DNA of 64,000 nt from Pirellulaceae bacterium (lineage in GTDB: Bacteria > Planctomycetota > Planctomycetia > Pirellulales > Pirellulaceae): assembly GCA_029243025.1 (NCBI GenBank), contig JAQWSU010000053.1, positions 62,001 through 126,000 on the forward strand. Reading direction: 5' to 3'. The notes below the pieces were generated by a model. The model was given only the letters and a program-made list of their open reading frames with translations, made no database searches and was not told the origin of the DNA. Shown here in pieces: positions 1 to 64,000 of the stretch. Every line of letters begins with the position of its first letter. Position 1 is the first letter of the stretch. Made by a program: the position numbers and the translations under genes.

Positions 1-981
1 GCAAAGCCAATTCAAACTCTCTTCTGAAAAGCGAAAAAGATCTCGGTCGTCATCAATACACTCTTGATTCGCCCTGTTTTGGACGCTGCTGGGAATGGAC
101 CGCCCGAGGCGCTGTTCCAGCCAGGGTCGTTGTTTCTCAAAAGTCTCAATTTGATCGGCGATCACATTCTTTGATAGACAAATCCGTTTGCCCGGTAAGC
201 GGGCCATCCGCGAGATGAGCATGAGGCGGCGAATCCTGTCGATTCGTCGCCTCATTTGCGGTGGCATCAATTGAAGCCACGAAAACAACATTTGGATAGC
301 CGGAAAGGAAAGGCTTTCGTTAACCTGGATGACCGAGTTTGGGTCTAACTCAATTTCTTGCTTTGCAAGAAAATGTCGAACGACACAACCTTCGGGGAAT
401 GTTTTCGGATCGAACAAATGAATCTGAACATTCTCCCGGCCAAACAGATTATCGAACGCTCGAATTTTTGGAGCGAAGTCCAGGGAACTGTGTTCCTCGA
501 TCCTTGTTAAGAATGTTTGTAGATCCGTTACCTCCAATGATTTTATGATTTGCTGGAAGCAGCTGTCTAGCCAATCAGCTGGTGGACGTAAGTAGGCGAT
601 TATGACTGGCCGTAGCTTTTGTTGTACAAGCGACTCTCGCATTTGCGCGATGTCTTCTGGTGCTAAGCTCCAAACTGTTTCGCCGGATAGGATTAGTGAC
701 TTGTTGTTTTGTCGGACTTCCTTGTTTGCTAATTGTAGCTTCTTGTGGCATTTCGTTTTGAATCGCCGCAGTTTTGCCAGCGACCAACCCTGGTCTTTCA
801 TGAACCAACTTGATTTGGCTGATGAATCAAACAGGGTTATCAACCCGTTATCACTAGAAACATCGCCGAAACTGAGATAGTGAAAACGACGGTCCTGCAG
901 CCGATAGAACAGGGTCTGCTGAATTGAGGAACTTCCTGTCTTGTGCATGCCGATATGAATCAAGCACTTTTTCGCCGTCAT
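1..981 (-). CDS. Sulfotransferase-like protein, truncated by window edge
   Basis: The frame is open from an ATG at 981 to the window edge, giving 327 residues with the C-terminus outside. The N-terminus reads MTAKKCLIHIGMHKTGSSS, the 5'-phosphosulfate-binding P-loop form (GMHKTGSSSIQ) of bacterial sulfotransferases that move sulfate from PAPS to a hydroxyl on sugars or lipids. The rest is poorly conserved to my eye, but contains an ELDPNSVIQVNESLSFP segment and basic helices near residues 235–270. It is probably cytoplasmic, as no signal peptide is visible. The GT8 gene lies directly upstream on the same strand. Two other sulfotransferase genes in the window are broken, so this is the only intact one. 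The substrate cannot be read from the sequence. Confidence 0.75.
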   Translation of the reverse strand, partial: MTAKKCLIHIGMHKTGSSSIQQTLFYRLQDRRFHYLSFGDVSSDNGLITLFDSSAKSSWFMKDQGWSLAKLRRFKTKCHKKLQLANKEVRQNNKSLILSGETVWSLAPEDIAQMRESLVQQKLRPVIIAYLRPPADWLDSCFQQIIKSLEVTDLQTFLTRIEEHSSLDFAPKIRAFDNLFGRENVQIHLFDPKTFPEGCVVRHFLAKQEIELDPNSVIQVNESLSFPAIQMLFSWLQLMPPQMRRRIDRIRRLMLISRMARLPGKRICLSKNVIADQIETFEKQRPWLEQRLGRSIPSSVQNRANQECIDDDRDLFRFSEESLNWLC

Positions 982-1154
982 GCTTCTTTGATGGGTAAAG
1001 GTTGTTTCGTCTGGTCTGTTTCAAATCGAGTGGCACGAGACGCGTCACGAGTTTCATGTTTTGCGAATTGGCGGAAAGCTGGTTGGGGGTTCTTTTTGAA
1101 TAATCGAAAATTGTAGCTGAATAGCTTGATTGAAGTCGCCAAGCCGTCACGCGA

Positions 1155-2108
1155 TTAACGGGTGAGCTTTCGGCGAATTGCGATTTTGAGTCGTCTGAAT
1201 TCGTTGGCAGCTTTCAATGGCCTAAATTTTTGGAAACTGGTTCGTGAAAGATAATCCCACCACAAACTGCTTTCAGCTGAATCATGGGGATCGCCATACC
1301 AAGGCTTGTCTAGACCCGAAAAGTGAATGATTGCAGGATCTCGCAAAGCCTCATCTACCTCGTCCATGGGAAAGAATGTGTATGCCCATGTCTTGGGTGA
1401 GCGCAATGCATGGGTTTGATTCCAACGGAGTTGCAGCGGTGTAAAATGGCCGGCAGTTGCCAGATTGATTGCGTCCATGTCATTCCGGAAATAACGGCCA
1501 TGAGTTCGGCAGAGTGTTTGCAGGGTTGCGGTCGTCTCACGGTCTTTCCAGGATGTCAGGTTGAAAACCAGTACTCCCGATTGAAGATAGGGCGTGTCAG
1601 GTGCAATGTGCAGTTCTCTCCAAATGCTTGAAAGCGCAGAGTTAGGACTGGAAATTGTTGGGTTGCTTATTGCCGGCACCGCGGCAAGGCTATGGTTACC
1701 GATTCGGGTCGTAAACAGTTCGGAAAGATCTTTTCGGACCAGGATGTCTGTGTCTAGGTAAACAGCTGTTTGACGCGATTCTGCCAGGTAATTTGCGGCA
1801 AAGAAGCGTCCCCATGCCTCCTGGCCTAGGCGTTTTTCCGTTGGAAACAAATCCACTGGCATTAGTTCCCTGAGACTCTCGAAATGAAGAGCAAGTGCCG
1901 GCACCGACGCTTGTATTTGATGTTGTGTTCTTTTGTTGATGTCGCTGCAAAAAAGATGGATTTCTAGATTGGTCGTGGCCTGCTTCGTTTCCTGGATGGA
2001 TCGCAGGAGCACTGCCAGTGGCATTGCAACCTTGGTGTTCCCAACCATGAATAGCGTGAGAGGATCGGTGTTATTCAAGTGCGGTATTCGCCGTTTTGGT
2101 TTGTCCAA
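1155..2108 (-). CDS. Glycosyltransferase family 8 (LgtC-like)
   Basis: The 317-residue protein has the layout of a GT8 retaining galactosyl/glucosyltransferase. A Rossmann-like start (LTLFMVGNTKVAMPLAVLLRSI) is followed by the metal-binding DTD at residues 119–121 in YLDTDILVRKDLSEL, the LQSGVLVFNLTSWK segment, FRNDMDAINLATAG and a C-terminal HFSGLDKPW. Such enzymes use UDP-sugars to extend lipo-oligosaccharide or exopolysaccharide chains at the cytoplasmic side. It lies about 170 bases upstream of the sulfotransferase on the same strand, which suggests a sulfated glycan. It is divergent from the NTase–GT1–HprK group that starts 320 bases away on the other strand. Confidence 0.85.
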   Translation of the reverse strand: MDKPKRRIPHLNNTDPLTLFMVGNTKVAMPLAVLLRSIQETKQATTNLEIHLFCSDINKRTQHQIQASVPALALHFESLRELMPVDLFPTEKRLGQEAWGRFFAANYLAESRQTAVYLDTDILVRKDLSELFTTRIGNHSLAAVPAISNPTISSPNSALSSIWRELHIAPDTPYLQSGVLVFNLTSWKDRETTATLQTLCRTHGRYFRNDMDAINLATAGHFTPLQLRWNQTHALRSPKTWAYTFFPMDEVDEALRDPAIIHFSGLDKPWYGDPHDSAESSLWWDYLSRTSFQKFRPLKAANEFRRLKIAIRRKLTR

Positions 2109-2431
2109 GACGAAGTCCTAGGATTGCTCGTCAGTGAAATTCGATGACAAAACAATGGGTGTTGGCGTCTACAGGGTGCTTTCAACTCAGTGTAATCCGC
2201 ACGGCGAGTATTAAATATTTGGCTTGCTGTGGAATCGCTGATTTAAGTGGGCCAACTTCCGTTAATTCATTTATTCCGAATAACTCGAATGCCAGATGAG
2301 AAATGGGGACATCCTGAAGTTAATGCTGTTTGTGTTTCGTAAACCGGAATTAGGTTAAGTAGATTGGTCTCAGTTTACTTATTGTTTGTGACTCTGTTTC
2401 GTAATGTCTGTTTCGTAATGTCTGTTTCGTA
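2109..2431. promoter_or_regulatory. Divergent intergenic region with repeat-built start
   Basis: This 323-base AT-rich region separates the divergent GT8 and nucleotidyltransferase genes, so it should carry both promoters. I see no clear -35/-10 pair that I would defend. Its downstream end consists of the 14-bp triple repeat described separately. Confidence 0.4.
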
Positions 2432-2434
2432 ATG
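2393..2434 (+). repeat. Three perfect 14-bp tandem repeats ending in the start codon
   Basis: The unit TCTGTTTCGTAATG occurs three times without a mismatch at 2393–2406, 2407–2420 and 2421–2434. Each copy ends in ATG and the last ATG is the start of the nucleotidyltransferase-like gene. Because 14 is not a multiple of three, the ATGs at 2404, 2418 and 2432 lie in three different frames. Copy-number slippage would change leader length and upstream ATG decoys without changing the protein. Confidence 0.9.
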
Positions 2435-3829
2435 AATGTGCTTATGAAGTCGCACGACAGAAGATCTGTGAAAGGTTGGGTGCGCCTCTTCGTTGTGATG
2501 AGTGCTATCGGTCCCATTGCGTGGGTTTATCGATTGCTTTACACCTGCCTGGCCAAGCTGGCAGTCGCCGATCTCAAATGTAGGTCCGGTTTGATTGCGG
2601 TCTACCTCTGCCGTGGCCTTAGCAAAAATAAGTCGCTTGTGATTCCCGGGATAAGTGACATTGATTTCATTGTCGTCGTCAAGAACGGTGGGGAACACGC
2701 AGTTGTTGCCGATCGAATATTGCGAAAGTGGAATGCGCTGACCTTCGGTGTGATTGAATACTATCCAGCTGTGGTGATGACGGAGTGTGAATTTGAACGT
2801 ATGTGGCACACCAATCTCGTTCGCAGGTTTCGCTTTTTAGAAGGCCAGTCTACCTGGACTTTGATGGCTGGTGCCGACGTTGTGAATCAACTGCCAGAAT
2901 TAAACGAACTGAAGAAACGAGAGGCTTATTACGCGGAGTTGAATTACTGGTGGGTGCGATTTGTTGCAATGTGCTTTCACGACGAAGCCTTTTTGAATGA
3001 AAGGCTGTTGAGGAATTCTATTTGTTACAAGGCGGTAACCGAAGTTAGCAATTTGAAAAATGCACTTCAAACCGGAGAGCTTGTTCTACAGCGGGAAGAT
3101 GCTTTTGAACGCGAGCAGGGTGATTTATTTGAACGATTGAAGAATCAGAAAGAGTCACGGTGTTTGACGCGAGATGACGACTTAGTGAAGGATACGCTCC
3201 AATTCATTATGGGGGCAATTTCAGATGTTTGGTCTGCTTTTTCGACGCAACCCTTCCTGACAACTCATGCCGACATTGTTCAAACTACAGCAGCCACCGA
3301 GAGTTGTCAGGCGAACAAGCAGGTGGAGGCGATGTTGGAGCATTTTCGACTTGGGTTCCACCGTAAATTCGTCGAGGCGGATTTGCATGTGGAAGTACTT
3401 CAAAGTCTTTGGTGGCAATCGAATGAATTGTTGGTGGTCGTTACGTTGCCGGCTGCATTTGAAATTGACGCGAAAATCATCACGGATTTGATTGAGGCTG
3501 CCAAGGTACAGACGTCGCGATTGCCACGATGTTTCCTCTATCTTCGAATGGGTGATGTGTTATTTCCGTTGACCCCCGAACTGCCAAAGGATTTTTACCG
3601 TGGCGTAATTACGGCGGCAACGATCCCGGATGTGATTTTGCGGTTGGGGGGGGAGGCGGTCTTTTGGACTGATTGGTCGGCATGTCTGATTAGCGGGCCG
3701 GAGGTGGAACGCCTCTGGCCTTCCCTAACTCATCAGAAAAGAAATCAGTTGAATCAAGTTAGTGAAATGGTGGCCACGGGAAGTATTTGTTATTCAACAG
3801 ACTTGAGCGAATGCCAAGATGGCTTGTAG
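2432..3829 (+). CDS. Nucleotidyltransferase-like protein
   Basis: The 465-residue protein has a nucleotidyltransferase-fold signature near residues 62–80: GLSKNKSLVIPGISDIDF, with the metal-binding pair in SDIDFIVVV. The small residues before it resemble a degenerate GGSxxxG(S)DxD loop. The remainder is mainly helical with many acidic and aromatic residues and no recognised domain. The substrate is unknown; related proteins sit in glycan and modified-peptide loci next to HPr-kinase-like ATPases, as here. It is followed by a GT1 gene after 15 bases, and that gene overlaps the HprK-like gene, so the three look like one transcription unit. The start at 2432 is set by the 14-bp repeat. An in-frame ATG at 2444 is an alternative. 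Confidence 0.6.
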   Translation: MNVLMKSHDRRSVKGWVRLFVVMSAIGPIAWVYRLLYTCLAKLAVADLKCRSGLIAVYLCRGLSKNKSLVIPGISDIDFIVVVKNGGEHAVVADRILRKWNALTFGVIEYYPAVVMTECEFERMWHTNLVRRFRFLEGQSTWTLMAGADVVNQLPELNELKKREAYYAELNYWWVRFVAMCFHDEAFLNERLLRNSICYKAVTEVSNLKNALQTGELVLQREDAFEREQGDLFERLKNQKESRCLTRDDDLVKDTLQFIMGAISDVWSAFSTQPFLTTHADIVQTTAATESCQANKQVEAMLEHFRLGFHRKFVEADLHVEVLQSLWWQSNELLVVVTLPAAFEIDAKIITDLIEAAKVQTSRLPRCFLYLRMGDVLFPLTPELPKDFYRGVITAATIPDVILRLGGEAVFWTDWSACLISGPEVERLWPSLTHQKRNQLNQVSEMVATGSICYSTDLSECQDGL

Positions 3830-3844
3830 AGTCGATGTTTTGCT

Positions 3845-5254
3845 ATGAATGTTCTATTTAATGTGATGTCAGGTCGAGGGCACACCCAAGCGGGGCTTCG
3901 GCTTGCGAATGCACTTCGCACGAAAGGTCATTACGTCACCTTTTTGTGTTGGCCTGACGCTGTTGAAGAATTTCGTGCACAAGGCTTTTCGACGGTGCTC
4001 TATGCTGAAAAGGTTTTTTCCGATTCGTTGTGCCATCGGGCGTCCACGAATGATTTAGTCGCGCCGATTCGATCGGGGGCTGTCAATGCTAGTAATCCGA
4101 AAGCGGGAGATCTGTTCGAAGCTTATTTGCATCACATCGTCAACGGTGAGTTCGACGCGCGAATAAAAACTAGTCAACCTGATGTATTTGTTTTCGATAG
4201 TTTTCTTTGGGCTAATGCACTGCGCGTTTTGTTTCTCGGTATCCCCGTTGTTGGCCTTTCCATTCCGATGGCATTCCGCCTGAACACGAAAGTCCCACCT
4301 GTGACCTCGGGGAGAACGGTTAGGGGAAACCCCCTGGATCGATTTTCGGTTTTGTTGGAGTGGATGTGGGTGGAAACAAAAAGTGTTTGGATTAATCGTT
4401 CTAGATCGCAGTTCGCAGGGACCTATCGGCACCCCTATCGTTTTCATCACCTAACTTACATTTACCGAGAAATTGCTAAACAATCAGGGATTGCCGCCAG
4501 AAGGAATCGCGACTTTGTTTTAACTGAATTCGGTCCGCGATTAGTGGTTCCGGAAATCGTTTGTGCCCCGCATGAGTTACAGTTTGAAGTGAAAGCGAAA
4601 GACTCTCGTGTTTTTTTCGGTGACTATGTTGACATGAACCGTTCAGAACCAGTTGGGCGAGTTGATGGTTTAGATCCGAAAAAGCCGTGGGTTTATTGTT
4701 CCCTGGGGACTGAGTCGAAAAACTATCCTTATTCGAAGCGTTTTTTTCGGGCGGTTGTCGAAGCAAGTCGTTTGAAATCAGATTGGCAATGGATTTTGTC
4801 CGTGCCGAATGGAGAATTAGAAAGCGATCTAGAGATTCCCAGGAATCTGGCTGTTTCTAACTGGTGGCCGCAGATCCATGTGCTGGGAAGAGCGGCCGTA
4901 ATGGTGACTCACGGCGGGATTAATTCCATCTTGGAAGGGATCGAAAGTGAGGTTCCCATGGTGATCGTACCTGGGACTAGAGACCAGCCAGGCAATGCGG
5001 CCAGAGCGGAGGCTTGTGGGATTTCTCGACGCTTACCAATGAAGAATATTCGCCCAACCGAATTAATAAATGCCGTTCAACATTGTGTTGATTCATCGTC
5101 GATCAAAGATGCACTGACACGCATTCGTAATTCGATACGCAATGGAAATACTCTAGGTGAGGCGATAAATCTTATCGAATCGGTTGCTGCTGAATCGAAA
5201 AGATGTAGGGGTACTATCCGTCCAGCTAAACAGAATCACGCGTGTAGGAAATGA
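3845..5254 (+). CDS. Glycosyltransferase family 1 (UGT/MGT-like)
   Basis: The 469-residue GT-B fold enzyme starts with MNVLFNVMSGRGHTQAGLRLANALRT, the acceptor-domain glycine/histidine loop of UDP-glycosyltransferases. Its C-terminal domain carries WVYCSLGTESK (about residue 280), NWWPQIHVLGRAAVMVTHGG and a donor-binding stretch ending in PGTRDQPGNAARAEACG. This family glycosylates small molecules, lipids or carotenoids with nucleotide sugars. It starts 15 bases after the nucleotidyltransferase-like gene, and its stop overlaps the start of the HprK-like gene (ATGA at 5251), indicating translational coupling. The last 25 residues are basic and variable. The acceptor is unknown. Confidence 0.88.
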   Translation: MNVLFNVMSGRGHTQAGLRLANALRTKGHYVTFLCWPDAVEEFRAQGFSTVLYAEKVFSDSLCHRASTNDLVAPIRSGAVNASNPKAGDLFEAYLHHIVNGEFDARIKTSQPDVFVFDSFLWANALRVLFLGIPVVGLSIPMAFRLNTKVPPVTSGRTVRGNPLDRFSVLLEWMWVETKSVWINRSRSQFAGTYRHPYRFHHLTYIYREIAKQSGIAARRNRDFVLTEFGPRLVVPEIVCAPHELQFEVKAKDSRVFFGDYVDMNRSEPVGRVDGLDPKKPWVYCSLGTESKNYPYSKRFFRAVVEASRLKSDWQWILSVPNGELESDLEIPRNLAVSNWWPQIHVLGRAAVMVTHGGINSILEGIESEVPMVIVPGTRDQPGNAARAEACGISRRLPMKNIRPTELINAVQHCVDSSSIKDALTRIRNSIRNGNTLGEAINLIESVAAESKRCRGTIRPAKQNHACRK

Positions 5255-6279
5255 CGATTCAAAAACTCGATAAGCTCACACTTTGGTTTCACGGGATTAA
5301 GCTGAATGTAAACAGTAACTGTCCTGAACTCTTAGAGTCTTTAAGGAGAGATTTTGAGTCGTTTTCTAAATCGAACCGTCCCGTTGAACAAACGATAAGC
5401 ATTACGGCGCAGCATGGTCCGTTTGACCCCAAGCAAATACGGGGTTGGCCATTCTTACGACATCTCGGTGGAAAAGCATCTGGCTGGGGAAATGAGAGGT
5501 GGGTCGATTATGGAAATGCCCTGCTTTTTTACAATGCAGCCCAACGCTGCGGTCGAGTGGAGGCGGAAGATTCAAATCCGCTCTATCACTATACCTACTA
5601 TCTGATCATCTCGACGCTCGGGGTCACGATGGATCAGATGGGGCTGCACCGCTTCCACTCGCTAGGCGTTTCCTATCACGGAACGTCAGCTTTATTCACG
5701 ATGCCCATTTCAGGCGGTAAGTCAACACTTGCGATGGAACTGCTGGGAGACTTGGATGTCCTATTGATTTCAGAGGATACACCTTTAATTGATCTGAATT
5801 CAAAAGTGTTTCCTTTTGGAATTCGAATAAGCTTACGCGAAATCGATAAACTTTCTATCCCGGACGATCGGTTCAGAATCAAAAACGATCCCGTGTTCGG
5901 AAAGAAGTACTTGCTTGATATGAGTCATTTTGGAATGTCTCGCTGCATGCATCATGCAATGTCAACGCATTTCATATTTTGGGCTGAAAAAAGCAGTCTG
6001 GATGAACCCGAAATTGTCCCCGTGCCCAGTCGGAAGAGTTTGCCAGATTTACTGATTGCCATTGGAATGGGAAAGGATTGTCCACAGCGCGCGGAAATGG
6101 TGCTGCGACTGAATCCCGCGGGGATTCGAGAGATCGGAGTTACCCTATGTAAACGGCTTGCTTGCGCCATCAGTTTGTGGCGGCGCGTCAAATGTTACCG
6201 CTTTCTAATGACGAAAGATGTCGAAAAGAACGCTAGATTCCTCAAAGTATTTCTGGCTGAACATCGGACACATGATTAG
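5251..6279 (+). CDS. HPr kinase-like P-loop ATPase (HprK-related)
   Basis: This 342-residue protein resembles the C-terminal kinase domain of HprK. The Walker A loop is MPISGGKSTLA at residues 151–161, preceded by a HSLGVSYHGTSALF strand and followed by VLLISEDTPLIDL (171–181), the position of the HprK acidic pair. The N-terminal 120 residues are specific to this subfamily and lack the HPr-sensing domain. Members accompany PqqD-like and nucleotidyltransferase proteins. One characterised relative phosphorylates the C-terminal serine of a lasso-peptide precursor (paeninodin family), while most have no known substrate. It is coupled to the preceding GT1 by a 4-base overlap. A second member of the superfamily occurs at 60023–60883. 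Confidence 0.8.
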   Translation: MTIQKLDKLTLWFHGIKLNVNSNCPELLESLRRDFESFSKSNRPVEQTISITAQHGPFDPKQIRGWPFLRHLGGKASGWGNERWVDYGNALLFYNAAQRCGRVEAEDSNPLYHYTYYLIISTLGVTMDQMGLHRFHSLGVSYHGTSALFTMPISGGKSTLAMELLGDLDVLLISEDTPLIDLNSKVFPFGIRISLREIDKLSIPDDRFRIKNDPVFGKKYLLDMSHFGMSRCMHHAMSTHFIFWAEKSSLDEPEIVPVPSRKSLPDLLIAIGMGKDCPQRAEMVLRLNPAGIREIGVTLCKRLACAISLWRRVKCYRFLMTKDVEKNARFLKVFLAEHRTHD

Positions 6280-6402
6280 GGCGAGTTGCTTGTGTCGCTG
6301 GCGATACAGTCGTTGTCAAGCCAGAAGATCAACTGGAATAAAATACTGTGCTCATTGATCCACCTGTCTTTTTGTAAATCGTAATTTGAGCGTGTCGTTG
6401 CA

Positions 6403-6893
6403 ATGGATCCAGAATTTTTTTGTATCGGGTTTTACAAGACTGGAACAACCTCGCTGCAGGTTGCTTTGCAGAAACTTGGTTATCGGGTGCGGGGCCTTTT
6501 GGTATTCACAATCCCAGAATACATCTCGATGTTTTGCCATTGGCTCATTCGATCGTGTCCACACACGATGCGTTTCAGGATCATCCATGGCCCATCATTT
6601 TTCGAGAAATGGACCGGTCTTACCCCGGGGAGAAATTTATATTGACGGTCCGTGATGAGAAGGCTTGGATTCGTAGTGTCCTGAGTCACTTCGGTCATCA
6701 ATCAACAGAATTGCGTCGTTGGGTCTACGGTAAGGGTTCCCCGAAAAGCAACGAGCAAATCTATCTTCGACGTTATCGGCAACACAACGCCGAAGTTCGT
6801 GAATACTTTCGTGAACGGAGAGACGACTTTCTGGAAATGAATTTTGGCAGAGGGCTGTCGGGTCGCTTTCTGCGGTGGCATGAAACCAGCTGA
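6403..6893 (+). pseudogene. Sulfotransferase gene, frameshifted and 3'-truncated
   Basis: The first 31 codons from ATG 6403 encode FCIGFYKTGTTSLQVALQKLGYRV, the PAPS-binding P-loop of the Sulfotransfer_4-like family. Near the GGGG run at about 6493 the homology moves to another frame, which then reads HDAFQDHPWPIIFREMD, YPGEKFILTVRDEKAWIRSV and FRERRDDFLEMNF, the usual order for this family. The C-terminal helices are missing. At about 6855 the sequence runs into the antisense of a truncated PSCyt1 gene. One frameshift plus loss of the 3' end makes a functional product unlikely. Confidence 0.85.
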
Positions 6894-7145
6894 GACAATC
6901 TCAAGCATCGATTGCAGCAGATCAGCATTAGCCGCCAGCTTTTCGCCAGAAGTCAATCGAGCCAAATCGAGTTCGCCTTTGTTCTCTTGGGCGTTGTGGC
7001 ACGCGTAGCAATTTTGTTGCAAGATCGGTTGGATCACGTTGGTGAAACGGTCGGGCTGAGCTTCGTCTGCTCCCAGAGCAGGAGGCAGCGATGGACACAG
7101 GCAAATGCTGATGAGAACGACCAGTGTCAATGCGGCTTGTCTCAT
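6856..7145 (-). pseudogene. 5' fragment of a planctomycete cytochrome (PSCyt1) gene
   Basis: From an ATG at 7145 the product begins with a signal peptide (MRQAALTLVVLISICLC… to ALGA). It continues into a PSCyt1 haem domain: FTNVIQPILQQNCYACHNAQENKG followed by SAGFMPPQKATRQPS. The CYACH motif is the haem c site. After about 90 residues the homology ends where the sequence meets the 3' end of the broken sulfotransferase. The rest of a typical 700–1000-residue protein is absent from the window, so this is a deletion remnant. The small region upstream overlaps nothing essential, since the cupin gene ends at 7156. Confidence 0.75.
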
Positions 7146-7155
7146 GTGCGCCTCG

Positions 7156-7644
7156 TCAGCGTATGAATTGGGTGACATAGTCGTCGCCAAGACCTGTTTG
7201 TGAAAAATGACGGCGACACATTTCTATTTTGGTGTGGACATCATCATGTCCCACTGTATTGTCATCATCGTCAAAATAGATCAGTGCCCCAAAGATATGA
7301 AACAGCGTGATCATTTCATCCGCGTTGTCGACAACCAATGTATGGACTTCACCAGGAGGCTCGAATACATAGTCGCCCTCGCGAGCGGTCCAGTCGTGCT
7401 CGAGGTAACGCCAGGATCCCTTGATGACATATCCGTGCACTGGGGCTGGATGTCGGTGTCGACTGAGCACGCCCGTCCGTCGGACGCGTAGTAGGTTTAC
7501 CCACGAACCTCCAGTCACATCGAGCAGCAACGGACGGAACCAGACGTTTTCCGCTTGCGGAACCCAAAGCCGTTCGTCTTCCGGAAGCGTCGGCGTGACT
7601 ATATCTGAAATTGCATGCGATAAAGACAAGTTTGATTGTGCCAT
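7156..7644 (-). CDS. Cupin protein, 2,4'-dihydroxyacetophenone dioxygenase family
   Basis: This 162-residue protein forms a single cupin barrel. Visible markers are LWVPQAENVWFRPLLLDVT, the metal site in VLSRHRHPAPVHGYVIKGSW (two or three His, residues about 62–70) and the second motif EGDYVFEPPGEVHTLVV. It closes with KIEMCRRH and LGDDYVTQFIR. The pattern matches proteins annotated as 2,4'-dihydroxyacetophenone dioxygenase, which cleave a C–C bond using one iron. Many relatives have untested roles, so the substrate is a family-level guess. It starts at ATG 7644 and seems to be a single-gene unit beside a deletion scar. Confidence 0.8.
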   Translation of the reverse strand: MAQSNLSLSHAISDIVTPTLPEDERLWVPQAENVWFRPLLLDVTGGSWVNLLRVRRTGVLSRHRHPAPVHGYVIKGSWRYLEHDWTAREGDYVFEPPGEVHTLVVDNADEMITLFHIFGALIYFDDDDNTVGHDDVHTKIEMCRRHFSQTGLGDDYVTQFIR

Positions 7645-8188
7645 GAGAAATGGTTTGTCCTAATGGTGTGTAACACGGGCCGCCGCTGAATCCAGCTTCC
7701 GACGAGTAATGCCGTTCAAGTCTTCCCATAATACAACAACCGATGTTGTGGGGCGAATGTGCCGAGCCCATTGTTAAGGCCTGCGAATAGACTTTCGGGA
7801 AATCGTCACAGGCTGTCCCTATCCCCTGAGCGACTAGCACGTTTTCGGATCGACACTGTCAGCGGACGAAGTGCTTTCGATACGCTGGTAGGGTACAACT
7901 TATGGGTGAGCCAGGCTCGGTCATTGCCTGTTCTCGTGCCTCGACGTGAACAGAACGGGCACCGATCACAAATCGTAGATCGACTCATTCTGTGGTTATT
8001 TGGCTTTTCCATCGTGCAGGCTTCCGGGAAAAGAGTTCTCAAAGGATGTAAATTCGAATGGGGAAGCCGATTTGAGGGAATAGTATGACTCACGCTACGA
8101 TGGATTTATACTGATTAGCAGTTGCAATGGTGCCAGATGGTGGACCGGGCCAGATAATGGCAGAGTTAATCCAAGTAAGAATCAAGGA
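7645..8188. other. Gene-poor 544-base stretch
   Basis: Open frames here are short, overlap on both strands and resemble nothing I know. The region separates the divergent cupin gene and the first cytochrome/DUF1549 gene and presumably holds both promoters. No repeat or clear hairpin was seen. Confidence 0.4.
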
Positions 8189-11100
8189 ATGTTGGTGATT
8201 CAAGGAAACTGCGTGGTGGTTAAATCGTTGAAAACACTGTTGGTCATGATGAGCGTAATGCTTGTTGGTAGCCCCAGTATTGCTGCGCCCGATGCTGTTG
8301 ATTTTAACCGCGATATTCGCCCCATCCTTTCAAATTATTGCTTCAAATGTCATGGCTTTGACGAAGCAGCTCGAGTCCATGATTTAAGGTTGGACGATGC
8401 GAACACGGCCCTGGCGGAACTATCTTCCGGCGAACGTGCTATTGTGCCAGGTGATCTGGAAATGAGCGGACTCATTGATCGAGTGACGTCGGCGGATCCG
8501 GATTTTCGCATGCCCCCACCCGATACGAATCAGCAATTGAGCAATAGGCAGGTTAAGTTATTGCGCGATTGGATCGCCTCGGGGGCCAAGTACGAAAAAC
8601 ATTGGTCCTATGTGTCACCGAAGCGTATCGATCCCCCTTCCGTGAATCAGCAAGCTTGGCCTCGAAATGAAATCGATCAATTTGTGCTCGCTCGCTTGGA
8701 AAAGGCCGGCCTGCAACCAAGTCGCGAAGCAAGTCGACGGAAGCTTATTCGGCGACTCTATTTTGATCTGACAGGACTCGCGCCTGAAATCGAAGAGGTC
8801 AATGAGTTCCTGTCGGATGACAGTCCGTTGGCCTACCAGCGATTAGTCGACCGATTGCTGGAATCGCCCCATTACGGCGAACGAATGGCACAGAATTGGC
8901 TGGATTTGGCCCGTTATGCGGACACAACGGGCTACGCAGCCGACGCTCCACGTACCCAATGGTTGTATCGCGATTGGGTGATTAATGCCTTCAATGAGAA
9001 CAAGCCATTTGATCAATTTACCATCGAACAAATTGCCGGCGATATGTTACCGAATGCGACGATCGACGATCGGATTGCCACAGGATTTTACCGCCAATCA
9101 ACGCAAGCGTTAGGGAATAATCCACGCAAAGAAGAGTTTCGAATTAAGGGGATTGTCGATCGCTTGATGACAACTGGCCGTGTTTGGATGGGGATGACAC
9201 TTGAATGTGCTGAATGCCACAATCACAAGTATGACCCGATCACGCAACGAGAATATTACCAACTGTTTGCAATTTTCAACAATGTTCCACACCTTGGCGA
9301 AACGTTTGGTGTTCATGGTCCTCGTTTGAAAGTCTTGCCGACGGAACATCAGCAACGACGTGTCGTGATTCGTTCAACCATTGATGAGTTAGCGGGAAAC
9401 CTCAAACAAGGTGACACGAAACTCGTCGAGCGGCAACTGCGATGGGAACAGAACGCGAACCCGCAAATCGTACAGCCAGATCGATCGCCGCTGGGAATTT
9501 GGATTGCAGACAGGAAAATCGGGACTGGTCAATGGGAGGATTCGAGTCGGTTGGTGGGACAGGCCGAGACTGCTTTGCCTGATTGGTCGAGCCATGAGCC
9601 GTTCAAGAATGCAGCTGCGCTCAAGTTAGCCAATGGAAATCATGTGAGAGTGTCTGGTTGGAAACCAGACAAGAAACTTCGGGACCTGACTGTGTCGGCT
9701 TGGATTAAGACCGACGATGACGTAGCCGATATTGTGTCTAACTATGATTGGCGACCAGGGAAAAGATCTTTTGTCTTTGGTATCGGTGGAGAGGGTGAAC
9801 CGAATGCTCCACCGGGTCGGCTGTTTGCCTGGAGTTCTGCGAAGACGGACCAGTTCAGCGGAATTGAAATCTATGGAAGTCAACGGGTTAACGATGGTCG
9901 CTGGCACCACGTGGCGTTAACCATGCACGCCGGCCGTGCTGCCCAATTATTTGTCGATGGTTTGCTCGACTCAGACGCGAAGTCGATCGGCAGCTGTCCC
10001 GATGCGATCGCGATTAGTCCACGAGACCTGGCGATTGGGGCAGGTTTCAACAGCAGTGATGACTCGGGTGCCTTTGCGTTGAAAGGCCAGTTGAGTCACG
10101 TGCAGATTTTTGATGCTGTGGTTGATCCGTACGCCACGATGGGAGGGTTTCTGCCTTCGATCAAAGCCGCACTGGAGCAGCCGAGGCAGAAGCGGACTTC
10201 CCAACAGGCAAAGGCAATCGCGGATTATTATCTTCGCATCGATCCGAAACGGAATCAGATTCTGAAACGGCTTGCTTCCTTGCGTGAAGAGGATCGGCAG
10301 TTGGATGCTGACGCGATCGAAGCTCAAGTCATGGAGGAAATGGCGACGCCTCGCGAAACTTATCTGCTTGTTCGAGGGGATTTTTCTAGGCAGGGTGAAC
10401 AGGTGTATCCTGACGTACCAACTATTCTGCCGGCGTTAGGCGAAGGTCCCAAAGATCGATTGGCATTTGCCAAGTGGCTTGTTTCTGACGACCATCCACT
10501 CACTGCTCGAGTTACGGTGAATCGAATCTGGCAACAGTTCTTCGGTGATGGGTTAGTACGCACGGATGCGGATTTTGGTTATCAAGGTGAGTGGCCAACC
10601 CATCCGGGATTGCTCGATTGGCTTTCAACGGAGTTTGTAGAAAACGGATGGGATGGAAAAGAGCTCGTTCGATTAATCGTAATGTCATCCACCTATCGGC
10701 AAGATTCTTCGATTTCCAAACTGGCCTTTGAACGCGACCCCAAGAATCGATTGTTAGCACGGGCGGCCCGTTTTCGACTGCCGGCGGAACAAATTCGTGA
10801 CGCGATGTTGTCGGCAGGGAACCTGCTCGACCGTCGGGTTGGAGGCCCAAGTGTTTTTCCCGTCCAGCCGGATGGACTGTATGGTGAACGGACCACCGCA
10901 GCGATGGGACCATTCGAAATTAATTGGGAGACAAGCGTTCCAAAAGATCGATATCGCCGAGGCATGTACATCTTTTGGAAGAGGACCATTTTGTACCCGT
11001 CACTGAAAGCCTTTGATGCACCTGCTCGCGATGTATGTCGTACTCGACGGTCAATCACAAATACGCCAATGCAGGCTTTGGTTTCCTTAAACGATCCCGT

Positions 11101-11413
11101 CTTTGTCGAAGGAGCGCGAGCACTGGCAGAGCGAGTCTTGAAAGATGCGCCGCAGAGTGATTTTGAGTCACAAATCGCGTTTGCCTTTCGAATTGTCCTA
11201 GGGCGCGATCCTGATTCGCAAGAAAAACTGCGGTTCCAAGAATTCTATCAACGTCGGAAAGAATATTTTTCAGAGAATCAGGCAGCGGCTGAAGCGCTCT
11301 TGAAAATAGGTGTCGCAGCCGGCGGCCGACTTGAATCGAACGCCAAATTGGCGGCTTGGACCTTGGTGGCTTCGACGATTCAAAATCTTGATGAAGCGAT
11401 TACCCGAGAATGA
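8189..11413 (+). CDS. PSCyt1–DUF1549–LamG–DUF1553 cytochrome protein
   Basis: This 1074-residue exported protein begins with a signal segment ending near PSIAA. The PSCyt1 haem domain has CFKCHG (about residue 51) and the distal MPPPDTN methionine. DUF1549 (about 165–367) contains LARYADTTGYAAD and ends in a second haem motif, CAECHNHKYDP. A LamG/concanavalin-like insertion spans about 465–665 (VSAWIKTDD … VNDGRWHHVALTM … QLFVDG). DUF1553 (about 730–1035) includes NRIWQQFFGDGLVRT and RRSITNTPMQALVSLND. It ends NLDEAITRE. It precedes its DUF1501 partner by 66 bases. The pair is typical of planctomycete polysaccharide/sulfatase loci and probably acts in the periplasm. Its biochemical role is unproven. 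Confidence 0.92.
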   Translation: MLVIQGNCVVVKSLKTLLVMMSVMLVGSPSIAAPDAVDFNRDIRPILSNYCFKCHGFDEAARVHDLRLDDANTALAELSSGERAIVPGDLEMSGLIDRVTSADPDFRMPPPDTNQQLSNRQVKLLRDWIASGAKYEKHWSYVSPKRIDPPSVNQQAWPRNEIDQFVLARLEKAGLQPSREASRRKLIRRLYFDLTGLAPEIEEVNEFLSDDSPLAYQRLVDRLLESPHYGERMAQNWLDLARYADTTGYAADAPRTQWLYRDWVINAFNENKPFDQFTIEQIAGDMLPNATIDDRIATGFYRQSTQALGNNPRKEEFRIKGIVDRLMTTGRVWMGMTLECAECHNHKYDPITQREYYQLFAIFNNVPHLGETFGVHGPRLKVLPTEHQQRRVVIRSTIDELAGNLKQGDTKLVERQLRWEQNANPQIVQPDRSPLGIWIADRKIGTGQWEDSSRLVGQAETALPDWSSHEPFKNAAALKLANGNHVRVSGWKPDKKLRDLTVSAWIKTDDDVADIVSNYDWRPGKRSFVFGIGGEGEPNAPPGRLFAWSSAKTDQFSGIEIYGSQRVNDGRWHHVALTMHAGRAAQLFVDGLLDSDAKSIGSCPDAIAISPRDLAIGAGFNSSDDSGAFALKGQLSHVQIFDAVVDPYATMGGFLPSIKAALEQPRQKRTSQQAKAIADYYLRIDPKRNQILKRLASLREEDRQLDADAIEAQVMEEMATPRETYLLVRGDFSRQGEQVYPDVPTILPALGEGPKDRLAFAKWLVSDDHPLTARVTVNRIWQQFFGDGLVRTDADFGYQGEWPTHPGLLDWLSTEFVENGWDGKELVRLIVMSSTYRQDSSISKLAFERDPKNRLLARAARFRLPAEQIRDAMLSAGNLLDRRVGGPSVFPVQPDGLYGERTTAAMGPFEINWETSVPKDRYRRGMYIFWKRTILYPSLKAFDAPARDVCRTRRSITNTPMQALVSLNDPVFVEGARALAERVLKDAPQSDFESQIAFAFRIVLGRDPDSQEKLRFQEFYQRRKEYFSENQAAAEALLKIGVAAGGRLESNAKLAAWTLVASTIQNLDEAITRE

Positions 11414-11479
11414 ACCGCGAGGTTGAGTGGCATGATTTTTCGGCTTATGTGTCTGGTTTGTTGGGAAGGATGAAAAAGG

Positions 11480-12883
11480 GTGGATCTGCGAGATAAATCC
11501 CTGGAAGCCATGACGCGCCGTGCGTTTTTTGGACGTGGTGCGACCGGCGTTGGAGTCGCTGCACTCGCGTCGCTGCTGAAGGCAAAAGAGTCTTCCGTAG
11601 AAGCTTCGGTGCACTTTCCACCGCGGGCGAAACGAGTGATCTATCTGTTCATGTCGGGGGGGCCATCGCATGTCGATACGTTTGATTACAAGCCACTGTT
11701 GCAAAAACGTGACGGCCAACCTATGCCCAAGGAGATCATCAAAAACCATCAGTTTGCGATGATCAAGTCGGATAAGCCACTCGTAAAAGGCTCGCCGTGG
11801 AAGTTCTCCCAGCACGGTCAATCCGGACAGTGGATTTCGGAACTCTTGCCGCACACGGCAACGGTTGCCGATCACTTAGCCATTGTGCGATCGATGTATA
11901 CCGAGACTTTCAATCATGATCCGGCCGTCTCCATGATGACCTCAGGCGATGTCAGACCTGGAAGGCCTTCGTTGGGGGCCTGGCTCTCGTACGGAATTGG
12001 TAGTGAAGGTCAAGATCTCCCCTCCTTCGTCGTGCTGGCCTCCGGGACCGTTCTCCAGCCGCTTCTGGATTTTTATTGGGGCCCTGGTTTCTTGCCGACC
12101 CGCCATCAGGGAGTCCAGTTTCGGCGCTCCGGTGAACCGGTGCTGTATGTGACTAATCCGGCGGGAATCGATAGTGCGACCCGACGTGAACAGACCGATC
12201 TGCTCAACTGGATGAATGAACGCCGTTTTGACGCGGTGGGTGATCCCGAAATTCAAACCCGTATTGCGCAGTACGAAATGGCTTTCAAAATGCAGATGTC
12301 CGTTCCCGACCTGACTGATGTGACAACGGAGCCAAAATACATTCAGCAGATGTATGGCACGAAACCGGGAAAGAATGCCTTTTCAAATAATTGTTTGCTT
12401 GCCCGCCGACTGATTGAACGAGGCGTTCGTTTTGTCCAATTGTTCCATACGGGTTGGGATCAACATGGTAATCTCATCAAGGAACATCAGCGGCAATGCG
12501 GTGAAGTGGATCAGCCTATCGCCGCGTTGATTCGCGATCTTGACCAGCGCGGATTGCTCGACGAAACCTTGATCGTTTGTACGGGAGAATTTGGCCGCAC
12601 TCCGATGGCGCAGGGTGGCGGTGATGGATTCGGTCGTGATCACCATCCGCACGGATTTACATCTTGGCTCGCAGGAGGAGGGATTTGTGGCGGTGTTTCT
12701 TATGGCCAGACCGATGAATTTGGCTATTTTGCTCAGGATCAAAGAACACACGTTCATGATTTAAACGCCACAATTCTGCACTGTCTGGGCGTTGATCACG
12801 AACAATTGACCTACCGATTCCAGGGACGCGATTTCCGGCTTACGGATGTTCATGGAAATGTCATCAAGCCGCTGCTGACCTAA
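11480..12883 (+). CDS. DUF1501 protein, Tat-exported
   Basis: The 467-residue protein has the DUF1501 (sulfatase-like, alkaline phosphatase fold) organisation. A twin-arginine signal (TRRAFFGRGATGVGVAALASLL) is followed by RVIYLFMSGGPSHVDTFDYKP, SGQWISELLPH and a C-terminal half with FVQLFHTGWDQHGN, ETLIVCTGEFGRTP, GRDHHPHGFTSWLAGGG and YRFQGRDFRLTDVHG. These His/Asp clusters suggest a metal site, but no enzyme activity is established for the family. It follows the cytochrome gene and is presumably co-transcribed with it. The listed start is GTG; ATG at 11510 immediately before TRRAFF is equally possible and gives a more typical Tat peptide. Confidence 0.92.
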   Translation: MDLRDKSLEAMTRRAFFGRGATGVGVAALASLLKAKESSVEASVHFPPRAKRVIYLFMSGGPSHVDTFDYKPLLQKRDGQPMPKEIIKNHQFAMIKSDKPLVKGSPWKFSQHGQSGQWISELLPHTATVADHLAIVRSMYTETFNHDPAVSMMTSGDVRPGRPSLGAWLSYGIGSEGQDLPSFVVLASGTVLQPLLDFYWGPGFLPTRHQGVQFRRSGEPVLYVTNPAGIDSATRREQTDLLNWMNERRFDAVGDPEIQTRIAQYEMAFKMQMSVPDLTDVTTEPKYIQQMYGTKPGKNAFSNNCLLARRLIERGVRFVQLFHTGWDQHGNLIKEHQRQCGEVDQPIAALIRDLDQRGLLDETLIVCTGEFGRTPMAQGGGDGFGRDHHPHGFTSWLAGGGICGGVSYGQTDEFGYFAQDQRTHVHDLNATILHCLGVDHEQLTYRFQGRDFRLTDVHGNVIKPLLT

Positions 12884-13103
12884 ACGGCACGCGCAGAGCA
12901 GGTAGATTCGTCAATGTTGTCGGTGTAGATTTCAGCCGGACGTTCAAGCCGCTGATGGCGCAGGTGGGAAAGGAAGCGAGTGGCTTGTCAGTGGATCCGA
13001 AAATTGTTGATGTTCTCCAGGCTGGGTTAGTATACTTGAGTTGCAACCCGTCACCGATGTCTCCAGGCTTACCGCCTTCAAATCGTTCCGGCTTTATTTT
13101 GTA

Positions 13104-14603
13104 ATGAAAATATTCCGATCTGTAGTCTCGTTTCTGTTACTGTTCGGGAGTCATGGGGTTGTCTGTGACGCGGATCCTGTCATGCGACCGAACATCGTCT
13201 TTATTCTGATCGATGATTTGCGCTATGACGTCTTTAGCCACATGAATCATCCCTTCGTGGAGACTCCGCATATCGATGCCCTGGCAGCGGGGGGAATGCA
13301 GTTTGAAAATGCATTTGTAACGACATCCCTTTGTTCTCCTGCAAGAGCATCGTTCTTGACCGGTCGTTACATGCACAACCACAAGGTTGTTGATAATTCC
13401 GATCGGATGCCTGAGGGAACCGTGACGTTTCCTCAGCTCTTGCAACAAACTGGATATGAAACGGCCTTCATCGGTAAGTGGCATATGGGAGGGAGTAGCG
13501 ATGCCATCCGACCCGGGTTTGATCATTGGGTCAGTTTTCGTGGACAAGGAAGCTATTTTCCTCGTGGACAAAAATTGAATGTCGATGGTCAATCGGTTCT
13601 GCAGCAAGCTTACATGACCGATGAATTGACCGATTATGCAACACGTTGGCTGATGCAGCGTGATACGGAAAAACCATTTTTACTCTATCTTTCACACAAG
13701 GGGGTGCACGGTTTGTACGATCCGGCTCCTCGCCATCTTGATCGCTACAAGAGTGAGTCTCACGTGCCTGCAACGGATCGCGCGGGTCAAAAAGGTGCGA
13801 ACGAGTTGAAGCCGATGTGGGTGCGCGATCAGCGGAATAGTTGGCATGGTGTTGAGTTTCCCTATCACGGGCGTGCCAAACAGAGCCTTTCCGAAATGTA
13901 TCGACATTATTGTGAGATGGTTTTGTCGATCGATGAAAGTGTGGGACGAGTTGCGACGGCACTTAGAAAGATGGGAGTCACCGACAATACGTTGATTCTT
14001 TTCACGAGTGACGGTGGGCATCTGTGGGGTGAGCATGGTTTGATCGACAAAAGGTGCGCCTACGAAGCGTCGATTCGGATTCCGTTTCTCGTCCAGTGGC
14101 CCAAGACGATCAAGCCTGCTTCACGCTGCTCCGCAGTTGTCATGAACATCGATGTCGCCCCCACGCTGCTGGATATTGCTGGAATTACGATCCCAGCTCA
14201 AATGGACGGGCATAGCTTTCGTGCATTGCTCTCGAATCCAAAACGTGCAGATGAATCGCAGCCTCTGCTCTATGAGTACTATTGGGAGCCGACGTTTCCG
14301 CAGACGCCGACGACCTTTGCGCTCCGTAATGATCGGTACAAACTGATTCAGTATCACGGTATCTGGGACACGGACGAACTCTACGATTTGCAAGCCGACC
14401 CACAGGAGACGACGAATCTGATTCTTGAAGCGGCGCAACAAAGTCGCGTTGCGGAGATGCGAAGAGAACTCCATGAGCGGCTTGCAGAAACAGAAGGGCT
14501 TGCAATTCCCCTCGGGCGGAAACGAAACGATGGCCGGAATTTGAGGAGTTCAACGCATTCAAAAAGATCTCCTTTTCCACCTCATATGATTTCTCCTCCG
14601 TGA
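13104..14603 (+). CDS. Secreted sulfatase (type I, Cys-type)
   Basis: The 499-residue protein starts at ATG 13104, chosen because it gives a clean signal peptide (MKIFRSVVSFLLLFGSHGVVCDA). Metal-binding RPNIVFILIDDLRYD is followed by SLCSPARASFLTGR, whose C77 in CSPAR is converted to formylglycine by an anaerobic or aerobic maturase. Later come AFIGKWHMGG, LSHKGVHG and TSDGGHLWGEHGLIDK, the expected lysine/histidine active-site set. It hydrolyses sulfate esters, most likely on sulfated polysaccharides in the periplasm. The C-terminus (about 30 residues after IPLGRK) is basic and variable. Its neighbours are a DUF1501 gene and, convergently, a Tat-exported oxidoreductase. Confidence 0.93.
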   Translation: MKIFRSVVSFLLLFGSHGVVCDADPVMRPNIVFILIDDLRYDVFSHMNHPFVETPHIDALAAGGMQFENAFVTTSLCSPARASFLTGRYMHNHKVVDNSDRMPEGTVTFPQLLQQTGYETAFIGKWHMGGSSDAIRPGFDHWVSFRGQGSYFPRGQKLNVDGQSVLQQAYMTDELTDYATRWLMQRDTEKPFLLYLSHKGVHGLYDPAPRHLDRYKSESHVPATDRAGQKGANELKPMWVRDQRNSWHGVEFPYHGRAKQSLSEMYRHYCEMVLSIDESVGRVATALRKMGVTDNTLILFTSDGGHLWGEHGLIDKRCAYEASIRIPFLVQWPKTIKPASRCSAVVMNIDVAPTLLDIAGITIPAQMDGHSFRALLSNPKRADESQPLLYEYYWEPTFPQTPTTFALRNDRYKLIQYHGIWDTDELYDLQADPQETTNLILEAAQQSRVAEMRRELHERLAETEGLAIPLGRKRNDGRNLRSSTHSKRSPFPPHMISPP

Positions 14604-14665
14604 GAAATGGGAAATCCTGCCGACAATCGATCGAATCCTGGAAGCGTCGAATCGGCTGAAATGGG

Positions 14666-16051
14666 TCAGACCCAAGTCGGTTCCCAACCCTTGCGGTAGG
14701 ACTTGCTGATCCACTCTTGTGCTTGCGGATGGTTGGTGATTTTTAAAGCGTCGGCATCCCAGATCAGCTCTTGCTGGGGAAATCGAATCCCAATGGTTCC
14801 TAGTAAGACAGTTTCGGTGAGCGGTCCGGCATATTCAAACCCTGACGTGGTTTCGTCTTTGCCGAGACAGGCATCTGCCCATTGTGTGTAATGGTTGACT
14901 CCTGGAATCACTGGTAGTTGATCGGTAGGGAATTTTTCTTCTGGAAAAGCTCTCGGTGCGGCGACGTGTGGGATAACGAGGGAACCTTTCTCACCGACCA
15001 AAACAGAACCAGCCCCAGGTAACGCATACTCAGGCGGAAGGTCCCCTAACTTTTCTCGTGGCGGGGACACACCCACGGCGTCGTACCAGGTGACGGGCAG
15101 GCTCGCTCCAGCTGTGTATTGCGTGCCTGGAAATTCGTATTGCACCGTGGCGCGATCGGTCCAGGATTCTGGGTGCAGGGCTGGGGCTGCTACGGTCAGT
15201 CGCGTGGGCGAAGTTAGTTCGAGCGATTTGAAGACCGGATCCAAGATGTGACAGCCGAAATCGCCCAGTTGTCCCGTGCCGTAGGCTTGCCAGCCTCGCC
15301 AGTTGAACGGATGGTACGCGCTAGCCTTATAGGGTCGCTCGGGAGCGACGCCTTGCCAAAGATCCCAATGCACATGGGCCGGGATCGGATCGTTGCCTGA
15401 TGGTCGGGGGCAATGACGTGGCCAGCTAGTTTGACCAGCCTGCCAAGAATGGACTTCTTTTACTTTTCCGATCAGCCCCTGGTGAATCCAATGGACCGCT
15501 GTCCGATAGGCGGAATGCGATTGGATTTGATTGCACATTTGAGTCACTCGTCGGAATTTTGTCGCCGCCTTTTGCATTTGTCGCGCTTCATGCACGCTAT
15601 GCGTCAGCGGTTTTTGGCAAAACACGTGTTTCCCTAAATGCATCGCGGCCAAGGAAATGGGTGCGTGCATGAAGTCTGGAGTCGAAACTAGAATTCCTTG
15701 AAAATCTGGTGCCTGATCCAGAAGTCTTCGCCAGTCCGTATATTGTTTTGCCGATGGGTACTTTTCCGCTGCCCGACCAAGATGGTTGACGGAACTGTCA
15801 ATATCACAAATCGCAATCACATCAACATCGGAACTCGCTGCAACACCATTCAAGTCGCTCCAGCCCTTGCCGCCCGTTCCGACGCTTGCGATTCCCAAAC
15901 GACTGTTTGCCCCGTAAACCCGTGAGTATTGAAAAGCGTTCAAACTAATGGCTGTGCCGGCGAACGCGGCCGACTTCAGAAATGAGCGGCGACTGGCTCC
16001 TGTAAATCGCCTCTGTTTCCGTTGCGGTGAGATTGAAGGCGGGTGGATCAT
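14666..16051 (-). CDS. Gfo/Idh/MocA-family oxidoreductase, Tat-exported
   Basis: This is an NAD(P)-dependent sugar oxidoreductase-like protein of 461 residues. The start at 16051 is fixed by an AAAAGGAGAT ribosome-binding sequence 9–11 bases upstream. A Tat signal (GASRRSFLKSAAFAG) precedes the Rossmann core: GIASVGTGGKGWSDL, DVIAICDID, and GKHVFCQKPLTHSVHEA with the conserved lysine of the EKP-type motif. The C-terminal half includes GWQAYGTGQLGDFGCHILD. Planctomycetes have many exported members, whose cofactor probably travels folded through Tat. It is convergent with the sulfatase and divergent from the second cytochrome gene, so a role in periplasmic sugar modification is likely but inferred. 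Confidence 0.9.
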   Translation of the reverse strand: MIHPPSISPQRKQRRFTGASRRSFLKSAAFAGTAISLNAFQYSRVYGANSRLGIASVGTGGKGWSDLNGVAASSDVDVIAICDIDSSVNHLGRAAEKYPSAKQYTDWRRLLDQAPDFQGILVSTPDFMHAPISLAAMHLGKHVFCQKPLTHSVHEARQMQKAATKFRRVTQMCNQIQSHSAYRTAVHWIHQGLIGKVKEVHSWQAGQTSWPRHCPRPSGNDPIPAHVHWDLWQGVAPERPYKASAYHPFNWRGWQAYGTGQLGDFGCHILDPVFKSLELTSPTRLTVAAPALHPESWTDRATVQYEFPGTQYTAGASLPVTWYDAVGVSPPREKLGDLPPEYALPGAGSVLVGEKGSLVIPHVAAPRAFPEEKFPTDQLPVIPGVNHYTQWADACLGKDETTSGFEYAGPLTETVLLGTIGIRFPQQELIWDADALKITNHPQAQEWISKSYRKGWEPTWV

Positions 16052-16536
16052 CCTTGTTAATCTCCTTTTGTGTGGACAGGATTCGGAAGCTCCGAGTGGC
16101 AATCGAATCGTTGATGCGATTACCAGCCGAGCGCTGTGTCAATTGGTGGCGATGCGTACTACGGTGCTAGTGCCTATTGTAGCGACTGTCGAACGCGATG
16201 GTGTAGATCGACAGCAGCAACGTATTTTGGACGCGGCAGGTCGCTTTCGGTGAGTGGACTCGACAACGTGGCTTGGCTGAAGGAAGTTTAAGTCAGATGG
16301 AGCTGATTTGGCTGAGACACCTCGTTACTCCTAAAAATCAGCAGTCGCGTTCCTTGTGACGCGGATGCTTCTAACGGTGAACAGGAAGGCGAGTGTGAAC
16401 CGCTTCAGCGTTTGCTCGTTTATGTTAAGATGGGGAGGCATGAAGTTCTTTTTGATAGAACGATGTTCCGATGAAGGGTGCATTGGTGTAACTGGTCGAA
16501 AAGCTTCTACTCGACGTAAACGAGGGCGCAAGACCG
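16052..16536. other. 485-base divergent intergenic region
   Basis: The region lies between the divergent Tat oxidoreductase and the second PSCyt1/DUF1549 gene. The ribosome-binding sequence of the oxidoreductase is at its left edge. Otherwise I see only short, unconvincing open frames on both strands. Confidence 0.4.
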
Positions 16537-19500
16537 TTGACTTTTTCCGTGATCACATCTTTGCTGAAGATCTGCTTTCCAGTTCTTATGCTGTCAGTGG
16601 TGGTTGAGGTTCGCGCAGAAGAGCGACTGGATTTCAACCGAGACATTCGTTCAATCCTTGCAGACAAATGTTTTTCCTGTCACGGACCGGACGCTCAAAC
16701 ACGGGAAGCCGACTTGCGTCTTGATCGAAAAGATGCAGCCAAGGGAGAGCGAGGTGGTTATTCGGTTATTGTTGCTGGGTCTCCTGATCAGAGCGAGTTG
16801 TTGACTCGTGTTCGAGCAGCTGATCCTGATCTGCGAATGCCGCCTCCTTTGTCTGGAAAACAGCTGACGCCGACCGAAAAGCAACTTCTAGAGCGTTGGG
16901 TTGCTGAGGGAGCCGAATATCAGACGCATTGGGCATTTGAATCGCTCAACCGTGCGAAGATTCAAGGCAATGCGATCGATTTCTTGATTCGTAGGCGGCT
17001 GGCCAAGGAGGGGCTCAAGGCTTCGATGGCAGCAGCACCTGCAACGCAACTTCGTCGTTTGAGTCTCGATTTGATCGGACTGCCACCGACGATTGCGGAG
17101 ACCGATCGATTCTTGGGAAATCTCGAGCAGAATGGACTCGACCTAGCTTATGAAATGGCCGTTGAAAGGTTGTTGAATTCACCACGATACGGTGAACACA
17201 TGGCATGGTCGTGGTTAGAAGTGGCCCGATATGCGGATACCGACGGTTATCAAAATGATGGGCCACGTGAGATGTGGCGGTGGCGAGATTGGGTGATCCG
17301 TGCCTTCAATCAGAATTTGAAATTCGATCGATTTACGATCGAACAATTGGCGGGCGATCAACTTTCCGAACCGACACCGGATCAGCTGATCGCGACCGGT
17401 TTTAATCGCAACCATCGCTACAATTCGGAAGCCGGAATTCCCATCGATGAGTTTCTCTTGGAGAACGCTGTCGATCGTGTGGATACAACGTCCACGGTTT
17501 GGATGGGACTGACGATGGGGTGCGCGCGCTGTCACGATCACAAGTTCGATCCACTGAGTCAGCAGGAATACTATCAGCTGATCGATTATTTCAACGATGT
17601 GGCAGAAAGCGGCAGGGCAATCAAGTTCGGTAACTCCGAGCCATGGATCAAGACGCCGACGGTCGAACAAGAGACAAGACTTAAGCAGCTTGATGCCGAT
17701 GTCGAATTATCGAGACAGGCTTTGGAGCAGGTGGAAACGGAAATTCAAGCCTCGCAAGCCAAATGGGAAGCAGCGACAGATTTCAGTCAGCCCTTGCTTA
17801 CTCATGGATTGCACGCTCACTGGACATTCGATCGAGAACGAGATGAGCAGTTTTCGACTGCTACGTCTGCCATTGTACGAGAGCCGGGGCTGTTTGGTGA
17901 TGCGGTGCATGTCGACTCCGAACATCACTTAGCACTAAAACCGATCCACGGTTTGATCGGGGACGGTCGATTTACCATTGCGTTTTGGATGAAGCCAGCC
18001 GATGTTCAGCAGGGAGCGGTCATTTCAAACGAAGGTAACAACACCGTACGCGCCGGCAATCTGGTGGAGTTCGCCGCAGGGCGTTTGCGCTGGCATATCA
18101 TCGGACGTTGGATATCTGGGGTTCAGGCTGTTGAGACGCGTCAAAGTTTGCTGGCTGACCAATGGGTCCATGTCGTGTTGGCGAACGATGGTACACAACG
18201 GGCAGCAGGTATGTCCATTTATTTGAATGGTGTGCTTCAGCCTGTTGACGAAATCTACAACACGAACAGCAATAAGATCGATCCCAAGCAACAGAGTTTG
18301 ATGCGAGTGGGATTCAGTCATCATGTTCCTGAATGGCAAGGGGATATTGACGAATTGCGCTTCTACGCGGGTCGAACATTGTCGGCTCAAGAAGTGGAAT
18401 TGCTTGCAGTGCCCCATTCGCTCCAGGCAATCGCAGCCAAGCCAATTTCGACTCGTTCAATTGCTGAGCAACAAGTCTTGCGTTCAACCTATCTCGAACA
18501 GACCGAGAATGAATCGCACCGAAAACTGCTCGAGGATTTGCGCGTCGCCGAATCAAAACGCAGTGACTATTTCGATCGTTTACCAACCACAATGATTATG
18601 CGAGATTTGGTCGAAGGGAGACCCTCGCACGTTCGCCAACGGGGTGTCTACAACCAATTGGGCGAACGAGTCGAGTCGGGAGTGCCGTCCATCTTCGCCC
18701 CGCCTCCCAGCGACGCTCCTCAGGGAAGGTTGACGTTCGCTCGCTGGTTGGTCAATGACCAACATCCGTTGACGGCTCGCGTGACGATGAACCGCCTTTG
18801 GCAGTCTTTCTTTGGTCGCGGAATTGTTCGTACACCGGGAGACTTTGGGTCTCAGGGATCGCCACCCTCGCATCCAGAATTACTCGACTGGCTGGCGGCT
18901 GAGTTCATTGATAGTGGTTGGGATTTGAAATGGATGGTTCGTCAAATCGTCCTCAGTCAAACCTATCGGCAGTCTTCTCGGTTGCAGACAGTTCATCGAG
19001 AGCGGGACCCAGAGAATTTGTTGTTATCGCGAGCGCCTGCCATTCCATTAGCCGGAAATGTGCTTCGCGACCAAGCGTTGGCCGTGTCTGGCTTGTTGGT
19101 GGAAAAGGTCGGAGGTCCATCCGTGAAACCTTATCAGCCGAAGAATCTTTGGCGGGAGGCGAGTAACTTCACCTATCGCCAGGGGAAAGGTGATGATCTG
19201 TATCGTCGCAGTTTATACACTTATTGGAAACGGACCCTCGCGCCACCTACCATGGCAATTCTCGACACGGGGGACCGGGAGTATTGCACGGTGGAACCAA
19301 AACGGACCAATACTTCCCTCCAAGCTTTAGCGCTGTTGAATGAGGTGACCTTCGTCGAGGCTGCCCGAAAACTGGCCGAACGAATGTTGTTGGAGGGTGG
19401 CGACTCCGATCCGCAACGCATCGTGTTTGCCTTTCGGACTGTGGCCGTTCGATTTCCCTCGAAACGGGAGCAGAAAGTCTTGCTGCAAGCTCTCGAGGAT

Positions 19501-19659
19501 TATCGGGCGGATTATCAAGGTCAGCCCGAACTGGCTGCAGAACTGTTGGGCACAGGGGATTCGAAAGTCCATCCGGAACTGGACAAAGTGGAACTGGCCG
19601 CCGCGACGGCGCTGGCAAATGTTCTGTTAAACCTCGATGAAGTGACGACTCGGGAGTGA
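16537..19659 (+). CDS. PSCyt1–DUF1549–LamG–DUF1553 cytochrome protein, second copy
   Basis: This 1040-residue protein is a clear paralogue of the one at 8189–11413. A TTG start at 16537 gives a signal peptide ending VEVRAEE. The PSCyt1 motif CFSCHG (about residue 46) and MPPPLSGKQ are followed by DUF1549 with EVARYADTDGYQND and CARCHDHKFDP (about 329). The LamG-like insert spans about 427–620 (FTIAFWMKPAD, QWVHVVLAND, MSIYLNG). DUF1553 carries NRLWQSFFGRGIVRTPGDFG and KRTNTSLQALALLNE. It ends NLDEVTTRE. A short coiled segment rich in Glu/Gln (about 370–405) precedes the LamG part. The DUF1501 partner overlaps its stop by 4 bases. Confidence 0.92.
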   Translation: MTFSVITSLLKICFPVLMLSVVVEVRAEERLDFNRDIRSILADKCFSCHGPDAQTREADLRLDRKDAAKGERGGYSVIVAGSPDQSELLTRVRAADPDLRMPPPLSGKQLTPTEKQLLERWVAEGAEYQTHWAFESLNRAKIQGNAIDFLIRRRLAKEGLKASMAAAPATQLRRLSLDLIGLPPTIAETDRFLGNLEQNGLDLAYEMAVERLLNSPRYGEHMAWSWLEVARYADTDGYQNDGPREMWRWRDWVIRAFNQNLKFDRFTIEQLAGDQLSEPTPDQLIATGFNRNHRYNSEAGIPIDEFLLENAVDRVDTTSTVWMGLTMGCARCHDHKFDPLSQQEYYQLIDYFNDVAESGRAIKFGNSEPWIKTPTVEQETRLKQLDADVELSRQALEQVETEIQASQAKWEAATDFSQPLLTHGLHAHWTFDRERDEQFSTATSAIVREPGLFGDAVHVDSEHHLALKPIHGLIGDGRFTIAFWMKPADVQQGAVISNEGNNTVRAGNLVEFAAGRLRWHIIGRWISGVQAVETRQSLLADQWVHVVLANDGTQRAAGMSIYLNGVLQPVDEIYNTNSNKIDPKQQSLMRVGFSHHVPEWQGDIDELRFYAGRTLSAQEVELLAVPHSLQAIAAKPISTRSIAEQQVLRSTYLEQTENESHRKLLEDLRVAESKRSDYFDRLPTTMIMRDLVEGRPSHVRQRGVYNQLGERVESGVPSIFAPPPSDAPQGRLTFARWLVNDQHPLTARVTMNRLWQSFFGRGIVRTPGDFGSQGSPPSHPELLDWLAAEFIDSGWDLKWMVRQIVLSQTYRQSSRLQTVHRERDPENLLLSRAPAIPLAGNVLRDQALAVSGLLVEKVGGPSVKPYQPKNLWREASNFTYRQGKGDDLYRRSLYTYWKRTLAPPTMAILDTGDREYCTVEPKRTNTSLQALALLNEVTFVEAARKLAERMLLEGGDSDPQRIVFAFRTVAVRFPSKREQKVLLQALEDYRADYQGQPELAAELLGTGDSKVHPELDKVELAAATALANVLLNLDEVTTRE

Positions 19660-21086
19660 TCTCAAAGATGAATGGCAGGGAAGATCAATTGGCTTTGCGA
19701 GCTACCCGTCGACAGTTTTTGCGAGCTTCGGCACTTTCGGTGGGTGGGATGGCTCTATCGCACCTGCTGAATCCGGAACCCTGCCAGGCCGAGTCGCCGG
19801 TGATGCACGCTCCGAAAGCGAAACGTATCATTTATCTGTTTCAATCAGGCGGCCCTCCTCAGCAGGAAACGTTCGATTACAAACCACACCTGGAAAAAGT
19901 TCATGGTCAGGAAACGCCCGCATCGGTCTTGAATGGCCAAAGGCTGACGGGAATGACATCAGGGCAGACCTCTTTTCCAGTCGCCAGTTCCGCCTTCAAG
20001 TTTCAGCAGCATGGTCAGAGTGGGCAGTGGATTAGCGAAGTGATGCCTCATTTGGCCAAAGTGGCGGATGATCTTTGCATCATACGTTCCATGCATACGG
20101 AAGCCATTAATCATGATCCTGCCATTACGTTCCTCCAGACGGGTTTTCAAATTGCGGGACGACCCAGTATCGGAGCCTGGATGAGTTACGGGCTGGGGAG
20201 CGAAAACGAAGACCTTCCCGCCTTTGTAGCCATGCTTTCTGGCGGCGGCGGACAGCCGCTTTATGATCGATTGTGGGGTGCTGGATTTCTGCCGTCGGTT
20301 CATCAAGGTGTGCGTTTTCGGTCCGGTAAGAATCCTGTTCTCTACTTGAACAATCCTGAGGGAATGAGTGACGGATTGCGTCGCAAGACGCTCGATCATC
20401 TTGGGCAATTGAATCGATTGCGACTCGATGTGACGAACAATCCCGAGATTGAGACGCGGATTGCTCAGTATGAGATGGCCTATCGAATGCAAACTTCAGT
20501 TCCCGACTTAACGAATGTCGCAGATGAACCTCAAAGTACCTTTGATCTTTATGGTGAAGACGCGCGGAAACCGGGAACCTATGCGCACAACGCGCTGATT
20601 GCTCGACGGTTAAGTGAACGGGGAGTGCGTTTTGTGCAGCTGTTTCATCGAGGTTGGGATACGCACCGGAGTTTGCCTAGCCAGTTACAAAAGGCTTGCA
20701 AAGCTACCGATCAAGCCAATGCGGCACTCATTGCCGATCTCAAACAGCGAGGACTTCTGGACGAAACGCTTGTCGTTTCAGGCGGGGAATTTGGCCGGAC
20801 CGTTTATTGCCAAGGAGAACTTAAGAAGGAGTCGTACGGTCGGGATCATCACCCTCGCTGTTTTTGTATGTGGGTTGCCGGTGGAGGATTTCGCCCGGGT
20901 CTGACCTACGGGGCGACCGATGACTATAGCTACAATGTTGTCGAAAATCCGGTCAGTGTTCATGATCTGCATGCCACCCTCTTGAATCAAATGGGTGTCA
21001 ATCATGAACGACTGACCTACAAGTTCCAGGGACGCGATTACCGGCTCACTGACATTCATGGAGAGGTGGTGAAGCAGCTGATCTGA
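19656..21086 (+). CDS. DUF1501 protein, Tat-exported, second copy
   Basis: The 476-residue protein is a paralogue of the DUF1501 protein at 11480–12883, with the same motif order. It has a Tat signal (RATRRQFLRASALSVGGMAL), RIIYLFQSGGPPQQETFDYKP, SGQWISEVMPH, RFVQLFHRGWDTHRS, DETLVVSGGEFGRT, GRDHHPRCFCMWVAGGG and YKFQGRDYRLTDIHG. The GTG start at 19656 overlaps the preceding stop codon (GTGA), showing tight coupling to the cytochrome gene. An ATG at 19668 is a possible alternative. It is expected to act in the periplasm with the cytochrome. No direct activity is known for the family. Confidence 0.92.
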   Translation: MISKMNGREDQLALRATRRQFLRASALSVGGMALSHLLNPEPCQAESPVMHAPKAKRIIYLFQSGGPPQQETFDYKPHLEKVHGQETPASVLNGQRLTGMTSGQTSFPVASSAFKFQQHGQSGQWISEVMPHLAKVADDLCIIRSMHTEAINHDPAITFLQTGFQIAGRPSIGAWMSYGLGSENEDLPAFVAMLSGGGGQPLYDRLWGAGFLPSVHQGVRFRSGKNPVLYLNNPEGMSDGLRRKTLDHLGQLNRLRLDVTNNPEIETRIAQYEMAYRMQTSVPDLTNVADEPQSTFDLYGEDARKPGTYAHNALIARRLSERGVRFVQLFHRGWDTHRSLPSQLQKACKATDQANAALIADLKQRGLLDETLVVSGGEFGRTVYCQGELKKESYGRDHHPRCFCMWVAGGGFRPGLTYGATDDYSYNVVENPVSVHDLHATLLNQMGVNHERLTYKFQGRDYRLTDIHGEVVKQLI

Positions 21087-21140
21087 TCGCTTGAACAAAA
21101 ACACGATTCACGCAACGTGCTGCGCATGCCTCCCTGTTCG

Positions 21141-22016
21141 CTATCGAGGTTTTGCGCGAACTGCTTCCCATGCCACATTCGACCTTAAGGCGTAAACGTG
21201 GACATGGGGACGGAGGTCGCGAGTGCGACCCGGACGAAGCCGGAACTCTACCGTATCGTCGGATTCAGCATACGTGAGTTTGTCCTGCCCAGAGCCTCGC
21301 CAAGCAAAAACAAGTAGGAACTGCTTGTCGAAGTTAATCTCTTTGTCGATCTGCTGCAGGCCGACCGATGTGAGATATCGTTCCGCTTCCTGTCTCGTCT
21401 TGATTTGGATCGGTTCAAGTAACTTGGCCACGGCAAAGACTTCAGGAGTCGTGGGCAAATTGTCTAACCTGATGACGGCTGGAATTTCGGCGGAAGGTCG
21501 CTGCTTTTTGTTCGACAAAAACGTGTCGTCTCCTTGGCCATCCTTGCGACTTAACACAATAATCACTGCGTCCTTGTTTATCAGTTGTAAATAATACGGG
21601 TCGACCATTTTTCCCGACACGGAAACCAATACCGGTGTTGGTTGTTGCAGTCGCTGCAAGACCGTTTGTGTGTCGAGAGGCTTACCGGCGACGTCGACCA
21701 CCTTGGAGTCCGGGATCTGTGACAAAGTTTGAAACCGTAAAACGCGAGACATTGGTTTGACTTGCGTGACTACCTCATTGAAATCCGCAGTCTTGGTGTT
21801 GGAATTCGCGTTGAGTTGACGTCGGACAATTTCGTAGCGAATGGCAGGAATGACCAAATCAATTCGGTAAGCCGCTGCTTGACCGTTGTTGTTAGCCTTT
21901 GCTGTCGCCACCGCGACAACCGGCGGGATATCTCTGGGCAGACTTGCTTCGTTTTGGGATTTGGCGACTGACGAAAGAGTCAGGCTGAAACAAAGCAATG
22001 GGAATAGTTTGAGCAT
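21141..22016 (-). CDS. Secreted protein of unknown function
   Basis: This is a 291-residue protein with a signal peptide (MLKLFPLLCFSLTLSSVAKS). The middle contains a segment with KPLDTQTVLQRL…PVLVSVSGKMVDPYYLQLIN. The C-terminal ~100 residues (EVFAVAKLLEPIQIKTRQEAERYLTSVG, then FDKQFLLVFAWRGSGQDKL, ending VHVYALRSNVAWEA) have the alternating strand pattern of a small beta domain vaguely like protease-associated PrcB domains. I do not recognise the family firmly. It is convergent with the DUF1501 gene and stands alone. Confidence 0.65.
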   Translation of the reverse strand: MLKLFPLLCFSLTLSSVAKSQNEASLPRDIPPVVAVATAKANNNGQAAAYRIDLVIPAIRYEIVRRQLNANSNTKTADFNEVVTQVKPMSRVLRFQTLSQIPDSKVVDVAGKPLDTQTVLQRLQQPTPVLVSVSGKMVDPYYLQLINKDAVIIVLSRKDGQGDDTFLSNKKQRPSAEIPAVIRLDNLPTTPEVFAVAKLLEPIQIKTRQEAERYLTSVGLQQIDKEINFDKQFLLVFAWRGSGQDKLTYAESDDTVEFRLRPGRTRDLRPHVHVYALRSNVAWEAVRAKPR

Positions 22017-22426
22017 GAGGTCTCGAATCTCTTTTGAGAATAGTCCGAATGGTGGTGGAAACGTTTTTCAACTTGGGAAAGTATGCGTCGCAGGACGGAT
22101 TTGTCTCGACACGCTCGTTTGGCATCGTGTGCGATCGAATCGGCTCCGAATCCCCTTCAATCCTAACGAAACCTTCTGAGGAATTCGAGATTGCGGCTGT
22201 AATCATCGGGAAGGTGGCCCATCAAAAAAAGGAAACGGTCGTTGGCTGGCTGCGAAGCGAGGCGGATTAGAGGATAAAATATGGACACGCCCATTTGGGG
22301 TCTAACGACGTTTTGGGCGAGAAGAAAAATCAAAAACGCAGGCGTCAGTTGCATTTGAGCAAACAAGACGATCACTGCTTTGACAAAACATGTCGGTAAT
22401 TTCTTGCTGGGACGAAGGAGGAGTAG
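22017..22426. other. 410-base divergent intergenic region
   Basis: Lies between the divergent unknown secreted protein and the alpha/beta hydrolase. A GAAGGAGGAGTAG purine stretch just before 22427 is a plausible ribosome-binding site for the hydrolase. Nothing else was recognised. Confidence 0.5.
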
Positions 22427-23302
22427 ATGGAACGCTACGTACGGATTGTCGGTATCGCTTGGTTCGTTTTCCTGCCTCCTATTTCTCTCGCGGAGACGGC
22501 GCCGGGCGACGATTCACCGGTCATGCGTCTGCTTCAAACACCCGAGAAGACTCGGTTTGGCCTGTTTGGTGAAAAGTCTGATTCACCACTTCCAACGTTG
22601 TTTGTGTTTGCTACAAGCGTGGACGATATGCGCAAACTTCGCGTTTATTCAGAAACGGGCCGGTTGCTAGCGAAGCAAGGGTGGCTGTACGTGACGATGG
22701 ACCCGCCTTGCCACGGTTACGATCACCGTCAAGGTGAGCCGGCCAATCTGGAGGGCTGGGCACATCGCGTCAAATCCGGGGAGGACTTGACCAAACCGTT
22801 TGTCAGTCGTTGCGTTGAGGTTCTCAATTATCTCGTTGAGCAGGGTTATACAGATCCGAAGCAAGTAGCAACCTGCGGCACTTCGCGCGGTGGTTTTTGT
22901 GCCCTGCATTTTGCCGCTGCCGATTCCCGTATTCGCGCAGTGACCTGCATTTCACCTGTTACTGATCTGTTAGCGCTGCGCGAATTTAAAGGAGTTTCGG
23001 CAGAACAAGTACGGAGCCAAAACGTTTTTGTGCTGGCCAAGAACTTGGCTGATACTGCCGTTTGGCTGAGTATTGGAAATAACGATCAGCGTGTGGGGAC
23101 CCAACACTGTAGGAAAGCTGCAGATTGTTTTCAATCAACCAAACGTCGACAGCGGGCAGGGATACGTGCAGCACCCGTAGAAATACTGGTCAAACCGACT
23201 AACGGGCATCAACCGATTGAGAATGCGTATAGGTTGGCTGCTCAATTCGTATTGGATCGGCTTGCATCCAACGAAGAAAACAAACCCTCGCCTCTGCGCT
23301 GA
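22427..23302 (+). CDS. Exported alpha/beta hydrolase (dienelactone/prolyl-peptidase type)
   Basis: The 291-residue protein has a signal peptide (MERYVRIVGIAWFVFLPPISLAE). Its alpha/beta hydrolase core has the oxyanion region in WLYVTMDPPCHGYD and the nucleophile elbow QVATCGTSRGGFCAL (GTSRG, serine at about residue 155). A conserved ISPVTDL acidic turn is followed by a C-terminal NGHQPIENA with the likely catalytic histidine. Proteins of this kind act as esterases or peptidases, and the substrate is not evident. A strong AGGAGGAG-type ribosome-binding site precedes ATG 22427. It is a single gene between an unknown secreted protein and the GT2 operon. Confidence 0.8.
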   Translation: MERYVRIVGIAWFVFLPPISLAETAPGDDSPVMRLLQTPEKTRFGLFGEKSDSPLPTLFVFATSVDDMRKLRVYSETGRLLAKQGWLYVTMDPPCHGYDHRQGEPANLEGWAHRVKSGEDLTKPFVSRCVEVLNYLVEQGYTDPKQVATCGTSRGGFCALHFAAADSRIRAVTCISPVTDLLALREFKGVSAEQVRSQNVFVLAKNLADTAVWLSIGNNDQRVGTQHCRKAADCFQSTKRRQRAGIRAAPVEILVKPTNGHQPIENAYRLAAQFVLDRLASNEENKPSPLR

Positions 23303-23787
23303 CTTACTTTCCTTCACCCAATGCGATTCGGTTCGCCCCGATGTCGATCGATAATTTTCCATGGTGCGTGTTCTGAGTAAGTGCTAACTGAATCGCGCGG
23401 AACGAAATATGTTGGACGCGTATCGCATCACCGTGTCAAAGTTGCTGAGGAACAGAAGTTTGATGAGAGCAGGCACGTAGAACATGACTGAGGGCAAGGA
23501 CTGTTTCCTGTGCGCTGCAGACCGAAATGTGACTGGTTGAAGCTGGAGTGCGATGCCATGGCGAGTAAGAAACAGCCCCGGAATCCAAATATTCGGTTTG
23601 TGACGCTTTTTCGATATTCGATGTGGGGGATTACGGAGGATTTTGCTGTGGCGATTGTCCGCCGTGTTCTATCGTTTCGAAGGGCGTTCTTCGAAGTCTT
23701 TCGTAAGACATTATGGGGCCGGAAAGCAATTGTCATGTGGTTTTGGTGATCTTTTCTGTATTTATTCCGTGCACCGTTTTGATCCTC
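23303..23787. other. 485-base stretch before the GT2–P450 operon
   Basis: An open frame at 23510–23749 could encode up to 79 residues, or 63 from an ATG at 23558. It has a basic, aromatic end but no resemblance to a known family and no obvious ribosome-binding site, so I do not call it. The region should hold the promoter of the operon beginning at 23788. Confidence 0.35.
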
Positions 23788-24672
23788 ATGAAATTCTCTA
23801 TTATTATTCCAACATGCGATCGGCCGGATCGACTAGATCACTGTCTTGTCTCGCTATCGAAGTTGGAATTTCCTACGGAAAATTTTGAGGTTGTCGTCGT
23901 CGATGACGGAAGCCAAGAGCCGCTCGACACAGTTGTTGGGGAATTCGACGACCAATTGAACATCAGCTTATTGCGAACAAGTAATCAAGGTCCCGCTGCC
24001 GCGCGAAACACGGGCGCCGAGCACGCGAAAGGGGAATTCTTGGCTTTCACGGATGATGATTGCGAAGCTGATGAAAATTGGCTGAATCGCCTTGATGATG
24101 TCTTCACTGAATTCGGCGAATGCATGATCGGTGGTCGGACGATTAATCGATTAACCAAAAATTATTTTTCTATGTCAAGTCAGTTTATCGTCGATCTTGC
24201 CTACTCGTTTTATAATCGTGATTGCAAAAATGCGAAATTCTTTGCGTCAAATAATATGGCATTAACAGCCCATCTCTATAAAAAACTTGGCGGTTTTGAT
24301 GCTGACTTTCGGATTGCTTCAGAGGATCGAGATCTCTGTGATCGTTGTCGCTTTGAACGAAATCGATTGGTCTACGAACCAGAAGCCGTTATTTGGCATT
24401 CGCACAGCTTAAGCTTTCTTAGGTTTTGGCGACAGCATTTTCGTTATGGACGCGGTGCAGCCAGATTCCATCGTGTTCGAGCTTCGCGCGGATCGGGGCG
24501 GATTTTTCATGATTTTTCTTTCCACCTTTTTTTCCCGCAGTTGTTTCTGGACCGATGTCGGGAAATGAAATGGACTGACTGTGTCGTTTTGATTCCAATC
24601 CTGCTGGTCTGGCAATTTGCTAATGCCTTGGGATTTGGTTTCGAGTTCGTTGCAGGTGATCGAGTGAAATGA
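23788..24672 (+). CDS. Glycosyltransferase family 2
   Basis: The 294-residue GT-A enzyme starts at ATG 23788, where the fold begins: MKFSIIIPTCDRPDRLDHCL. VVVVDDGSQEPLD is the first acidic motif, NQGPAAARNTGAEHAKGEF follows, and the metal-binding FTDDDCEADENWL provides the DxD. The acceptor side includes ASNNMALTAHLYKKLGGFD and EDRDLCDR (the ED catalytic-base position). The C-terminal hydrophobic stretch VVLIPILLVWQFANALGFGFEF may be a membrane anchor. A longer frame from 23713 would add a hydrophobic extension without conservation. It overlaps the next gene by 4 bases (ATGA). Confidence 0.9.
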   Translation: MKFSIIIPTCDRPDRLDHCLVSLSKLEFPTENFEVVVVDDGSQEPLDTVVGEFDDQLNISLLRTSNQGPAAARNTGAEHAKGEFLAFTDDDCEADENWLNRLDDVFTEFGECMIGGRTINRLTKNYFSMSSQFIVDLAYSFYNRDCKNAKFFASNNMALTAHLYKKLGGFDADFRIASEDRDLCDRCRFERNRLVYEPEAVIWHSHSLSFLRFWRQHFRYGRGAARFHRVRASRGSGRIFHDFSFHLFFPQLFLDRCREMKWTDCVVLIPILLVWQFANALGFGFEFVAGDRVK

Positions 24673-25682
24673 GCCATGACGTCATTAAAGTTGCGTTGGT
24701 GGGTTGTGGCCGGATTGCATCCTGGTTTCATCTGAAAATTCTGCAGCGGCATCCGTTGGTCCAATTAGTTGCCATCGCCGATGCGAGTCAAGATGCGTTG
24801 CAAGAGGCCAAAGCCAAGGCCTCCCAAGTGAAGACGTTTGTTCGGTACGAAGATCTACTACAACTTGACGATCTCGATGATGTCATCATTTGCCTGCCAA
24901 CGCATTTGCATACCTCTGCCGCAATCGCCGCTTTTGCAGCAAAGAAGCACGTTTATTTAGAAAAGCCTCGTGCGATCAGTCCAGCGGAAGTGCAGCAGGT
25001 ATTTCATGCTTGGCGAGCCAGTAATTGTCTCGGCATGGTTGGCTTTAACGGACGATTTCATCCGGTGATTCGACAGGCCAAGGCATTGGTTCAAAACCGG
25101 GCAATCGGAACGGTCACCTCGGTGCGAACCGTCCAGACTTCCTTCGCGAAATCCTTGCCAGAATGGCAAAAGAGGCGTGAAACGGGCGGTGGCGTTTTGC
25201 TTGATTTGGCAAGTCATCAATTTGATCTCCTGGCCTGTTTACTGAACACACCCATGACGGAAGTCATGGCATCGATTTGGTCGCAACGCTTTGAACAGGA
25301 TTCTGCGATGTTGCAAATTCTTCAGCCGTTGAAAATCGGATCGAAATCATCGGGGAGCGGGGAGCGGGGAAGAATCGTGACGGATCGAATTGCTTCGACA
25401 GTTCACGTTTTTCCAATGGAGCCTACCTGCAGTCGATTGCAACGATCCTTGGAATTCTGGCGGGATTGTAGTCGGCAAATTTCTCGTTTAAGAGAGATTG
25501 TCGCTCCTGTGGCAGAACCCTCGTATCGCTTGGCGCTAGATTATTTCATCGACTGCGTCCGTGAATCTCGGGCGCCATCGCCTGATATTCTTGATGGTTG
25601 TAGAAATGTCGCTGCAGTTTTCGCTGAGGAGGAATCGGCAGAGACAGATGTGTGGAAGAAACCGGTGCCCAATGATGAATAG
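24669..25682 (+). CDS. Gfo/Idh/MocA-family oxidoreductase with internal frame scar
   Basis: The 337-residue cytoplasmic dehydrogenase-like protein has a Rossmann start (KVALVGCGRIASWFHLKIL), DVIICLPTHLHTSAA and KKHVYLEKPRAISPAEV with the EKP lysine. The usual C-terminal domain follows (TGGGVLLDLASHQFDLL). Around residues 217–233 the protein reads LQPLKIGSKSSGSGERG, while another frame over the same bases reads ENRIEIIGERG, the expected family text. A perfect 7-bp duplication at 25352–25365 and an upstream deletion seem to cancel out, leaving a short scrambled loop. The gene overlaps the GT2 upstream and lies 8 bases before the GT4. It probably makes or modifies a sugar for the operon, if still active. 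Confidence 0.85.
   Translation: MSHDVIKVALVGCGRIASWFHLKILQRHPLVQLVAIADASQDALQEAKAKASQVKTFVRYEDLLQLDDLDDVIICLPTHLHTSAAIAAFAAKKHVYLEKPRAISPAEVQQVFHAWRASNCLGMVGFNGRFHPVIRQAKALVQNRAIGTVTSVRTVQTSFAKSLPEWQKRRETGGGVLLDLASHQFDLLACLLNTPMTEVMASIWSQRFEQDSAMLQILQPLKIGSKSSGSGERGRIVTDRIASTVHVFPMEPTCSRLQRSLEFWRDCSRQISRLREIVAPVAEPSYRLALDYFIDCVRESRAPSPDILDGCRNVAAVFAEEESAETDVWKKPVPNDE
25352..25365 (+). repeat. 7-bp tandem duplication (GGGGAGC ×2)
   Basis: Two perfect copies of GGGGAGC lie inside the oxidoreductase gene, followed by GGGGAAG. Removing one copy would put the expected GERGRIVTDR text in frame with ENRIEII upstream. Confidence 0.85.
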
Positions 25683-25690
25683 GAGGCCGC

Positions 25691-26896
25691 ATGCGCATTC
25701 TGATGATGAACGACTTGGGAACACCCACGGGTGGTGCCGAGTTGATGACGCTTGCTCTAAGTGAGGCAATGCGACAGCGGGGGCACGAGACATTAGTCTT
25801 GACCAGTAATGCAGATAGCCATCCCGACATGTTTGGTGATGTGAAATGTTTTGGGGCCAAAGGCGGATTGGGCACGGTCTTGAAAATAGCGAATCTGTCT
25901 GCCTTACATGTTTTGCAGCGGACCCTGGATTCATTTAAGCCGGATGTTGTCCACGTACGGATGTTTATGACGCAACTGTCTCCACTGATCTTGAAGGCGC
26001 TTCGAAACATTCCGACCGTCTATCATGCGGTCAGCTACGAGACGTTGTGTCCAACCATCAATAAGATTCTTCCAAACGGTTCATTTTGCGAACATACTGC
26101 CGGTTGGATTTGTCGAAAGATGGATTGCCTGTCACTTCCGGCTTGGGGCGCTGCCATGGTTCAACGCCGACAGTTAATGGCCTGGAAAGACGAATTTGAT
26201 CGTGTGGTCGCAAATGGGACTGTTCTCGCCAAGGATCTGGAATCCATCGGATTTTCAGATATTGAAATTGTGAGTAACGGCGTGAAAGTCATGCCACAGC
26301 GATCGACCCTGTCATCGCCTCCGACGATCACATTTGCCGGACGCCTGGTCTTTCTCAAAGGCGTCGATGTTCTGCTAAGGGCATTTCAGTCGATTCAGGC
26401 CGAGGTAGGTGACGCAAGACTCCAGATCGTAGGAGGTGGCCCCGAGGCTTGTAAGCTGAAAGCGATGGCCAACGATCTGTCATTAAGAAATGTTTCCTGG
26501 TTTGGGCAAGTTGGAAAGCAACGGGTTTCAGAAATTTGCGACGACAGTTGGATCCATGCGGTTCCATCACGAGTCGAAACCTTTGGGATTTCTGCAACCG
26601 AGGCAATGATGCGAGGAACTTTGGTGGTTGCCTCACGTGTCGGAGGACTTATTGACCAAGTCGAAGTTGGCACTTCGGGAATCTTGTGTCCTATTGCCGA
26701 CGCTGACGCACTTGCTGCGGCCATGATGGCGTTACTTCAGGATCGTTCGCGTTGCGAACAGATGGGATTGGCAGCACGTCAACGCGCCCTGGAATTTTTT
26801 GCGATTGATCGATGTGCTGGAAAATTCGAGGAAATCTATCATCAAATGCGAGTTGGAACTTTCAAAACACCGAGGCGATCGACCGTTGGAACATAG
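25691..26896 (+). CDS. Glycosyltransferase family 4
   Basis: This 401-residue GT-B enzyme has an N-terminal acceptor domain (MRILMMNDLGTPTGGAELMTLALSEAMRQRG) and a donor domain with FAGRLVFLKGVDVLLRAF, LQIVGGGPEACKLKAMA and the retaining-enzyme signature VETFGISATEAMMRGTLVVAS. The middle has a small cysteine-containing segment (CEHTAGWICRKMDCLSLP), as seen in some GT4 enzymes of O-antigen type loci. It transfers a sugar from a nucleotide donor in the cytoplasm. It starts 8 bases after the oxidoreductase, and its end overlaps the probable TTG start of the next gene, so it belongs to the same operon. Confidence 0.92.
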   Translation: MRILMMNDLGTPTGGAELMTLALSEAMRQRGHETLVLTSNADSHPDMFGDVKCFGAKGGLGTVLKIANLSALHVLQRTLDSFKPDVVHVRMFMTQLSPLILKALRNIPTVYHAVSYETLCPTINKILPNGSFCEHTAGWICRKMDCLSLPAWGAAMVQRRQLMAWKDEFDRVVANGTVLAKDLESIGFSDIEIVSNGVKVMPQRSTLSSPPTITFAGRLVFLKGVDVLLRAFQSIQAEVGDARLQIVGGGPEACKLKAMANDLSLRNVSWFGQVGKQRVSEICDDSWIHAVPSRVETFGISATEAMMRGTLVVASRVGGLIDQVEVGTSGILCPIADADALAAAMMALLQDRSRCEQMGLAARQRALEFFAIDRCAGKFEEIYHQMRVGTFKTPRRSTVGT

Positions 26897-28475
26897 CAGA
26901 CTCCCGAGACCCCTTCTGATTTTAGGACTTGACGTTGGAGATGCGGAGTGTATTTCTCGCTGGACGCGTGAAGGTCATTTCCCGGCGATTGCCTCCGTGA
27001 TGGAACGAGGATGCTAGGGCACGACTGGGGGCGCGGAGATGATTGCCGAATATGGTCTCAGTCTCTCACTCTTCTGTGGGATCTCTCGGAAGCATCATGG
27101 CAGTTACTTTTATCGCCAACTCAAGCCACGAACGTATGAGACTTTCCAGGTAAAACCCGGTGATGTAAAGGCGCTGCCATTTTGGAGCCGACTGAAGAAT
27201 CGTCGAGTTCTGACGATTGACGTTTCAGACACGAATCCAGTACCGGGTCTTGATGGAATTCAAATTTCAGATTTGGCGACACATCATGGATCGATCTGTG
27301 TACCGCAGATTCAACCTCCGGGAGCTGAAAAGTCGATCTGCAAAATATTTGGACCGCAGCTGAAGATACCCTTTCAGCCGAATCCAAAGGTCGAGGCTGT
27401 AATTGCAAACGTGCGAAAGCTGAATCAGAGAGTCGAGAAAAAGGGTCGGCTGCTGAGGATGTTGCTTGAAGAGGGAAATGTTGATTTTGTCTCGGCATTC
27501 TTTTCGGAAACGGATGCTGGTAGTCATTATTGTTGGAAATATCGTGCTGATGCGATTGGAGTCGATAAGCCCGTTGATGTGCCCGAGTTGATTGGTGGGA
27601 TTCTGGGACTCTATCAGGCGATCGATCGTGAGATGGGACAAGCAATTGAACTCATCGGGAAAGACGCGAACGTCATGATCATTTCGCTGTATGGAATGCG
27701 CGATGAATATCTCACTTCAACGTTGTCGGAATATTTTTGTCGCCAACTGGGCTATCATGTTTTGCTCGATCAAGAAGCGACGGATCAGTCTGCCGGGACC
27801 GCCTCCTCGTCAGCTAAGAAAAAGAAGTTTTACCCAATTTCGCTCGCGCGAATGATCATGCCAGAGTCGCTGAGGACAGCGATCAGCCATCATTTGCCCA
27901 GGTCGACGCAGGAGAAGCTGTTGGGTAGCAGCCTCCGTGACGGGACCAACTGGAGTTGCACGACGGCATTTGCAATTCCATCGATTTCAACGGGATTCAT
28001 TCGCGTGAATCTACAGGACCGGGAACCTCAGGGGATTGTCAAATCCGGCTCGGAATATCAAGAGTTATTGTCGCGAATCGAAGCTGATTTTGCCTTGTTG
28101 ACGGATCCGAAGACAGGGAAGCCTGCCGTCCGACGCACGGCAAGGGCAGTTGACCTTTTTGGTGCAGGACCACCGGAACTGCTCCCCGACTTGTTCGTTG
28201 AATGGAAACCTGGACCGAGATTTCTTGACCGCGTCAAGCATCCAAAGACAGAACTCGTCCAGCCGAAACCGAGTCATTTCTTCGACAGTCAGGAGAAGTT
28301 ACAGGGGTTTTTTGCAGCAGCGGGCCCCGATATTCAAGGACAGGGTGATCTGGGAGAGGTAGCGGTGCCGGATATGGCACCGACGTGGCTGCAGCGATTC
28401 GGTGAATCCCCTTCGGCTGACATGACGGGTGAGATTATTTCGAGGATGATCGAGGGAAGTAACGTAAATGCTTAA
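26886..28475 (+). pseudogene. Alkaline-phosphatase-superfamily phosphodiesterase with in-frame amber codon
   Basis: Reading from TTG 26886, the product begins PLLILGLDVGDAECISRWTREGHFPAIASVMERGC, the metal-binding N-terminus of type I phosphodiesterase/nucleotide pyrophosphatase-like proteins. A TAG at 27015–27017 interrupts it, and the same frame continues without a shift through SLFCGISRKHHGSYFYRQLKP to the stop at 28475 (KPSHFFDSQEKLQGFFAAAGPD near the end). At the TAG position relatives usually have an aromatic residue, so TGG to TAG is the simplest cause. Translation could restart at ATG 27039 and give 478 residues lacking the first metal ligand. The gene lies between GT4 and P450 genes, overlapping both. 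It is either a young pseudogene or a sequencing error. Confidence 0.75.
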
Positions 28476-29886
28476 ACGAGCGTTAAGCGAAAGCCACCCT
28501 GAAGAAGTTTCGTGTCAATTGCCCTGGTTTATCCGTCGGCGACTTGGCTTGTTGTCTCGAGGTAACATCCCTTATGACCAAGCTGTCCGGATGCGATTCG
28601 GTGAATCCACCTTCATGTTGACTCATCCGGACGATATTCATTACGTGCTTGTTTCCCGAGCTCGTGACTTTGTAAAAACTCCAAATTTGGTTAGCGAGAA
28701 AGGCCGGCAACGTGCCGGCAGAGGCTTGTTAACCAGCGCCGGTGATCGACACCAACTGCTTCGTTGTGGCCTGCAACCGATCTTTGTGAATTCCGCTGCA
28801 TTGCCCTTTACGGCATCAATTCAGGCACACACAGAAAGACGGTTGCGCACTTGGCATGATCAGCAAACGTTAGACATCTCAAATGAGATGACGCAGTTGG
28901 GACTCGAAATCTTGATCGGGATGGTCTTCGGTAACGATTTTAATAATCTAGACTCAAGATTCGGACAGGCCATTGCGCACCGCCGGCGCTATAACGAATA
29001 TGTCATTAATGGTCGCATGCCTTTTCGAACTCGTATGCCGACGCCTACTGTTCGGAGATATCAATGGGCAATGAAAATCATTGATAAGGAGATTTATCGG
29101 GCAATACGCGAGCGGCGACGCAATCAGCAGGGGGCGAGTCAGGATTGCAACTTCGTATCGTTGCTGTCTGGTGTCAGTTTGCCAGACGGAACCCAACTGA
29201 CGGATCAGCAGGTGAGGGATGAAGTTTTGACGCTTACGACTGCGGGCTATGAAACGACCTCAGATGGTCTCTCTTGGACGCTGTATCTGTTGGCAAAGCA
29301 TCCTGAGTTTCAAGACATCCTCCGGGAGGAAGTTGTCGCGAATCAGGAATGGCGTCACCCGAGTCCGACATGTCTCAAGTCACTTCCCATGATCACAGCA
29401 GCTCTCGAGGAGAGTTGGCGACTTTATCCACCAACTTGGATTTATGTGCGAACGCCTATCAAAGCTGCCACACTTCCATCTGGTACGAAGGTACCAGCGA
29501 ATAGTCGTTTGTATCTATGTCCCTATGTGATGCATCGTCATCCGGATCATTTTTCCGATCCAGAACGATTCGATTCAAACCGTTTCGCTCCTGACGCTTT
29601 GAGCCCGCCTCGTTCGGTGTACTTTCCTTTTGGTAATGGCCCTCATATCTGCATTGGTGCTCCGTTGGATCGTTTGCAGAGTTCCTTGATTCTGGCAGCC
29701 ATCTTGGCACGTTTTCGAATTCATGACGATTCCAGCCATTCCGTCAAACCGTTTGCCGGAGTAACACTGCGGCCAGGAAATGGGGTTAAGGTGCACCTGG
29801 AGTCGTTGCGAGATCAAGCAGTCACGAGACCGATAAAAAAGCACGTAGTTGAAGGCTCGGGGTATGGGAAATGGAGAACAGGGTAG
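28468..29886 (+). CDS. Cytochrome P450
   Basis: The 472-residue enzyme has all P450 hallmarks: I-helix AGYETTSDGLSW (residues 259–270), ESWR as the K-helix ExxR (315–318), PERFDSNRF and the haem loop FPFGNGPHICIGAPL with Cys395 as the thiolate ligand. The bacterial-type sequence lacks a membrane anchor and would need separate redox partners, none of which is in the window. Its start overlaps the stop of the phosphodiesterase-like gene by 8 bases. P450s with two glycosyltransferases and an oxidoreductase suggest oxidation of a lipid or secondary-metabolite aglycone. The C-terminal extension after KVHLESL is short and basic. Confidence 0.95.
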   Translation: MLKRALSESHPEEVSCQLPWFIRRRLGLLSRGNIPYDQAVRMRFGESTFMLTHPDDIHYVLVSRARDFVKTPNLVSEKGRQRAGRGLLTSAGDRHQLLRCGLQPIFVNSAALPFTASIQAHTERRLRTWHDQQTLDISNEMTQLGLEILIGMVFGNDFNNLDSRFGQAIAHRRRYNEYVINGRMPFRTRMPTPTVRRYQWAMKIIDKEIYRAIRERRRNQQGASQDCNFVSLLSGVSLPDGTQLTDQQVRDEVLTLTTAGYETTSDGLSWTLYLLAKHPEFQDILREEVVANQEWRHPSPTCLKSLPMITAALEESWRLYPPTWIYVRTPIKAATLPSGTKVPANSRLYLCPYVMHRHPDHFSDPERFDSNRFAPDALSPPRSVYFPFGNGPHICIGAPLDRLQSSLILAAILARFRIHDDSSHSVKPFAGVTLRPGNGVKVHLESLRDQAVTRPIKKHVVEGSGYGKWRTG

Positions 29887-29887
29887 C

Positions 29888-30678
29888 GTTGATTTGCCCG
29901 ATCCTTTAGTCATCTGTTGCAATCCACGAACGGGTTCTGGACTGCTTTGTGATCTTCTTGTTAACACCGGCTTTTTTGGACTCGTACGAAAGGACATGAA
30001 GTCTTGAATCCCAATCGGTCAGATAATGCCTGCACGATTGATTGGGATCGCCAAAAACTTGACCTCTATCTGCAGGGACAATTTGACACGCATGGTTGGT
30101 TCAAACTCCATTGGAAGCAACTTTGCTTCCTGACAGCGAGCGCTCGTCGATCCCGGAAATATCGTCGCTTAGCGACCAGCTAGGTTGGCAAATGGTTTCC
30201 CAAGTCGACTCGATTTGTCTTCCTCGATCGGGAGGATAAGTTAACGCAGTCGGTCTCTCATCTCAAGGCGCTGAAGACGCTCGAATGGAAGCGTCTTTCA
30301 TCCGAACCGGATCAAGAGTCAGCTGCGTTTGATCACCACGTTTCGCTGTTCCAAATTTGCTATCACATCGAAGACGCAAAGATCGTGGATGATCGATGGC
30401 GTCATTTTTTTCTCCAGAACGATCTTGAGCCGTTGGTGCTGACGTACGATCAAATTGTCCAAGATTCGAGAAATGCGGTGGAAGACATCTTGGACCATCT
30501 GGGAATGCAAGTTACAGATGATCTCACCATCAAAACGAATCGAGTCAAAATGGCAGATGAAACAAATGACGAATTGATCAAAAAATATAAGAGACCGAGC
30601 CGATCGATTCGTTGGGTTTTTCATCGCCTGGCACGAACTTATATTCGCTGCCAGTATTTCATTGAAAAATCCTACTAG
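29888..30678 (+). pseudogene. Stf0-type sulfotransferase, frameshifted and with amber codon
   Basis: Right after the P450 stop, one frame reads LPDPLVICCNPRTGSGLLCDLLVNTGFFG, the Stf0 PAPS-binding start, and ends at a TGA near 30006. A second frame takes over at about 30001 (DWDRQKLDLYLQG, FDTHGWFKLHWKQL). It meets a TAG at 30181, then continues with STRFVFLDREDKLTQSVSHLKA, DRWRHFFLQNDLEPLVLTYDQI and VEDILDHLGMQV, the classic Stf0 order. One frameshift and one nonsense codon show the gene is dead, or that errors exist in the read. Position and orientation make it the former last gene of the GT2–P450 operon. Confidence 0.85.
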
Positions 30679-31044
30679 CTGAGCCTGAAATTACGAAAAG
30701 AGCCAAATCGATCGATTCAACCGTTGGTGGCTCGTCGTGATTCTTGACTTTGATTCATGTTCACGCTGGGGTGGCAGCTTGGTCGCCTACCGCCCGATCA
30801 AGGATTGCGATCCGGGCCGACGTTGTGCTTGTCGATCAGCTCATCCAGGATGGGTGTGGAGATTTTCCGGGTGATGCTGTGACCGATTCACCAGGGTCTT
30901 CATCGTGGGCCTATCGCCCGTCCCGTAGCGGCGGTTGGAGCCAGGACATCAGGTTTGAGCGCTCCTCTTTCTCATTTGGCAGCATACAGGACGACTCAGT
31001 CGATTGGCGAACGCCTGTTCCAGAACCGCTTGGCCTGGCTGGAG
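30679..31044. other. 366-base convergent intergenic stretch
   Basis: Lies between the dead Stf0 gene and the 3' end of the MFS gene. Open frames on both strands have no recognisable product. No convincing terminator hairpin followed by a T-run was found. Confidence 0.4.
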
Positions 31045-32247
31045 CTATTTGCGACCTCCATAAATCAATAATCCCGCCGAAAAGATCGATGCGATTGCGC
31101 CGATCAGAATCGGATATTGAGGAGAGAGTCCGGCCAAAATTCCGCCGGTGAAACAGAGCAGGGCGGAGCCCAGTACGCGAACGGAATGCGATACGCCCAG
31201 CATGCGACCCTGTGCATCGGTCGGGGCGTTGTCCGAAAGCAGTGCTGACATGTTCGTGGTTGCAAGAGCCATCGTTGCGCCAACCAATGGCAGAATCAAA
31301 CAGAGCCATTGCCAATTTTCCGGTGCAATCTGCAGCGTGAGCAAGATGCCCAACGCGATTGCACTGCCGGTTGTCACGATTCGCGGTGTCCAACGTTTGC
31401 CGGCTGGCTTGATTAACAGCCATTGCGTGAGCACCATCGATGCGCTGGTGTAGGACATTAGCCAGCCGACCTCTGCTGAACTGAACTTCCACTTTTGCAC
31501 AAAATAGACCGGGTTAAATTGAAAGACAAAGTCGATGCCGAGATAAATGAAGAAATTAACAATCAGTAGAGATCGGAAAGGTGCCAGTCGAAAAGCCTCG
31601 CCAAGTTCGCTGATGCCTCTCGTTAATTTTACGGGCGCTTCGCTGTTTTTTTTGGGAACTGATTTTGGGAAACGCAAAAGAATCAGGAAGGTGCATAGCA
31701 AGCAGATCGCTGTCGAAACATAGAACGGTAAGGAATAAGAAGCCCACGGCAGATAGTTTTTGTCTGCCAGGTGACCGCCTAGGACAGGCGCGAAAACATA
31801 GGCGAGGCTGCTGGCCAGGTAAATGTATCCAAATCGTTGGGTCTTTTCCTTCCCCGTCGATTGTGAAGCAACTTCGGATTGCGCGAGCACCAGTAAGACT
31901 CCAGCGAATCCAATGAAAAATTGGCCTGCGATGATCACCCAGACCTGATCACCTGCGATGGCGAGTGCAATGGCCAAATTACCGATTGCCGTGATCGCCA
32001 TGGCGGCTGCTAATACGATCTTGCGCCCTAAGTGATCCGAAAGCTGACCTAAGATGGGCGAGCCAAAAAATTCTCCCAGTTTGATCATTGCCATGGCGAG
32101 ACCCAATAGGAAGGCTCGCGTCGCACCGCTGGTGTCATGGGACAGCACCCCGTGTTCCTGGGGATGGAGAAACATCGGAGACATGACCGGAGAAACCAAT
32201 GCACCGGCAAAGAAACCAAGAAATACCAAGCTGTAGATCAGTGGCAT
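31045..32247 (-). CDS. MFS transporter
   Basis: The 400-residue membrane protein is predicted to have 12 helices. The MFS A-motif appears between helices 2 and 3 as GQLSDHLGRKIVLAAA. Further helices include IAGQFFIGFAGVLLVLA, GYIYLASSLAYVFAPVLGGHL and, in the second half, MVLTQWLLIKPAGKRWTPRIV and ATTNMSALLSDNAP. This resembles drug/metabolite exporters of the TetA-like group more than sugar symporters. It sits downstream of the GT2/ATP-grasp/HemB-like genes on the same strand and could export a product, but 392 bases separate it from the GT2, so co-transcription is not assured. Confidence 0.9.
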   Translation of the reverse strand: MPLIYSLVFLGFFAGALVSPVMSPMFLHPQEHGVLSHDTSGATRAFLLGLAMAMIKLGEFFGSPILGQLSDHLGRKIVLAAAMAITAIGNLAIALAIAGDQVWVIIAGQFFIGFAGVLLVLAQSEVASQSTGKEKTQRFGYIYLASSLAYVFAPVLGGHLADKNYLPWASYSLPFYVSTAICLLCTFLILLRFPKSVPKKNSEAPVKLTRGISELGEAFRLAPFRSLLIVNFFIYLGIDFVFQFNPVYFVQKWKFSSAEVGWLMSYTSASMVLTQWLLIKPAGKRWTPRIVTTGSAIALGILLTLQIAPENWQWLCLILPLVGATMALATTNMSALLSDNAPTDAQGRMLGVSHSVRVLGSALLCFTGGILAGLSPQYPILIGAIASIFSAGLLIYGGRK

Positions 32248-32639
32248 GAATGATGGCTTTCAAATGCTGAACGGCGGAAATCTTTTCGGTGGCGAGGAAT
32301 GAAATCGTGGTCGGAGGCTGATCGAAACGGGAATGCATCAAACAGCGACAGAAAAGGAGCATCCTATTATCCAGCGAGCCTGATTATCCAGCGAGCCTGA
32401 TCCGTTGCGTTTTTCGTACCGGATCGCGGTTATAGACAGTCTCGTGTCCTTGGGGAAGCCGAGATAGAAAGAGAATGGTATCCGTTACCCGATTTGCATC
32501 GCTGTGAACGGGTGCGATGCGAGTCGCCTCGATTGGGGCATCCTTACCGTTGTTTTGATATCGATGGGCTCAGTCGCAGATTTTCACCGCTTGCCGCGTC
32601 AAGGACGATTGAATCTGCTAAACGGCCTTGCTGGACGCT
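32248..32639. other. 392-base intergenic stretch
   Basis: Holds the 17-bp tandem duplication at 32367–32400 and presumably the MFS promoter. No gene was recognised. Confidence 0.45.
32367..32400 (+). repeat. 17-bp tandem duplication
   Basis: TTATCCAGCGAGCCTGA occurs twice in direct contact at 32367–32383 and 32384–32400 without mismatch, upstream of the MFS gene. Confidence 0.9.
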
Positions 32640-33581
32640 TCAATCCATTGTCTCGAAAGACGTTGGCCTAGAGTGTTGCGATCGTTTGGGAGAAGCCGAA
32701 GCGGATAGGTTTTGTCTGACTGGAAGAGTTTCGGTTTTGATTTTCCAGCGTTCCTTCAGGTCGCTGACGGACCAGTCCAGCATCCCCCGCATGAGCATGG
32801 CCAGCAGTTTCAGCCGATCCATCAAGGGGTAATCGCGAGTGCGGATTGTTTGAAGAAAGATTCTCCATCGATCGGCGAAACCTATGGACTGGGTGGGTTG
32901 CAATATTTTATTGCGTTGTCTGCTACGGGCGTAGGCTCGTACTTTTTTGAAGTAGGTGCTGAGACAGTCGACTTCAAGGTGTTTTACGCTCATCTCTGGG
33001 TTATAGGCAACCGAATTGGTGGAGAGGCTGTCTACGATGGAACGCACGTACATCGTATCAGCGCCACGGTTAACCTCGTCGAATTGACCGTAGCTGTCAA
33101 ATAGAGCACGACGAACGACCATGTTGTTGGTATGTCCGTAATAGCATCCAGCCATTTCGCTATTCAGGATATACGCGTCCTTCTGATTTTCGTAATCAAA
33201 AAGCAACGAGAGATTCTTGTGCGGAATGGCGATGTGACGTGATCCAATAGTAATTTGCACGTCGGCTGAGTGCATGGAAATCAACGCCTGCTCAAGCCAG
33301 TCGGATCGAGGCACGCAGTCGGGATCGGTGAGGGCAACGAGTTCACCCTTGGCGGCACTGATTCCTCGATTTCGAGCTGCGTAAGATCCCTGTTTGGTTT
33401 CCTGCAGCAAATGAATCTGGGGGTAGCGACCCACGATCTTGGCCGACAAGTCTGTCGAATTATTGTCGACCATGATGATTTCGAAATCATTCGTCGGCAA
33501 CGATTGCAAAAGTAGCCCTTCGATACATTGTTCGATGTACTGTTCGGCGTTATAGAATGGGATGACAACAGACAGTTTCAT
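32640..33581 (-). CDS. Glycosyltransferase family 2
   Basis: The 313-residue GT-A enzyme starts MKLSVVIPFYNAEQYIEQCIEGLL. IIMVDNNSTDLSA provides the nucleotide-binding acidic residues, SYAARNRGISAAKGELVALTDPDC contains the DPD metal site, and NNMVVRRALFDSYGQFDE leads to the acceptor region. The C-terminal ~80 residues are basic with an amphipathic helix (LKLLAMLMRGMLDWSV) that may touch the membrane. It is related to, but clearly distinct from, the GT2 at 23788. Its own start, ATG 33581, lies far from the upstream ATP-grasp remnant, so it may have its own promoter. Confidence 0.9.
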   Translation of the reverse strand: MKLSVVIPFYNAEQYIEQCIEGLLLQSLPTNDFEIIMVDNNSTDLSAKIVGRYPQIHLLQETKQGSYAARNRGISAAKGELVALTDPDCVPRSDWLEQALISMHSADVQITIGSRHIAIPHKNLSLLFDYENQKDAYILNSEMAGCYYGHTNNMVVRRALFDSYGQFDEVNRGADTMYVRSIVDSLSTNSVAYNPEMSVKHLEVDCLSTYFKKVRAYARSRQRNKILQPTQSIGFADRWRIFLQTIRTRDYPLMDRLKLLAMLMRGMLDWSVSDLKERWKIKTETLPVRQNLSASASPKRSQHSRPTSFETMD

Positions 33582-34062
33582 CGTTTAGGCATGTCTTGTG
33601 TTAGCGCATTCGAGGTTGATCTTCGATTGTCAATTTACCCTTACCGCGAAATTCAATAACCGTCAGGTAATTAGACAAGGTGGCTGATCTGTTTCGTGAA
33701 ACTGTTTTTTAAATAACTGTGGAGCCTGTTCGCGATATGGAACAAGACAATGCTTCAAAGAACCTTGTTCAAATTTACAGTAATTCGCGGTTGGCCGCTG
33801 TTAGTAGAGATTCTTGGTATTTGTATACGAAGATTTGCATTTCGTTTTGATTATGCGGCCTCGATGTCTCGTGCAGCCGGAAGTCTGAAAACAGGGGAAC
33901 GATTGCCCTGAGATTATGGGTGTCGGCGATTATGGGTGTCGGCCGAAGTTGTGCATGAGGTCTCGCAAGACAGGCTGCTTAAACTGATGTCTTTGCGATG
34001 GAATGTGGATCTACCGTATGCCTTTCGAAATAAATGAGAGACAGTAAACAGCTTCTGTATAG
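33582..34062. other. 481-base intergenic stretch
   Basis: AT-rich DNA between the GT2 and the broken ATP-grasp gene, containing the 16-bp duplication at 33912–33943. No gene was recognised on either strand. Confidence 0.45.
33912..33943 (+). repeat. 16-bp tandem duplication
   Basis: GATTATGGGTGTCGGC is present twice back to back at 33912–33927 and 33928–33943. Confidence 0.9.
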
Positions 34063-35053
34063 TCAACCGCCGGGTTGGCGAGCTTTGCGCATGGCTTTCG
34101 CGCATAGTCGAGGCCATGTTACTAATTCTTCGACAAAAGAAGCTGCGCTAAAGGAACCGGGCGTTTCGATCGGACTTTCCCTGTTTGATGCGCGATAGAG
34201 TTCCCAAAAAGCTTCGTTGATTTGCTGATAACAGCGACTACGTATTTTCCAGCGTTCCATTCCCAATGGACAGGAAATGCCGATGTCTGGGTTGGAGTTG
34301 ATTTCGAAGACCTGCACTTCGCCGTCGACAATGGCGTAGTCGATACGACCGAAATCGATTTGAGCTGTTTCGAAGCAGTGCATTAGCGGCTTGTCGTATT
34401 TGATTTCTGAAGAGGCGCGAATTTCTCGATCGACGGTCGCTGAGGCCAAGTTGTCGGCCAGCTTTCGGCACCAGGAAGTGCCGCATACCATGCCACCAAA
34501 TATCAACCGTTCGCCGACACGAAAATGGCTGTATTTATAGAATTGTTCATCCTGCTTCTTTGTAATCAAGAAATTCCACTGCAATCAGTTGACGACCGTT
34601 TTTCTTCGCCTTTAGCTTGGCGATCTCCAACTCCAATGTTGCCGGTTCGTGGATCAGATCCGATCCGTTGCCGTCGTGCCCGTCACTGTATCGAAGGAAA
34701 AGGGGAAATCGGGCGAGATCGTGTTCACCCAGTCTGTAGGCACCGAAATGGTTGAATCCCGATTGGTGGAGCGCTTGCAGTAGCTCAAGGCGCCCTACGA
34801 ATCGCAGTGGATCGTTGAGGACAGTCCCACCTGCCTCTTTGATCAGCTGATACCAATCCCCGGCCTTCTTTCTCTTTTCGGTCGAGAGCCGATCGAGGTC
34901 TGCAAAGACGTAAACGCCTCCGGGTACGGAACGCATTCGAAAAAGCCGCTCATAGGAAAGCGACCGCAATACGTGAGCCAGGGATGCGCCCCAAATCTTC
35001 TTGTATCCGTGAATCGTATAACGGTCTTTAGAAGTTGTTAGGAATGTGATCAT
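34063..35053 (-). pseudogene. ATP-grasp-like protein, single frameshift
   Basis: Two overlapping frames form one protein of about 330 residues. The first (ATG 35053 to a stop at 34547) has a RimK-like N-terminus and a central domain with FPLFLRYSDGHDGNGSDLI and LIAVEFLDYK. It then ends in a spurious tail. The second frame resumes exactly there with KKQDEQFYKYSHFRVGERLIFGG and reaches DYAIVDGEVQVFEINSNPDIG, the ATP-grasp metal site (E-x-N). Removing one A from an AAA run near 34560 restores a continuous LDYKKQDEQFYKY. ATP-grasp enzymes ligate carboxylates to amines. It lies 15 bases downstream of the HemB-like gene and would be translated with it. Confidence 0.75.
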
Positions 35054-35068
35054 CGGTGTCCAACATTA

Positions 35069-35989
35069 CTAATTCAACAAGTCTTGATCCAATAGCCAAG
35101 TGGCCAATTCTCTAGCGACGTAGGTTTGAATTCCATCCGTACCCGACTGGATTAACATGTTGAAGTATTCAGCGAAGATTGCTTCTTGACCTTCTGCAAG
35201 CCAAAGGTCCTCTTGCCGATCGCGAACAAGATTTAGTTCTGTTGAAACTGAGTAGGCGAACAGCGGAACATCAACCTTACTTTTGATCTTCGAGATGAGT
35301 GGCACACCGAGTAAAGCAGGTTGAATGCTCAAGATCGAAGCACCCTCCGCTACGTACTGGCAAGCGGCTGCCATGATAGCTTCATCGTCAGAGGGAAGCA
35401 GATGGGAGCGAAACGTTTCTCCCGCTTCTGGTTCGGTGCCCATCATGACTCGATAGGGTGCGTAGAACCCTGTTCTTAGTTGGATAGATCCGATCACGGA
35501 AACGTTGGGATGACCGTTTAAATCGAGCGCATCACGGATGGCAGCAATGGATCCGGGGTGAGTCAATCCTGCGACGATCGTTCGGGCACCGGCGTCTGCA
35601 TGAAGAACCGCTATCTCGCTGACCAGCTGATGGGTCGCCATGTTGTCGATGCCATTTGGATTTGTGATGACGCATTCGCCGTCCGAATGGTAGGCGCATG
35701 CACACACCTCCGTTCCGACCTTCATATTGGGATTCGAATTCATGATCTCTTGGACGGCGCGAACCATCAGGGAATTCTTTTCTAGCCCTTGACTCGCCTT
35801 TTTATCCTTGAGATCGTTTCTCGTTTTTACATAGAGTTTGCAGCGGTTCAGCCCTAAGTCTGAAAGTCGTTTGGCTTCATCCGCTAACTCATTGATCGGG
35901 AAGAAGCGAAGGTGTCCAGGCGGCGTGTCATGGTCCTCTTCGGTTACAATCAGGAGAGGGTGCAGATGATCGATCGTGAGCGATTGCAT
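35069..35989 (-). CDS. HemB-like protein lacking both Schiff-base lysines
   Basis: The 306-residue protein aligns along most of its length with 5-aminolevulinate dehydratase (HemB). EVCACAYHSDGEC (C96, C98, C106) keeps the three zinc cysteines, GIDNMATHQLVSE matches the G-x-DN-AT helix, and IAAIRDALDLNG and FYAPYR match the barrel core. The active-site lysine before FYGPFR is Q170 in SIQLRTGFY, and the second lysine (MVKP in HemB) is Q223 in LSIQPALLG. Both Schiff-base residues are thus gone, and normal porphobilinogen synthesis cannot be expected. An AAAGGA site precedes ATG 35989. Coupled to an ATP-grasp gene, it probably belongs to an unknown biosynthetic step. A structural or binding role is the alternative. 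Confidence 0.85.
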   Translation of the reverse strand: MQSLTIDHLHPLLIVTEEDHDTPPGHLRFFPINELADEAKRLSDLGLNRCKLYVKTRNDLKDKKASQGLEKNSLMVRAVQEIMNSNPNMKVGTEVCACAYHSDGECVITNPNGIDNMATHQLVSEIAVLHADAGARTIVAGLTHPGSIAAIRDALDLNGHPNVSVIGSIQLRTGFYAPYRVMMGTEPEAGETFRSHLLPSDDEAIMAAACQYVAEGASILSIQPALLGVPLISKIKSKVDVPLFAYSVSTELNLVRDRQEDLWLAEGQEAIFAEYFNMLIQSGTDGIQTYVARELATWLLDQDLLN

Positions 35990-36431
35990 CGATGTCCTTT
36001 AATAATTCGAGCAGTGTAAATTTGTCAGGTCCGCTGCCATGTCAATCTGGAGTCCTAATTGGCTGTCGTTTCCAGCCTAATTAGACGTAGGTGGGTACTC
36101 AACGCAAATCGCCACATCGTTATTAGGAATCCATTCTGGTAGCATCGTGCTAATTCGAACGATTCATGTTTTCTACGCTGCGCGTTGCGGGTATTTAAGG
36201 GCGCATGGGGACCATGCCCCATATTCAACGGCCATCTCGCTAAGTTTCCTGATCATCTGAAAGCCGGAGCAGAAAACAGTGCAGGGAAGATCTCGATAGT
36301 TCTGGAAAAGAGAGTGCGTTACCGCCAATCGTCAACTGCTGTCAACAAATCACAGCCTTGATCTGAAACAACCAACAGTTGGCAAGACGATCCATGCTGT
36401 CTGCGACGCTACAGTGTGCGGTTCGGATTCG
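35990..36431. other. 442-base intergenic stretch
   Basis: Lies between the HemB-like gene and the 3' end of the ceramidase-like gene. A short inverted repeat, ATGGGG–ACCATG–CCCCAT, spans 36205–36222 and lacks a T-run. It may be part of a terminator or of the HemB-like promoter. No gene was recognised. Confidence 0.4.
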
Positions 36432-37826
36432 CTACGTTTTGGGCAGCAGCGTTTGAATGCCGCTGGATAGTATCGAGTCCATCTCTGGCCCGCACATAGC
36501 AACGCTGACGGCATAGCCTCCTTGAGGATAGGCCTCCTCAGTGGGGATATACCAGGGACCGCCATCGCCATAGGCCGCACAGGCGATGAAACGGTTGGGC
36601 GCTGCGGCTTGAGCGCGAAGTTGGTATTCAATGAAACACTCGGCCGGCAGGTGCATTAGAGAAACGTCGTTTACGTGTAACGAACTGAGTGTGATCGGGA
36701 GCCGTGCATTGATACGGCGGATGAACGCGACCGCGTACGAAGGTCGATTTCGTGAGACAATCTTGTTTTCACGATTTGAAATTCCGGCCATCAGCTCCGA
36801 CTCATCGAAATTCGGATTGAGGGGTGGCAAAATGTCGTGAGTTTGCCATGCGAGTTGGCGGATAGGTTGCGGGTTCAGGTCGGCTTCAGAAGTGACGATA
36901 CCGTCGAATATTCTTTGAGTCAGGTCAACACGAGCTTGCTTTGAACCATCGTTGTACTTGCCTGCACCGATGTTGCCACCACAGCCGTTGAAATAAAGAT
37001 GAAGACAGTCTGGCTCTTGGCTTTGTCTTTGCTTTCGAGCCAACCCACAAAAGTCCGCGCTAACCCTCCCGTCACCATAGTAGCTCATCGGGTGACACGC
37101 ATAGAAATGGGAGGCGACTAGTTTTTTGTCTCCGTTGTAAAAAGCGATCGTTTTTAGCATTGGGTCAATCAGTCCTTCTGGGTACCGATGATGCTTGGGG
37201 TCGCGCGACGAACTGCCTCGCTGCGAAATTAGTTTTCCGTCCAGACCGATGATGCGTCGGTTACTCGCAACTTTCGAGACTCTCGCTTCACCACGCCCGA
37301 TATGAGTCACGGGAACCGTTTCTGCGATCGCTTGACTGACCGCCTTGCGAGCTGCAGTGAGGCAAGTCTGGAAAAATTGGGGCTCGATGATGTGTGGCAA
37401 ATCTCCTTGTTCTAGAATGATCTGCTCGGCGTCCATACAGGCGAATGGAGCGTTGTGTTGATGGACACATTGCACGGCAACACGATCGATGGATGTTCCC
37501 GCTGCATCCGCCAAAGCCTGTCGCCATTGCCGATGAGCCGAGTTGAGTAATCCGGTCCAATCAACCGCGCAGATCACGATCGGCTTGCCCGCACCCAGCA
37601 GAACGTATCCAACTGCTTCCAGTGGGTCGTCGATGCCGGTCACCGGTTTGATCCAACCTCCACACAACGAATGTCCCGCGGGTGGCGTGACGTCAAATCG
37701 GAACCTGCCCAGCCGCAGGTTTTCGGTTGAGTCGGCTGCCGACATCGGCTGGGAGGCGATCACATGAGCCAGTCCGGTGCCCGCCGTAACGGTAACGAAC
37801 TGGCGACGATTGATTCCGATCTGCAT
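36432..37826 (-). CDS. Neutral ceramidase-like protein, Tat-exported
   Basis: The 464-residue protein (ATG 37826) opens with a Tat signal (GINRRQFVTVTAGTGLAHVIAS). It has the order of the neutral/alkaline ceramidase N-terminal domain: FRFDVTPPAGHSLCGGW, VGYVLLGAGKPIVICAVDWTG, VAVQCVHQHNAPF with metal-binding His residues, SHFYACHPMSYYGDGRVSADF, and YFNGCGGNIGAGKYND. True ceramidases hydrolyse N-acyl sphingosines, while planctomycete relatives are numerous and untested. The usual C-terminal Ig-like domain is missing, as is typical here. An upstream ATG at 37847 would only add seven residues before the Tat signal. Confidence 0.85.
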   Translation of the reverse strand: MQIGINRRQFVTVTAGTGLAHVIASQPMSAADSTENLRLGRFRFDVTPPAGHSLCGGWIKPVTGIDDPLEAVGYVLLGAGKPIVICAVDWTGLLNSAHRQWRQALADAAGTSIDRVAVQCVHQHNAPFACMDAEQIILEQGDLPHIIEPQFFQTCLTAARKAVSQAIAETVPVTHIGRGEARVSKVASNRRIIGLDGKLISQRGSSSRDPKHHRYPEGLIDPMLKTIAFYNGDKKLVASHFYACHPMSYYGDGRVSADFCGLARKQRQSQEPDCLHLYFNGCGGNIGAGKYNDGSKQARVDLTQRIFDGIVTSEADLNPQPIRQLAWQTHDILPPLNPNFDESELMAGISNRENKIVSRNRPSYAVAFIRRINARLPITLSSLHVNDVSLMHLPAECFIEYQLRAQAAAPNRFIACAAYGDGGPWYIPTEEAYPQGGYAVSVAMCGPEMDSILSSGIQTLLPKT

Positions 37827-37847
37827 GATCTTGGTTCCTCGAGACAA

Positions 37848-38321
37848 CGGGATTCAAAGGCGAATCTAGTTTCATCATGATCGTTCCTGAGCCAAACCGC
37901 AAATGATGGAGCGATTTCTCCCGCACCCAAGGGGTAGGTACAGGAGTGAACCGATGGAAACGATGCCCTGGCGTTGCCAACCGAGCGTCCGATGACTGGT
38001 AAAGAATATGAGCTGTGAAAGTTCGAACCCATGCATTGGTGATTGGGGCGGAGCCTGCCGAAGAGTCAATGTGAGCTGACCGGTTTTTTAATCTCGATTT
38101 TCGTACACCACTCAACTGTGTTGCAAAAAGGGATGATCGTTGTAACGAATAAATCGGCTGGCAATAAGTCTCTAGATTCCGCGCCAAATCGCTGACGAAA
38201 TGGCCAGGATGTATTAGTTTTCAGAGAACTTGGGCATTTTGCTGGCGTGTTTCCGCCTAGTTGGAGCTAGTGTTAATTAGTTCATTCCTTACGAAGCGTC
38301 GTCGCGCTTGAAGTAGCTGCC
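37848..38321. other. 474-base divergent intergenic region
   Basis: Lies between the ceramidase-like gene and the AT–ACP–monooxygenase gene, so both promoters should be here. Nothing further was recognised. Confidence 0.4.
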
Positions 38322-40856
38322 ATGATTAGAGTTTTTACTTCTTCGAATCTCTGTTTCCTTTTTTCTGGTCAGGGTACGGTATGGGGTAAGGCCACTCGTT
38401 CACTGTATGAAGCTTGGCCACTTTATGCTGAACAGTTGGATGCTTGCCTGGAGAAATCGGACAATTGGCTGGATTTAGATCTGCGAAAAGTTCTTTTCGC
38501 TCAGGCTGACAGTTTTCGAGATTCGGATTCGATCTATCAACAAACGGTTTTCGTCCAGCCAGCCCTGTTCGTGATAGAATACGCGCTCAGTCAAGCCTTA
38601 ATGGAAATAGGAGTCGATCCGTCTGGCTTTGTTGGCCACAGTGTGGGTGAATATGTGGCTGCTTGTCTGGCCGGAGTTTTCTCGTTTGATACAGGCCTAG
38701 AAATTGTGGCCAAGCGAGGACAGTTGATTCAGGAAATGCCTCCTGGTGCGATGCTTGCTGCTGCTGTTTCCGTTGATGAAACGGAGCAATTTCTTTCTGA
38801 CAAGATTTCATTAGCTTCGATCAACGGACGTCGGCAGTGTGTGTTTTCCGGATGCCCGGATGGAATCGATCTACTCGCGAGACAATTGAAAACGCAAGGT
38901 ATTGCGGCAAAACGGCTCCCTGTGACGCGTGCTTTTCATTCGGCAATGCTTGACCCTGTCCTGGATCCCTTCCGAGAATTTGTTGGGAGCAAAGATCTGC
39001 AGCGACCTCTCCGCCCTTTCATTTCCTGTTTGCATGGGCGTTGGGCAGATCCGGATGAGGTTAGGCAGGCAGACTATTGGGTGCGTCAGATGCGAGAACC
39101 TGTTCAATTTTTGAGGGTGATTCAAGAATTGACCGCGAGACCTAACGTTTCATTCCTCGAAATCGGCTCAGCGGGTTCAATGTCCCAACTCGTTTCCGCC
39201 CATTTCGATAAGAGTGAAACATCGCGGTTTCTGACGACAAGTCCACCCTCGTATTCCGAAATGAGTGAAGTGAATCATCTGTTTGATGCTCTGAACCAAC
39301 TTCAAAAGCACGGCTTAGCAGTCGATCTGGAGCGATTTTCGAGCTTTGTGTTGTGTAAGGATTCTCAAAAATCCTCGATTGAGCATGACAAGAAGGAGGT
39401 TCAAAGGGGCGACCTCAATGACGACCAATCCGGAATAGATGCATTGGAGGAACAAGTTGCTGATTTGTTTTGTCGAATTCTTGGAATCGATGAGATCGAC
39501 AAGGACGAGAGTTTTTTGACGGCCGGTGGCAACTCGTTGATGGCGATGCAGGTCATTTCTCGAATTCGAGCAAGTCACGCCATTTCCATTCCTATCAGTA
39601 AGTTCTTTAAGGCGCCGACAGTCAGCGATGTGACTCGCTTGGCTTGCAATCTTCTACAGAAGAAGACTGGACGGGACAGTCCAAGGGGTGCTACCCCAAG
39701 TTCGGACAATAGGCGTTCAAGCCACATCGCTACCGTCGTAGAACCATTGCCTTCTGCTGAATCCGCGATGGACAATGGTCGGCGCGGTCAGCAGCAGGCT
39801 ATGCGTTTCAGTCTTTCTTTCTTTGCCGGCGACGAGAATGCAAACAGCGAAGATCGATATCGATCTTTGATGGAAGCTGCTCGGTTTGTGGATAAAGCTG
39901 GATTTTCCAGTATTTGGCTGCCCGAAAGGCATTTCAATAAATTCGGCGGCCTTTACCCGAGTCCAACTGTTTTAGGGGCTTCTATCGCGGCGATTACAAA
40001 ACAAATCCACATTCGCGGTGGGAGTGTCGTGGCGCCACTGCACCATCCGATCAGGATCGCTGAGGAATGGTCGGTCGTCGACAATCTTTCGAAAGGTCGA
40101 GTCGGCGTTGCGTTTGGGAGTGGATTTCATCCGAATGACTTTGTGTTTGCTCCCGATGCTTTCGGCAATCGTAAAGAACGGATGTTTGAAACAATCGCTT
40201 CCGTGCAAAACCTCTGGCAAGGTGGTACGTATCAAGGATGTTCCGGGTCGGGCGACAGGGTTGAAGTTCAAATCTTTCCCCGTCCCTATTCAAGTCAACT
40301 ACCCATTTGGCTCACGACTTCTCGCAGTGCGGAGACCTTTACTGAAGCAGGGCAGCTTAACGCCGGTATCTTGACTTCGCTCTTGCGACTTTCTGTCGCC
40401 GAATTAAAGGAACGGATTGGCTTGTACCGCAAGTCGCTGGAAGAAAACGGGTATGACCCACGTGCTGGACACGTCACTCTGATGCTTCATACGTTTCTTT
40501 CCACGAGTCCGAACGATGCACGCTCTCAGGTCGAAGTTCCTTTGAGGGCTTATCTGCGAAGCCACATGGAGCATACAAAGGCCGTTTCTTTTGGCAAAGT
40601 CATCGATGCGAATGATGCTCGCCTGAGTCCAGAGGAGGAGGAAATGCTACTCGACTATGCTCTCGATCGATATCTCGAAACAAGTTCACTCATTGGTACA
40701 GAAGAATCATGCTTCGACACCGTGACGCAACTTAAGCGGATTGGCGTTGATGAAATTGCCTGCTTGGTGGATTTCGGTGTTGAGCATGCATCTCTGATGT
40801 CGAGCCTTCAGCACTTGCAACGGCTGCGATCACGAATCGAGCTTTCCAACGAGTAA
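38322..40856 (+). CDS. Free-standing AT–ACP–luciferase-like monooxygenase megasynthase module
   Basis: The 844-residue protein has three domains. Residues 1–330 are an acyltransferase with FLFSGQG, nucleophile S107 in GHSVGEY and H206 in RAFHS (malonyl-type motif). Residues about 375–445 are a carrier domain with DESFLTAGGNSLMAMQ, where S405 is the phosphopantetheine site. A 45-residue polar linker leads to residues about 494–835, a flavin-dependent luciferase-like monooxygenase of the MupA/Atu3671 natural-product type (FSSIWLPERHFNKFGGLYPSP, GRVGVAFGSGFHPNDFVF). No ketosynthase, adenylation or thioesterase is present, and no phosphopantetheinyl transferase gene lies nearby. It may hydroxylate a carrier-bound acyl group in trans. 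It is single-gene in appearance. Confidence 0.9.
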   Translation: MIRVFTSSNLCFLFSGQGTVWGKATRSLYEAWPLYAEQLDACLEKSDNWLDLDLRKVLFAQADSFRDSDSIYQQTVFVQPALFVIEYALSQALMEIGVDPSGFVGHSVGEYVAACLAGVFSFDTGLEIVAKRGQLIQEMPPGAMLAAAVSVDETEQFLSDKISLASINGRRQCVFSGCPDGIDLLARQLKTQGIAAKRLPVTRAFHSAMLDPVLDPFREFVGSKDLQRPLRPFISCLHGRWADPDEVRQADYWVRQMREPVQFLRVIQELTARPNVSFLEIGSAGSMSQLVSAHFDKSETSRFLTTSPPSYSEMSEVNHLFDALNQLQKHGLAVDLERFSSFVLCKDSQKSSIEHDKKEVQRGDLNDDQSGIDALEEQVADLFCRILGIDEIDKDESFLTAGGNSLMAMQVISRIRASHAISIPISKFFKAPTVSDVTRLACNLLQKKTGRDSPRGATPSSDNRRSSHIATVVEPLPSAESAMDNGRRGQQQAMRFSLSFFAGDENANSEDRYRSLMEAARFVDKAGFSSIWLPERHFNKFGGLYPSPTVLGASIAAITKQIHIRGGSVVAPLHHPIRIAEEWSVVDNLSKGRVGVAFGSGFHPNDFVFAPDAFGNRKERMFETIASVQNLWQGGTYQGCSGSGDRVEVQIFPRPYSSQLPIWLTTSRSAETFTEAGQLNAGILTSLLRLSVAELKERIGLYRKSLEENGYDPRAGHVTLMLHTFLSTSPNDARSQVEVPLRAYLRSHMEHTKAVSFGKVIDANDARLSPEEEEMLLDYALDRYLETSSLIGTEESCFDTVTQLKRIGVDEIACLVDFGVEHASLMSSLQHLQRLRSRIELSNE

Positions 40857-41100
40857 AAGCTGCCTGGTATTCAACGAACTGCCATGGGTTTTCTGGCTTC
40901 CCTGGAATCGTGGCTGTTCAACTGTTATAGTCGCGAACTCTGATCTGCAGACAATGCGGCCGCAGCATTTATGGCATTGGCCAATTTGCCACACGAGGCA
41001 GGTGAACGCCTGATAAATGTGCACAAGAGGCATGATACACACGACCGACGCGTGGATAGGCACCAGCAAAATTCCCGTAAATTCTAAGGACATTAAGAGC

Positions 41101-41589
41101 ATGAAAACTAACGTCACTGTCGTACTGATTTTTGCCTGTCTTGCTACCAGTGCTTTGGCTCAAGACGCCAATAAAAAAAAGGCCGCTAAGAAAGCACAGA
41201 GAGACAAGATTCTAGTCGAAGTGACAGACGTACTCGAACAATGGAAGACGGCGTTCAACGCAAAAGATGCGGAGGCCCTTTCCAAGCTTTACGACCTGAA
41301 GGCCGATGTGATTTATGACGATGACGTTCATCATCGCAGCAGAAAATCATTGCTGAAAAGATTCGAGGAGGAATTTGGTAAAGACGGTGCTGTACAACAG
41401 GAAATTACCGAGGTGGATCGCAAGATTCTTTCGCCCCGCATTGTTGTTGAGACAGGCGTTTGGAAAAACACCGGTAGCACCGACAAATCACGAGCAGATC
41501 GTGGGCGCTACAGTTGCATCTTGGTCAAGAAAAAAGGCAAATGGCTGATTGTTCAGGATCGAGGTTGGGCTCAACCAGCCAAAAAGTAA
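41101..41589 (+). CDS. Exported SnoaL/DUF4440-like protein
   Basis: The 162-residue product starts at ATG 41101, giving a good signal peptide (MKTNVTVVLIFACLATSALAQ) followed by a lysine-rich spacer. The body (VTDVLEQWKTAFNAKDAEALSKLYD … RKILSPRIVVETGVWKN … YSCILVKKKGKWLIVQDRGW) has the cone-shaped NTF2-like fold pattern of SnoaL/DUF4440 proteins. These can be small isomerases or ligand-binding proteins. The function is unknown. A longer frame from 41017 lacks a sensible leader. It is close behind the AT–ACP gene but has its own leader region of about 240 bases. Confidence 0.8.
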   Translation: MKTNVTVVLIFACLATSALAQDANKKKAAKKAQRDKILVEVTDVLEQWKTAFNAKDAEALSKLYDLKADVIYDDDVHHRSRKSLLKRFEEEFGKDGAVQQEITEVDRKILSPRIVVETGVWKNTGSTDKSRADRGRYSCILVKKKGKWLIVQDRGWAQPAKK

Positions 41590-41821
41590 TCAGGAGAATT
41601 ATGCCAGTTTGTTCACTCCATCCGGCTCCTGCGACACATGCTTGAGTTCGTCGAATTCGCGTCGTAAGGCATCGACACGACGGCAAGAAGATGCATCGGC
41701 GGTAGGACAAGGTAAAGCAGGGATATGAATGATGAATTTCAAAAGCTGCGCCGGTGGATCGCATAGGACCCGAAGTCGTTCGCAACGCCGATTTATCGAT
41801 GACCGCTAATGGCGGGGCGCA

Positions 41822-42289
41822 TCATTCCGCAATCTTTAAATCGCCAATTTCGTGACGTTTCCCATCCGGATCCCGGTAATAAACTGTGTACTGTCCTTGA
41901 GAAGCCTCAGGTAGAACGAGTCGACGACCCTTCTCTGGGTTCGTGTCAGTATGGACTGACGTGATGACCGTCATTTCAATTTGGTTGTCTGCGACTGTCG
42001 TCTTCACATCGATCGGAACAATCGCAGAATTTTGCTGCCAATCACCGCCAATGTACTTCATCGGAATAAGAATCTGTCCGTCTTGAGACGCGGGATCGCC
42101 GAGCTTAATTTGGCCGACGTAGGCGAGCGGTTTTGCCTCTCGGGTAATCGTTCGAACGGTCGCGTCACAACCTGCAAGCACGACGATAGCCACGGCGGTA
42201 AGCAAACTCAGCGAGTTTATCCTCGAGTTTTGACTCGGGTGCTGGCTTCGCGCCGGCAGCGTTCCGTTGTCGGCAACTGCTCGATCCAA
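41822..42289 (-). CDS. Small lipoprotein, unknown function
   Basis: The 155-residue protein has an unusually long N-terminal region before the hydrophobic stretch LSLLTAVAIVVLAGC, whose LAGC lipobox places the lipid-modified cysteine at about residue 41. The mature part is rich in strands (LIPMKYIGGDWQQ, IEMTVITSVHTDTN, YTVYYRDPDGKRHEIGDLKI) and looks like a compact beta domain. I do not recognise the family. The listed ATG 42289 may be too far upstream, but no better ATG lies near the signal segment. It is convergent with the SnoaL-like gene. Confidence 0.7.
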   Translation of the reverse strand: MDRAVADNGTLPARSQHPSQNSRINSLSLLTAVAIVVLAGCDATVRTITREAKPLAYVGQIKLGDPASQDGQILIPMKYIGGDWQQNSAIVPIDVKTTVADNQIEMTVITSVHTDTNPEKGRRLVLPEASQGQYTVYYRDPDGKRHEIGDLKIAE

Positions 42290-42619
42290 ATTAATTACTA
42301 GCTGACCTGCGATTATTTTTTGCGAAATGATGGTACTCCTTGATTCTAACGCTGCGAGGATTGACGGCGAAGCTTAAGGCTTTGGCTGCAAGGCAGCAAG
42401 TGTTTATTGAGCCGCCGGCAATTCGTGATGGCTGTTGTTGCGTTCCCTGAAGACTTTCGTTCGATCCGTCGAATTGTTGGGGAAAATACTGTCCATTTCT
42501 GGAGTTTAAAGGCATGTGCGAGGGAGATTCCCTTGAGCATGGGCAATGAATTGGAGTTTTATCGAGCTGTCAACTAAAATATCAGCTCACGTTGTTTCAC
42601 TCTAGGCTGAGAATTTGTA
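42290..42619. other. 330-base divergent intergenic region
   Basis: Between the lipoprotein and DUF1552 genes; it should carry both promoters. No repeat or RNA gene was seen. Confidence 0.4.
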
Positions 42620-43882
42620 ATGCGAACAGTCCTTGATCGACGAACTTTGCTTCGTGGCGCCGGCGTGGCAATTGGCTTGCCGATGTTGGAGGCGATGGTC
42701 CCATCTGCAAGAGCGGCCGAAGCAAAACGACCCATCAAGCGATTTGTCTGTCTTTCCAATAATTATGGCGTTTACCGGAAGGCGTTTTTTCCCAACAGTG
42801 AGCAAGCCGGCGCTAGCTACGAAATGCCGGAGACCCTTCAGCCGTTGGAACGCCATCGTGAGCAATTAACCGTTTTTTCGAATCTGGATCACGGCAATAC
42901 GATTGGTCATCAGGGCGTGCCTGTGTTACTGAGTGGTGTGCGTCCACACCTTGCCACGCACTTTTCCGAAGGCAATATCAGTGTTGATCAGAAGATTGCC
43001 GAGTATGAGGGCGCTGCCACGCGTTTTCCGTCGATGACGGTCCGCGTGAATGAGTCGAATTTTGTCAGCTTTACTCGGACAGGAGTTCAAGTTCCTGCCA
43101 TCGACCTGCGGAAAATGTATCGGGCGTTATTTCTGGAGGAGTCTTCGGAAAAGAAAGCGAGTGTTTCAGATCGCCTGAAACGGCGACATAGCATTTTGGA
43201 TGTTGTGCTCGATAAGGCAAAGTCTGTTCACCAGGATCTAGGGAAACGTGATCAACAGAAGTTTGCCGAATACTTAGACGCCGTTCGTACGCTGGAAAAG
43301 AAAATCGAACAGCAGCAGCCCTGGTTGGATCGCCCAAAACCGACAACCGACCGCTCCGAACCGGTACAGGGGAGAGGCACCGAGGCAGATCTGAAAGCGA
43401 CGGTTGAGTTGATCGCTTTGGCCTTTCAGACGGATGCCACTCGCGCGATTACGCTTTCATCCGGGTTTGCGAATGGTGACTTTGGATTGAGTGGTGGTTA
43501 TCACGGTTTTTCTCATCATGGAGAGCGGCCTGACCATATCGCCGCGCTCAAGCTGATCGAGAATAACAAAATGCGTCAGATGGCGCACCTGATTGATTTG
43601 CTCAAAGCACAGGAAGACTTGATCAATGGCGGAACGTTGCTGGATCATACTACCGTCATGTTTGGCTGCGGTATGGCGACTGGCCCCCATTCGACAAAAA
43701 ATTTGCCTTTGTTATTGGCAGGTGGAGGTTTCCAGCATGGTGAGCACAAGGTTTATTCGGCAGAAGATTCTCGCCGCGTGCCTGCTGCGAACCTGCTGTT
43801 GTCGATTCTTCAGCATCACGGTCTTGAGATTGATCAATTCGGATCGAGCACCGGAGCGCTGCCGGATTTCGATTGGAGTTAA
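42620..43882 (+). CDS. DUF1552 protein, Tat-exported
   Basis: The 420-residue protein begins with a Tat signal (LDRRTLLRGAGVAIGLPMLEAM). It carries typical DUF1552 segments: RFVCLSNNYGVYRKAFFP, LTVFSNLDHGNTIGHQGVP, TRAITLSSGFANGD, SGGYHGFSHHGERPDHI and TTVMFGCGMATGPHSTKNLPLLLAGGG. DUF1552 is a distant relative of DUF1501 with a probable metal-binding alkaline-phosphatase-type fold and no assigned activity. Its stop (TAA, 43880–43882) directly abuts the TTG start of the DUF1592 cytochrome, the usual partner, so the two are surely co-transcribed. Confidence 0.9.
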   Translation: MRTVLDRRTLLRGAGVAIGLPMLEAMVPSARAAEAKRPIKRFVCLSNNYGVYRKAFFPNSEQAGASYEMPETLQPLERHREQLTVFSNLDHGNTIGHQGVPVLLSGVRPHLATHFSEGNISVDQKIAEYEGAATRFPSMTVRVNESNFVSFTRTGVQVPAIDLRKMYRALFLEESSEKKASVSDRLKRRHSILDVVLDKAKSVHQDLGKRDQQKFAEYLDAVRTLEKKIEQQQPWLDRPKPTTDRSEPVQGRGTEADLKATVELIALAFQTDATRAITLSSGFANGDFGLSGGYHGFSHHGERPDHIAALKLIENNKMRQMAHLIDLLKAQEDLINGGTLLDHTTVMFGCGMATGPHSTKNLPLLLAGGGFQHGEHKVYSAEDSRRVPAANLLLSILQHHGLEIDQFGSSTGALPDFDWS

Positions 43883-46800
43883 TTGCGCGTGCGAATGTTG
43901 CTCGTTACGATTCTGGTGATCCTGTCATGCAGTGGAACGCACGCCGAACCAGTCGATGTGGTACGGCCATTTCTTGAGAAACACTGTTTTTCATGCCACG
44001 GTGCCGATAAGCAAGAAAACGATCTGCGTGTTGATACGTTGGCGGTGGATCTTTCTGATGTTGAAACGTTGAGACGCTGGCAAGGGATTTTGGATCAACT
44101 CAATCTGGGCGAGATGCCTCCTGAAAGCGAACCGACGCCGGACGCGTCGCGGCAAGCCGAGGTGATTGATTTGCTGACGCAGCGATTGCGTAAGGCTTAC
44201 GCCGCCCGTCGCAGTACCGGTGGAAAAACGGTTACACGCCGTTTAAATCGATTTGAGTTGCGGAACACGGTACGCGATCTGTTGTACATCAACGATCCGG
44301 AAATGCGAGTTGGAAACGTCGCCCGTTTGGTCGACAACAATGGCAACGGTAGCGTCGAAAATACGAGCAACGATCCTTTTCGATCTTTTCCGGGGGATGA
44401 GGTGGAACAGGGCTTCGACAACATCGGCAATCGCTTGGTGATGTCCGATTTTCTCCTGAACCTAATGTTTGACGCGAGCGAGGAAAGTCTCTTACTTGCA
44501 ACGGAAGCAGGTCCACGTCCCAAGGTGCCGACTCGAAACCTGACCGGACATATTGTGAAGAAGCCGCGCGGAGACCTCGAACGAATCGCTCGCGAGGTCC
44601 AGCCAGATTGGGACACGTTTTATCGACGCGAGACGATTACACCCGATGAGTTACGGGGCGGTGTGGGTACCTCTTGTCGTTATCGCATCACCGTTGAAAT
44701 CTCCAGCCAGAATCAGCAGCATCCCTGGGGGCAGATGGTCACTGCCAGTCAGGATGAGCCAATGCGAATTCAGTTGCGACTGTTTAAAACCAGAACACGT
44801 AACGATCACATTTCACTGCAGACGTTCGAGGTTCCAGGGGATGGTCAAAAGCGAACTTTTACCGTTGAGTGTTGGATCGACACTCGCTGGACACCACAGC
44901 TGATCTGGGAAAATGGGCCTACGGATCGTGAGGCTCGCAGCGACTCGATTGTGAAGACATTTCTGTCAGACAAGTATCGTACGCCGCCCGATCGTAAACA
45001 GATTACAGATAACGAGAAGTACAAAGAAGCTCGGCAACAGTGGTCCCGCGAGATGGCCGTGGGGGCGCTGGAAGATTATCGTGGCCCCAGCGTGCAAATC
45101 CATCGTCTGAGTTTGGAGCCCCTCATTGATGAGTGGCCACCGCAGAGCCACACTGCACTCTATGGGAGTGGTCACACTGCTTCTGGTCAGCGGGAGGAAG
45201 ATTCGATCGAGCCGCTCCTGCTGCGTTTTGCCGAGCGTGCTTTTCGCCGACCCGTTACAGCGGCAGAAATCTCGCCGATTGTAGAACTGGTTCGCTCGCG
45301 ATTAAAGCCTCAATCCAGGCCAGAACCAAAGGCGATACAGAAGCTTCGTTATCGTGCTTATCAGGGGAAGTGGTCGAAATTGCCCGACTTCTCACAGCTG
45401 AATCCGGAAAACGAAGGATTGGCGGCTAGCGGTTTGATCGACATTCGTCTGGCTGGTCGTGATGACTATTTTGGACTGGTCTTCGAGGGGCAGCTTGTTG
45501 TGAAGCAGGCGGGTGAATACACGTTTCAGTTGGCCTCTGACGATGGAGCTCGCATGCTTGTCGACGGGCGGCAGGTGATTGAGCACGACGGTCTGCATGG
45601 CGCCTCGCAAAAAAAAGGCAAGTTGAAGCTCGAACCGGGAATTTCTTCATTGTACGTCGAGTACTTTGCTTATGGCCGTCCTAATCGCTTTCATGCTTCC
45701 TGGAGCGGACCTGGATTTCAAGATGTTCCGCTTGCCGTCAAAGAGAACTCAAGTAAGAAGCCGGTGAGTTTAGATCGTGAGACAGCTCGCCGGATCAAAG
45801 CCTTGCAGGCCGGTTACACGGCGATTCTGTGTTCACCCGATTTTCTGTACTTGCGAGAATCTGGTGGTCCCTTGACTAGCTTTGAGATTGCGTCGCGCAT
45901 GAGTTACTTTCTGTGGTCGTCCATGCCTGACAAAGAACTGTTTGAATTAGCGAGGACCGATCGCCTGACAGATCCTCAGGTGCGTCGCCAACAGGTCGAC
46001 CGAATGCTTGCTGATGATCGAAGTGCTGCCTTTACGAGACACTTTACAGAACGCTGGCTGCGACTCGATAAGCTGGCGGAGACGCCGCCCGAATTGACCG
46101 GGCCGTTTCGAGTCTATTGGGATCGACGCTTGGAACCGCAAATTGTTGCCCAAACGGATGCCTACTTTGCAGATTTGGTGAAAACGAATGGACCGTTGCG
46201 GCTGCTGATTGATTCCGATTACACCTTTTTGAATGAAGCCATCGCTTCGGTGTTCTACAACCGAAAAGATGTTCGCGGTGAATCGTTGCGAAAGGTAGTG
46301 ACAAACGATCGGCGTCGAGGCGGTATCTTAACACAGCCCAGTGTGATGACCGCCACAGCGAATGGTGTCGATACCTCACCGGTTAAGCGGGGAGTCTGGG
46401 TGTTGGAAAGTATCTTGGGGATGCCTCCTTCACCTCCTCCGCCCGATGTGGAACCGCTCTCGCCCGATTTGCGGAATGCGAAGACGATTAGCGAACAACT
46501 GAAGATCCACCGCCAGCAAGAGGTCTGCAATCGGTGTCACCGAAAAATCGACCCCTTGGGCTTCGCGTTCGAAAACTTTGATCCCATTGGTCGTTGGCGC
46601 GAACGATACCCGAAGGGCGGCCCCCCGATTGACGCATCGACGACGATGGCAAACGATCGTGAAGTGATGAATGTCGTGGAACTCAAGCAACTGCTGCTGG
46701 AACGCGAAGGTCAGGTGGCTCGCTGCCTCACGGAAAAGATGTTGACCTATGCAACAGGCCGATTGCTTGAGCCAACCGATCGCGGCGAGGTTGATGCGAT

Positions 46801-46885
46801 TGTCGAACAATGGAAGCTTGACGGTTATCGCATGCGCGATCTGATCCAATTGGTGGTTCAGAACGACGTCTTCCTGACGAAGTAA
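43883..46885 (+). CDS. PSCyt1–DUF1587–PA14–DUF1592–DUF1588–DUF1585 protein
   Basis: This 1000-residue exported protein has a signal peptide ending near THAEP and the haem motif CFSCHGADKQENDLR (about residue 35). DUF1587 (RLNRFELRNTVRDLL) follows. A PA14-like carbohydrate-binding domain is inserted at about 490–620 (YTFQLASDDGARMLVDGRQV). Then come DUF1592 (ASRMSYFLWSSMPDKELF), DUF1588 with GGILTQPSVMTATANGVDTS and CNRCHRKIDPLGFAFENFD, and DUF1585 (LTEKMLTYATGRLLEP). The TTG start at 43883 follows the DUF1552 stop with no gap. ATG 43895 is possible. It probably handles electron transfer linked to polysaccharide breakdown, by family context only. Confidence 0.92.
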   Translation: MRVRMLLVTILVILSCSGTHAEPVDVVRPFLEKHCFSCHGADKQENDLRVDTLAVDLSDVETLRRWQGILDQLNLGEMPPESEPTPDASRQAEVIDLLTQRLRKAYAARRSTGGKTVTRRLNRFELRNTVRDLLYINDPEMRVGNVARLVDNNGNGSVENTSNDPFRSFPGDEVEQGFDNIGNRLVMSDFLLNLMFDASEESLLLATEAGPRPKVPTRNLTGHIVKKPRGDLERIAREVQPDWDTFYRRETITPDELRGGVGTSCRYRITVEISSQNQQHPWGQMVTASQDEPMRIQLRLFKTRTRNDHISLQTFEVPGDGQKRTFTVECWIDTRWTPQLIWENGPTDREARSDSIVKTFLSDKYRTPPDRKQITDNEKYKEARQQWSREMAVGALEDYRGPSVQIHRLSLEPLIDEWPPQSHTALYGSGHTASGQREEDSIEPLLLRFAERAFRRPVTAAEISPIVELVRSRLKPQSRPEPKAIQKLRYRAYQGKWSKLPDFSQLNPENEGLAASGLIDIRLAGRDDYFGLVFEGQLVVKQAGEYTFQLASDDGARMLVDGRQVIEHDGLHGASQKKGKLKLEPGISSLYVEYFAYGRPNRFHASWSGPGFQDVPLAVKENSSKKPVSLDRETARRIKALQAGYTAILCSPDFLYLRESGGPLTSFEIASRMSYFLWSSMPDKELFELARTDRLTDPQVRRQQVDRMLADDRSAAFTRHFTERWLRLDKLAETPPELTGPFRVYWDRRLEPQIVAQTDAYFADLVKTNGPLRLLIDSDYTFLNEAIASVFYNRKDVRGESLRKVVTNDRRRGGILTQPSVMTATANGVDTSPVKRGVWVLESILGMPPSPPPPDVEPLSPDLRNAKTISEQLKIHRQQEVCNRCHRKIDPLGFAFENFDPIGRWRERYPKGGPPIDASTTMANDREVMNVVELKQLLLEREGQVARCLTEKMLTYATGRLLEPTDRGEVDAIVEQWKLDGYRMRDLIQLVVQNDVFLTK

Positions 46886-46975
46886 ATGCTCAACGGCTTA
46901 CCGGTCCATCGCCGACTTTCCAGAATTTGGCTTCACCGTTTGTCTGAATGGTTCAGGAGGTTTTCTCAACCGACG

Positions 46976-47860
46976 CTACGCTTCGCTGGGAATCACCGCA
47001 GAAGCATTGTCCTCTCCGACAAGGAAATATCCAAGCGGTTGATCATCGTCGTCGGTTACCAACCACACATTGCGTGCGTAGCTGTTTTGTTGACGTGTCG
47101 CGCCTGGGGCGATCTTGGCGTAAAATTGAAGTTCGCCGTTTCCATAGGTGATCCAATAGAGCTTAATGCTTTTAGCTGATTTGTTCTCGAACAGGAGCTG
47201 GCAATTAATTCCGGTTTCGGATTTTGGAGGAGCCTCGGATCGATGGTTGATGGCAACCCAATCGAGCACGAGTGTTGGTTTGGCGATTTCCGCCTCTGCG
47301 GGAAAGGACGTAGCTAGCTTATTCAAGTCTAAGCCGCGAACAATCTTAAGCTGTGGAATCGCCTTTTTGAGCTTGGCGACGCCCGTATCGGTGACAGACG
47401 TTTGCCACACGTACAACCGAGCAAGTCGTTTGGATTGGCTGAGCTTTTCAAGAGATTTGTCAGTGATGTTTGTCGAGTACAGATTCAAGTATTCAAGGTT
47501 GGGTAGTTGGCTTAAATAGTCCATGCCATCGTCGCCCACCTGCGTTTTTTCTAAATGCAACCAACGTAACTTGTCGAAGTCTTGCAGATGCACAAGTCCT
47601 GCACTGGTGATCTTCGTGTTGCTGAGATTCAAAGCCACCACATTTTTCAGTTTGGCAAGCCGGCTCAGTTGGTCGTCATTCAGCGCCCGTCCTCGCAAGT
47701 GAAAGTCGATCTCAAAATGACCCCCTTTTTGCTGAACGGTGCCGCCCATTTTTTCGATGAAAGAAATGGTATCCAGATTGTTATCGCTGTGAGCAAAGCT
47801 TGAGCAGAACAGTCCAGTGAAGACGATCCAACAGGTAAATGTTAGTGGGGAATATTTCAC
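46976..47860 (-). CDS. Secreted LRR protein with C-terminal VHL-beta-like domain
   Basis: With the GTG start at 47860 the 294-residue product has a clean signal peptide (MKYSPLTFTCWIVFTGLFCSSFAHS). Leucine-rich repeats follow, with units such as LKNVVALNLSNTKITSAGL, LRWLHLEKTQVGDDGMDYL and LEYLNLYSTNITDKSLEKL. After a linker, the C-terminal ~80 residues (CQLLFENKSAKSIKLYWITYG, IAPGATRQQNSYARNVWLV) match the beta domain of the von Hippel–Lindau protein. Upstream ATGs exist, but would run into the DUF1501 gene and spoil the leader. A protein-binding role outside the cytoplasm is likely; the ligand is unknown. Confidence 0.85.
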   Translation of the reverse strand: MKYSPLTFTCWIVFTGLFCSSFAHSDNNLDTISFIEKMGGTVQQKGGHFEIDFHLRGRALNDDQLSRLAKLKNVVALNLSNTKITSAGLVHLQDFDKLRWLHLEKTQVGDDGMDYLSQLPNLEYLNLYSTNITDKSLEKLSQSKRLARLYVWQTSVTDTGVAKLKKAIPQLKIVRGLDLNKLATSFPAEAEIAKPTLVLDWVAINHRSEAPPKSETGINCQLLFENKSAKSIKLYWITYGNGELQFYAKIAPGATRQQNSYARNVWLVTDDDDQPLGYFLVGEDNASAVIPSEA

Positions 47861-47954
47861 AGGACTACTTTTTCGATAGGCAGCGATGTTCAGATAGGCA
47901 GTGCGAATGCAGGATTGCGATCTTTTGAGTCGGATGTTGCAGGAACAGATTTTT

Positions 47955-49289
47955 TCAAAATAAGGGTAGTGGTTTCCCATGACAGATCTGAAAGGGGCGA
48001 CCGGCAGCATCTCGTAATTCCTCACGTGGATCGATCCCCATGGCTCGATAGACGGTTGCGTGAAAGTCTGCGGGCGTGCAAGGGTTGTCATGGGGCGCGG
48101 CACCCTGGACGTCGCTGCTGCCGTAAACCTGACCGCCGCGAATTCCACCGCCGGCTAAGATCTGCGAGTAGACTGCGGGGTAATGGTCGCGTCCACCATT
48201 ATTGTTGATCTTGGGAGTGCGACCGAAGTCAGTCAGTACAGCGACCAAGGTTTCCTCGAGGGAACCGCGTTGTTCCAAATCGGTAAGCAAGGCGGAAATC
48301 GATCGATCAAAGACGGGTAAGAGACGTTTTTTCATTTTGGGAAAGTGATCTCGATGGGTGTCCCAGTTGTCGCCTCCACCCCCTGCAAGATCACCGGCTC
48401 CGGCATTTACCTGAACAATGGGAACCCCCGCCTCGGTCAGTCGGCGCGCGAGCAACATACTTTGGCCGCCGATATGATCACCGTACATGACGCGGATTCT
48501 TGGGTCTTCGTTTTCGAGGTTGTAAGCTTCTTTGACCGGCGAACTCAGTAGCATATCTTCGGCCATCGTACGGAAAAGATTGTGTTCTGAGAAATCGGAT
48601 TGTGTGCCGACCTGCCGTTCCAAATGGTTGAGCAATCCTTGCCGATGGAACGCTCGCTCCCGCTTCATGTTCAGCTTCAAATCCAACTCGTGGTTTGTGT
48701 ATCGGGAAGTGCCGCCGTACGGTTTTCCGGCGGGAGTTCGCATCATGATCGGATCGTATTTTCCACCCAGCCAACCCCCGAATTGACCTTGAATCAACGC
48801 TCCGTTGTCGTAGTTCAAATAAGGCATGCAAATTGCGCGTGGTGTTCCAGCATCTGAATCACGAAACTTGGAGAGCATCGAGGTGATGGAAGGCCAGTTT
48901 TTTCGGTCTTTGGCCTTACCCTCTGGCGCCCGTTGCCCCGTGATGCTGTTGTAGAGAGCTCCACCGTGGCCGCCGATCGTGTGATGAAGTGAACGCACTA
49001 CCGCGAGCTTATTGGAATGGTTGGCCATCAAGGGGATGTGTTCGCAGAATTGAATGCCCGGAGTCGCGGTTGAAATCGCTTTGAACTCACCCCGCAAGTC
49101 TGACGAGGCATGCGGTTTGGGATCCCAGGATTCTTGATGTGCAATACCCCCCCACAGGTAAATAATGATGCACGACTTTGCCGACCGTTTTGGTGAAGCC
49201 GAATGAGCGCGCAATTGAAGTAGCGTTGGTAGTGTTAGACCAATGCTGCCTCGCAATGCATCTCGGCGTGAGAGCTGAAGGGAAAACAT
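47955..49289 (-). CDS. DUF1501 protein, Tat-exported, third copy
   Basis: The 444-residue protein starts at ATG 49289, which places the Tat motif LSRRDALRGSIGLTLP at the N-terminus. Family segments include CIIIYLWGGIAHQESWDPKP, LAVVRSLHHTIGGHGGALYN, MYGDHIGGQSMLLARRLTE, GGGDNWDTHRDHFPKMKK, ETLVAVLTDFGRTPKIN and GRDHYPAVYSQILAGGG. It differs from the two copies at 11–21 kb, in lacking their YRFQGRDFRLTD ending, and has no adjacent DUF1549/1553 gene. Its nearest neighbours on the strand are a sulfatase upstream and the LRR–VHL gene downstream. Confidence 0.9.
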   Translation of the reverse strand: MFSLQLSRRDALRGSIGLTLPTLLQLRAHSASPKRSAKSCIIIYLWGGIAHQESWDPKPHASSDLRGEFKAISTATPGIQFCEHIPLMANHSNKLAVVRSLHHTIGGHGGALYNSITGQRAPEGKAKDRKNWPSITSMLSKFRDSDAGTPRAICMPYLNYDNGALIQGQFGGWLGGKYDPIMMRTPAGKPYGGTSRYTNHELDLKLNMKRERAFHRQGLLNHLERQVGTQSDFSEHNLFRTMAEDMLLSSPVKEAYNLENEDPRIRVMYGDHIGGQSMLLARRLTEAGVPIVQVNAGAGDLAGGGGDNWDTHRDHFPKMKKRLLPVFDRSISALLTDLEQRGSLEETLVAVLTDFGRTPKINNNGGRDHYPAVYSQILAGGGIRGGQVYGSSDVQGAAPHDNPCTPADFHATVYRAMGIDPREELRDAAGRPFQICHGKPLPLF

Positions 49290-49542
49290 CGTGTGATTCC
49301 TGAGTCTGACTTTTTCCCAATCCGATTCGTGAATGTTAGTCGATGCGCCCGTCTCCTTCAACGTGATTGTAATGGGAAAGGAGCCGTGGAGGACATCTGT
49401 TGGGTGGGGCGTGGCCCAGGAGGCGAATTATACCCCGAGAGACAGATTTGTGAGCAAGTGTGAGAGACGCATGGCACGAGGTAAGCTGGTCTGTTCTCGA
49501 GCCTTTCTGCCATGAAATGGGTCGTGAAAGGGGCGGGGGGAG

Positions 49543-51141
49543 CTACGGAAATGGTGGCGCATCGAATTGTTCACGCAAACGTACGAATTCCGCCTCAAGC
49601 GATTTTCGAGTGTCTCGATAAGCCGGTTCATTGTGGACACTGATCATTTCGTCTGGATCTTGTTTAAGATCGAACAAATTCCACTCTTCGGTTTTCGGGA
49701 AATAAATCAGTTTATGTTGGTCGGTGCGAACTCCAAAGTGCTGTGGAACCGCATGCTCGCCTAACTCATAGTAGGCATAGTAAAGAGAGTTACGCCACTC
49801 ACGGTTGTCACCATTCAGCAGGGGAACAATTGAGCGCCCTTGGATATCGGCGGGGCTTGCGAGCCCAGCGATCTCCATGAATGTTGGCGCATAATCGATG
49901 TTTTGAATTAGCTCGGTCGGTCGCCTGTTGGGGGCCACCGTTCCCGGCCAACGGATCAGAAATGGCATCCGAAATGATTCCTCAAACATCCATCGCTTGT
50001 CATACCATCCATGCTCGCCCAGGTAGAACCCTTGATCGGATGAATAAATGACAATCGTGTTTTCGGCCAATCCATTTTCTTCCAGATAATCGAGCATCCG
50101 CCCGACACTTTCGTCGACTGCTTTCACCGTGCTGAGATAATTCCGCATATAACGCCGATATTTCCACCGAACGATGTCATGATGACTGAGTTTTTCAGAT
50201 TTGAAATCTTTGAGGAAATCACGATTTCGTGGACCGAAGAATGCATTCCAAGTGGCCTTTTGAGAATCTGTCATGCGATTGTATTCGGGCGTGCCATAGC
50301 GGTCTGGCGCTGGTAGGATCACATCGCCCCGTTCGTCTTTTCTAACTTTTGCGTCATAGGCCCAATCGAAGTGGCGATCGATTTCCATCTCGTTGCCGGC
50401 TAGCGTTTGGCTGCGATTCTGATAGTCGTCAAATAGCGTGGTCGGCTCCGGGATTTTCACGTTGTCGAAGCTCCCTAGATGACGTAACGCTGGCGCAAAT
50501 GTCCGATGGGGCGCTTTGTGCTGACACATCAAGAAGAATGGCTTGGATTTATCACGCGTTTCCATCCATCGCATCGCTTTGTCGGTCGTGAGATCGGTTG
50601 CATAGCCCTCAAACTGTTTTCGCTCTCCATCCATTTGGATGAATACAGGATTGTAATAGCTACCCTGCCCAGGCACGATTTCCCAGTAATCAAATCCGAC
50701 GGGTTCGGTTTTTAAATGCCACTTGCCGATTACTGCGGTGTGATAGCCGCCCTGCTGCAAGGCTTTGGCGACCGTCCATTGACTCTGGTTAAATCCTTTG
50801 CCTGTGTTTCGCATGAAGCCGTTCTTGTGGCTGTGCTTCCCTGTGAGAATCGTTGCTCGCGAGGGGCCACAGATCGAATTCGCGCAGAAAGAATTGAGGA
50901 ATACGGCCCCTTCGCGTGCGATCCGATCAATGTTGGGTGTGGGTGCGACCTCGGCGAAGGGACCACCGTAGGCTGAGATTGATTTGATGGCGTGATCATC
51001 GGAAAAAAGAAATAGAATGTTAGGTCGGTCGTCCGCGCTGAGCGAAATTGGATTGCCAAATGTGACGACCGCGACCAGGAGGGCAAAGATGTAACTGGGG
51101 CAGCGAGAGATTCTCGTGATGTGCAATTTACTAGGCTCCAT
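49543..51141 (-). CDS. Secreted sulfatase (type I, Cys-type)
   Basis: The 532-residue protein starts at ATG 51141, followed by a long signal segment ending near ISLSAD. Markers are RPNILFLFSDDHAIKSISAYGG, the formylglycine site ICGPSRATILTGK (C91), TAVIGKWHLKTEP, CQHKAPHRTFAP and YSSDQGFYLGEHGWYDKRWMFEE. The sequence is of the heparan/iduronate-sulfatase-like group common in planctomycetes. It probably removes sulfate from an algal or marine polysaccharide in the periplasm. The frame is open upstream to 51207, but that extension precedes the leader. It is followed by a DUF1501 gene on the same strand. Confidence 0.93.
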   Translation of the reverse strand: MEPSKLHITRISRCPSYIFALLVAVVTFGNPISLSADDRPNILFLFSDDHAIKSISAYGGPFAEVAPTPNIDRIAREGAVFLNSFCANSICGPSRATILTGKHSHKNGFMRNTGKGFNQSQWTVAKALQQGGYHTAVIGKWHLKTEPVGFDYWEIVPGQGSYYNPVFIQMDGERKQFEGYATDLTTDKAMRWMETRDKSKPFFLMCQHKAPHRTFAPALRHLGSFDNVKIPEPTTLFDDYQNRSQTLAGNEMEIDRHFDWAYDAKVRKDERGDVILPAPDRYGTPEYNRMTDSQKATWNAFFGPRNRDFLKDFKSEKLSHHDIVRWKYRRYMRNYLSTVKAVDESVGRMLDYLEENGLAENTIVIYSSDQGFYLGEHGWYDKRWMFEESFRMPFLIRWPGTVAPNRRPTELIQNIDYAPTFMEIAGLASPADIQGRSIVPLLNGDNREWRNSLYYAYYELGEHAVPQHFGVRTDQHKLIYFPKTEEWNLFDLKQDPDEMISVHNEPAYRDTRKSLEAEFVRLREQFDAPPFP

Positions 51142-51309
51142 GACTGCGAAAGGCAGGACGACAGCAAGCCATTCATTGTAGGTGCCAGCTGGTTGGGCGC
51201 GAACCAAGTGGTTTGAGCCGGTTTGCTACCATGGGAAATTCGTCAAATACTTTTCGATCGGCCGTGGGAGCGGATGCCAAGTAAATCATCTGAAACAGAC
51301 GATGGTAGC

Positions 51310-52719
51310 TCAACGTGAGTCCGATTCTGAATTCGATTGGCCCAGATGTTTCGTGGGTACGCCGCGTCGCAAGTTATCTTCAATCGTGTCCAAGGCAACG
51401 CCTTTCGTTTCCGGAATATAGAGTCGGCAGAATAACCAGCCAACCATCCCGATCGACGCATAAAGCCAGAACGTACCCGCCTTTCCAAGCCTTTCTACTA
51501 AGGTCAAGAAAGTAATTGAAACAATGAAATTAAATACCCAGTTCGAGAGAGTGGCGAAACTCATGGCAAGTCCGCGCACCTGCAAGGGATAGATCTCGGC
51601 GATGAGTAACCAGGCGATGGGACCGACACTAATCGCAAATGATCCGATGTAGATAAAGAGCATCGTGATCGTCATCCACTTCAGTGCGGCGCCCATTTCG
51701 GCTTCAAACTCAAATCCGAGAGCTAAACCACTGAGGCTGATAGTCATGCCGATCAGACCGCCGGAGAGGAGCGGTTTTCTCCCGATTCGGTCGACGAGTT
51801 GGATCGAGACCAGGGTCATCAAAACGTTGACAAGTCCGACACTTACGGTGGCAGTAATGGCCGTTGTTGCCGATGTGAATCCAGCCATTTCGAAAATAGT
51901 GGGAGCATAATAGATGACGGTGTTAATGCCGGTTGCCTGTTGGATGAACATGATCCCCACGCCAACGAACAACGCCGGTCGTAGCCAGGCTGACAGCAGT
52001 TGCTTCTGTGATTCTTTCTTATTCAGCGAGGTGGCCTGTTTTAAATGGTTAAGCTCCCTGTCAGTGTCGAGACCCGGCATCAGGCGTTGCAAAATAGTTT
52101 TGGCTTCATCGTCGTGTCCTTTTCCGGCCAGCCATCCTGGAGTTTCTGGCAGGAAAAACATACCGACTCCGAGAATCGCGGCTGGAATTACGCCTGCGAA
52201 AAACATCGCTCGCCAGCTTTCTGAGGTATTGGCAAAAAGATCATCCACGATGTAGGAAACCACGATACCGATTGTTAACAGCAACTGGTTGAGTGAAACC
52301 AAGGCTCCTCGATATTGCGGGGGCGATATCTCTGATATGTATAGCGGTACCGCATACGACGAAACGCCAATCGCTAAGCCAACGACAATACGGCCAGCGA
52401 TGAGTGCAGCGACATTTCCAGCGAAGGCGGTCCAGATTGATCCGATAGCGAAAATGCAGGCTGTGTAGATGATGGATCGACGACGACCCAGTTGATCGAC
52501 CAGGCTACCGCTGACGGCCGAACCCGCAATGCAGCCGAGTAAAACGGCGCTGACGACCCATTCCTGAGCACCAGAAGTAAGTTTGAAATCCTGCTTGAGA
52601 AATAGCAGGGCACCGGAAATGACACCCGTGTCAAATCCGAAAAGCAAACCACCTGTTGCTGCAATCGATGCGATGCACCACACAAGTTTCTTGTTAATGG
52701 AGATCTTATCTGAACTCAT
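51310..52719 (-). CDS. Sugar porter family MFS symporter
   Basis: The 469-residue membrane protein (ATG 52719) has the full sugar-porter signature set: GLLFGFDTGVISGAL in helix 1, DQLGRRRSI, GRIVVGLAIGVSSYAVPLYISEISPPQYRG split across helices 4–5 (PESPRW-type turn as PETPGWLAGKG), QQATGINTVIYYAP in helix 7, DRIGRKPLL and PIAWLLIAEIYPLQVRG near helix 10, ending IPETKG. It resembles XylE/GalP proton symporters, so it likely imports a hexose or pentose released by the exported enzymes nearby. It is separate from the sulfatase by 168 bases and shares its strand. Confidence 0.93.
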   Translation of the reverse strand: MSSDKISINKKLVWCIASIAATGGLLFGFDTGVISGALLFLKQDFKLTSGAQEWVVSAVLLGCIAGSAVSGSLVDQLGRRRSIIYTACIFAIGSIWTAFAGNVAALIAGRIVVGLAIGVSSYAVPLYISEISPPQYRGALVSLNQLLLTIGIVVSYIVDDLFANTSESWRAMFFAGVIPAAILGVGMFFLPETPGWLAGKGHDDEAKTILQRLMPGLDTDRELNHLKQATSLNKKESQKQLLSAWLRPALFVGVGIMFIQQATGINTVIYYAPTIFEMAGFTSATTAITATVSVGLVNVLMTLVSIQLVDRIGRKPLLSGGLIGMTISLSGLALGFEFEAEMGAALKWMTITMLFIYIGSFAISVGPIAWLLIAEIYPLQVRGLAMSFATLSNWVFNFIVSITFLTLVERLGKAGTFWLYASIGMVGWLFCRLYIPETKGVALDTIEDNLRRGVPTKHLGQSNSESDSR

Positions 52720-52878
52720 GCGTAATCCCATCGCGTGAATAAATTTGAATCAGCAAACTGGCCGGACAGATCAGCAAGTGGATGGACTGCCTCGGGTAAG
52801 TGTTTCTGTTCTGGTCGATTGTTGCGGAAGCTTTGTTTTCGATCTGCACGAGATTTATTTGGTCGCTTGAACTCTGGT

Positions 52879-53580
52879 TTAGCTGTGGAATTGGAGCTGT
52901 AGACGGATTAGTGAGGTGACTGCCTGTGGTTGCTCGATCGGTAACATGTGGCCGCAATCTTCAACAACGGTCAAGTTTGCCTTGGGGATTTTGTCGCAGA
53001 TGTTTTGCTGAATCTTCAGAGAGAAAAAAGCGTCTTGTCGGCCGTGAATGACGAGGGTTGGGCAGGTGATTTGATTCAAATAGTTCGTTGTTGATTCGCT
53101 GTGAATTTCTGACTGAATTTGATTAATCAAGTCTGCTGTTGGAAACCGATCCTGGGCGGTTTTTAGCGTCTGCATAAGGAACTCATCGTTGAGATGATCC
53201 GGACGGACCGTTGTGGGTCTGATCGCATCGAGCATGCTTTCTCGTTTTCCCGAATTAACTTGAGTGAGCATCTCTCGGAAGGTTTTGAGCAGTGCGGGTG
53301 ACGAGTCTCCCGGCCAGGTGCCGAGCAAGGTCAACGTTTTGACACGATGAGGCGCTTTGATCGCGACCCACTGAGCGATCCATCCACCCAACGAGTGTCC
53401 GACTAAATGAAACGACGATTGACACTGGTCTAAGATGAGATCGGCCATCTTTTTCACGCGATTCTCAGTCGCGTTGGCGATGATGCTTGGATCTGCGATT
53501 TCTTTTAAATGTGTAGATTGATGTTCCCAGAGAGCAGCGTTTCCTCCGAACCCCGGCAGAATGATGAGTTGGTCTTTCAT
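52879..53580 (-). CDS. Alpha/beta hydrolase
   Basis: The 233-residue cytoplasmic protein begins MKDQLIILPGFGGNAALWEHQ with the HG-type oxyanion loop. It has the nucleophile elbow FHLVGHSLGGWIAQWVA (serine about residue 83), CPTLVIHGRQDAFFS with the acidic residue and VVEDCGHMLPIEQP with the catalytic histidine. The sequence is of the MenH/carboxylesterase type, and its substrate is unknown. It has no signal peptide. It lies between the sugar porter and an SDR on one strand with gaps of about 160–170 bases, so an operon is possible but not tight. Confidence 0.85.
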   Translation of the reverse strand: MKDQLIILPGFGGNAALWEHQSTHLKEIADPSIIANATENRVKKMADLILDQCQSSFHLVGHSLGGWIAQWVAIKAPHRVKTLTLLGTWPGDSSPALLKTFREMLTQVNSGKRESMLDAIRPTTVRPDHLNDEFLMQTLKTAQDRFPTADLINQIQSEIHSESTTNYLNQITCPTLVIHGRQDAFFSLKIQQNICDKIPKANLTVVEDCGHMLPIEQPQAVTSLIRLQLQFHS

Positions 53581-53715
53581 ACTGGTGGTGCCTCTCGTGA
53601 GTATCGTTGTTTTCTAATCGGAAGTTCACGGGTACTCAAGTGCACAGGCCTTCTCAATCACCTGAAAGGTTGTCCTGCATTCACCCGACCCTAGCCGAGT
53701 CGCTGCTAGACGAGC

Positions 53716-53755
53716 ACCGTTGTCATTCAAGATTTACCGTTGTCATTCAAGATTT
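53716..53755 (+). repeat. 20-bp tandem duplication at the 3' end of the SDR gene
   Basis: ACCGTTGTCATTCAAGATTT occurs twice in contact at 53716–53735 and 53736–53755. The inner copy reaches into the stop codon of the SDR gene (minus strand TAA at 53756–53754). Confidence 0.9.
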
Positions 53756-54542
53756 AATCGCCACATTCGATTCCGCGATAGGCGTAGCCCCCGTCCACTC
53801 GTAAAATAGTTCCTGTCATATAACTAGATGCTTTCGAGGCTAGTAATAACAGCGCTCCGGTCAACTCGTGTGGATCAGCTGCTCTTCCCATTGGAATCGC
53901 CTTGCGCCACGTTGCACCCTCCGGGCCGTTTAAGATGTCTTGCACCATGGGGGTCGCCAGCCAGCCAGGGGCCAGACAATTGACCCGAATATTGTCTTTC
54001 ACTAGTTCCATCGCCATGTTTCGTGTTAAGTGCTCTACTCCGGCCTTGGAAGTTGCGTAGTGAATTCGCTTTCGTTGAGCCCGTCCGCCAAGTGATGACG
54101 AAATGTTAACGATTCGCCCATCAATCTGCTTGCCAATCATGTACTTGGTGACATAAGTAGACAACTGCCAGGTGGCTTTCAAATTGACGTTCATGACTGC
54201 GTCCCAGTCGGACGCTTCGATCTCGAACATAGGGTCATCGGCACCGAGAATTCCGGCGCAATTGATGAGGGCATCCAAACGTCCGTGATCGTTGTCAATC
54301 TTGTTAATCAGCTGTTGAATTGCTTTGGCGTCGGTCACATCACATTCGTAGGCAGTCGCCTGACGTCCCTGCTTCCGAAGATCCTCTGCGAGATGTTGTA
54401 ACGAGGTTGGATCCCGATCTACAAGAACGACAATTGCCTGTGCGGATGCCAGAATCTTCGCGAGTTCACTTCCTAAGCCGCCACCGGCACCTGTGACGAC
54501 AGCGACTTCGTGCTTCATCAAGAATTGATCGATAACGGACAT
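53754..54542 (-). CDS. Short-chain dehydrogenase/reductase
   Basis: The 262-residue classical SDR has VAVVTGAGGGLGSELAKIL (TGxxxGxG cofactor loop), a CDVTDA acidic turn, LINCAGILG (NAG motif variant), IVNISSSLGGR with the catalytic serine and IHYATSKAGVEHL with the YxxxK pair. Adjoining segments RVNCLAPGWLATPM and DGGYAYRGIE complete the fold. It should be an NAD(P)-dependent oxidoreductase of a sugar, acid or alcohol, most like gluconate 5-dehydrogenase-type enzymes. A GGAG site lies 7 bases before ATG 54542. It belongs to the minus-strand group with the hydrolase and the sugar porter. Confidence 0.9.
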   Translation of the reverse strand: MSVIDQFLMKHEVAVVTGAGGGLGSELAKILASAQAIVVLVDRDPTSLQHLAEDLRKQGRQATAYECDVTDAKAIQQLINKIDNDHGRLDALINCAGILGADDPMFEIEASDWDAVMNVNLKATWQLSTYVTKYMIGKQIDGRIVNISSSLGGRAQRKRIHYATSKAGVEHLTRNMAMELVKDNIRVNCLAPGWLATPMVQDILNGPEGATWRKAIPMGRAADPHELTGALLLLASKASSYMTGTILRVDGGYAYRGIECGD

Positions 54543-54911
54543 GAGTGTCTCCGATTAGTAGCAAATGTTGAATCGTCTATTCTAAGGGGGACGATGGAAG
54601 TCGGAAACGTGCAGTGGAAGTACGCGTGACGCGAATTTTCGGCAGTTGAGCCGTAGGGTTGGGCTTGGTTGCCCCAAGAAGTTCTGCTGACTGCATTCTT
54701 TTGACTCCAGTAAAAAGGTCACAGCGTTGAGGTGTAGGCAATCCTTTCGATGCGTTTTCCGAAAGGAACTGCCATGGCCTACGGGTAGACCAAACCGTTT
54801 GCAGCAAACAATTGAGTTCGTAATAGCATTGGGCCCGGTCTTTCGATTAATCTAGTGCTCTGAGAACGCTTGGTGTCGTTCGACCTCCTCAGAAACAAAT
54901 GCGCGATTACG
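54543..54911. other. 369-base divergent intergenic region before the peptide locus
   Basis: Between the SDR gene and the nucleotidyltransferase that opens the peptide/PqqD locus. Short frames only. It is the place for the promoter of that locus, which I cannot locate precisely. Confidence 0.4.
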
Positions 54912-56069
54912 ATGCACCCAGAAATTACACTCATCGAGAGTTCCCATCGGCTTTTGTTGCGGTCGGCGCTGTGTGCCAACGAGGACGCGGTTGCCGCGTG
55001 GCAGGAATGGATTGCTGACTATGGTTTCGCATCGATTGATGAAAAAACTCGTGATCTGCTGCCACTCATTCACAGCAATCTGAAACGCGCCGAGACGCAA
55101 TACTCATGGCCTCAGCAGTTGGACCATCGTGGCCACCTCTGTCAGTTGGTGAATCGAGATCGAATTCGCGTGATGGCAAGCGTGGTGGGGGTGCTCGGTG
55201 ATGCTGGGATTCCCTGTATGGCACTTAAAGGGGCTGCGTTGATCCTCGCCTACTACGACGAACTTGGACTTCGTCCTATGGGGGATTTCGACATTTTGGT
55301 GCCCACGGTGCAAGGCGATCAAGCGCTGAGTTTACTGCAGAACCATCAATGGGAATTTTGTGAGGCACTGACTGGCAAGGAATCGGAGATTGCGACCGAT
55401 ACCATGCCCGGTGTGAATTTGGTTAATGAGAATGATGACAAATGCGACCTGCATTGGCATCTCTTGCACGATTGCTGCTTTCCTGATGCCGATCTTGTTT
55501 TCTGGGACCAAGCGACTTCGCTGAAGTGTTATGGTCAGAGGGTTTGGATCCCGTCACCCACCGATATGCTTTTGCATATCTGTGTGCATGGCTCGATGCG
55601 CAACGGAGCTCCGACTACTCGCTGGATTCCCGATGCGGTGGCTGTGATGAGAAAATCCGACAGCCAGATTGACTGGGATCGTTTGTTGGCCGAGGCCAAG
55701 ACAAGATCCTTTGTATTGATCCTGCAACGTGCCTTGCAGGCGATTGATGAAGTTTTGGAAGTATCGATTCCAGCAGCATTTCGTGAACGTCTAGCCAACA
55801 CGTCTGTTTCCTATCGTGAACGCGTTGAATATGGCATTCGACTTCGCGATAAGAATTACAAATTCACGTTGGTGGGACGCTGGTGTCAGTTGTCTCGCTA
55901 TCATCCCGATCGAAATCTTTGCTGGAAGGTCGGGTATTTTCCCTCGTTCTTGCTGAAAGTTTGGCACATTCATCGCTATCGCGATCTTTTTCCCCATCTC
56001 TTTCAATCCATTTCGATGTATTTTTGGCGGCATACTTCGCTGAAGCGTTTGAATGACGAAGATTGTTGA
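54912..56069 (+). CDS. Nucleotidyltransferase family protein (NTP_transf_5-like)
   Basis: The 385-residue protein (ATG 54912; TTG 54870 would add 14 residues) carries the family core MALKGAALILAYYDELGLRPMGDFDILVP, where the LKG, RPMGD and DxDIL elements form the nucleotide and metal site. A second conserved segment is KCDLHWHLLHDCCF, followed by LLHICVHGSMRNG and IPDAVAVMRKS. This family is recurrent next to PqqD-like proteins and HPr-kinase-like ATPases in peptide-modification loci, including some lasso-peptide clusters. Its reaction is not known to me. Here it precedes three small peptide genes, from which it is separated by 385 bases. Confidence 0.8.
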   Translation: MHPEITLIESSHRLLLRSALCANEDAVAAWQEWIADYGFASIDEKTRDLLPLIHSNLKRAETQYSWPQQLDHRGHLCQLVNRDRIRVMASVVGVLGDAGIPCMALKGAALILAYYDELGLRPMGDFDILVPTVQGDQALSLLQNHQWEFCEALTGKESEIATDTMPGVNLVNENDDKCDLHWHLLHDCCFPDADLVFWDQATSLKCYGQRVWIPSPTDMLLHICVHGSMRNGAPTTRWIPDAVAVMRKSDSQIDWDRLLAEAKTRSFVLILQRALQAIDEVLEVSIPAAFRERLANTSVSYRERVEYGIRLRDKNYKFTLVGRWCQLSRYHPDRNLCWKVGYFPSFLLKVWHIHRYRDLFPHLFQSISMYFWRHTSLKRLNDEDC

Positions 56070-56454
56070 TCAACCATTCATTGGAAGGGATGCATCTGCA
56101 GCAGTCGGGGGTTGACCCTATTTGTCAGGATGAATGGTTCGTAGGTGAATGGTCTCAAACGACCTGAAACGCGAATCGCTACGGATTTCCTAGGAGATAT
56201 GGGCTTTTCCGAAAGCTATCAACGATCTTGGAAAAGGTTTGAAACTGGCTATTGAGAGCGGGTATGCTAACAAGTCACGGAAGCTATTCGGTGTGATCGT
56301 TTGATTGATGAAAATGTGATTTAGGTAGAAGAATCAAAAGCAGTGATCGAGCTTCTGCCTGGGTTCGGTTTTGTCTTGTGTCGTTTTTGCACCGTTGTTA
56401 TTCGCATCGTTTTCAACAATACGCTCATTACGAAAAGCTGGAGAAAGAATTTCG
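56070..56454. other. 385-base leader before peptide copy 1
   Basis: No gene was recognised. The stretch is long for a three-peptide operon and may hold a promoter dedicated to the peptide genes. A purine-rich GGAGAAAGAA site lies 5–14 bases before ATG 56455. Confidence 0.45.
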
Positions 56455-56637
56455 ATGTCAGAAAACCCAGAGTTAAATCGCCAGTCGGATTCCCACGATG
56501 CGGCAGAGCACAACTCGGTAAGTCAGATACCCGAACAGTCGCGTCGCGAATTGTTGGGCAAGCTTCGCAAGGCTGCAATCGCAGTTCCCATTGCGACGGC
56601 GTTGGCGCTCAAGACGGAAACGGCATTTCCCTACTAG
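56455..56637 (+). CDS. Candidate precursor peptide, copy 1 (60 aa)
   Basis: A 60-residue peptide beginning MSENPELNRQSDSHD is called from ATG 56455, with GGAGAAAGAA upstream. Residues 1–24 are polar and not conserved among the three copies. Residues 25–60 (IPEQSRRELLGKLRKA, then AIAVPIATALAL, ending KTETAFPY) match copy 2 almost throughout and copy 3 strongly. The block looks like a twin-arginine (SRRELLGK) signal followed by a hydrophobic stretch, but almost nothing follows it. An export-only signal would normally precede a mature protein, so this is more like a precursor whose end is modified or cleaved. The neighbouring PqqD-bearing glycosyltransferase and HprK-like kinase fit such a role. 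The function is inferred. Confidence 0.7.
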   Translation: MSENPELNRQSDSHDAAEHNSVSQIPEQSRRELLGKLRKAAIAVPIATALALKTETAFPY

Positions 56638-57027
56638 TGATTACTAAATGCTTTTTGGCTAGGCCCTTTTGACGATCAAGTTTTTGGCGCTAAGCCGTTC
56701 GAATCAGCTTCGGATATTATCTTCGGCGAACGAAGTTGAGACGAAATTATCGGTTGGGATCCGGCGATGTGCACGAATGTCGTCATCCGTCGCGAGACCA
56801 ATCGCTTATCACGGTCAGCAGCGAGTTAAGAATGGTTAACGCCAACAGTAACTGCTTGCAAACTAGCCTTTCAAGAAGTTAGACTAGGCCCCGTGTTGGG
56901 GCGGAGATTTTTCGGAATTGGTTCGAATCCCTCACTGGCGACGTGACCGATTACTGGTGCGTCCAACTGAGTCGTTTTTTAGTCCGAGCAAATTTTTATC
57001 TGCAGAAAAGAAATTGGAGCTGCGATT
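56638..57027. other. 390-base gap between peptide copies 1 and 2
   Basis: No ORF was recognised. A GGTTCGAATCC string at 56920–56930 resembles a tRNA T-loop, but no tRNA fold surrounds it. The spacing suggests each peptide gene has its own promoter or a regulatory leader. Confidence 0.4.
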
Positions 57028-57210
57028 GTGATGACTGAACGCCAAGAACTAAATTTGAAATCAAGTTCATCTGATTCAACGTCATCTAGCGAGAGCGGAA
57101 TTCCTCAGCAATCGCGACGTGAAATGTTGGGCAAGTTGCGGAAGGCTGCGATTGCAATACCGATCGCTACCGCTTTGGCCATCAAGCCCGGAACAGCTTT
57201 TGCTTCCTAA
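57028..57210 (+). CDS. Candidate precursor peptide, copy 2 (60 aa)
   Basis: The frame starts GTG 57028 or ATG 57031 and encodes a 60- or 59-residue peptide. The first ~23 residues are Ser/Glu/Asp-rich and unlike copy 1. The rest reads GIPQQSRREMLGKLRKAA, IAIPIATALAI and KPGTAFAS, differing from copy 1 only in a few positions. Counting from GTG, both copies have exactly 60 residues and the SRRE motif falls at the same position. The peptide ends in serine, the residue type phosphorylated at the C-terminus by HprK-like kinases in paeninodin-type lasso systems. That parallel is suggestive only, because copies 1 and 3 end in Tyr and Ala. Confidence 0.7.
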   Translation: MMTERQELNLKSSSSDSTSSSESGIPQQSRREMLGKLRKAAIAIPIATALAIKPGTAFAS

Positions 57211-57306
57211 TCGCAAACCTTGTTCATCCTAGCGTCTACTTTTGTTTTCCGTTTTTCACCGTCACCTGTTCGATCGTACCGATTTGTACAAAGGTGTTTG
57301 TGGAAA

Positions 57307-57497
57307 ATGTCGACTCAACGAGACTTGGAGACAGCAGACTGTAATCAGGACGGAAGGCAAACGCCAAGCAACCGAATACCCGAATACCCGCACAGTCGCG
57401 TCGCGAATTGTTGGCTCATCTTCGAAAAACTGCTGTTCTGGTTCCCGTCGCGACGGCTCTAGCGCTCAAGTCGGGTACCGCCTTCGGTGAAGCCTAG
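57307..57497 (+). pseudogene. Precursor peptide copy 3, broken by 8-bp duplication
   Basis: From ATG 57307 the peptide opens MSTQRDLETADCNQDGRQ, and then the frame is lost at CGAATACC repeated at 57373–57388. Without one copy of the repeat, the reading continues as IPAQSRRELLAHLRK, TAVLVPVATALAL and KSGTAFGEA to a TAG at 57497, again exactly 60 residues. The gene is thus a third, more divergent member of the same family, inactivated by a perfect 8-bp tandem duplication. The next gene, the glycosyltransferase–PqqD fusion, begins 84 bases later. Confidence 0.85.
57373..57388 (+). repeat. 8-bp tandem duplication (CGAATACC ×2)
   Basis: Two perfect copies of CGAATACC abut inside peptide copy 3. 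Removal of one restores the conserved reading frame, showing that the duplication is the inactivating event. Confidence 0.9.
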
Positions 57498-57581
57498 TTG
57501 TTCTGGGACCGTCGCAACACGATGAACGTGATGGGTCGTAGGCGAACTGGATGTAACGGCGAAAGGTGTGATTGATCTGAA

Positions 57582-58877
57582 TTGGAGACTCAGCATTCCC
57601 GTAATCCCCAGTCGCCTTTCGTATCCGTCTGTATCTTGGGTGCTGACAAACGACCTGCTATCAAAAGAGCTATCCAATCCGTCAGGGAATTCGGATTAGA
57701 GGTCCACGTTGGTGTCGCGGGCCAGCGGGAAGAGCTGGAATCTATCGGCGGGGTGCATCAGCACCTGATTAAATGGAAAAGTGATTTCGCTGCAGCGCGC
57801 AATAGTTTGCTGGCCCAAGTCGATTCTGAATTTGTTTTGTGGATCGATAGTGACGAAATACTTCTAAGCTTTTCTGAGCTTGATTGGAGTCACTTGCAGG
57901 GCGACTTGCATGCGGTTCGTATCTGTGATGAAGCGAATTTGACGGCCACGACTCGAGTGCGCTGTCATCGAAACAGTGCCAACGTAAGCTGGGTTGGCGC
58001 GATTCACGAACAGCTTCGCTCCACGAGTGAAGCCAATGACTGCCCCCGAACCTTGCCAGGGATCTTGATCATTCATGAAGGTTACGAAGATCCTCTCTCG
58101 TATCCAGAAAAGTATCAGCGAAATCTGACGATCGCTACGGAGCAAATTGACAAAGGGGAAGCATCGCATGGGGCGATGTCAGTCTTGGCCAGTTCAGGTG
58201 GTAACAATCGGTCGGAGGAAAACGTGCGACGGTGGCTGCAATGTTTTGAGCACCCTGATGTGCGTCCATCCAACTATGTCGACCGACGGCACGTTGCCGC
58301 CGCGGTGCTTTGTGAACTCGGCCACCCAGAATCCGCTCTATCAGTGTTGAGTCGCAATCCGCTCATTCTTTCACTTCAGTTGGCGGTCCTGGCAGACGGA
58401 CTTCGTGTCACGGGAGAAATCGATGAAGAACGCCTTTGTTTTGTGGAAAAGGTTTTGCGGCACGGGGCGTTTGATCATAATTATCCATTGCCAACTGAGC
58501 TCCTGGGGCAGAGTCGTGATGGGATTTTGAGTTACCTAAATCAAATTGTTGAGGAGTGGACTGTGGACGATAATGAAGCTGAAGTTTCTTTTGGTCCGGA
58601 AACTCGGTTTGCCAGAAGTGACCGTATTGAGGAAGAGGAATTTGACGGTGACCGCGTGTTGCTGCATATGGATACTCGAAAGGTCATTGTGCTGAACGCG
58701 ACCGCCGCCGTCATGTGGCAAGCGCTCGCTTGGCGAGTTACGCGTGCGGAGCTACTCGATCTATTGAAGGAAGCTCATCCTGAATCGTCTACAAGTGAGC
58801 TGGAAGAATCCCTATCACAAACATTGGCTATCCTTCACAAAGAGAGCTTTCTCGAAATCTGTGAATCAAACAAATAA
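57582..58877 (+). CDS. Glycosyltransferase–PqqD fusion protein
   Basis: The 431-residue protein starts at a TTG, with a GAAAGGTG site upstream. Residues about 13–180 are a GT2-like GT-A domain (SVCILGADKRPAIKRAIQSV, FAAARNSLLAQVDSEFVLWIDSDEILL with DSD at 89–91). Residues about 200–335 are helical and unassigned. Residues about 343–427 form a PqqD-like domain (FARSDRIEEEEFDGDRVLLHM, RKVIVLNATAAVMWQALA, TLAILHKESFLEI), the fold that acts as peptide recognition element (RRE) in RiPP biosynthesis. PqqD and a glycosyltransferase on one chain, directly behind three peptide genes, suggests a glycosyltransferase that captures the peptide. This is inferred, not shown. Confidence 0.85.
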   Translation: METQHSRNPQSPFVSVCILGADKRPAIKRAIQSVREFGLEVHVGVAGQREELESIGGVHQHLIKWKSDFAAARNSLLAQVDSEFVLWIDSDEILLSFSELDWSHLQGDLHAVRICDEANLTATTRVRCHRNSANVSWVGAIHEQLRSTSEANDCPRTLPGILIIHEGYEDPLSYPEKYQRNLTIATEQIDKGEASHGAMSVLASSGGNNRSEENVRRWLQCFEHPDVRPSNYVDRRHVAAAVLCELGHPESALSVLSRNPLILSLQLAVLADGLRVTGEIDEERLCFVEKVLRHGAFDHNYPLPTELLGQSRDGILSYLNQIVEEWTVDDNEAEVSFGPETRFARSDRIEEEEFDGDRVLLHMDTRKVIVLNATAAVMWQALAWRVTRAELLDLLKEAHPESSTSELEESLSQTLAILHKESFLEICESNK

Positions 58878-59268
58878 AGTTGACGCGTTTGTGATTGCTT
58901 TGGGCGAGTTTTTCTGGAGCAATCAATGCGATTAACTCCAAGGATTTTGGACCGATCTGAAATTCAATCGGGAGGTCGCGTTCAATGGTATAATGGATCA
59001 CAGCGATTGGCTTTTCGCGTAAATTAAATAAGTGGAAGCACGATCCGAACGGCGCGCGGGATTCCACGGCGTAGTTTGCAAGCCAGGCAGCCAGCTGAGT
59101 GGTGGTGTGACTTTCATGCCGAACGGTGGCTGGGGGCGACCTGTGATCTTCGTGGTTTTCGCTTCTTTTCGGCTTCGCCCGATTTTGCGAACGTGGAACG
59201 ACAACTCATGCGTGATCACGAAATGAAATTCTTCGCACAAGAAGTTCGATGCTTGAAGGATCACGGCA
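58878..59268. other. 391-base gap with 3' remnant of an unidentified gene
   Basis: A frame with no good start runs to a TGA at 59274–59276, which overlaps the next ATG (59269) in the usual coupled way. Its last ~70 residues (AEWWCDFHAERWLG, PDFANVERQLMRDHEMKF, AQEVRCLKDHGNG) look protein-like. I could not identify them, and the frame is interrupted upstream, so I take it as the tail of a decayed gene. Nothing else was recognised. Confidence 0.35.
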
Positions 59269-59928
59269 ATGGGTGAGCTGCTCAAAACAACAGTATGTGT
59301 CCCTTGTTATGGACCTCATTTCGAACTCGTTGAAGAATTGATTGACGCATATGAAAAGCAGACCGTTCCACCTGATGAACTGGTGATTTCTCTGTCTGAA
59401 TCGCTGCTTTGTTCCGTGCCGGAAAAATATGACACACCTTTTCCTGTCAAAGTCATTCGCTCCGAGGAACGACGTTTTCCAGGAGAAAATCGGAACGTTG
59501 CAGCGGAGCATAGCAGCGGAGATATTTTGATTTTCAACGATGCGGATGATTTGCCATCTCGTGGACGCGTCGAAATCATTCGGCAAGTGTTTGCTTCCCG
59601 CCCAAATGCTTTGGGCGTTGTGCATGATTGGGTTGCGAACGTTGACGCAGCAGAGTTTTTCGAGCAATCCAACACGATTACCGTCGAAAAGTTTTCGGTG
59701 CGACCTTGGGTCAAGGGGCAAGGAGGGTATGCGAACGGTCCTGTTTCAATTCGTCGGTCGGTGATTGACCATGTTCGGTGGAGTGGGATGCGAAGGGCGC
59801 AGGATGTCGAATTCTTTCGGCAGCTGTATTATTTTTGCCGGGCGTCGAAGAAGTACATTGCCTACATCGTTGATCCAATCTATCTTTATCGGAAATCGCT
59901 TTCTTCAGAAAGAAGAGACCCGTCGTGA
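59269..59928 (+). CDS. Glycosyltransferase family 2, compact
   Basis: The 219-residue GT-A enzyme starts MGELLKTTVCVPCYGPHFELVEELIDAYEKQ. It has the acidic motif in DELVISLSES, FPGENRNVAAEHSSGDILIFNDADD with the metal-binding DAD, and YANGPVSIRRSVIDHV followed by AQDVEFFRQLYYF as acceptor-side text. It is shorter than most GT2 enzymes and ends soon after the core, so no membrane anchor or second domain is present. It is placed between the GT–PqqD fusion and the HprK-like gene, all on one strand. Its ATG overlaps the stop of the remnant upstream, which suggests that a lost gene used to be coupled to it. Confidence 0.85.
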   Translation: MGELLKTTVCVPCYGPHFELVEELIDAYEKQTVPPDELVISLSESLLCSVPEKYDTPFPVKVIRSEERRFPGENRNVAAEHSSGDILIFNDADDLPSRGRVEIIRQVFASRPNALGVVHDWVANVDAAEFFEQSNTITVEKFSVRPWVKGQGGYANGPVSIRRSVIDHVRWSGMRRAQDVEFFRQLYYFCRASKKYIAYIVDPIYLYRKSLSSERRDPS

Positions 59929-60022
59929 AGTTGCAGCCGGTGAAAAACACGCTCGCCCAGCGGCTCTGCGAGAAGGCCGTTTTTTGGGTTTGGCGTTTGA
60001 GATAAAAAAACGATGATTCTTA

Positions 60023-60883
60023 TTGAGAATGGGGGCGTCGAAACAACCGATGAACTTTGCCTTTGAATGGGAAGATTCGGTTGTTTTCCTTTCCGTGAGC
60101 GTGCAGCAGTTTGCGGAACGCGTAGGCTTCTACCTGGATATCGTTCCCGTCGCCTGTCGCGTGGCTGGCGAGAGTGATGTCGAAGTTGAAGTTCTAAGTT
60201 CCGGCGGTTTTGATGTTTCATTTGCTGGTAGGCAGCGTCACTGCGAAAACTCCCAGGATTGCCTTGTCGCAATCTTGACATTCGTCAGCGCGAGTTTCCT
60301 GAGAAAGACTCGCCATCTCGTTTTGCACTCGGGTGCGATCTGTATTGACGATCAGGCTGTCCTCTTCGTTGGAGAGCCACGCGCCGGGAAATCACTTTTC
60401 GCGCTGACAGCCTGGTTGGCGGGGATTCCCCTGATCGGAGATGACTGGATTGCGATTGATTGTGAGCAGAGAACGGTGATTCCCTTTCCGAAGACGTTGA
60501 AGCCTCGACTAAGCTTCGATTCGCTTACGACGGCCGCCCAAAACCGGATTTCGAAAGATGACTATGTGGAAGGTCGGCTGCACGAGGAGCACCGACTGGT
60601 CATTAGTCGAAAAACAGCGGGAATGGTGGGGTACGCCGAAAGGAAGCCCGTCTCCAGGATGTTGTGGCTTGAGCGAACTACAGAGACATCGGCGATCTCG
60701 CCACTCAAGAAACAAGAAGCGATCGAGATCCTACTGTCTCAAGTTGTTCCCACCAAATCAGCATCGGTGCTTGCAATACTCGAGGTATTGCAACCTCTTG
60801 TTAATTGTGGAGCGTGTCAACGCTTGGCAATTGGTGAGAACGAATCGGCGCAAGCCGTGCATCGCCTTTTGCAGCCGGAATAA
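60023..60883 (+). CDS. HPr kinase-like P-loop ATPase (HprK-related), second locus
   Basis: The 286-residue protein (TTG 60023; ATG 60029 and 60050 are alternatives) has the HprK kinase core. LHSGAICIDDQAVLFVGEPRAGKSLFAL contains Walker A GEPRAGKS (117–124) and LIGDDWIAID (137–146) is the acidic HprK motif, here with the GDD intact. The N-terminal ~90 residues are the subfamily's own region. Compared with the copy at 5251–6279 the loop and acidic residues differ (PISGGKST and SEDTPL there). In RiPP-type loci such proteins phosphorylate or otherwise modify the precursor; its placement after the peptides, PqqD-GT and GT2 supports that idea. The substrate is unknown. Confidence 0.8.
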   Translation: MRMGASKQPMNFAFEWEDSVVFLSVSVQQFAERVGFYLDIVPVACRVAGESDVEVEVLSSGGFDVSFAGRQRHCENSQDCLVAILTFVSASFLRKTRHLVLHSGAICIDDQAVLFVGEPRAGKSLFALTAWLAGIPLIGDDWIAIDCEQRTVIPFPKTLKPRLSFDSLTTAAQNRISKDDYVEGRLHEEHRLVISRKTAGMVGYAERKPVSRMLWLERTTETSAISPLKKQEAIEILLSQVVPTKSASVLAILEVLQPLVNCGACQRLAIGENESAQAVHRLLQPE

Positions 60884-60970
60884 TGTCATCACGATTGGGA
60901 AGGATATCGCCTTGGGTTGTCAGGCGTTGAAAGGGGTTCTCGATTCATCAGCCCAAGTGTTGCGTAGTCT

Positions 60971-62965
60971 TTAAGGTTGAAGAGGCGGGGAGCTGTTTTG
61001 CTGGCTCTTAACTCTCAAGTCAAAGTGGTTTTCCAATTCATGGCAAGCCATTCCCCATTCACCGAGCACATCCCAGGAATCAAGATGAGTTTGAGTGGCA
61101 ACGGATTCGAGGCCGCGTCCGCCTCGGGCCGCGGCATCAGGGCTGATTTCCCCACGCGCTAACTTTGCGTCGTAGACGAGTTGCCACTGATACCAGACCA
61201 CGTTATTTGAAGGATATACCTGTTGAAAGGCTTGCCCCCATTTTGAATTGCGGTTGCCGTACCAACGCCCCTTCGAACCTATGAATCTGAAATCTGACAT
61301 TGTCGAGATACCGCTATAGCCCGGTCGCCCTAAGTACGGGTAGGCCAAGCGTCGGTTGCGCAAGTCCAAGACGCGATGTGCCGCATCAATGCGGGCTTGC
61401 AGGTACTGGTCAGGCGTATAACGGGTGGTGTTCGAGTAGTATTTCTGAAGTGATGCGCGACCGCCTCGCTTGTGTTCAAGTAACGCACGTCGAATTTCAG
61501 ATAGTGAATTGCCCATGCCCGAATGGCAAAAGACGTACATGTTGTAATCGCGAGGCGGATTCTGACGCGATGTCGCCAGCTCTGCTAATCTTGATACGGG
61601 AGGCCAGTCGTGATCGATCAACTTGCCATATTTGTTTTTCTGCTCGACGGTCAGGGGGTTCCAAGCCATTAATTTGAAGCTGAGTACCCGTCCCCAGTTC
61701 GAACCGTCTGGCAGCCACGCATCGGGCCAACCCGGTTGATATTCCATCAAGAAATTTTCAGACAAGATGTGATGGGAGGGTGTCCAGGCTTCGCTCATCG
61801 CACGCCAGTGGCCTAGCACTTGGGGGGCGATTTCCTGTTGACGGACGTGTTCGTGCCAAGCGTAGGCACGACGCAATAAATCCATGTGGGATTCGTTCCC
61901 GTCGATCAAATAGAGCCAGATTAGCAGCGGGCCAACACCCCGCGTGAAGGCTCGTGGGTAAGGTAATTCAATTTCATATTGGCGCGCTCGGACTGGCGTG
62001 CCATTGTCATGATATTGTTCGCACCAACCGACAACATCTCCCTCGCCCAAGTTGGCCTCCGCGATGAAATCTCCCAAGCGATTTAATTTGGCGATGTATT
62101 TCCTGTCGCCAGTCAGATGATACATCATGATCATCATTTGAAAGCATGAGTTCGTGGCGTTGTCATTAAAGGAGACACCGTCTCGGACCCCTGTATGTCC
62201 TGATCCTTTTCCGCTGAACGACCATTGATCAGGCCAGCCACCGTTGTTCCGTTGCAATCTGAGCAATAAATCAGCGCATCGACGCGCGGAAGACAGGTAT
62301 TTTGGGTCGCCGCTCACTTTATGAGCATAGAGCATGATCCAAAATGGTTCGTTGTTGAAACCGTCTTGGATCCGGACGAAATCAGCGCTCAGGTCGCCCC
62401 AAGGCCAATGCCCTTGTGCCCATTGAGCTTTGAGGATTACGTCTGCTGACCTTAACGCTGACTTCAAGTAGTTTTGATCGCCGAAGATTTCGTAGCCTCG
62501 TAATAGGCCAACGGTGGTTGTTCTGAGGCGTTGGACGTCGGCGCCGACGTATGAGTTGGCGATCTCGATCGCTGCTTGTTGATTCAGCCAATTTCGAACT
62601 TCCTCTTCGACTCGTGAAAGCAATTTCGGATCGGCCCACCGCTGGTTTTCACGTTCCTCGATCCTAGCCAACAAAACTTGCAAATCGTCAGTTTTTGTCT
62701 TTCGTTCTGAATCCGACAGTTCCTCGTAGTGCGCCGTTTCTCCACCAAACAGGCTGGCCCGTTGTTCCCAGCTCAGTCCTTCCTCTGACAGAGCTGCGTA
62801 GGAAAGATCTTTGTAATGTCCCAGTTGCTTGTCAAACGTCAGTTGAGCGGGGCTGTTGGTGGGCACCAGGAAGAGGCCCCACAAGAGGATGTGAGCCCAA
62901 GGCGAAAGCTTGTTGAGCTGTAGGTTGAAAATCACGTCGGTTGTTGGAAAGGATCGCTGATGCAT
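60971..62965 (-). CDS. Pectate lyase (PL10-like), secreted
   Basis: The 664-residue exported protein has a late signal segment (AHILLWGLFLVPTNSPAQL) after a basic start. The central part contains the pectic acid lyase pattern: NNGGWPDQWSFSG, GVSFNDNATNSCFQMMIMMYHL and GDRKYIAKLNRLGDFI, in a helical (alpha/alpha)-type array. The N-terminal helical region (about 60–140) has ELSDSERKTKTDDLQ. The C-terminal third (GPGYSG-like, YGNRNSKWGQAFQQVYP, GACHEL-like) is specific to long planctomycete members. The likely reaction is beta-elimination of polygalacturonate or a related uronate polymer. It is convergent with the HprK-like gene and not linked to the peptide locus by strand. Confidence 0.8.
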   Translation of the reverse strand: MHQRSFPTTDVIFNLQLNKLSPWAHILLWGLFLVPTNSPAQLTFDKQLGHYKDLSYAALSEEGLSWEQRASLFGGETAHYEELSDSERKTKTDDLQVLLARIEERENQRWADPKLLSRVEEEVRNWLNQQAAIEIANSYVGADVQRLRTTTVGLLRGYEIFGDQNYLKSALRSADVILKAQWAQGHWPWGDLSADFVRIQDGFNNEPFWIMLYAHKVSGDPKYLSSARRCADLLLRLQRNNGGWPDQWSFSGKGSGHTGVRDGVSFNDNATNSCFQMMIMMYHLTGDRKYIAKLNRLGDFIAEANLGEGDVVGWCEQYHDNGTPVRARQYEIELPYPRAFTRGVGPLLIWLYLIDGNESHMDLLRRAYAWHEHVRQQEIAPQVLGHWRAMSEAWTPSHHILSENFLMEYQPGWPDAWLPDGSNWGRVLSFKLMAWNPLTVEQKNKYGKLIDHDWPPVSRLAELATSRQNPPRDYNMYVFCHSGMGNSLSEIRRALLEHKRGGRASLQKYYSNTTRYTPDQYLQARIDAAHRVLDLRNRRLAYPYLGRPGYSGISTMSDFRFIGSKGRWYGNRNSKWGQAFQQVYPSNNVVWYQWQLVYDAKLARGEISPDAAARGGRGLESVATQTHLDSWDVLGEWGMACHELENHFDLRVKSQQNSSPPLQP

Positions 62966-63406
62966 CGCGTTGCCCTATTCATTCGCCGAGGATCGTTCGA
63001 AGTGCAGCCTGGATGCCATGATCTCAGCTGACTCTCTATCGGAAATCGTTGCCTATCGGAAACCGGAGTTCTCAGGTGTGCATTTCCGATGCTGCGATCC
63101 TAATTCTGAATTTTAATGTTTCCCAATCATACTCGGCGCAGGCAGGTCGACTCGTTTTGAACCCCTGATCAACCGTGATTCGTGCGGAAAAAGAAAAAAC
63201 AAGAAATCATTGGGTGGTTAATTCGCGAATCTCGCACGAGCTCTAGAGACGGGGCGGTTTGTTGAGATAGTCGCCGCCGGCATAAGTGTGAAAAGAGGGT
63301 GCGTCTCGGCTGATGCCCTTGAATCGCTGCCAGGAACTTCGGGATTTGCAGCGGATCGATACGATGATTGTGCAATTTGTCATTCTCTTCAGAAAAAGGT
63401 AACGAG
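62966..63406. other. 441-base divergent intergenic region
   Basis: Between the pectate lyase and the truncated exported protein at the end of the window. An AAAAAGGTAACGAG purine-rich site lies just before ATG 63407. Nothing else was recognised. Confidence 0.4.
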
Positions 63407-64000
63407 ATGAATCAAATCGTAAAAACTTTGATTGGTATTCTAATTTGCCTGGTCTTTACCGGCCCCCTGTTGTCTGCTCCCCAGGAAAACGGCGAAGAAG
63501 ACAACGCGAAGCAACAGTCAGGGAGGTCATTCGATGAGCGTATGAAGGAGGCACGTAGGCCCCTGCAATTTATTCTGATCGGGTATATGGACGTCCATGA
63601 CGGTCAGGAGGAGGAGTACTTGGAGGTCGAAGCTGACTGGAAAAAAATTCACGATGTAATGGCCGCGCAGGGGAAGATCGTTGGTTGGGGCGTGGCGAAA
63701 GCCCGTGAAAATAAATTTGGATATGAGTACATCACCTGGACATTGCTCAATTCGCGAGAGGTCTTGGACCGTTTGTATGATATGGATGCGATCAAGAAAC
63801 AGATGGGCGCAGAGAAGTTTGATGCGCTGATGGAGAAAACGGGTAAGACTCGCACGATTGTTGGTCGCGAGTTATTGTCTCTCGAGGACTACACCGTTGA
63901 CCAGCTCGAAAAATCCGGAAGGGAATTAGGTGACGACAAGGAACCTCGTGCAGAGGATGTTTCGTTTTCCATGGACTACATGTATCCGGCTGAAGGGAAG
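63407..64000 (+). CDS. Exported protein of unknown function, truncated by window edge
   Basis: The 198 visible residues start with a signal peptide (MNQIVKTLIGILICLVFTGPLLSA). A charged spacer (QENGEEDNAKQQ) follows, then a region with RPLQFILIGYMDVHDGQEEEYLEVEADWKKIHDVM, IVGWGVAKARENKFGYEYITW and LMEKTGKTRTIVGREL. The beta–alpha–alpha–beta rhythm resembles dimeric alpha/beta barrel (ABM/NIPSNAP-like) proteins. I would not name a function. The C-terminus lies outside the window. Confidence 0.7.
   Translation, partial: MNQIVKTLIGILICLVFTGPLLSAPQENGEEDNAKQQSGRSFDERMKEARRPLQFILIGYMDVHDGQEEEYLEVEADWKKIHDVMAAQGKIVGWGVAKARENKFGYEYITWTLLNSREVLDRLYDMDAIKKQMGAEKFDALMEKTGKTRTIVGRELLSLEDYTVDQLEKSGRELGDDKEPRAEDVSFSMDYMYPAEGK

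Follow-up and report, generated by a model that had tools for sequence, protein, structure and literature searches.

The closest described counterparts of the locus reported here include the LPP RiPPs, whose core combines an HprK kinase, an RRE and an NTP-transferase without a cyclase, whose gene clusters lie within capsule loci, and whose linear peptide is phosphorylated on a Ser by LppK (PMC13381572). The motif [YW]xxPx[LVIAFY] is the RRE-binding motif of both lasso and LPP leaders, and the LppB-LppA structure shows D70 of LppB anchoring the leader Tyr (PMC13381572). In another described case, the C-terminal Ser of the lasso peptide pseudomycoidin receives a phosphate from PsmK and hexoses from PsmN (PMC9266682). 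Finally, fusions of an RRE with a glycosyltransferase (GT) have been predicted before by RRE-Finder and are reported by architecture (PMC7470986; also PMC12710340). The original prediction for the present locus knew of no described system of this make-up, which is not borne out as it stands in view of the LPP RiPPs, PsmK/PsmN and the RRE-GT fusions.

The window analysed is a stretch of 64,000 nucleotides from a Pirellulaceae bacterium (GCA_029243025.1, contig JAQWSU010000053.1, positions 62,001-126,000 of the forward strand; coordinates below are window positions). It holds a cassette, all on the plus strand, in which small genes sit between a gene for an NTP_transf_5 protein and those for GT-PqqD, GT2 and HprK-like proteins. 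The NTP_transf_5 (PF14907) protein (54912..56069, +) carries the motif GLRPMGDFDILV and matches Pfam with 124 bits (E 7e-36). Peptide 1 (56455..56637, +) is intact, has 60 aa, and has homologues in a second genome, L071. Peptide 2 (57028..57210, +) is likewise intact, with 60 aa from a GTG start or 59 aa from the next ATG (57031). In peptide 3 (57307..57497, +) the 8-bp unit CGAATACC stands twice in tandem (57373-57380 and 57381-57388) and breaks the frame, the C-terminal block being intact in the next frame. The original observation of three tandem peptide genes, the third disrupted by a duplication, is thus confirmed. There follow a GT2-like glycosyltransferase of 431 aa with a C-terminal PqqD/RRE domain (57582..58877, +; PqqD at 58656-58850), a second GT2 glycosyltransferase with the motif FNDADD (59269..59928, +; PF00535, 48 bits, E 2e-12) and an HprK-like P-loop kinase (60023..60883, +). 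Domain matches bear out the predicted PqqD-like, HprK-like, NTP_transf_5 and GT proteins around the peptides, that of the HprK-like protein lying below cut-off. The ORFs flanking the cassette include neither an asparagine-synthetase-like cyclase nor a B2 peptidase, and the locus is, as anticipated, RiPP-like with GTs in place of a cyclase or a radical SAM enzyme.

The PqqD domain spans residues 359-423 of the 431-aa protein (33 bits, over the Pfam cut-off) and is preceded by the GT2-like domain, for which the Pfam match is weak. The nearest solved relative of this GT domain is GmaR (E 2e-12), followed, weakly, by SunS. GmaR is a protein glycosyltransferase acting on flagellin Ser/Thr, and SunS modifies a peptide Cys, so that a protein or a peptide is also the likely acceptor of the GT domain here. 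AlphaFold gave no usable model of GT-PqqD (mean pLDDT 44). Among long PqqD-fused proteins in 149 genomes of the phylum, no GT fusion was present in the 10 scanned by Pfam, which carry radical SAM, 2OG oxygenase, S24-peptidase or unassigned domains. The HprK-like kinase falls below Pfam and NCBIfam cut-offs (HprK_rel_A match at 1e-6); its H102, G122, K123 and D140 (the His, the Walker GK and the Asp) are invariant across 10 cassette kinases.

Alignment of the three peptides yields the consensus P-x-QSRRE-[LM]-L-x-x-LRK-x-A-x-x-x-P-x-ATALA-x-K-x-x-TAF, represented in peptide 1 by SRRELLGKLRKAAIAVPIATALALKTETAFPY (56539-56634). All five peptides, from the window and L071, read IxxPxA or VxxPxA at the position of the RRE motif. 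Every intact copy ends 1-3 residues past the block, which rules out that the block is the signal of a larger protein, a possibility that would have undone the original prediction. The first ~24 residues, predicted to be unconserved, do form a variable head, but two features keep returning in it, [ED]L around residue 7 and Ser/Cys around residue 12-13. The latter stands in the context [DS]-[SC]-[NHS] in the five sequences, Cys being absent from the intact peptides, and might tentatively be regarded as a candidate acceptor residue.

The peptides were found in two genomes only, that of the window and L071, a Planctomycetaceae MAG (PBNZ01000029.1) with ~75% nucleotide identity. L071 holds two intact 60-aa peptides (7433-7612 and 7730-7909; homologue E 1e-33), and a search of genome contigs with GT-PqqD gave a protein 81% identical over its whole length. 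The gene order is the same (NTP_transf_5, two peptides, GT-PqqD, GT2, HprK-like), and both the TTG start of GT-PqqD and the following minus-strand gene are common to the two genomes. Hence the sole homologues found adjoin the same genes, which is the outcome the original prediction had proposed to look for. Within 296 genomes of the order, the peptide profile gave only chance-level matches beyond the window, and searches with GT-PqqD and the kinase recovered no close relative, the matches being to the GT domain or the P-loop only. Gene order alone is weak evidence, because the window and L071 are broadly syntenic here; selection is the stronger evidence for maintenance.

Relative to L071, dN/dS is 0.13 for NTP_transf_5, 0.09 for GT-PqqD, 0.12 for GT2 and 0.16 for the HprK-like kinase. 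In the peptide block, pairs with unsaturated synonymous change give ~0.06-0.23, except for the two recently diverged L071 copies (0.65 on 8 changes), and the block of the broken peptide 3 still gives ~0.2 against the other copies. The C-terminal block, predicted to be nearly invariant and found to share a consensus across the three copies, is therefore under purifying selection. Since a second genome keeps the order with intact homologues and dN/dS of the block is low, the cassette is real and maintained rather than a product of chance. These values also bear on the idea of decay, by which the peptides would be coreless remnants of precursors, with only the leaders left, in a cassette that is itself disappearing. 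In every copy the core amounts to just 1-3 residues, peptide 3 has a frameshift, the RRE motif has lost its aromatic residue and the peptides occur in just two genomes, all as decay would predict. Yet low dN/dS on the block and on all four enzymes, a constant length of 60 aa and the retention of 2-3 copies per genome point the other way, and we consider decay quite improbable.

How, then, does this maintained cassette compare with the described systems? With LPP RiPPs it has in common an HprK-like kinase (predicted, by sequence), an RRE of the PqqD family, an NTP transferase (PF14907, E 7e-36), small precursors and the lack of a macrolactam cyclase. However, the RRE is discrete in LPP RiPPs and fused behind a GT in the window, where there are also two GTs, unlike in LPP RiPPs. 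The conserved block is N-terminal there and C-terminal here, and the LPP precursor motif YxxPxVLxHQxIxFETxxS is missing from the window peptides. LPP RiPPs further possess a SpI peptidase and an MsbA-like exporter, whereas among the ORFs flanking the window cassette (inspected by eye and in part HMM-scanned) neither a SpI-like signal peptidase nor an MsbA-like transporter was recognised, and the cassette itself contains no leader peptidase or exporter. As it lacks the discrete RRE, the SpI peptidase, the transporter and the leader motif, we do not place the cassette among LPP RiPPs; in sequence and gene content it appears as related to them but not one of them. The lasso peptides paeninodin and pseudomycoidin share a tailoring pair of kinase and NTP-transferase (PadeK, PsmK, PsmN) and a PqqD-type B1, but their cyclase, B2 peptidase and leader motif [YW]xxPx[LVIAFY] have no counterpart in the cassette or its flanking ORFs. 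The RRE-Finder fusions show the same domain combination as GT-PqqD, although the parts of those reports at hand mention no kinase or NTase partners and no Tat-like peptides. Glycocins (SunS, ThuS) resemble the cassette in having a GT2 fold acting on a small peptide, and the GT domain matches weakly in sequence (18 bits to the SunS-family S-glycosyltransferase model TIGR04195, cut-off 350); the cassette lacks their Cys core with nested disulfides and their dedicated ABC transporter but has an RRE. Lastly, the HPr-rel-A system (TIGR04352/TIGR04353) and the SynChlorMet cassette also pair an HprK-related kinase with a PqqD-like partner, but the window cassette stays well under the curated cut-offs, with 28.1 of 200 bits for TIGR04352 and 14.7 of 35 bits for TIGR04353.

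Related cassettes are found elsewhere in Planctomycetota, many of which combine the enzyme triad of HprK, PqqD and NTP_transf_5. In the window genome itself, contigs C14, C34 and C49 and, more loosely, C56 carry additional PqqD/HprK/GT2/NTP_transf_5 cassettes, and the small ORFs beside them include no matching peptides. NTP_transf_5 is present in 46/149 genomes of the phylum; of 40 loci sampled, 24 have an HprK-like gene nearby, and in 16 PqqD accompanies the HprK-like gene. These counts, from loci of which many lie on short contigs, are approximate given that the HMMs were iterated on the same loci. Several of these cassettes encode small peptides in which a leader like TRRQFLKKGLYLTPAILTLTIRPSFAS precedes a variable core that is often rich in Cys/Pro. 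The skeleton of these leaders, RR-[FL]L ... YxxPx[IV] ... T, is Tat-like, and their YLTPAI fits the RRE-binding motif inside the Tat-like signal. A profile built from six such leaders, with the window peptides left out, gave nine further matches: five have an NTP_transf_5 gene less than 1 kb away, and of the remaining four, three sit at the end of a contig or close to it. Only profile matches with gene context were used for leader peptides; a regular-expression count of RR...YxxP motifs, barely higher than in shuffles (34 vs. 18-29), was set aside as evidence. The ORFs beside one cassette, L110, read as glycan genes, including a Wza-like export gene.

The window peptides share the skeleton of these leaders (twin Arg, LL, Pro, T, a basic residue, AF-small). 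Their leader-profile scores are reached by 0, 10 and 22 of 4000 composition shuffles, and those of the two L071 peptides by 1 and 0 of 4000. They differ in that I/V replaces the aromatic Y of the motif, the spacing from RR to Pro is three residues longer than in most leaders of the phylum, and they stop where the other peptides start their core. The RREs were compared by aligning them with LppB, TbiB1 and TfuB1 as anchors. An Asp equivalent to D70 is present in RREs beside peptides with a Tyr/Trp motif (L105, L110, L120, L123, L154, L158), and by eye also in that of L093, for which the automatic alignment took another stretch. The position is Ser in the window PqqD and Ala in L071; it is also Ser in the L085/L089 RRE, where the peptide motif is FxEPKL. 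The pattern is suggestive of a paired loss of the RRE Asp and the leader Tyr, with two independent losses only.

The same block can also be read as a Tat signal, a resemblance that the original prediction left out of account. Its RiPP-like reading, made on the strength of a recognition domain, kinase, NTase and GTs that are all present, is partly supported. The peptides would then be membrane-tethered or Tat-targeted in their own right, with the block as a Tat-type signal anchor, the enzymes acting on a surface glycan or another protein, and the shared neighbourhood coincidental or only regulatory. The block fits such a signal in having SRRxLL, an uncharged run of exactly 13 residues bounded by invariant Lys, a basic residue following the h-region and AF[GAP], and a planctomycete Tat substrate (L133) shares TRRSFLKKTAGAAIAVPTIAT with it. 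By hhalign its probability is 42 against ordinary Tat signals and 30 against RRE leaders, both weak; the RRE leaders of the phylum match Tat signals with a probability of 95. The comparison thus does not establish a specific homology of the block to RRE leaders, Tat signals matching at least as well. On the other hand, there is no mature part behind the block and hence nothing to export, and the adjacent PqqD, together with the triad beside Tat-like peptides elsewhere, predicts a peptide substrate; we consider this explanation unlikely. Given the missing core behind the signal-like block, Tat export of a mature window peptide is likewise unlikely from the sequence, and a decorated peptide that is membrane-held or cytosolic is easier to reconcile with it. 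No link between Tat signals and RREs was found in the open literature, which is not proof of its absence.

On balance, we lean slightly toward a RiPP-like cassette that glycosylates and phosphorylates a linear peptide under RRE guidance, with the three small genes encoding the putative substrates. The genes, their conservation, the domain identities and the occurrence of the triad beside peptides elsewhere are observed, and from them we infer the following order of steps, modified residues, binding and peptide location. The PqqD (RRE) domain of GT-PqqD would hold the C-terminal block around [IV]xxPxA inside SRRxLLxxLRKA...ATAL, presenting the hydrophilic, variable head to the GT domain, which would glycosylate Ser/Thr (or Cys). 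The HprK-like kinase would phosphorylate a peptide hydroxyl, and the NTP_transf_5 protein and second GT2 would extend the sugar or phosphosugar, as PsmK/PsmN do on pseudomycoidin, while the Tat-like block may anchor the peptide in the membrane or deliver it to the Tat machinery. In favour of this proposal are the same cassette in L071, purifying selection, the association of triad and peptides across the phylum, the GmaR/SunS-like GT domain, the PsmK/PsmN and LPP precedents, leader-profile scores that beat shuffles, and the joint loss of RRE Asp and leader Tyr; against it are the Tat-signal match, which is at least as good, the lack of a peptidase or exporter in the cassette, the restriction of the peptides to two genomes and the one broken peptide copy of three. 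In a further scenario the peptide is a membrane-held primer whose head carries a growing glycan or phosphoglycan for surface polysaccharide assembly. Two GTs, a kinase and an NTase in one cassette, the capsule loci housing LPP clusters (PMC13381572) and the Wza-like gene beside the L110 cassette agree with such a role. Nevertheless, no flippase, polymerase or exporter was recognised among the ORFs beside the window cassette, and a topology with the head in the cytosol has to be presumed, which leaves a primer decidedly improbable. A wider version of the decoration proposal, namely a RiPP-like class with a C-terminal Tat-like follower read by a GT-fused RRE and a glycosylated/phosphorylated head, together with phylum-wide leaders serving as both RRE ligands and Tat signals, seems to us possible though rather doubtful.

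In effect, the cassette probably decorates its peptides with sugars and phosphate, an uncommon form of a type of peptide tailoring that was described not long ago. HprK-RRE-NTP-transferase tailoring, described experimentally in Bacillota, is now extended to Planctomycetota, with a GT beside the RRE where sibling cassettes have radical SAM enzymes or peptidases. The locus also provides a testable pair, an RRE without the Tyr-anchoring Asp and a precursor without the Tyr, and the phylum a testable case of peptide leaders with a possible second role as Tat signals.

The PqqD-type peptide-recognition domain (RRE) also occurs fused to other enzyme domains. At loci L122 (5481-7751) and L210 (453-1400) a peptidase domain of the S24/S26 type is encoded in frame with it, an arrangement recalling the SpI leader peptidase of the clusters for linear polyphosphorylated peptides (LPP), and a planctomycete locus, L204, encodes a 2OG-Fe(II) oxygenase-PqqD fusion (1130-2482). 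A GT2-radical SAM-SPASM fusion of 738 aa, with a PqqD gene close by, is found in the genome of the window (L080:8536-10752). In the Planctomycetaceae MAG contig PBNZ01000029.1 (L071), the minus-strand gene common to this contig and the window is followed by genes for a radical SAM/SPASM protein and a GT2 (13421-15298); this pair is missing from the corresponding place in the window's genome.

Elsewhere in planctomycetes, we observed peptides adjoining HprK, PqqD and NTP_transf_5 genes (L093, L103, L110, L123 and L154-L159). In their leaders the RRE motif YxxPx[IV] occurs together with a twin-Arg signal of Tat-like type, and the core behind the leader is rich in Cys/Pro or in Gly. A single genome (G296) carries approximately nine copies of peptides with such leaders.

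In a set of PqqD proteins, a tail with the pattern [YWF]xxPx[LMVF] ... D[ML]x(D/E)LLLLDP[IV]H[DE]Vxx-GWP sits C-terminal to the PqqD fold. The window's genome encodes two such proteins (L079:10248-10784 and L083:5784-6317) and a third with a looser version of the tail (L081:1578-2015), and others were found in further genomes of the order (L161-L172). The tail is present in 11 of the 246 genomes of the order, every time in the same frame as a PqqD domain, and in most cases an HprK-like gene lies immediately downstream or is itself fused to the tailed protein. The tailed PqqD protein looks like an RRE that carries its own precursor peptide as a fusion in cis.
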